Of a stretch of DNA of 20,558 bases, positions 1 through 20,558 are shown piece by piece. Source of the stretch: a virus. The position numbers and the translations under genes were made by a program. The first letter of the stretch is position 1; the number at the start of each line of letters is the position of its first letter. The notes under the pieces were generated by a model that saw only the letters and a list, made by a program, of their open reading frames with translations, ran no database searches and was not told the origin of the DNA. Location: IMG/VR virus record IMGVR_UViG_3300018420_002083, positions 1 through 20,558 of that record; one strand, 5' to 3'.

Positions 1-1029
1 AAGAAAAACAGTGAGACCAAGACCACCGAGATCTTGGATCGGAGTAAATTCTTCACAGAACAAGATATGGTGCCAACCGATGTTCCGATGGTGAATGTCG
101 CGTTGAGCGGAAGTATTGACGGTGGTGTCACGCCTGGCCTAACAGTTCTTGCTGGGCCTTCCAAGCACTTTAAGACTTCATTTGCCCTGCTAATGGCGGG
201 TGCTTATTTGAAGGCTAAGAAAGATGCAGTTATGCTGTTCTATGATAGTGAGTTTGGTAGTCCCCAATCTTACTTTGAACAGTTTGGAATTGACACCAGC
301 AGGGTGTTGCATACGCCCATTGCCAATGTCGAGGAACTCAAGATTGATCTAATCAATCAACTTGAAGAACTTGACCGGAGCGATGACGTTATTATCGTTA
401 TTGATTCGATTGGTAATCTCGCATCCAAGAAGGAATTGGAGGATGCACTCAACGAGAAGTCTGTGGCAGATATGTCCCGTGCTAAAGCGTTAAAGGGTTT
501 GTTCAGAATGTGCACTCCGTACTTGACTATGAAGAACATTCCCATGCTTGCCGTCAACCACACTTACAAAGAAATTGGTCTCTTCCCGAAAGATATCGTG
601 GGTGGAGGTACTGGTATCTACTACAGTGCCGACAACATCTGGATTCTAGGAAGGCAACAAGACAAGGTCGGTACTGAGATCAAAGGGTATCACTTTGTCA
701 TCAACGTGGAGAAGTCTCGTTATGTTAAAGAGAAGTCTAAGATCCCTATCTCAGTTTCTTGGGAAGGTGGTGTACAGCGTTATAGCGGTCTTCTGGACGT
801 TGCTCTTGCTGGTAACTATTGTACTAAGCCTTCCAATGGTTGGTATGCTCGTGTTGATCGGGAAACTGGAGAGATCCTTGAACCAAAAGTACGGTTAGCA
901 GATACACTCAAAGAAGAGTTCTGGGCACCCATCTTTGCGGAGACGGACTTCGCAGAGTTTCTGAAGTCACAGTACTCCATTGGTCTTGCACAGAAAGTTG
1001 ACATGGAAGAGATTGCTAATGCCGAATGA
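1..1029 (+). CDS. uvsX: UvsX-like RecA-family recombinase, 5' end cut off by the window
   Basis: This is the phage recombinase that coats single-stranded DNA and drives strand exchange in recombination-dependent replication. The reading frame is open from base 1. By comparison with T4 UvsX only about ten N-terminal residues are missing, so the TTG at 34 is not the likely start. The Walker A loop (GPSKHFKTS) lies at about nt 154-180. A Walker B strand ending in VIDSIGNL, the following ASKKELEDALNEK segment, the AVNHTY strand and the VEKSRYVKEKSK region all match T4 UvsX closely. The C-terminal part is also UvsX-like (SGLLDVAL, KPSNGWYAR). The stop overlaps the next gene's ATG by 11 nt, and the uvsX-small gene-helicase order is that of T4. 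Family assignment is firm. Confidence 0.96.
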   Translation, partial: KKNSETKTTEILDRSKFFTEQDMVPTDVPMVNVALSGSIDGGVTPGLTVLAGPSKHFKTSFALLMAGAYLKAKKDAVMLFYDSEFGSPQSYFEQFGIDTSRVLHTPIANVEELKIDLINQLEELDRSDDVIIVIDSIGNLASKKELEDALNEKSVADMSRAKALKGLFRMCTPYLTMKNIPMLAVNHTYKEIGLFPKDIVGGGTGIYYSADNIWILGRQQDKVGTEIKGYHFVINVEKSRYVKEKSKIPISVSWEGGVQRYSGLLDVALAGNYCTKPSNGWYARVDRETGEILEPKVRLADTLKEEFWAPIFAETDFAEFLKSQYSIGLAQKVDMEEIANAE

Positions 1030-1426
1030 CATTGAACAAATGTTGAGTGAAAATGTCCACTATGAAATCGTCCCAGCTGATGATATCCATGGGTGGAACA
1101 TTAGACTACTGGAGGATTATCCTGAAACGGTTATCTCCTTCGGTACAATTTCATTTGACGCTATTGAGGAAGAGGATGGTTACATCTCCTTCAACTTCTC
1201 TATTGTTTCCACACCAGATCCAGATTTAACAACAGAAGACTTGACTTTTCAAGAATATGTTGGTAGAATACTGAGTGCGGTGATAGAAAAGTCTATCACC
1301 GAAGGAACAATGATTGCCAGGGATAAAGCGACTGACGCTATCCTTGCAACCGAAGATATGCTAGAGGACTTACATGCTGAACATCAATCTGGAGCAGACG
1401 GTATTACGGAACCTTCTGACCAATGA
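1019..1426 (+). CDS. Acidic hypothetical protein in the T4 gene 40 position
   Basis: A 135-residue acidic protein of unknown function. The ATG at 1019 lies inside the end of uvsX and is preceded by a purine-rich GGAAGAG stretch at a suitable distance. An in-frame GTG upstream (980) would extend the protein into uvsX and has no advantage. The N-terminal half looks like alternating beta strands (YEIVPADDIHGWNIRLLED, then ISFGTISFDAIEEEDGYISF). The C-terminal half looks helical and ends in a hydrophilic tail. The last 53 nt overlap the helicase gene. In T4 this slot holds gene 40, but I see no membrane segment here and no convincing similarity to gp40, so I make no functional transfer. Translational coupling to uvsX and the helicase is likely. 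Confidence 0.8.
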   Translation: MPNDIEQMLSENVHYEIVPADDIHGWNIRLLEDYPETVISFGTISFDAIEEEDGYISFNFSIVSTPDPDLTTEDLTFQEYVGRILSAVIEKSITEGTMIARDKATDAILATEDMLEDLHAEHQSGADGITEPSDQ

Positions 1427-2783
1427 ACCCTACATGCGGAAGGTTCTTCCGTTCATAACACCGGACTACTTTGACGGGGTCTATCGTGGACTCTTCAAAG
1501 AAGTCACCAAGTTTGTCGCCAAGTATAACGTACTACCTACACTAGAAGCTTTCAAGATTGAGATCGATGAGAATCAATCTCTGGGTGAGGACAACTATCG
1601 TGTCGCGATGGATCTTCTACCCAACATCTTCACACCGGAACCTGAGAACCTTGAGTGGTTGGTTGAGCGTACCGAGAAGTGGTGTCAAGATCGTGCCGTG
1701 TATAATGCGGTCATGGAGTCTATCAGTATCATTGATGGCAAACATGCGACCATGCAGAAGAATGCCATTCCTGATGTACTGAGTAAGGCCTTGGGTGTGA
1801 CCTTCGACACTAACATTGGTCACGACTACCTTGAGAATGTCGATGGTCGATATGACTTTTACCATGAGCAAGAAGAGAGGATACCTTTTGATCTGGACTA
1901 CTTTAACGAAATCACTAAAGGTGGTTTACCCAACAAGACACTCAATATTGCACTGGCTGGTACTGGTGTCGGTAAGTCTCTCTTCATGTGTCATGTCGCT
2001 GCCAGTGCACTGAGTCAGGGACATAATGTACTCTACATCACTATGGAGATGGCTGAGGAACGTATCGCGGAACGTATCGATGCGAACTTACTGAATGTTC
2101 CTATTGATCAACTGGAGAATCTGTCCAGAGAAATGTTCACTGATAAGGTATCCCAGATTGCGGCAAAGACCCAAGGTAAACTGATCATCAAAGAGTATCC
2201 TACAGGACAGGCAAACACCAGTCACTTCCGTGCACTGTTGAATGAACTGAAACTGAAGAAGAACTTTGTGCCTCAGTTGATCTTTGTTGATTACTTGAAT
2301 ATCTGTGCCTCGTCTCGTATGAAGGGTATGGGTGGGGCGATCAACTCTTACTCTTATATCAAGAGTATTGCAGAAGAGATGCGTGGTCTTGCTGTTGAGT
2401 TCAATGTGCCAATCATGTCTGCTACCCAGACTACTCGTGGTGGGTACAACAATGATGATGTCGGTCTGGAGGATACTTCAGAATCATTCGGTCTACCTGC
2501 AACGGCTGACCTGATGTTTGCTCTGATCTCTAACGACGAGTTGAACAGTCTGGGCAAGATCATGGTCAAACAGTTGAAGAACCGATACAATGACCTGACT
2601 CGACATAACCGATTCACCGTGAAGGTTGAACGCAGTAAGATGCGTCTGTCCGATGATGATGACGAGGAGATGATTCCGAATGATCAGGATAAGGGGTGGG
2701 ATGACAAACCACTATTTGATCGTAGTACATCGGGACAACGAGTCACGCAGGAAAATCATAAGTTCCAGAACTTCAAACTATAG
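1374..2783 (+). CDS. 41: gp41-like DnaB-family replicative DNA helicase
   Basis: This is the hexameric 5'-3' helicase that unwinds DNA ahead of the phage polymerase and works with the primase. At 469 aa it is close to T4 gp41 (475 aa). Residues 1-150 form the helical N-terminal domain. The RecA-like core follows, with Walker A AGTGVGKS at about 195-202, the TMEMAEERIAERIDAN helix near 223-238, Walker B LIFVDYL at about 303-309 and the SATQTTRGGY motif at about 350-359, which resembles DnaB motif H4. The C-terminal tail (from about 430) is rich in Asp and hydrophilic. The ATG at 1374 has a GAGGA ribosome site five bases upstream and sits inside the preceding gene. Synteny with uvsX supports the call. 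Confidence 0.96.
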   Translation: MLNINLEQTVLRNLLTNEPYMRKVLPFITPDYFDGVYRGLFKEVTKFVAKYNVLPTLEAFKIEIDENQSLGEDNYRVAMDLLPNIFTPEPENLEWLVERTEKWCQDRAVYNAVMESISIIDGKHATMQKNAIPDVLSKALGVTFDTNIGHDYLENVDGRYDFYHEQEERIPFDLDYFNEITKGGLPNKTLNIALAGTGVGKSLFMCHVAASALSQGHNVLYITMEMAEERIAERIDANLLNVPIDQLENLSREMFTDKVSQIAAKTQGKLIIKEYPTGQANTSHFRALLNELKLKKNFVPQLIFVDYLNICASSRMKGMGGAINSYSYIKSIAEEMRGLAVEFNVPIMSATQTTRGGYNNDDVGLEDTSESFGLPATADLMFALISNDELNSLGKIMVKQLKNRYNDLTRHNRFTVKVERSKMRLSDDDDEEMIPNDQDKGWDDKPLFDRSTSGQRVTQENHKFQNFKL

Positions 2784-2791
2784 GTATTACT

Positions 2792-3028
2792 ATGGATTTT
2801 ATTTGGCCTCTGTGCACCACCATTCTAATGTTCTTGTCCTTCTGGATCGGCAGATTCTTTGGATTCAAGGACGGTTGGGGTGTGGGGTATGATGATGGAG
2901 CCGCTGCAACTGTTCCGGTTGTTGCGAAGGCAGTATTGAATTGGGTACGTATAGATAAAGATGTTAATATTAGTGATCCTGAGATCACTGAAGTGTGTCA
3001 AAGCATAACATTGGAAATACTAGAATGA
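2792..3028 (+). CDS. Small single-span membrane protein, unknown function
   Basis: A 78-residue protein with one strong N-terminal hydrophobic segment (residues 3-22), then a Gly/Asp-rich linker (FKDGWGVGYDDG) and a short hydrophilic C-terminal part. An AGGT at 2782-2785 lies six bases before the ATG, and the gap from the helicase stop is only 8 nt. The stop shares bases with the next start (ATGA at 3025-3028), so it is probably co-translated with the downstream oxygenase-like gene. The N-terminal segment could be a membrane anchor or an uncleaved signal. I do not recognise a family. Confidence 0.75.
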   Translation: MDFIWPLCTTILMFLSFWIGRFFGFKDGWGVGYDDGAAATVPVVAKAVLNWVRIDKDVNISDPEITEVCQSITLEILE

Positions 3029-3723
3029 CCCATGTAAAGGAAATTTCTGCCCCACCAGACTTCCTTGAATATATAAAATCCTTGTGTCTGAAATGGGCGG
3101 AAGAGGTGGTGGAGTCCAATACCGCTCCCCACCCATTTCTGAAACACAGACAACGACCACACCATATCATCAACACGGCTAGTTGGGATGAGTGGGATAA
3201 AGTAGAAGCGTATGCTGGTGTGCGCGAAGCACGTGAGATCAAACGCAGACAGATATTGATGCTCCGTGAGTATGGGTTGGTAAATCGTATTGTCATCGAA
3301 CAGTACGATATGCCTGAGATGGTTAACAAGTGGATTCAAGATGCGGTATATCAACAGTTTGGTATTCCGCACGATGAGACTATGCCCATCCTACAGATCC
3401 AGAATGGTGGTGAACTATTGCATCCCCATCAAGGTCATGGTAGGGAGGCTAGTATGTTTTGCTTGTTGCGTGGTGAGGGTGAGGTGACTAAGTGGTATGA
3501 AGAAATCGCACCCTTTGAGCAACTAGAGAAGTTCCGTATACCGGATCTGAGTAAGTTAGAAGTGAAGACCGAATATACCATGAAGGAGAATCAGTGGGTT
3601 CTCTTCAACCACAAAGCGTGGCATTCGGTACATAGGAAATCTGATGTTGGTGTAAGAATCAACTTAGGTGTTGATTTCAAAACAATGAATATAAAACAAA
3701 GTGAGGACTTTTTTGATGAGTAG
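3025..3723 (+). CDS. Cupin/2OG-Fe(II) oxygenase-like (double-stranded beta-helix) protein
   Basis: A 232-residue protein whose C-terminal half looks like a jelly-roll metal-binding domain. Possible metal ligands are in HPHQGHGRE (His133, His135, His138, Glu141), followed about 65 residues later by AWHSVH (His200/His203) and RINLGVDF (Arg211). This fits a cupin or a divergent 2-oxoglutarate/Fe(II) hydroxylase; the usual HxD pair is replaced by HxH, so enzyme activity is uncertain. The ATG at 3025 overlaps the previous stop in an ATGA junction. A GTG at 2995 is possible but less likely. Residues 1-115 are helical and unrecognised. The next gene, thyX, overlaps its end by 8 nt. Substrate unknown. 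Confidence 0.75.
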   Translation: MTHVKEISAPPDFLEYIKSLCLKWAEEVVESNTAPHPFLKHRQRPHHIINTASWDEWDKVEAYAGVREAREIKRRQILMLREYGLVNRIVIEQYDMPEMVNKWIQDAVYQQFGIPHDETMPILQIQNGGELLHPHQGHGREASMFCLLRGEGEVTKWYEEIAPFEQLEKFRIPDLSKLEVKTEYTMKENQWVLFNHKAWHSVHRKSDVGVRINLGVDFKTMNIKQSEDFFDE

Positions 3724-4411
3724 TGTGAGTTTGATTGCAATGAGCAGTCCATCGGCATACACCGAATGTCATACCGCCGAGGAACTGGTGGCGTATGCTG
3801 CTCGGGTTAGTAATCCTTCTAATCAAAGCAACAAGAAGACTGCCCAAGGTCTGGTGAAGTATCTGATCCGTGAAGGTCATTGGTCACCTTTCGAGATGGT
3901 TCATATCACCATGGAGATTAAAACGACTCGTGACATCGCACGACAGATCATACGACACCGCTCGTTTGCATTCCAAGAGTTCTCTCAACGGTATGCGGTA
4001 CAGAATGAATATGAGTTGCGTGAGGCACGACTACAAGACCCTAAGAACCGACAGAACTCTGTTGAACTAGATCTAGAGAATCTGGGTAAGGGTGGTGACA
4101 AGTCAACCGATGAACGCCTGTACGAGAACTGGAACATGAAACAGGCAGAGGTTGTTGCCGCATCCAAGGCAGCATACAACTGGGCGTTGGATAATGGTAT
4201 TGCCAAGGAACAGGCACGTGCAGTCCTACCCGAAGGTAACACGGAGTCCGTTCTCTACATGGCAGGATCATTACGCTCTTGGGTTCACTACTGTGATCTA
4301 CGCATGGGGAATGGTACTCAGAAGGAACATATGGTTGTTGCAAATCAGTGTTGGGATATCATTCGTGGTCACTTCCCGAATGTTGTAAAGGCATGTGAAG
4401 AAGATGGCTGA
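3716..4411 (+). CDS. thyX: Flavin-dependent thymidylate synthase
   Basis: ThyX methylates dUMP to dTMP using methylene-tetrahydrofolate, FAD and NADPH, giving the phage its own thymidylate supply. The family signature RHR-x7-S is present as RHRSFAFQEFSQR at residues 80-92 of a 231-residue protein, which is a normal ThyX length. Other supporting segments are GHWSPFEMVHITMEI before it and LPEGNTESVLYMAGSLRSWVHY-type sequence in the C-terminal third. The ATG at 3716 overlaps the end of the upstream gene; a GTG at 3701 is a weaker alternative. A serine hydroxymethyltransferase gene about 12 kb downstream (16224) could regenerate its folate cofactor. Confidence 0.96.
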   Translation: MSSVSLIAMSSPSAYTECHTAEELVAYAARVSNPSNQSNKKTAQGLVKYLIREGHWSPFEMVHITMEIKTTRDIARQIIRHRSFAFQEFSQRYAVQNEYELREARLQDPKNRQNSVELDLENLGKGGDKSTDERLYENWNMKQAEVVAASKAAYNWALDNGIAKEQARAVLPEGNTESVLYMAGSLRSWVHYCDLRMGNGTQKEHMVVANQCWDIIRGHFPNVVKACEEDG

Positions 4412-5087
4412 GATTGTAATTCGTAACAAGGATCTGTTGAAGACCCTTGATGATACTCTGGATATGTTTCTCGAACACAAGGAATTGTGTTATGAACTGG
4501 CATCAAACCTTCAGGTAGATGTGCCGGTTGAGGAGTGGGAGAAGTATTGTCAATCCGAGTATCTTTACGAACTACTTGAGAACGATCTGGAACACATAGG
4601 GTTTCCTGAGAAGGCCTATGGGTTTCAGGTTGCTCCTGGCGCTGTTGTGCGACCAGATGTATTTGAACCCCTGAAACAATGGACTAAGCATGAACTCCCC
4701 ATGTTGTTCGGTGCGAGGTCTAACTCTCTGACATCATTCTACCCACCTAATGGGTTTGTAGGATGGCACACCAACTGGAACGCCCACGGGTATCAGATCA
4801 TCATTACTTGGAGTGAGTCTGGAGACGGATACTTCTCTTACTATGACATGGTGAATGATGAGATCATCACTGAACCAGATGTGAGGGGATGGCAGGCGAG
4901 GTGGTATCGGTTTGGTCGTAAGGATGAACCTGATCATCATTTCTGGCATACTGCGTGGACTAACTGCCCACGATTTACTCTGGCATTCAAGTTCCCTTAT
5001 GGGGATATTGGTGGTGGAATATTCATAGAGGAATCTCAGGCACTTGATGCGATACACGATTTCGTTGATTCGTTAGAAAGTACTTGA
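4404..5087 (+). CDS. 2OG-Fe(II) oxygenase-like protein with an HxN variant of the metal site
   Basis: A 227-residue protein resembling the jelly-roll hydroxylases common in marine T4-like phages. The core is SFYPPNGFVGWHTNWNAHG, then a strand IIITWSESGDGYFSYYD and later FWHTAWTNCPRFTLAFKF. In the usual arrangement His122, an acid two residues later, His182 and Arg190 would bind iron and 2-oxoglutarate. Here the residue at position 124 is Asn, so the classic HxD/E is missing and the enzyme may be atypical or inactive. The ATG at 4404 overlaps the thyX stop; the GTG at 4395 is the alternative. The stop codon lies inside the -35 box of the next promoter. Target molecule unknown. Confidence 0.75.
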   Translation: MAEIVIRNKDLLKTLDDTLDMFLEHKELCYELASNLQVDVPVEEWEKYCQSEYLYELLENDLEHIGFPEKAYGFQVAPGAVVRPDVFEPLKQWTKHELPMLFGARSNSLTSFYPPNGFVGWHTNWNAHGYQIIITWSESGDGYFSYYDMVNDEIITEPDVRGWQARWYRFGRKDEPDHHFWHTAWTNCPRFTLAFKFPYGDIGGGIFIEESQALDAIHDFVDSLEST

Positions 5088-5112
5088 CAAACCCCCACCC
5101 CTTTGATATAAT
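5084..5112 (+). promoter_or_regulatory. Consensus sigma70 promoter
   Basis: TTGACA at 5084-5089 and TATAAT at 5107-5112, separated by exactly 17 bases. The -35 box overlaps the stop of the previous gene. It would start transcription at about 5119, shortly before the gene at 5139. This is a perfect host-type promoter, as expected for early expression by the host polymerase. Confidence 0.9.
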
Positions 5113-5138
5113 ACGTGAAATTCATTTGGAGAAACCCT

Positions 5139-5432
5139 ATGGCAAACATTAAGTATAAATACAATGAAGATAAACTCATTGCAGAGTTTAAGAAATATGT
5201 AGATGCCACCTACTCTGGTCATTATGGTTCTAATAAGGATAATCTTCAGTCAATGGAGATTATCTCAGCCCGAGGTCGAGGCATAGACTTCACTTCAGGC
5301 AATATAGATAAGTACAATGACCGATATGGTAAGAAAGGTTCTGTAGCAGATTGGCGTAAGGATATTGTTAAAATTATTCATTATGGGTTTTTACTTCTCA
5401 ATGAGCATGACAAAAAATATCCTGAGGGCTAA
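5139..5432 (+). CDS. Small phage protein, possibly DUF3310-like
   Basis: A 97-residue protein translated from the ATG at 5139, with GGAG at 5128-5131 as ribosome site. The arrangement HY, then GNIDKYNDRYGKK (residues 54-66), then DWRKDIVKIIHYGFLLL resembles the DUF3310 pattern (His-Tyr, GN-x-KY-x-R-x-GKK, D-x-x-K-A), a family often called nucleotide-kinase-like in phages without firm proof. I infer this from the pattern only. It is the first gene behind a consensus sigma70 promoter, so it is probably expressed early. After its stop there are 115 bases with the next promoter and no gene; I see no clear terminator there. Confidence 0.75.
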   Translation: MANIKYKYNEDKLIAEFKKYVDATYSGHYGSNKDNLQSMEIISARGRGIDFTSGNIDKYNDRYGKKGSVADWRKDIVKIIHYGFLLLNEHDKKYPEG

Positions 5433-5488
5433 CCGTACAAGGGTGGCGGCGAGTGATTCCTAACGATACTTACGGGCGAAATTAATTG

Positions 5489-5517
5489 TTGACAAACCTT
5501 GTTCCTTTTGGTATAAT
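5489..5517 (+). promoter_or_regulatory. Consensus sigma70 promoter with leader dyad
   Basis: TTGACA at 5489-5494 and TATAAT at 5512-5517 with a 17-base spacer. The -10 box runs into the dyad AATACTTGTATT (5515-5526), an inverted repeat AATAC/GTATT that spans the -10 box and the predicted start. The same dyad and the following TGAGAAAGGA leader recur at 13514-13543. It drives the gene at 5548. Confidence 0.9.
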
Positions 5518-5547
5518 ACTTGTATTGAAACTGAGAAAGGAGTTCTT

Positions 5548-5889
5548 ATGAGACCAGCGACTTGGGAAGAGGTGAATGGAACAGCCTACCGAGGTTCTGT
5601 TTATACCACCTACGATAAGATTGTCTCTATACTGGGTGAACCCCACTATACCGATCCTGATCCATATGCCAAGTTGAACTGTGAGTGGGCAGTAATGACT
5701 GATGAGGGTGTTGCCTTTACACTCTATAACTGGAAAGATGGTCGTACTCCTACGGAGGAATATGGCTGGCATGTCGGTGGTAAAGACATGAACTCTTTAT
5801 GGGTTGCAATGGATATTATCGGTAACGCAAAAGAGATCGATGTTCCGATGGGAAAATATGAAGGTATGAAGGAGGTTCGTTATGAGTAA
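5548..5889 (+). CDS. Hypothetical phage protein (113 aa)
   Basis: A 113-residue soluble, acidic, aromatic-rich protein with no signal peptide or membrane segment. The ATG at 5548 follows a strong ribosome site (AAGGAG) and a perfect sigma70 promoter, so this is a real and probably early, well-expressed gene. The middle (EWAVMTDEGVAFTLYNWKDG) and the WHVGG segment suggest a compact alpha/beta fold. I do not recognise a named family. Its stop overlaps the next gene's start by 8 nt. Confidence 0.85.
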   Translation: MRPATWEEVNGTAYRGSVYTTYDKIVSILGEPHYTDPDPYAKLNCEWAVMTDEGVAFTLYNWKDGRTPTEEYGWHVGGKDMNSLWVAMDIIGNAKEIDVPMGKYEGMKEVRYE

Positions 5890-6061
5890 GTTTGGACGGG
5901 TAGTGTTCGAGTGTCAGGAAGTGGCAGAAGCTAATATTAATCAACCACGCGAAACCGTGATTGAGGTGGCAGAGAAGGTCTTCAAGGGTGACTCCTACAA
6001 GGTCTCTCTGACGGTTCAGGAGTGGCAAAAGATTCACGAAGATATGTGGCAGGTGTTCTAA
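5882..6061 (+). CDS. Small hypothetical protein (59 aa)
   Basis: A 59-residue gene supported by an almost ideal ribosome site, AAGGAGG ending at 5875, six bases before the ATG. It overlaps the preceding stop by 8 nt and its own stop shares one base with the next ATG, a typical phage coupling pattern. The sequence (starting MSKFGRVVFECQ and ending KIHEDMWQVF) has probable beta strands followed by a helix. No family recognised. It belongs to the short-gene operon that begins at the 5489 promoter. Confidence 0.75.
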   Translation: MSKFGRVVFECQEVAEANINQPRETVIEVAEKVFKGDSYKVSLTVQEWQKIHEDMWQVF

Positions 6062-6204
6062 TGAAGAAACAAAAAGTCAAACCTCGTTTCGCAAAGGAAC
6101 TGTTTGACAAGGATACTCCCTATGGACATAAGGTTCAGCGGGATCGCACCAAATACAAGCGCAAGGACAAGCATCCCAGAGATAGTTGGGATACTACGCA
6201 GTAA
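6061..6204 (+). CDS. Small very basic hypothetical protein (47 aa)
   Basis: A 47-residue protein rich in Lys and Arg, starting MKKQKVKPRFAKELFDKD, with RDRTKYKRKDKHPRD near the end. The charge suggests nucleic-acid binding; similar tiny basic proteins are common in T4-like phages, but that is a general likeness only. The ATG at 6061 overlaps the preceding TAA, with a weak AGGT site before it. Its 3' end overlaps the minus-strand desaturase by 11 nt, so two converging transcription units meet here without a visible terminator. Confidence 0.65.
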   Translation: MKKQKVKPRFAKELFDKDTPYGHKVQRDRTKYKRKDKHPRDSWDTTQ

Positions 6205-6892
6205 AGAAGTTCCTTATGATAATCCCCGCAATGTCATGTCTGTGAAAACTGGCATTGTGGGCGTTATCATGATGTTGTTTGTGAAACCCCTCTCCGAAGG
6301 TTATCATCCCTAACCACCAATCACTGTGTGGTTCTCCTCCCCTATGTGAGTAACTAAACACAAGTGATCCTACCAACTTTGCCAGACCCGCTGGTGCGAG
6401 CCACGCATAGACAAGTGCGAATGGATCAATAAGAGATAAGAAACATCCCCAGACGAACAGACATTGCCAATAGTACTTGACTTGTGCTCTGTACCTATCT
6501 ACCTTCAGCAAGTCTCGAACATACTTGAAGTTGATTGTCGTGAACACTTGCAAGAAGTACGAGTAAAAATACCCCTTGTGAGTGGGAGAGTGTGGGTCTT
6601 TGTCGGTGTCTGTGAACAGGTGATGTTCTCTGTGGTTTGCTACCCAGACAATCGCAGACCCCACCATCATAATGTGTGCAAAGAATAACATCACATATTC
6701 AAACCACAGAGGCGACTCAAAGGCCTTGTGAGATAGGTATCGGTGGTATCCCATGGTGATACCAAAGGTCATGATACCGAAATACATGACTCCGAAAATT
6801 GCCCACTGTACCGGAGTGGCGTACATTACCATGGGTATCAGACTAAAGATTGCGGCAATCTGACCGATTAATAATTGTATGGGTAGACTCAT
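6194..6892 (-). CDS. Membrane fatty-acid desaturase (delta-9 type, three His boxes)
   Basis: A 232-residue integral membrane di-iron enzyme expected to introduce a double bond into acyl chains. All three histidine boxes are present: HRYLSH (residues 50-55), HREHH (87-91) and HKQHH (204-208). Hydrophobic spans lie at about 8-48, 65-85 and 140-180. The family is the acyl-lipid/acyl-CoA delta-9 desaturases; the electron donor is not encoded nearby and would come from the host. The ATG at 6892 forms an ATGA overlap with the upstream minus-strand gene and has AGGAA upstream. The two genes are the only minus-strand pair in the window. A role in fluidising host membrane during infection is inference. 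The protein is rather short, but nothing essential is missing. Confidence 0.93.
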   Translation of the reverse strand: MSLPIQLLIGQIAAIFSLIPMVMYATPVQWAIFGVMYFGIMTFGITMGYHRYLSHKAFESPLWFEYVMLFFAHIMMVGSAIVWVANHREHHLFTDTDKDPHSPTHKGYFYSYFLQVFTTINFKYVRDLLKVDRYRAQVKYYWQCLFVWGCFLSLIDPFALVYAWLAPAGLAKLVGSLVFSYSHRGGEPHSDWWLGMITFGEGFHKQHHDNAHNASFHRHDIAGIIIRNFFTA

Positions 6893-7188
6893 TGGTCTTT
6901 CCTATGGTTTCTAAATCGTCTGACCTTTCCATCGTAGAATAACATCTTGTACCATGGGGTGTTTTGTTTCATCTTAGGCAGAGTGTATTCCCATTTGCTT
7001 CCTTCCGGTGAAACCCAGACAACGTGATACCCTATCCATCGCTTGGATGCATACCATTCTGGTTTACCTCCGTGTTTGATCAACTGTTCCAATGTCCAGA
7101 AGTAACAGTTGTTTTTACTGCTGAACAGTCGGACAGGCCATGACCAAAAGAAGACTACAAATAGAAATAGCGTAAACAGTTTCCTCAT
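6889..7188 (-). CDS. Small protein with N-terminal membrane/signal segment, partner of the desaturase
   Basis: A 99-residue protein starting MRKLFTLFLFVVFFWSW. This start gives a basic N-terminus and a strong hydrophobic segment, which suits a membrane anchor or signal sequence. The rest is basic and aromatic (KHGGKPEWYASKRWIGYHVVW, then KMKQNTPWYKMLFYDGK). It shares an ATGA junction with the desaturase, so the two are co-translated. There is no Shine-Dalgarno sequence before the ATG at 7188, only a TATAAATA element five bases away, which may give a leaderless transcript. An alternative start at 7218 would place the promoter-like palindrome inside the gene. Function unknown. Confidence 0.7.
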   Translation of the reverse strand: MRKLFTLFLFVVFFWSWPVRLFSSKNNCYFWTLEQLIKHGGKPEWYASKRWIGYHVVWVSPEGSKWEYTLPKMKQNTPWYKMLFYDGKVRRFRNHRKDQ

Positions 7189-7193
7189 GCAGA

Positions 7194-7211
7194 TATTTAT
7201 ACTTATAAATA
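7194..7211. promoter_or_regulatory. Divergent pair of T4-late-type TATAAATA elements
   Basis: The sequence TATTTATA (7194-7201), CT, TATAAATA (7204-7211) is an 8-bp inverted repeat. Read on either strand it gives TATAAATA, the T4 late promoter -10 element recognised by gp55-containing polymerase. The minus copy points to the gene starting at 7188 and the plus copy to the gene starting at 7217. Exactly five bases separate each element from its ATG. No gp55 gene is in the window, so promoter identity is inferred from the consensus only. Confidence 0.6.
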
Positions 7212-7216
7212 TGAGC

Positions 7217-7498
7217 ATGGAACAAGCATTCACCCTAATAGAAGAATTAGGGTTTCCTATTGCATCCGCTTTGATTGGTGGATTCTTTATGTTTCTGACT
7301 CTCAAGTACATTATGGACGGCGTGATTGGTCAGGTGAACTCAATCAAAGGGATTGTGGGGAGCCTAGACAATCGCGTCAAGACCATGAATCATGATATGG
7401 TTCGTATGGATACGACTCTGTGTGTTGTTCTTGGAATAAGACCAGACCTCAATCGCATCAGTCGCGCTGACGGTAAAGAAGATGCAAGGCGAGACTGA
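7217..7498 (+). CDS. Single-span membrane protein, first gene of the curli-type operon
   Basis: A 93-residue protein with a transmembrane segment at about residues 12-34 and a helical hydrophilic tail that looks like a short coiled coil (IKGIVGSLDNRVKTMNHDM). I chose the ATG at 7217 because MEQAF...LGFPIA then aligns with MDFVE...FGFPVV at the start of the next protein; ATGs at 7211 and 7187 are alternatives. The two genes look like a duplicated pair. The layout (short N-terminus, one span, coiled coil) is like small holin-type or BhlA-like proteins, but this is a resemblance in shape only. It overlaps the next gene by 1 nt and starts the eight-gene block. Confidence 0.75.
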   Translation: MEQAFTLIEELGFPIASALIGGFFMFLTLKYIMDGVIGQVNSIKGIVGSLDNRVKTMNHDMVRMDTTLCVVLGIRPDLNRISRADGKEDARRD

Positions 7499-7749
7499 TG
7501 GACTTCGTAGAAGTAGTAAAGTCATTTGGGTTTCCGGTTGTCGCGGCAGTTGGTATGCTCTATATGATTTACTTTGTCTGGAAGACCATTACGGAAGAAG
7601 TTGAACGACAACTTGATGCGACTATGGTGACTTTGATTGCATTGATTGACCGTGTCAGAATGCTGGATAATGATATCATACGACTGCAACAGAAGTTAGA
7701 TACGGCGATTGAAATGAAGAGGGTGAACGAGGAAGAAAATAATGAATAA
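7498..7749 (+). CDS. Single-span membrane protein, paralogue of the preceding gene
   Basis: An 83-residue protein with a transmembrane segment at about residues 11-32 and a C-terminal coiled coil (about 35-80) with regularly spaced hydrophobic residues (LIALIDRVRMLDNDIIRLQQKL). Its N-terminus matches the upstream protein in pattern (M-D/E-x4-V/I-x2-x-GFP). It overlaps the upstream stop by 1 nt and csgF by 8 nt. It could be an inner-membrane partner for the secretion genes or a holin-like protein; neither is proven. Confidence 0.75.
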   Translation: MDFVEVVKSFGFPVVAAVGMLYMIYFVWKTITEEVERQLDATMVTLIALIDRVRMLDNDIIRLQQKLDTAIEMKRVNEEENNE

Positions 7750-8218
7750 TGTCTTGCGTACCTTTTATTTCAGAGCATTTGCGGCCGGCGTTGGAGTCGT
7801 ATTGTTGTCGTTCTGTACTGAGTCGGTTGCTGCGCCTATCGAACATCAATTCAAATCCCCTTCATTCAGTGGGATCAATCAGTCGAGTCACTATCTGACC
7901 ATTGAGAATCAAGAGACTTCTCGTAAGGAAGCCATTGAACAGGAACTTGAGGATCTTCAGGACGAGATCGAAAGAGACGCAGAGAATACGACTCTTGCGA
8001 AGTTTATACGTAACGTAGAAAGTAGGATTTACTCTACACTGTCGAGACAGATTGTAGATAGCATGTTCGGTGAGAACCCCAGTGATACTGGATCGTTCAA
8101 CATCGAAGGAACAGGAATAACATACGTCAAAAATGGCGATAGTGTGGAGTTAACGATAACGGATGAAGACGGTAGTACGACTGTTATTACTATCCCTATT
8201 GGTGATTTTGGGATCTAG
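7742..8218 (+). CDS. csgF: CsgF-like curli assembly factor
   Basis: In enteric curli systems CsgF is exported, binds the CsgG pore at its outer face and couples secretion to fibre nucleation. This protein has 158 residues (E. coli CsgF has 138). A signal peptide spans about residues 1-31, ending CTESVAA. The mature start HQFKSPSFSG matches the QFxNPxFGG motif of CsgF that plugs into the pore. The middle (LAKFIRNVESRIYSTLSRQI) matches the CsgF helix, and the end (ITYVKNGDSVELTITDEDG) matches its C-terminal strands. A Glu/Asp-rich insert around residues 60-80 is an oddity. A GAGGAAG ribosome site precedes the ATG. It overlaps csgG by 56 nt, and the two are adjacent as in bacterial curli operons. 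Confidence 0.88.
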   Translation: MNNVLRTFYFRAFAAGVGVVLLSFCTESVAAPIEHQFKSPSFSGINQSSHYLTIENQETSRKEAIEQELEDLQDEIERDAENTTLAKFIRNVESRIYSTLSRQIVDSMFGENPSDTGSFNIEGTGITYVKNGDSVELTITDEDGSTTVITIPIGDFGI

Positions 8219-8981
8219 TTGTGCTAGCATGAACTCTCAATTGGTTTTACCAAAACCAGAAGAGCCTAAAGTACAACTGACATTGCTTCAGAAAGAACTG
8301 AAGGATGTCTCAGCACCCACAAGGAAACCAACGGTAGCCGTTTATCAGTTTACCGATCAGACGGGACAGAAGAGACAGAACAGTAGTGGAGGGACTTCGT
8401 TTAGTTCCGCAGTGACCCAAGCGCCATCAGTGTATCTGATCAGGGCACTGAAGCGTGCGGCTAACGGAGAGTTTTTCCGTGTCGTGGATCGTCAAGTTCT
8501 TGATCACGTGACCAGAGAACGACAACTGATCAGACAGACTCGACAGTCGTATGAAGGAGAAGGATCGAAAAAATTACCAGCATTGACGTTTGCTGGTATG
8601 ATTATTGCAGGTGGTATCGTAGGTTTCGACACCTCTGTAGAGACGGGTGGGGCTGGTGCCAGATATCTTGGTATCGGATCTTCTCGTGAATATAGTGTTG
8701 ACACAGTGACGATTAATATCAGACTTGTGTCGGTTGCAACTGGTGAGGTTCTGCTTGATGTAATAACAAGCAAGACCATACTATCTACCGCTTATGGTGG
8801 GGATGTATTTAGATTTATAGAACAGGGTACTGAACTGGTAGAAGTAGAGTCAGGAGTAACCAAAAACGAAAGCGTCTCTATCGCGACTCAACGTGCAATA
8901 GAGGCTGGTGTCTTAGAACTGATATTGCAAGGAAGCGATAAGAAGTACTGGACTTTAATGGAGAAAACCAATGAGCGTTAG
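8163..8981 (+). CDS. csgG: CsgG-like outer-membrane curli secretion channel
   Basis: CsgG forms a nonameric outer-membrane lipoprotein pore that exports curli subunits. The 272-residue protein begins with a signal peptide ending LGSSC (Cys20, a slightly non-standard lipobox because position -3 is Gly). It continues with family blocks seen in E. coli CsgG: VAVYQFTDQTGQ, FSSAVTQAPSVYLIRAL, the IIAGGIVGFDTSVETGGAGARYLGIG segment (about 147-172), VNIRLVSVATGEVL-like sequence and SKTILSTAYGGDVFRFIE. Compared with E. coli, the constriction residue Phe56 is kept (Phe80) but Tyr51 and Asn55 appear replaced by small residues. The start lies within csgF with only a distant GGAG, so translation is probably coupled. 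The gene overlaps the curlin-like gene by 11 nt. Confidence 0.93.
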   Translation: MKTVVRLLLLSLLVILGSSCASMNSQLVLPKPEEPKVQLTLLQKELKDVSAPTRKPTVAVYQFTDQTGQKRQNSSGGTSFSSAVTQAPSVYLIRALKRAANGEFFRVVDRQVLDHVTRERQLIRQTRQSYEGEGSKKLPALTFAGMIIAGGIVGFDTSVETGGAGARYLGIGSSREYSVDTVTINIRLVSVATGEVLLDVITSKTILSTAYGGDVFRFIEQGTELVEVESGVTKNESVSIATQRAIEAGVLELILQGSDKKYWTLMEKTNER

Positions 8982-9699
8982 GCATACTAAGTTTGCCGTG
9001 ATGTTCGTAATCAGCTTTGCGGCCGCAACACTTGTCGCAGACAATGAAATATATATTGACCAAGTAGGAGATGGGTCTTCGATTGACATCGTACAGGATG
9101 GTTCGGGTAATGTCATAGGTGGGTCTACTACAGACACCACCAAGATGGTTCTGAACGGCGCGAATATGAACTTCAGCGTCAATCAAACCGGAAGCGGCAA
9201 TACCTTGATTGGTTCGGTCTTCGGTACATCGACAATTGATATTGATGTGGCGGGATCGACAAACGACATTCTGTTCGATGTTGATAAAGACAACGTGTAC
9301 GGTGCGACCAACGGAGACTATGTAATCAACATAACTGGCGGTAACAATGATCTGGACTTCGATGTCGGATCACTAGATACTGCTAATGATCTAGACCTTG
9401 ACTTTGTATTGGACGGTGACTTCAACACGGGCGATGTGAATATCGATGCGTCTAGTCTGACCTTTAATCTAGATATTGTTGGAGATAATAATAATCTAGT
9501 CTATGATGGTAGTGGGTATGATGGTCACAGTTTTGTGATTAGTGGTTCTGGTAACTATAATGATATTACAGTAAACCAAGAATCTACCTTACAGAAAGAT
9601 ACGCTGGAGATAGATTTTAATGGTTCGGGAACAAGCACAACTGCTGCTACTATGTGTATCAGCCAGTCTGATTCCGGTCTCAACACTACATGCGAGTGA
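8971..9699 (+). CDS. Curlin-like exported repeat protein, probable CsgG substrate
   Basis: A 242-residue protein with a signal peptide (about residues 1-23) and a mature part made of irregular repeats of about 20-25 residues. Copies such as IYIDQVGDGSSIDIVQDGSG (27-46) and FSVNQTGSGNTLIG (68-81) follow the curlin pattern of alternating hydrophobic strand residues, Gln, Gly-x-Gly and Asn. Later copies (around 117-135, 163-182, 188-203) keep the Gly/Asn turns but lose many Gln. The composition is very rich in Asp, Asn and Gly. Two cysteines (229, 241) near the C-terminus could form a disulfide. It lies directly after csgG, with GGAG eight bases before the ATG. Amyloid-like fibre formation is inferred; a secreted beta-solenoid adhesin is the alternative. 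It overlaps fecR by 80 nt. Confidence 0.78.
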   Translation: MSVRHTKFAVMFVISFAAATLVADNEIYIDQVGDGSSIDIVQDGSGNVIGGSTTDTTKMVLNGANMNFSVNQTGSGNTLIGSVFGTSTIDIDVAGSTNDILFDVDKDNVYGATNGDYVINITGGNNDLDFDVGSLDTANDLDLDFVLDGDFNTGDVNIDASSLTFNLDIVGDNNNLVYDGSGYDGHSFVISGSGNYNDITVNQESTLQKDTLEIDFNGSGTSTTAATMCISQSDSGLNTTCE

Positions 9700-10732
9700 T
9701 GTAGGAAACGTAGACCGTGCGATAGGGTGGAGAGAGATCCTCAGAGATGAGGCTTCTATTCGTCCGAATACTGGTCAGGATGTAGTGTCTAAGGATGACC
9801 TTCGCACGGGCGAGGGTCGCCTTCAGGTGCGTTTTGTTGATGATTCCAAACTAAGAATGACAGAACATACCCGTATCTTGATCGATAATGTGGTATTTGA
9901 TGATGATCCCAGTAAATCAGACCTTGCCATGACCTTTGCACAGGGTACAGCAAGGTTCATATCAGGTGAACTGGGTAAGGTCAATAAAGAGAATGTACGC
10001 CTACGAACCCCTACAGCATCTATCGGTATTCGGGGAACAGACTTCACAGTAACCGTCGATGAACTAGGACAGACCCTCGTAGTCTTATTGCCAGATGTCA
10101 ACGGAGTTTCGTCTGGTGAGATCATTGTGTCTACTATGGCTGGTGAGGTTGTACTGAACGAACCTTTCCAAGCGACCAACACTTATGTTGCCGAGGCACC
10201 ACCGAGCAGTCCCGCGATCCTAGATCTGACTCTGGACATGCTCAACAACATCATGATCATCAACCCACCCAAGAAGAAAGAGTCCGAAGAAGAGTTGATG
10301 TTGTCATCGACTAGTGCAAATCGAAACATCAACCCCCTTGACATAGACTTCCTTGATCAAGACTTGTTAGCAAACGAAGATCTGGAACGAGACTATCTGG
10401 AGTTCACTGAGTTGGACATAAACTTTCTTGATGTTGAACTACTGGAGGATTTGCTTGAAGCCTTTGACAGTCTGGATGAAGAACTACTAAAGGAACGACA
10501 AAGCACCGGAGAACTGTCTCTAGAGGGTACAGAAGAGGGGTTTGACCCCACTACTCAGTTTGCTACCATAGTAGAGGGTGACAAGGTTACGGTAAGACGA
10601 GAGGTCAATGACATCGCAGAGATACGAGTAGACAAGGATGCATCCACCCTTATAAATATGTCTCAGGACGGTAAACAACTTGACCCAGTCAAGATAAATG
10701 GACAAGACACGGTGATAGACATACTACAATGA
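9620..10732 (+). CDS. Exported FecR-domain protein with acidic C-terminal region
   Basis: A 370-residue protein with a signal peptide (1-25, ending TLHA). The FecR domain covers about residues 55-160; its hallmark TPTASIGIRGTDF is at 130-142. FecR domains in bacteria occur in envelope signalling proteins and in exported proteins near adhesins and cyclases. Residues about 238-292 are extremely acidic, with an internal repeat (PLDIDFLDQDLL at 239-250, ELDINFLDVELL at 264-275). The C-terminal 50 residues look like short beta strands. The start at 9620 gives the convincing signal peptide, although it lies 80 nt inside the curlin-like gene. The stop forms an ATGA junction with the cyclase gene. 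A periplasmic or secreted partner of the CHASE2 sensor is my inference. Confidence 0.85.
   Translation: MVREQAQLLLLCVSASLIPVSTLHASDVGNVDRAIGWREILRDEASIRPNTGQDVVSKDDLRTGEGRLQVRFVDDSKLRMTEHTRILIDNVVFDDDPSKSDLAMTFAQGTARFISGELGKVNKENVRLRTPTASIGIRGTDFTVTVDELGQTLVVLLPDVNGVSSGEIIVSTMAGEVVLNEPFQATNTYVAEAPPSSPAILDLTLDMLNNIMIINPPKKKESEEELMLSSTSANRNINPLDIDFLDQDLLANEDLERDYLEFTELDINFLDVELLEDLLEAFDSLDEELLKERQSTGELSLEGTEEGFDPTTQFATIVEGDKVTVRREVNDIAEIRVDKDASTLINMSQDGKQLDPVKINGQDTVIDILQ
10651..10658 (+). promoter_or_regulatory. Candidate T4-late-type promoter element inside fecR
   Basis: TATAAATA at 10651-10658, near the 3' end of fecR and about 70 bases before the cyclase ATG at 10729. By the T4 late consensus this could start a separate transcript for the cyclase. 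One or so such octamers is expected by chance in the window, so confidence is low. Confidence 0.3.
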
Positions 10733-12552
10733 AGACATGGCACGTATTGGTCACTCTTATTGTCATGGTGACAATAAGGTTATTAGACCCCTTTTTATTG
10801 GAGAGTGCAAGACTCTCTTTCTTTGATTCTCTGCAAAGAGCGCAAGACACAAAACCATCCGAGATCGTGCTGGTAGATATAGACGAGAAGGCCCTAGACG
10901 AACTAGGACAGTATCCCATTCCCCGTGAGTTACTCGCAAAAGAAATCGATAAGATGGGTGAGAGTCTGATTGGTATCAACATCTTGTTTTCTGAGGAAGA
11001 CAGGTGGGGCGGAGACGATGCCTTTGCTGAAACATTAGTATACAAACAGTCTGTGGTTGCGATCACACCGTCTAATCGGACGAAAACTGACTACAGACCA
11101 CCACGGATAGGAGTTGCCGCTTTTGGTGACAAAGCGGTAGAATCTTTCCTCTTTCCTTCCGCTGGTATGTTGTTCGCACAAGACAAGATACACAACTCAG
11201 CTTGGGGTTACGGGACAATATCTTCGACACAAGACATCGACGGCATTGTTCGCAGACAACCCCTACTGGTAAACTTTGATAACCGACTGTACCCCGCCTT
11301 CGCACTAGACCTACTCAGAGTCGCAGCAGGAGACATATCTTACCAGATATCTACGGATGACTATGGTATTGAGTTTGTCCGTATCCCAGCCTTCAAATCG
11401 ATCATGACGGACAGTGTCGGTAATGTGAACATCGCATACTGGAATGAGTTTAAGCGATACTCACTGGTGGATATGGATCAGATCCCAGACGGTTCAATCG
11501 CGATCATGGGTGCAACCTTCGAGGGATCTAATGTGGTGTCCACACCCATGGGAGCCATGTACCCGCACGACATTCAAGCAAACTTACTCAAGACCATGAT
11601 CGACGGAGTAGTGATCAAGAGACCGGATGAATTTATTTTATATGAGCTCTTGACAACTATTGTTTTTTGTGTTATACTCTTAGCTCTGCTCAGGGCGGCT
11701 AGTATACCAGTATCCGGTATGGTATTTGGTGTTATGGTTGCTGGGATTTACATCTTTTCGACAGACACTTTTGCAACCTACTTCTATCTAGTCGATCCGG
11801 TATTTCCTATTCTCACTCTAGTGTTGGTGTTCGCACACGGTTCCTTTGTACAGTTCTATACTCAGTTCAAAGCAAAGCAGATGATCAAGGGACAATTTGG
11901 TACATACCTATCTCCTGACATGGTTGACATGCTGGCTAAAGATCCGAGTCTGATGAAACTGGGTGGAGAGAAGAAGGAGATGTCATTCCTCTTCATGGAC
12001 ATTGTTGGGTTTACGCCCATCTCAGAACACTATAAGAACAATGACGATCCTGAAGGACTGGTCGCATTGATCAACAACTATCTCAATGAAATGACAAATA
12101 TTATTTTGAAAAATGGTGGAACCATTGATAAATACATGGGCGATTGCATCATGGCATTCTGGAACGCACCACTACCTTGTAACAACCACGCAGAGATGGC
12201 CGTCAAATCTGCAATAGAGATAGAGCAAAAAACTAATGTACTTAGACAACGATTTCTTGACGAAGGTCTACCCCCCATCAATGTCGGTACTGGCGTCAAT
12301 ACAGGTGACTGCATTGTTGGCAATATGGGTAGTGAATCTCGTTTTGACTACTCCGTCATTGGGGATGCAGTCAACCTTGCTGCCCGCCTTGAAGCAACTG
12401 CCGCCCGTGGCGACTATATCGACAACAAAACCATCTACTCCAGTTTTACCAAAGATCAACTCGTAGATATCAAGTCCAAACCCATAGGACAGATAAAGGT
12501 GAAAGGTAAGGAAGAGATGATAGACATCTATACTCATGATACAGGTAGTTGA
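10729..12552 (+). CDS. CHASE2-domain transmembrane class III adenylate cyclase
   Basis: A 607-residue membrane receptor expected to make cAMP from ATP. Order: N-terminal span (about 5-23); extracytoplasmic CHASE2 sensor (about 25-295, with VLVDIDEKALDELGQYPIPRE and GATFEGSNVVSTPMG segments); three spans (about 303-322, 328-345, 353-375); a short linker with GTYLSPDMVDML; and the class III cyclase domain (about 415-600). Catalytic residues are in place: metal Asp424 (FMDIVGFT) and Asp472 (KYMGDC), adenine-selecting Lys468 and Asp540 (FDYSVIGD), and Asn549/Arg553 (VNLAARLE). These favour adenylate over guanylate cyclase and suggest an active enzyme. It overlaps fecR by 4 nt and the next oxygenase by 17 nt. 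A sensor cyclase of this kind is unusual in a phage. Confidence 0.93.
   Translation: MKTWHVLVTLIVMVTIRLLDPFLLESARLSFFDSLQRAQDTKPSEIVLVDIDEKALDELGQYPIPRELLAKEIDKMGESLIGINILFSEEDRWGGDDAFAETLVYKQSVVAITPSNRTKTDYRPPRIGVAAFGDKAVESFLFPSAGMLFAQDKIHNSAWGYGTISSTQDIDGIVRRQPLLVNFDNRLYPAFALDLLRVAAGDISYQISTDDYGIEFVRIPAFKSIMTDSVGNVNIAYWNEFKRYSLVDMDQIPDGSIAIMGATFEGSNVVSTPMGAMYPHDIQANLLKTMIDGVVIKRPDEFILYELLTTIVFCVILLALLRAASIPVSGMVFGVMVAGIYIFSTDTFATYFYLVDPVFPILTLVLVFAHGSFVQFYTQFKAKQMIKGQFGTYLSPDMVDMLAKDPSLMKLGGEKKEMSFLFMDIVGFTPISEHYKNNDDPEGLVALINNYLNEMTNIILKNGGTIDKYMGDCIMAFWNAPLPCNNHAEMAVKSAIEIEQKTNVLRQRFLDEGLPPINVGTGVNTGDCIVGNMGSESRFDYSVIGDAVNLAARLEATAARGDYIDNKTIYSSFTKDQLVDIKSKPIGQIKVKGKEEMIDIYTHDTGS
11650..11678 (+). 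promoter_or_regulatory. Possible sigma70 promoter inside the cyclase gene
   Basis: TTGACA at 11650-11655 and TATACT at 11673-11678 with a 17-base spacer, in an AT-rich stretch coding for membrane spans. It could give a transcript for the cyclase-domain part and the oxygenase gene downstream. The coincidence of boxes and spacing is striking, but the location inside a gene keeps confidence moderate. Confidence 0.45.
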
Positions 12553-13036
12553 TAACTTTCTAGAACGCGATTCCTTTGATGAACTGGTACAGGCGTACCA
12601 CGAGTGTCGTATGTACAGTGCCTACGACTATGGTGAGAGACGAGGTGGTGCGTACTATGCGGTGGCAGACTGGATAGATTGTTACCGTAGCGATAACCTC
12701 AGATATGCGTTTGACGATATCTCGACACAAATCAATGAGGTGCTAGGTGTCAAAGTTCAACTGATGACGTTTTTCCGACACCCCCTAGAGACCTTTCCTG
12801 TCCTAGAGGGCCGTGGTGCGAATATCCCACAACACATTGATCGTAACTTCGAGAGGTCTGGTGTACTCTACATGCTTGGTGCAGAGGGACAAGGGACTAC
12901 CGTAAAGGATGAGTATGTTGAGTGGGTAGAGAATCGTGCTATTGCCTTTGATGCCCAGACCCTCCACAATCCACACTTCGGTGGTGCAGACCGTATCTCC
13001 CTCACATTTTTCGGAACTAATACGAAAAAGTTATAA
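12536..13036 (+). CDS. 2OG-Fe(II) oxygenase-like protein with canonical HxD...H site
   Basis: A 166-residue single-domain protein of the 2-oxoglutarate/Fe(II) dioxygenase fold. The iron ligands are probably His100 and Asp102 (PQHIDRN) and His144 (QTLHNPHFGG), with Arg153 (DRISLTFF) binding 2-oxoglutarate. The strand GVLYMLG and the segment VENRAIAFDAQTLHNP are typical of small phage hydroxylases related to prolyl hydroxylases. It overlaps the cyclase gene by 17 nt and closes the eight-gene block, followed by a 19-base gap to the next promoter. It may hydroxylate a protein of this block or of the host; the sequence does not say. Confidence 0.82.
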   Translation: MIQVVDNFLERDSFDELVQAYHECRMYSAYDYGERRGGAYYAVADWIDCYRSDNLRYAFDDISTQINEVLGVKVQLMTFFRHPLETFPVLEGRGANIPQHIDRNFERSGVLYMLGAEGQGTTVKDEYVEWVENRAIAFDAQTLHNPHFGGADRISLTFFGTNTKKL

Positions 13037-13055
13037 GCATATAACAAAATAGTAT

Positions 13056-13084
13056 TTGACTTTCTCCTCAAAATCCTGCATAAT
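13056..13084 (+). promoter_or_regulatory. Sigma70-like promoter with leader dyad
   Basis: TTGACT at 13056-13061 and CATAAT at 13079-13084, spacer 17 bases. It carries a variant of the leader dyad, AATAC-TCTT-GTATT (13082-13095), in which only the loop differs in length from the copies at 5515 and 13517. It drives the gene at 13114. Confidence 0.8.
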
Positions 13085-13113
13085 ACTCTTGTATTAAAAA
13101 TGAGGTTGCAGAG

Positions 13114-13377
13114 ATGGCATACTACACTTACACTAAAGACCCAATAGGGTGTTTCACTGAAAAAGAGGTGGGGAACTACTTCGAGTACTCTCTGAATGCT
13201 GACGGATGGTTTGCTGAGTATCCTCACATCGTATGGGTCGGAGGGCCCGGTCAAGGTTATCGTTATGCCAATGTCAAGAAGACCGTGGCATACATCGTGG
13301 TCGATGAAGACGAATACGGCAACCCCGTCGAAGAGAAGTGGTATTTGAAATCCAACAAGGAGTATGCGAATGTCTAA
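13114..13377 (+). CDS. Hypothetical protein (87 aa)
   Basis: An 87-residue soluble protein rich in Tyr, Val and Glu, starting MAYYTYTKDPIGCF. The promoter at 13056 and the GAGG ribosome site at 13102-13105 support the ATG at 13114. Probable beta strands include HIVWVGG and VAYIVVDEDEYG. No family recognised. It overlaps the next small gene by 8 nt, and the gene order suggests early expression. Confidence 0.8.
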   Translation: MAYYTYTKDPIGCFTEKEVGNYFEYSLNADGWFAEYPHIVWVGGPGQGYRYANVKKTVAYIVVDEDEYGNPVEEKWYLKSNKEYANV

Positions 13378-13477
13378 TTACAACGAGAAGGCAGTAGAGC
13401 GCGAGATCAAAAAAGATCCTCGCATCAAAGGCAAAGAAGCCAAGCTCATCAAGGCGCTGTTGAAAGGACGCAAATAA
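13370..13477 (+). CDS. Very small basic protein (35 aa)
   Basis: A 35-residue, Lys-rich, probably helical peptide starting MSNYNEKAVEREIKKD and ending LIKALLKGRK. AGGAG at 13358-13362 is seven bases before the ATG at 13370, which makes translation likely. An ATG at 13364 in the same frame would add two residues. It is the second gene of the unit that starts at 13056. Function unknown; nucleic-acid or protein binding is possible from charge alone. Confidence 0.6.
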   Translation: MSNYNEKAVEREIKKDPRIKGKEAKLIKALLKGRK

Positions 13478-13490
13478 TTTGAATTAGGGG

Positions 13491-13519
13491 TTGACATTTG
13501 TTGCTGACTAGTGTAAAAT
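13491..13519 (+). promoter_or_regulatory. Sigma70 promoter with leader dyad
   Basis: TTGACA at 13491-13496 and TAAAAT at 13514-13519, spacer 17 bases. The first 17 bases (TTGACATTTGTTGCTGA) are identical to those of the promoter at 15734. The dyad AATACTTGTATT at 13517-13528 is identical to that at 5515. It drives the genes at 13553, 13883 and 14117. Confidence 0.88.
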
Positions 13520-13552
13520 ACTTGTATTGATAATGAGAAAGGAAGTATAGAT

Positions 13553-13882
13553 ATGGGAATGACGATCAATGTTTATCGGAACGAGCGTTACGATTGCACC
13601 AACGGTGGTGTATCATCTTACTCGCGTACACTGTGTGTCACCAACTGTGAAGGCCCCTTTGAGCCTAGTGAGGACGCCCCTGCGGTGAAACTCGTGATGG
13701 CAGAACCTATCGGTGGTCGTAAGATTCTCCGGTTGATCCCTGAGTGCGCGGAAGGCAAGCAAACGATGTTCGGAGGTAACTACGGTTCGACTTCGGATTC
13801 ACGATTCTCGCGACTGTGCGATAAGTTACTTGGTGGTGCCTTCTATGGTGCTGTCGCAATTCATGACCGAGTGGAGTACTAA
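13553..13882 (+). CDS. Hypothetical phage protein (109 aa)
   Basis: A 109-residue soluble protein with five cysteines, starting MGMTINVYRNERYDCTNGG. Notable parts are LCVTNCEGPFEPSEDAP, a GGRKILRLIP strand and a FGGNYGSTSDSRFSRLC stretch. AAGGAAG lies seven bases before the ATG at 13553; the ATG at 13559 is a possible alternative. The cysteines might bind a metal but no standard zinc motif is clear. No family recognised. The next gene starts directly after its stop. Confidence 0.82.
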   Translation: MGMTINVYRNERYDCTNGGVSSYSRTLCVTNCEGPFEPSEDAPAVKLVMAEPIGGRKILRLIPECAEGKQTMFGGNYGSTSDSRFSRLCDKLLGGAFYGAVAIHDRVEY

Positions 13883-14107
13883 ATGGTGGTTAATGGTTTG
13901 AAAGGTGTGGATATCCGCACCGGACTACGGGTTGAGATTGCTCTCAACTATAAAGAGATGCAACTTGTTTTGGATCAAAGTGAGACTATCAACGAAAGTT
14001 GGGAACTCATGTGCGATGCCTTTTTGGAACGCACTGGTCGCCAGATCAAAGGTGCAATGGATTTGAATTACATCGTGGTAAACGGTGTCGAGAAAGTTTT
14101 TCACTAG
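13883..14107 (+). CDS. Hypothetical protein (74 aa)
   Basis: A 74-residue protein starting MVVNGLKGVDIRTG. The ATG follows the previous stop with no gap and has GGAG six bases upstream. Mixed alpha/beta sequence with no membrane segment or cysteine-rich site. It sits between the 109-aa gene and the DUF932 gene in one unit. No family recognised. Confidence 0.75.
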   Translation: MVVNGLKGVDIRTGLRVEIALNYKEMQLVLDQSETINESWELMCDAFLERTGRQIKGAMDLNYIVVNGVEKVFH

Positions 14108-14116
14108 GAGAAGAAA

Positions 14117-15085
14117 ATGAGTCATGAAATTGAAATGATAGACGGTCAAGCACAGATGGCATATGCGGGTGATGTCCCGTGGCACGGTCTGGGCACCAAG
14201 GTCGCGGCAGACCTATCACCCCAACAGATTATGCAACAGGCTGGTCTGGATTGGACGGTACAGAAGGAAGTTCTGACTACCGCATCAGGTGTTGAACTTG
14301 AGTCTCAGAAGGCGCTCGTGCGTACATCTGACAACAAGGTTCTAGACATCGTCGGTGAGAACTGGGAACCTGTTCAGAACGAAGAGGCGTTTGAGTTCTT
14401 CTCTGAGTACTGCGCTGCGGGTGACATGGAAATGCACACCGCTGGTTCACTCAAAGGTGGTCAGATGGTCTGGGGTCTTGCAAAAGTCAAGGAGTCGTTT
14501 GACATCCTTGGTGGCGACCAAGTCGATTCTTACCTGTTGTTCTCAAACCCACACATGTACGGTAAGTCAGTCGATGTTCGATTCACTCCGATTCGTGTAG
14601 TGTGTAACAACACCCTGACCCTATCTCTGGGACAGAAGGTTGCGAACTCTTGCAAGATCAACCACCGCTCTCAGTTCAACCCTAACAAGGTGAAGGAAGC
14701 ACTAGGTATCGCATCTGAGAAGTTTGCGAAGTACAAAGAGACTGCTGAGTTCCTTGCGTCCAAGCGATACGATATGAAGTCTCTGATCAACTACTACAAC
14801 GAAGTGTTCCCGCGAACCTATGTTGGTAAGAAGCCTGTCACTGTGGAAGATTTCAAAGATCTGACCAGCAACGGTCAACTGGCATACTCCTTCTTGGAGA
14901 CCCAGCCTGGTGCTGAGTTCGGTGCTGGTTCATGGTGGTCTGCACTTAACAGTGTGACCTACCTGACTGACCACAAGATGGGTCGTGAGGTTGATACTCG
15001 CTTGACTTCCGCATGGTTTGGTCAGAACCAGACTCGCAAAGTGAAGGCAGTCGAAAAAGCGGTAGAGTATGCCCTCTCCGCTTAA
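14117..15085 (+). CDS. DUF932 phage/plasmid-like protein
   Basis: A 322-residue protein of the DUF932 family, widespread in phages and plasmids and of unclear role. The start MSHEIEM...YAGDVPWHGLGTKV is the typical opening, followed by VGENWEPVQNEEAFEFF and an FTPIRVVCNNTLTLSL segment that is highly characteristic. The C-terminal third (SFLETQPGAEFGAGSWWSAL, then LTDHKMGREVDTRLTSAWFG) also fits. AGGAG is six bases before the ATG at 14117. The codon use is clean and looks highly expressed. The 3' end overlaps the following hydroxylase-like gene by 17 nt. Confidence 0.92.
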   Translation: MSHEIEMIDGQAQMAYAGDVPWHGLGTKVAADLSPQQIMQQAGLDWTVQKEVLTTASGVELESQKALVRTSDNKVLDIVGENWEPVQNEEAFEFFSEYCAAGDMEMHTAGSLKGGQMVWGLAKVKESFDILGGDQVDSYLLFSNPHMYGKSVDVRFTPIRVVCNNTLTLSLGQKVANSCKINHRSQFNPNKVKEALGIASEKFAKYKETAEFLASKRYDMKSLINYYNEVFPRTYVGKKPVTVEDFKDLTSNGQLAYSFLETQPGAEFGAGSWWSALNSVTYLTDHKMGREVDTRLTSAWFGQNQTRKVKAVEKAVEYALSA

Positions 15086-15692
15086 CACGATCAAGGTTCT
15101 GGGTGAGGTCGATGTAAGTCATTACGTCGATCTCTTCTCGGACATCGATGATGCCGATTGGATGGGTGCCTTCGCTAAGTTTAGTAAAAGGTACATCCCA
15201 TTCTTTCAAGACTTGGATAGACTGCCCCTATTGTATCCCGTACCGGAGAATCAACAGGGTAAAACGATTGAAGAATCTGCGAGTGAGTGGGACATCGCTG
15301 ACCTGATCAAGTATATGAACAGTGATGACTATAAGCAAAGTGCGATACTGAAAGGTGAGTTATACGGTAAGTATTACCACGAGGACTTTTTTACCAGTAT
15401 CAATCAACTACTTACTGAGACGATTGGGAAGGGTGAATGTATCATGTTTATGTTCAACCTGATGAACCCTCACTCGCAGATTGGGGAACATGCCGATGAA
15501 AGGGTTGGCAGTAATAAACGCATACATATTCCTATCACCACCAACCCTGATATCATCTTTAAGAACAATGGTGATGAAGTGAATATGGAGGTCGGTAAGG
15601 TGTACCTTGTAGATCACTCAAAACCGCATTCGGTGGACAATCCGACTGATGTTGAGCGGATACATATCATGCTGGATTGGAAACTTTTTTGA
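15069..15692 (+). CDS. Aspartyl/asparaginyl beta-hydroxylase-like oxygenase
   Basis: A 207-residue protein whose C-terminal half resembles aspartyl/asparaginyl beta-hydroxylases, which use Fe(II) and 2-oxoglutarate. The site reads GEHADERVGSNKRIHIPITTN (His141, Asp143, Arg151, His153), then GKVYLVDHSKPHSVDN (His187, Asn191) and ERIHIMLDW (Arg197). These match the family pattern HxD, R-x-H-x-P, H-S-V-x-N and R-x-H. The N-terminal half is unrecognised. The ATG at 15069 overlaps DUF932 by 17 nt without a clear ribosome site. Substrate unknown; phage or host proteins are possible. Confidence 0.84.
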   Translation: MPSPLNTIKVLGEVDVSHYVDLFSDIDDADWMGAFAKFSKRYIPFFQDLDRLPLLYPVPENQQGKTIEESASEWDIADLIKYMNSDDYKQSAILKGELYGKYYHEDFFTSINQLLTETIGKGECIMFMFNLMNPHSQIGEHADERVGSNKRIHIPITTNPDIIFKNNGDEVNMEVGKVYLVDHSKPHSVDNPTDVERIHIMLDWKLF

Positions 15693-15733
15693 AAAGTCCT
15701 TATAAATCAATGACTTGTTATTGAAAAAAGTTC

Positions 15734-15762
15734 TTGACATTTGTTGCTGAATCGCTTATAAT
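15734..15762 (+). promoter_or_regulatory. Consensus sigma70 promoter
   Basis: TTGACA at 15734-15739 and TATAAT at 15757-15762, spacer 17 bases. Its first 17 bases are identical to those of the promoter at 13491, but the leader after the -10 box is different and lacks the AATAC/GTATT dyad. It drives the metallopeptidase and glyA genes. Confidence 0.9.
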
Positions 15763-15792
15763 GTATAGGTAAAGTTGAGTTGAGGAATGATT

Positions 15793-16224
15793 ATGATTGC
15801 TGTTGTTTCTAAGGGTGGACGGAAAGCTCATCGTGAGTTGGCTGAGAAGGTCTGTTACTTCATGATCAAAAAGTTGATGCCTCGCCACCGCAAAATCGTG
15901 GTCGGTATCGAATTTCAAGCGAACTTGGAAAAGAATGACGATATGATGGCGTATGCCATGGACTTGGAAGACCGAGTCTTCGAGATCGGTATTGACCGAG
16001 ACTTGATGAAGAACCACGGTCTTCGTGAGTTCGTCACTGCGGTCTGTCACGAGATGGTTCACGTGAAGCAGTATGTCAAAGGTGAACTGAAGTACACGGG
16101 TGGCAAAGAACTTTGGAAGGGTCGGGACTGCACCGACATGGAATACATGGAACAACCATGGGAGAAGGAGGCGTATCGCCTTCAGGACAAGTTAGCGTTA
16201 GAAATCTGGAATGAGGTCATGTAA
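15793..16224 (+). CDS. SprT-like zinc metallopeptidase-type protein
   Basis: A 143-residue protein with the zincin motif HEMVH (residues 86-90) followed by VKQYVKGEL, and a downstream PWEKEAYRL in which a Glu could be the third zinc ligand. This pattern matches small SprT-like proteins frequent in T4-like phages. Their cellular relatives act on DNA-protein crosslinks, but the phage role is unproven. I chose the ATG at 15793 because GAGG (15782-15785) lies seven bases before it; the ATG at 15787 is too close. The stop shares one base with glyA. Confidence 0.8.
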   Translation: MIAVVSKGGRKAHRELAEKVCYFMIKKLMPRHRKIVVGIEFQANLEKNDDMMAYAMDLEDRVFEIGIDRDLMKNHGLREFVTAVCHEMVHVKQYVKGELKYTGGKELWKGRDCTDMEYMEQPWEKEAYRLQDKLALEIWNEVM

Positions 16225-17405
16225 TGGACAATAGGATCACAAACATTCTTGACCGTGAGGTTGAGAGACAGAACAATACCATCGAACTGATTGCGAGTGA
16301 GAACTTTGCCTCGGACGCTGTGATGGGATTGTCCGGTAGTGTTTTTACCAACAAGTATGCCGAAGGGTATTCCGGTAAACGATACTACAATGGGTGTGAT
16401 CATATGGATGAGATCGAAGATCTTGCCATTGAACAGGTCAAACTACTCTACGGTTGTGGGTTTGCCAACGTCCAACCTCATTGCGGTGCTAATGCTAATA
16501 CCGCGATCTATCTTGCCTTCCTAGAGCCAGGAGATCGGATTCTGGGCATGGATCTTGCTAGTGGTGGTCATCTGTCGCACGGTGCGAAGGTAAACATCTC
16601 CGGTAAGGTCTATGAGTCACACTCTTATGGAGTCGATGAACAAGGATTCTTGGACTACGCAAAGATCCTTGATCAAGCGATCAAGGTCAAACCCAAGATG
16701 ATCGTAGCGGGTGCCAGTGCGTATCCTCGTCGCATCAACTGGCCAGCATTCCGTGATATTGCCGATGAGGTAGGTGCGTACCTACTGGTCGATATGGCGC
16801 ACTACAGTGGATTGATTGCGGGTGGTGCGTATCCGAATCCGGTACAGTGGGCAGATGTTGTTACATCCACCACCCATAAGACTCTTCGAGGGCCTCGTGG
16901 TGGTATCATCCTATGGAACGACCCCGACTATACGAAACGAATCAACAGTGCGGTGTTCCCCGGCTCTCAGGGAGGCCCTCTGATGAATCAGGTGGCGGCC
17001 AAGGCGCAGTGTTTCATTGAGGCGAATACCGATGAGTTTATAGGTTATGCTCATCAGGTGATCAGTAATGCGAAAGAGATGGCGCATGTATTCAAAGAAA
17101 ATGGATATAAGTGCTTGACAGATGGTACAGATTCGCATATAATACTACTTGATCTGAGTGACCACCACCTAAGTGGTCGGCAAGCAGCGGATCTACTGGA
17201 AGTGAATGGGATTACCGTCAACAAAAACGGTGTGCCCAATGACAAGCGTTCTTTTGTTGAGACTAGTGGTATCCGACTGGGCACCGCCGCCGAGACTACT
17301 CGTGGTAATAAACTGAAATTTAATGAAATCGCAAATAGACAGCGATTTCATGAAATCGCAAATAGAATAGTTAGAATCTTAAACACAGGAGTAGGTGATG
17401 ATTAA
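16224..17405 (+). CDS. glyA: Serine hydroxymethyltransferase
   Basis: SHMT converts serine and tetrahydrofolate to glycine and methylene-tetrahydrofolate using pyridoxal phosphate. The 393-residue protein follows E. coli GlyA throughout: ELIASENFAS, TNKYAEGYSGKRYYNGC, NVQPHCGANAN, GHLSHG, VDMAHYSGLIAGG, the PLP-binding lysine in TSTTHKTLRGPRGG (Lys219), FPGSQGGPLMN, NGITVNKNGVPND and SGIRLGT. It is shorter than the usual 415-420 residues at the C-terminus and has a 9-residue tandem duplication there (EIANR twice). Catalytic residues appear intact. With ThyX it would close a phage one-carbon cycle for dTMP. The gene is coupled to the upstream metallopeptidase gene (1-nt overlap). Confidence 0.96.
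   Translation: MDNRITNILDREVERQNNTIELIASENFASDAVMGLSGSVFTNKYAEGYSGKRYYNGCDHMDEIEDLAIEQVKLLYGCGFANVQPHCGANANTAIYLAFLEPGDRILGMDLASGGHLSHGAKVNISGKVYESHSYGVDEQGFLDYAKILDQAIKVKPKMIVAGASAYPRRINWPAFRDIADEVGAYLLVDMAHYSGLIAGGAYPNPVQWADVVTSTTHKTLRGPRGGIILWNDPDYTKRINSAVFPGSQGGPLMNQVAAKAQCFIEANTDEFIGYAHQVISNAKEMAHVFKENGYKCLTDGTDSHIILLDLSDHHLSGRQAADLLEVNGITVNKNGVPNDKRSFVETSGIRLGTAAETTRGNKLKFNEIANRQRFHEIANRIVRILNTGVGDD
17115..17143 (+). promoter_or_regulatory. Consensus sigma70 promoter inside glyA
   Basis: TTGACA at 17115-17120 and TATAAT at 17138-17143, spacer exactly 17 bases, within the glyA coding sequence about 255 bases before the gene at 17398. All twelve consensus bases match, so a real internal promoter for the genes at 17398 and 17670 is likely. 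Confidence 0.65.
17318..17366 (+). repeat. Short tandem duplication in glyA
   Basis: Two 22-base copies (17318-17339 and 17345-17366) differ at one position and lie at a 27-base period. They encode FNEIANR and FHEIANR. Aligned with E. coli GlyA, the extra nine residues fall in the C-terminal helix. In-frame slippage duplication is the simplest explanation. Confidence 0.85.
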
Positions 17406-17673
17406 ACGAGGAAGTATACCACTAGAAATTGGTGCTTGGATGACACCGGAGGGTGTAGAACTTACGGCGTTTGCTGAAGGAGGATCTGAAGAATTTGTGA
17501 GTGGTGTATGTAAGTATGTTGATTTGATTGATCGGGAACTTGAAGCATGTCGAATCCATGGGGATAAGACAAGCTTGTTTGGCCAATATGATCATCATGC
17601 TGACCTGTTTGTTGAGGCTCTAGAAGAGGCTGCCACATACGCACGAAAAGAACTGGAGTTTAGACGAGCATGA
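17398..17673 (+). CDS. Hypothetical protein (91 aa)
   Basis: A 91-residue acidic protein starting MIKRGSIPLEIGAWMTPEGVEL. AGGAG at 17387-17391 is six bases before the ATG at 17398; a GTG at 17395 is less likely. The C-terminal half is helical (YVDLIDRELEACR, then LFVEALEEAATYARKELEF). It overlaps glyA by 8 nt and the nuclease gene by 4 nt. It could be a small partner of the nuclease, but I recognise no family. Confidence 0.75.
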   Translation: MIKRGSIPLEIGAWMTPEGVELTAFAEGGSEEFVSGVCKYVDLIDRELEACRIHGDKTSLFGQYDHHADLFVEALEEAATYARKELEFRRA

Positions 17674-18350
17674 CATTCATTCACGAACACGTGGAACTGA
17701 CTGAGATGGATGCGGTCACTACCGATGAAGGACGTAAATACAAAACGCCTGAAGGTATCGATCTACCATCCATCACAACGGTTCTGTCGATACTGTCACG
17801 CGACTCCATCGCCAAGTGGCGTAAGCGAGTCGGTGACGCTGAGGCAAACAAGATCTCTACCCGTGCATCGGGTCGTGGTACTCGTGTGCACGAAATTATT
17901 GAGAAGTACATCAACAACGAGGAGAATTTCCGAGATGGTTACACCCCCGATATTATTTCTTCTTTTAATGATGTTCGGGATATTCTCGACAATCGTATTG
18001 GGCGAGTATACGCCCAAGAAGCTCCTTTATACTCTAATCATCTTGGCGTGGCTGGTCGCGTGGATTGTGTTGCTGAGTTCGATGGTAAACTCTCCATCAT
18101 AGACTTCAAGACATCCATGAAGCCCAAACGTCTTGACTGGATTAAGAACTACTTCATGCAAGAGTCTGCCTACGCCATCATGTGGGAAGAACGCACGGGT
18201 ATGCCGATCACTCAGTTGGTCACCATTATCTCAGTTGACAATAATGAACCTCAAGTGTTCATTGAGCACCGTGACAATTGGGTTAACAGCCTGCAAAATA
18301 CCATAGAGAAATACAACGAAGAGCAAAATTCGACTTCCATTTTGTTATAA
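17670..18350 (+). CDS. PD-(D/E)XK exonuclease, MGME1/RecB-like
   Basis: A 226-residue nuclease of the PD-(D/E)XK superfamily, close in layout to phage exonucleases and the mitochondrial MGME1 family, which trim single-stranded DNA ends. Key motifs: GRGTRVHEIIEKYI (His74), AQEAPLY (Glu117), GRVDCVAEFDGKLSIIDFKTS (Asp132, Asp145, Lys147) and the QESAY motif (Gln164-Tyr168). These are all the expected catalytic parts. The N-terminus carries a LPSITTVLSILS segment typical of these phage proteins. The ATG at 17670 forms an overlap with the previous gene's stop. It probably acts in recombination or replication with UvsX. Confidence 0.88.
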   Translation: MTFIHEHVELTEMDAVTTDEGRKYKTPEGIDLPSITTVLSILSRDSIAKWRKRVGDAEANKISTRASGRGTRVHEIIEKYINNEENFRDGYTPDIISSFNDVRDILDNRIGRVYAQEAPLYSNHLGVAGRVDCVAEFDGKLSIIDFKTSMKPKRLDWIKNYFMQESAYAIMWEERTGMPITQLVTIISVDNNEPQVFIEHRDNWVNSLQNTIEKYNEEQNSTSILL

Positions 18351-18363
18351 ATAGTGGTATAAT
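18335..18363 (+). promoter_or_regulatory. Overlapping late-type and weak sigma70-type promoter
   Basis: TATAAATA at 18346-18353 is a T4-late-type element; TATAAT at 18358-18363 is a perfect -10 box, but the hexamer 17 bases upstream (TTCCAT, 18335-18340) is a poor -35. Both would serve the gene at 18390. The late element is the stronger reading because the sigma70 -35 is weak. Confidence 0.55.
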
Positions 18364-18389
18364 ACACTTTTATAACTTATGGGATATCG

Positions 18390-19685
18390 ATGTTACAGTT
18401 TAGTCAACTTACAGAGACCTCATTAACCTTTGGGGAAATCGTGCGTCCAGATAGGGCGTATCGTGCTGATCTGTTCATTAAGAAGTACAAAGCGGGTGAA
18501 CCATTCGAGACGGTCAAGGGTGATTCGATTATTCTCCAGTATGACCCCGCAGTAGAAAAGGCAGTCCGTAACGGGGATAAGAAGGGGTTATCTGCCAAGG
18601 CACTCAAGACACTTGATGGTGAACCACTATCCTTTGGCCAACTCAAAAAGACTCAAGAGTTTGGTGGTGGAACATCTGGTTCGGGTGCGGGTTCAGATAA
18701 CACCCGTGCAACCGAGGCAGCACAATGTGTCTATGCACAATTGATGTGGGACAATCCCAAAACAAACTTCTCCCCTGACGAACTCAAAGCGGCATTTCAA
18801 AAAACACAGACCGATGCAAAGGTAGATGAAATTCTACTGAGGGATGATCAGTGGATCGCATCGTCTATCAATAGTGCGAGGCTTCTTCACAAGGTATTGA
18901 GAAAGAAACAGTATACATGGCATCGTGGTTCGTCATGGGTTGATGCCCTTGAAAACACATTCAAGAAACTCAACCGTGAAGAGAAACTATTCAGTAATGT
19001 CAACAAGTGGACTCCCGCAGATATCTGGGCAATCGCTCGTGGTGCAGAGAACAAGTACAATATTCTGAATGCACCCAGTATCTCTGAGATGAATAACGAG
19101 TTACTTAGGGCGTATGCCGCTCGTGATATCATCGGTATCTCTCTCAAGAAGACTGGTAAGAAACCCAAACTAGTACAAGTCAATTTCCGTAAACCATTCA
19201 AAGCACCTAAGTTTATCAAACAGACTTTCGGTAAGAAGAACTTCTATGGTGCAAAGGACGGATACTTGTATGGCACTGGTGGATTCCAACTCCAGTTCAG
19301 AACCTTTCCGACATTTCAATGTGAGATTATCGGTAACAAGGCAAAACACGGTAAGGTATCTTATGGTGGTATCAGTGATGCAATGAAGCAAGCAACAGGT
19401 AGACCCCTGACTCCCAAGAAGAATGTAGAACAGATGTTGAAAAGAAAACCTGATATGTTCTATGATAACTTCTGGAAGAACTATTCGATGACAACTGAGA
19501 GTGACGATAAAGAAACTCTCATAGCAAATCTACAGAAGAAAGACTTCGAGTGGCAAGTATCCAAGTATATGGTGTTGGAACTATTCACTGCAATCAATGG
19601 TAGAGAACAACAGGTATTAGACTATTTGGTTCGTATCGCAAAGTCACAAACAAAGAACTCGGCTGTTCACTTGAAGGTGTCATAA
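18390..19685 (+). CDS. Large hypothetical phage protein (431 aa)
   Basis: A 431-residue soluble protein, basic overall, that I do not recognise. It has a Gly/Ser-rich linker at about 91-101 (GGGTSGSGAGS) between an N-terminal region and a long mostly helical middle containing WTPADIWAIARGAENKYN and YAARDIIGISLKKTGKK. The C-terminal part has beta-rich sequence (GYLYGTGGFQLQFRTFPTFQCEI). The ATG at 18390 follows the promoter region at 18346-18363. The stop shares one base with the next gene, a ligase-like protein, so the two probably act together. KWTPADIW-type motifs occur in proteins of other T4-like phages as far as I recall, but no function is known to me. Confidence 0.85.
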   Translation: MLQFSQLTETSLTFGEIVRPDRAYRADLFIKKYKAGEPFETVKGDSIILQYDPAVEKAVRNGDKKGLSAKALKTLDGEPLSFGQLKKTQEFGGGTSGSGAGSDNTRATEAAQCVYAQLMWDNPKTNFSPDELKAAFQKTQTDAKVDEILLRDDQWIASSINSARLLHKVLRKKQYTWHRGSSWVDALENTFKKLNREEKLFSNVNKWTPADIWAIARGAENKYNILNAPSISEMNNELLRAYAARDIIGISLKKTGKKPKLVQVNFRKPFKAPKFIKQTFGKKNFYGAKDGYLYGTGGFQLQFRTFPTFQCEIIGNKAKHGKVSYGGISDAMKQATGRPLTPKKNVEQMLKRKPDMFYDNFWKNYSMTTESDDKETLIANLQKKDFEWQVSKYMVLELFTAINGREQQVLDYLVRIAKSQTKNSAVHLKVS

Positions 19686-20558
19686 TGAATTTCAGTGATT
19701 TCATAACAGAACAAAAGAACACTCACATGACCCACATTGAGGACAAGGTTCTCTATGGTGGTGTGAGTGGTACGCGACAGGCCATTAATGCGTTACGTGA
19801 GCTGCGTGATATGTTGGCGGGCGAGACAAGTTCCAAACTGTCTACTAAGTGGGACGGTGCTCCTGCGATATTCTGTGGTCAAGATCCTAGTGACGGAAAC
19901 TTCTTCGTTGCGAAGAAAGGTGTGTTCGCCAAGAATCCTAAAGTCTATAAGTCCAATGCAGAGATCGATGGTGACATGTCTGGTGACCTTGCAGACAAGA
20001 TGAAACTTGCATTAAAACATTTGCCAGAACTTGGTATAAAGGGTATAATTCAGGGCGACTTCTTGTTCTCAAAACCAGATCTCAACACCGAGACTATTGA
20101 GGGTCAGAAGTATGTGACCTTCCACCCTAACACGATTATCTATGCTGTACCCTACGATCAGGCAGATGCACTGCGTAAGGCCAAGATCGGTATCGTATGG
20201 CACACCACCTACACGGGTAATTCGTTTGAGTCATTGAAAGCATCCTACGGTGTGGATGTATCTAAGTTCAAGAACTCCGCAAACGTCTGGTCACAAGACG
20301 CCATGTTGCGTGATGTGTCCGGTGCGACAATGAATAAGAGAGAGACTGCCGAAGTGACGAAGCATCTGTCCGATGCGGGTAAGATCTTCAACAAGATATC
20401 TGGTTCCACCTTACGTGAGTTAGAACGTAATCAAGACCTTGCTCAACTTATTGAACAGTACAATAACACTTTTGTGCGGCAACAAATGGTCATTTCTAAC
20501 ACTAATGCACACGTAACAGGTTTAATCAAGTGGTTGAATGATAAGTTTCAGAAAGAAG
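19685..20558 (+). CDS. Ligase/nucleotidyltransferase-like protein, 3' end cut off
   Basis: The frame is open from the ATG at 19685 to the window end (291 codons, no stop). The sequence STKWDGAPAIFCG (Lys55 in KWDG) looks like motif I of DNA/RNA ligases, where the lysine is adenylated. FVAKKGVFAK (74-83), IIQGDFLFS (121-129) and IIYAVPYD (151-158) follow at spacings that could be motifs III, IIIa and IV. Family membership is inferred from these motifs; a nucleic-acid ligase or a protein-modifying nucleotidyltransferase are both possible. The start overlaps the stop of the upstream 431-aa gene by one base, so the pair is probably a functional unit. The C-terminal end is missing. Confidence 0.8.
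   Translation, partial: MNFSDFITEQKNTHMTHIEDKVLYGGVSGTRQAINALRELRDMLAGETSSKLSTKWDGAPAIFCGQDPSDGNFFVAKKGVFAKNPKVYKSNAEIDGDMSGDLADKMKLALKHLPELGIKGIIQGDFLFSKPDLNTETIEGQKYVTFHPNTIIYAVPYDQADALRKAKIGIVWHTTYTGNSFESLKASYGVDVSKFKNSANVWSQDAMLRDVSGATMNKRETAEVTKHLSDAGKIFNKISGSTLRELERNQDLAQLIEQYNNTFVRQQMVISNTNAHVTGLIKWLNDKFQKE

Follow-up and report, generated by a model that had tools for sequence, protein, structure and literature searches.

A conserved phage cassette joins curli secretion genes to a FecR-domain protein and a CHASE2 adenylate cyclase

INTRODUCTION

What would a phage gain from carrying, in a single run of overlapping genes, the pore of the curli (type VIII) secretion system, a curlin-like protein, and a CHASE2 adenylate cyclase? 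The question is raised by a window of 20,558 nucleotides, a virus record (IMGVR_UViG_3300018420_002083) that ends where the window ends, in which eight open reading frames, all on the plus strand, occupy positions 7217-13036. The first-pass annotation took csgF and csgG alone to be known from marine phages. The pair is indeed known, CsgG/CsgF having also been reported in phages in the portions available of PMC7029224 and PMC9004378, but so is the larger set: in 2022 pelagiphages were described as carrying a module that also includes FecR, curlin, and cyclase (PMC9599517, available in part). The records of HTVC008M and Melnitz contain this module, and the window is a further member of a cassette already known in marine phages. 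What looks different from the published picture is some of the parts, the likely timing, and the existence of bacterial counterparts.

RESULTS

The seven junctions between the eight genes overlap by 1, 8, 56, 11, 80, 4, and 17 nt, exactly as first annotated, and the overlapping cassette genes are probably translated together. The conserved cassette consists of seven of the eight. It opens with m1 and m2, small membrane proteins that are paralogs, and continues with CsgF, CsgG, a curlin-like protein, a protein with a FecR domain, and an adenylate cyclase with a CHASE2 sensor. The remaining gene, 2OG-oxygenase-like (12536..13036), had been counted with them, but we exclude it as a neighbor: of 39 loci in which this could be tested, only 17 have it directly 3' of the cyclase (13 of 32 when distinct cyclases are counted). 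Its label is weak as well (Asp_Arg_Hydrox, E 0.13). In the window, Rfam gave no family at its gathering score or above, and no tRNA genes were found.

Conservation was judged from three locus scans, the best 80 loci being kept in each; these loci are partly dependent, many IMG/VR contigs being near-copies. A search of phage and bacterial genomes for the same gene order, as the first-pass annotation had proposed, found it in viral loci and, without m1/m2, in three bacterial metagenome-assembled genomes (MAGs). Among the best 80 viral CsgG loci, m1 and/or m2 were seen in 77, and the three misses (L024, L033, and L049) start within csgF or csgG at a contig end, so the order is not due to chance. 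Wherever these CsgG loci reach far enough, curlin-like and FecR genes accompany the pore. Variants include one locus with m1/m2 downstream on the opposite strand (L065), a group with one m gene only (L050-L057), and four near-copies (L073, L074, L075, and L077) in which no cyclase was seen within 6.9 kb after fecR. A terminase was found in 4 of 10 records examined.

The two small genes accompany CsgG even in phages of >200 kb and where gene order breaks. Among the m1 loci kept, 34 had no CsgG nearby, and 27 whole records were then searched for it: CsgG was present elsewhere in all nine records of at least 26.6 kb and in none of the 18 records of at most 20.0 kb. Genes lying apart without co-occurrence, which would have counted against the earlier annotation, were not what was seen: where the order is broken, m1 and CsgG occurred together in every searched record of at least 26.6 kb. 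Across 50,697 phage records, m1 was found in six, two of HTVC008M and four of Melnitz strains, and the same six contain FecR and CsgG.

The proteins encoded by m1 (7217..7498; 93 amino acids) and m2 (7498..7749; 83 amino acids) both match phrog_18771. By hydropathy, m1 has one hydrophobic segment at about residues 11-37, and its conserved C-terminal end includes P76, R80, G86, D89, R91, and D93, invariant in 17 aligned sequences. No Pfam family scored above cut-off for m2. Both have been labeled histidine kinases in print, an assignment that we reject, HisKA and HATPase being absent from matches at E<=1 in 22 members.

The likely timing of the cassette comes from a T4-type late-promoter motif, TATAAATA, at its head (7204..7211, plus strand), which starts 13 nt before the m1 start codon. 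A second exact match (7194..7201, minus strand) faces left, its first base 13 nt before the ATG (7188) of a leftward open reading frame at 6889-7311, and a third, inside fecR (10651..10658, plus strand) and 78 nt before the cyclase start, is a possible internal late promoter. The window holds five exact matches versus 0.54 expected, a number reached by none of 100 shuffles. For relatives, we took complete open reading frames with starts set by rule, so that overlaps may be overstated. Of 120 distinct regions upstream of m1, 53 have the exact motif within the last 100 nt and 67 do not. The upstream regions of other cassette genes served as controls, with the motif before 0 of 113 m2, 0 of 89 csgG, and 0 of 76 fecR genes, and before 7 of 45 distinct cyclase starts. 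It is absent from the 60 nt before m1 in HTVC008M, and in Melnitz it overlaps the start codon of m1, so that a message begun at T4 spacing would have its 5' end inside the gene. Judged from these motifs, expression of the cassette is probably late. This timing bears on the proposal that the exported curlin-like protein coats the cell, hides its receptors, and so keeps out superinfecting phages. Protection against competing viruses has been suggested in the accessible text of PMC9599517, and the exporter parts described below are intact, but a late-type promoter motif at the head would come late for exclusion, and we consider such a block unlikely. Among the purposes first listed for the set, an early superinfection block therefore loses ground, while surface fibers, aggregation, and release-stage roles remain.

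As far as sequence can tell, the pore parts of the exporter are intact. CsgG (8163..8981; Pfam CsgG, 4e-50) is by homology an outer-membrane pore lipoprotein; its profile matches CsgG of the PDB at 2.6e-72, and its lipobox cysteine, Cys20, is invariant in 22 of 22 sequences, which together with the family assignment suggests an outer membrane location. CsgF (7742..8218; Pfam CsgF, 5e-18) retains an N-terminal F-x-x-P-x-F-x-G segment that is invariant or nearly so in 21 sequences and aligns, weakly (E 0.016), with CsgF of PDB 6l7a; this pore-inserted segment is kept in Melnitz also. The curlin-like gene (8971..9699) encodes a protein with a hydrophobic N terminus and a predicted beta-solenoid (mean pLDDT 82.5), for which Foldseek returned nothing significant from the PDB at E<=0.001. 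The window copy matches Curlin_rpt at E 0.014 with 15.7 bits, against a curated cut-off of 20.7; in its family, 17 of 20 members match at E<=1, the best at 7e-8, and five G-x-x-N pairs are conserved.

These parts weigh on two other readings of the pore. One, put forward for Melnitz on the strength of gene order and AlphaFold models (PMC9004378, in the part available), holds that CsgG and CsgF now serve the timing of lysis as a pore resembling a pinholin or secretin. A late promoter is compatible with lysis, and m2 has a very weak likeness to the holin family phrog_4898 (E 0.0085). The invariant lipobox cysteine, however, speaks for an outer membrane location, Melnitz too retains the pore segment of CsgF, curlin-like and FecR genes travel with the pore, and three bacterial loci preserve csgF-csgG-curlin-FecR-cyclase. 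The available text of PMC9004378 denies csgA/csgB for Melnitz, yet the Melnitz record annotates two curlin-repeat genes next to the pore. We regard a lysis pore as improbable. The second reading, proposed in the accessible portions of PMC7029224 and PMC9599517, is that CsgG, as an open pore, supplies the infected cell with nutrients or cofactors from outside. No CsgE gate was found among the nine window proteins scanned, as an open pore would have it, but import leaves the curlin, FecR, and cyclase genes and the CsgF plug unexplained, and we think it quite improbable.

The FecR-domain protein (fecR, 9620..10732; Pfam FecR, 7e-12) is, in its predicted structure, built differently from its printed name. 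A hydrophobic stretch at residues 8-26 gives it a signal-peptide-like N terminus (such starts, and the membrane segments reported here, were judged solely by hydropathy), the beta domain begins at residue 27, and the FecR domain (about 27-205) is followed by an acidic linker modeled at low confidence and a second, folded beta domain at 301-369. The FecR part matches PupR (6ovk) in fold comparison at E 7e-5, so that sequence and fold alike support the domain and, with it, the published idea of an iron-responsive regulator of the module. That idea strikes us as very improbable: a signal-peptide-like start stands in place of the cytosolic anti-sigma part, no sigma-factor gene is present among the nine window proteins scanned, and there is the additional C-terminal domain. 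The printed label of sigma regulator is rejected on the first two of these points, and in the predicted model the supposed iron regulator has the build of an exported protein, with another folded domain besides FecR.

That C-terminal domain may be curlin-like. Its likeness to curlin is weak (HHalign probability 5-10%, P 0.003-0.007), and its score of 19.4 was reached by 0 of 200 plain column shuffles (largest, 16.0) and by 0 of 200 shuffles that kept the alternation (largest, 15.7); the reversed tail scored 10.8 and five other families scored 8.7-14.6.

The last cassette gene (10729..12552; Pfam CHASE2, 4e-37; Guanylate_cyc, 6e-19) encodes a protein with hydrophobic segments at residues 6-24 and three more within 303-369. 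Residues D424, K468, D472, and R553 are present in 56 of 56 distinct sequences and N549 in 50 of 56; we take these to be the two metal-binding aspartates, the adenine-binding lysine, and the transition-state asparagine and arginine. By this sequence signature, the protein has the residue set of a class III adenylate cyclase. Asp546 was considered as the substrate-specificity residue and rejected, since alignment with CyaB places Ser542 there, opposite a threonine; D540 and D546 are accordingly not counted as evidence. A search of 12 phage records, of which some may be fragments, found a cNMP-binding domain in none, so the host would have to supply any cAMP receptor. The domain was also absent from 35 of 142 alphaproteobacterial genomes, 20 listed examples of which are 0.8-2.3 Mb in size.

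Among the loci listed, the three bacterial MAGs with csgF-csgG-curlin-FecR-cyclase and without m1/m2 are Hyphomonas sp. TMED17 and two Caulobacteraceae; such units stand against a published statement. Their content and order for these five genes are identical to the window, and m1 had no matches in the three MAG genomes. The Caulobacteraceae FecR copies share their C-terminal end with phage FecR and their loci have two curlin genes each, while the cyclases of all these units are longer, with a C-terminal extension. Of 27 short bacterial loci, two (L249 and L255) have FecR next to a frame that matches the profile of the cyclase. In trees, the three units branch inside the phages, and monophyly of phage CsgG was rejected (p-AU 0.0009) for a group chosen after the tree was seen. 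Of the sequences entering these trees, L088 was classed as bacterial from its likeness to L090, and seven MAG loci with m1 or m2 (L084, L086, L087, L089, L091, L093, and L094) were treated as phage contigs; in L084 the match to m1 is weak (1e-7), and the stretch examined shows no cyclase. The phage rows nearest the bacterial units, L219 and L225, owe their viral status to IMG/VR, since no terminase was found in their 18-kb records.

DISCUSSION

The window shares with the pelagiphage type VIII module its small membrane genes, csgF, csgG, curlin, fecR, and cyclase, order included; it lacks the second curlin gene that the module has between fecR and cyclase. Its CsgG is 45.6% identical to that of HTVC008M and 40.6% to that of Melnitz. 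GC content is 45% in the window, compared with 33% and 37% in the respective regions of HTVC008M and Melnitz, so its host may belong to another group. CsgG and CsgF are homologous to those of E. coli curli, with lipobox and pore segment, and curlin repeats occur in the substrate family. Unlike E. coli, whose curli operons encode CsgA-G without FecR or cyclase (PMC9599517, in the portion available), the phage unit has FecR and a CHASE2 cyclase inside it, m1/m2, and a highly diverged curlin. A likeness for the sensor pair is the Burkholderia BiofilmReg operon (PMC5192318), where a periplasmic LysM-FecR protein adjoins a CHASE2 kinase. There CHASE2 is fused to a histidine kinase and FecR to LysM, and curli go unmentioned in the available part of that paper.

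We favor, at about an even chance of being right, the reading that phages carry the cassette as a type VIII (curli) secretion unit for the late stage of infection, with a sensor attached and a gain that lies in surface fibers. An envelope secretion and signaling system had been proposed at the outset, and the CsgG lipobox, CsgF segment, solenoid, and cyclase residues fit it, with the eighth gene left out. From what is known of these families, CsgG would be a lipoprotein pore in the infected cell's outer membrane, the N-terminal segment of CsgF would plug its mouth, and the curlin-like protein would be exported by Sec and CsgG in turn and form fibers or a coat on the cell surface. Less surely, the FecR protein may wait in the periplasm as partner of the CHASE2 sensor, its C-terminal beta domain reporting whether curlin is exported or piles up; the cyclase might convert that signal to cytosolic cAMP, and m1/m2 might tune sensor or pore at the inner membrane. 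As to the gain, we guess, as have earlier authors, that fibers on the dying cell could hold debris, new virions, and neighbors together in dilute water. Against the favored reading, the Melnitz authors, in the text available, saw no clumping in cytograms or TEM (PMC9004378). The same direction is taken by the lack of a cNMP-binding domain in the phage records searched, the four loci with no cyclase seen near fecR, the window curlin's score below the Pfam cut-off and its want of a significant fold match, the weak likeness of the FecR tail to curlin, and the m1 upstream regions that lack the late motif.

A bolder version would have the unit evolve in phages as a self-monitoring device, in which a curlin-like FecR domain senses curlin and sets the cyclase, cAMP reports export, and m1/m2 are phage-only partners, with later passage to Hyphomonas and Caulobacteraceae, the reverse of the published direction. 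We hold this to be doubtful.

Phage curli modules are ocean-wide according to published work, and here they also occur in phages of >200 kb. The relabeled m1/m2, the build of the FecR protein, and the probably late expression matter for the design of tests, for which bacteria that have homologs of this sensor pair may be more convenient than SAR11. If fibers are made, cells that lack such surface structures would gain them through infection, with effects on how very abundant bacteria aggregate, recombine, and sink.

Results

The 20,558-base window, itself a virus record, is a piece of a T4-like phage genome. In its replicative helicase it shares 72.9% identity with Phage C48C1 (Kyanoviridae), versus 58-63% with the remaining phages (Synechococcus phages and Melnitz) among 12 listed of 3,125 records. 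Eight overlapping genes at 7217-13036 (+) had been described in the first-pass annotation, and the gene set and its seven overlaps (1, 8, 56, 11, 80, 4, and 17 nt) proved exact, with Pfam backing the CsgF, CsgG, FecR, CHASE2, and cyclase identities. Because gene order in the cultured pelagiphages HTVC008M and Melnitz is identical and passages in print describe the pelagiphage module (PMC9599517; for CsgG and CsgF, also PMC7029224 and PMC9004378), the system is known; the window adds another member, and several printed labels need correcting. According to passages of PMC9004378, Melnitz carries csgGF without csgA/csgB and showed no clumping; a role in lysis timing is proposed there. The complete C48C1 genome was absent from the CsgG matches, so the cassette looks accessory. 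Three other genes, identified by reading, are possible auxiliary metabolic genes: a ThyX-type thymidylate synthase (3701-4411, +; 58% match at Melnitz thyX), a fatty acid desaturase-like gene (6194-6892, -), and a serine hydroxymethyltransferase-like gene (16224-17405, +).

CsgG was used to scan viral contigs, which gave 151 relatives, and among the best 80 the cassette order was largely kept. The small membrane genes m1 and/or m2 were present in 77 of these 80 loci, the other 3 starting within csgF or csgG. Departures were m1/m2 lying downstream on the opposite strand (L065), a single m gene (L050-L057), and no cyclase within 6.9 kb after fecR (L073, L074, L075, and L077). All seven cassette genes were complete open reading frames in 34/79 loci; the others were cut by contig ends, failed the complete-ORF rule, or had no visible cyclase. 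With starts chosen by rule across both viral scans, csgF and csgG overlapped in 102/118 loci (median, 56 nt) and the curlin-like gene and fecR in 95/102 (median, 80 nt). The oxygenase-like gene is not part of the conserved set of seven; it lay directly 3' of the cyclase in only 17/39 testable loci.

Both m1 (93 residues) and m2 (83 residues) match phrog_18771 and are paralogs by sequence, each with one hydrophobic segment in hydropathy plots. Their printed name, histidine kinase, fails for these sequences, since the Pfam matches obtained for 22 members include no kinase domain. Among the best 80 of at least 501 relatives from a viral scan with m1, cassette order was often broken, and 16 of 17 complete cyclases were opposite in strand to m1, a share biased by the 5-kb flank, which cuts normally ordered cyclases. 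CsgG lay within the stretch in 46 of these 80 loci. Whole records were searched for 27 of the other 34, and CsgG was found in 9/9 records of 26.6-183 kb and 0/18 of 4.8-20.0 kb; the remaining 7 had CsgF or FecR nearby. Two viral records of >200 kb (349 and 236 kb) carry the cassette, both with terminase, which was found in 4 of 10 viral records tried. In a set of 50,697 named phage records, six carry m1 (two of HTVC008M and four Melnitz strains, hence two kinds of phage), and FecR and CsgG occur in these same six. CsgG had one further match there, OR851715.1, a 1,499-base record labeled Salmonella phage and without annotation, whose CsgG relative is 39% identical; that this record is a phage at all looks doubtful.

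Passages of PMC9004378 give the T4-like late promoter motif as TATAAAT. The window holds five occurrences of TATAAATA versus 0.54 expected, including two copies back to back at 7194-7211, each starting 13 nt upstream of an ATG: the m1 start (7217) and one in a leftward ORF (7188). Among relatives, the exact motif occurred in the 100 nt upstream of m1 in 53/120 distinct upstreams, compared with 0/113 for m2, 4/89 for csgF, 0/89 for csgG, 2/97 for the curlin-like gene, 0/76 for fecR, and 7/45 for the cyclase. It preceded m1 in 33/49 of the CsgG-scan set, with exactly 13 nt from motif start to start codon in 14 and 13-18 nt in 28; in the m1-scan set it did so in 23/74, at scattered distances. Given the spacing between late promoter motif and message start in T4, transcription at a 13-nt distance would begin at the start codon of m1, which suggests that late mRNAs may be leaderless, or nearly so, in such cases. 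Counting against this reading, HTVC008M has no motif in the 60 nt upstream of m1, and in Melnitz the motif extends into the m1 start codon. Another TATAAATA, inside fecR at 10651-10658, lies 78 nt upstream of the cyclase start and may be an internal late promoter.

The FecR family was matched by 21/21 members. A structure model (51 sequences; mean pLDDT, 81; pTM, 0.53) places, in order, an N-terminal helix, the FecR domain, a low-confidence acidic-rich stretch at ~211-300, and a separate domain at 301-369 with block means of 92-95. The FecR part had four matches at E <= 0.001, all named anti-sigma factors; these are periplasmic domains of such regulators, PupR among them (E = 7e-5). At the extreme C terminus, Ile366, Ile368, and Gln370 are nearly invariant across the 51 sequences, an I-x-I-x-Q ending that resembles the ending of curlin-like proteins. 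Profile comparison of the C-terminal domain with the curlin family scored 19.4; five other families gave 8.7-14.6, and none of 200 column shuffles exceeded 16.0. HHalign probability was only 5-10%. These comparisons are suggestive of kinship with the curlin family.

Hydropathy of the cyclase (one segment at 6-24 and three in 303-369) suggests that CHASE2 lies outside and the cyclase domain inside. Asp424, Lys468, Asp472, and Arg553 were present in 56/56 distinct phage and bacterial cyclases and Asn549 in 50/56, and the best sequence match among solved structures was CyaB (1.8e-37). Window-type cyclases lack a C-terminal extension of ~70 residues, unlike those of Melnitz (L003), rearranged phages, and bacteria; it was seen in L085, L088, L090, L193, L206, L087, and Melnitz. 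No cyclic nucleotide monophosphate-binding domain was found in the 12 phage records searched, and 107/142 alphaproteobacterial genomes had one. Fiber export, cyclase activity, and any gain to the phage are predicted functions only.

Discussion

Bacterial genome contigs scanned with the CsgG alignment placed FecR beside csgG in 9 of the best 80 of at least 554 loci, 8 of these 9 with the cyclase. A tenth, L089, has m1/m2 and ends within the curlin gene; neither FecR nor the cyclase was seen in the stretch of the other 70. Seven of these 10 loci (L084, L086, L087, L089, L091, L093, and L094) match m1 or m2 and are probably phage contigs binned with bacterial MAGs, which are labeled Maricaulis, Sphingobacteriales, Rhodobacteraceae, Flavobacteriales, Saprospirales, and Planctomycetaceae. 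The three without such a match are L085, on a 705-kb contig of Hyphomonas sp. TMED17 beside a TonB-type receptor, a lactone oxidase, and an FAA hydrolase; L090, on an 83-kb Caulobacteraceae contig with metabolic neighbors; and its close relative L088. Their genomes gave no m1 match. The C-terminal end of the phage FecR proteins is also found in the Caulobacteraceae copies and is only partly present in the Hyphomonas copy.

FecR and the cyclase thus do occur within the curli units of some bacteria, which contradicts passages of PMC9599517. Few of the sampled genomes have such units: FecR matches were confined to the source genome below 1e-25 among 299 genomes of that order and below 1e-38 among 385 genomes of the class. 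Our literature search, which covered listings and passages of papers, found no published report of such bacterial units, nor of the late motif, the FecR C-terminal domain, or phages of >200 kb with the cassette.

In its passages, PMC9599517 describes the viral sequences as monophyletic, with an alphaproteobacterial source. A single phage clade in CsgG was rejected here (p-AU, 0.0009; constraint tested after the tree was seen). The CsgG tree was built from 40 phage rows (5 from MAG loci), 2 bacterial-unit rows, and 28 other bacterial rows. In it, the bacterial units are nested inside the phage part and the other bacterial CsgG sequences form a supported outgroup (100/99). The FecR tree places the units in the same way, with L085 as a long branch. 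A poorly sampled bacterial reservoir behind this nesting is the alternative; transfer of the unit from phage to bacterium is the simplest reading of these trees.
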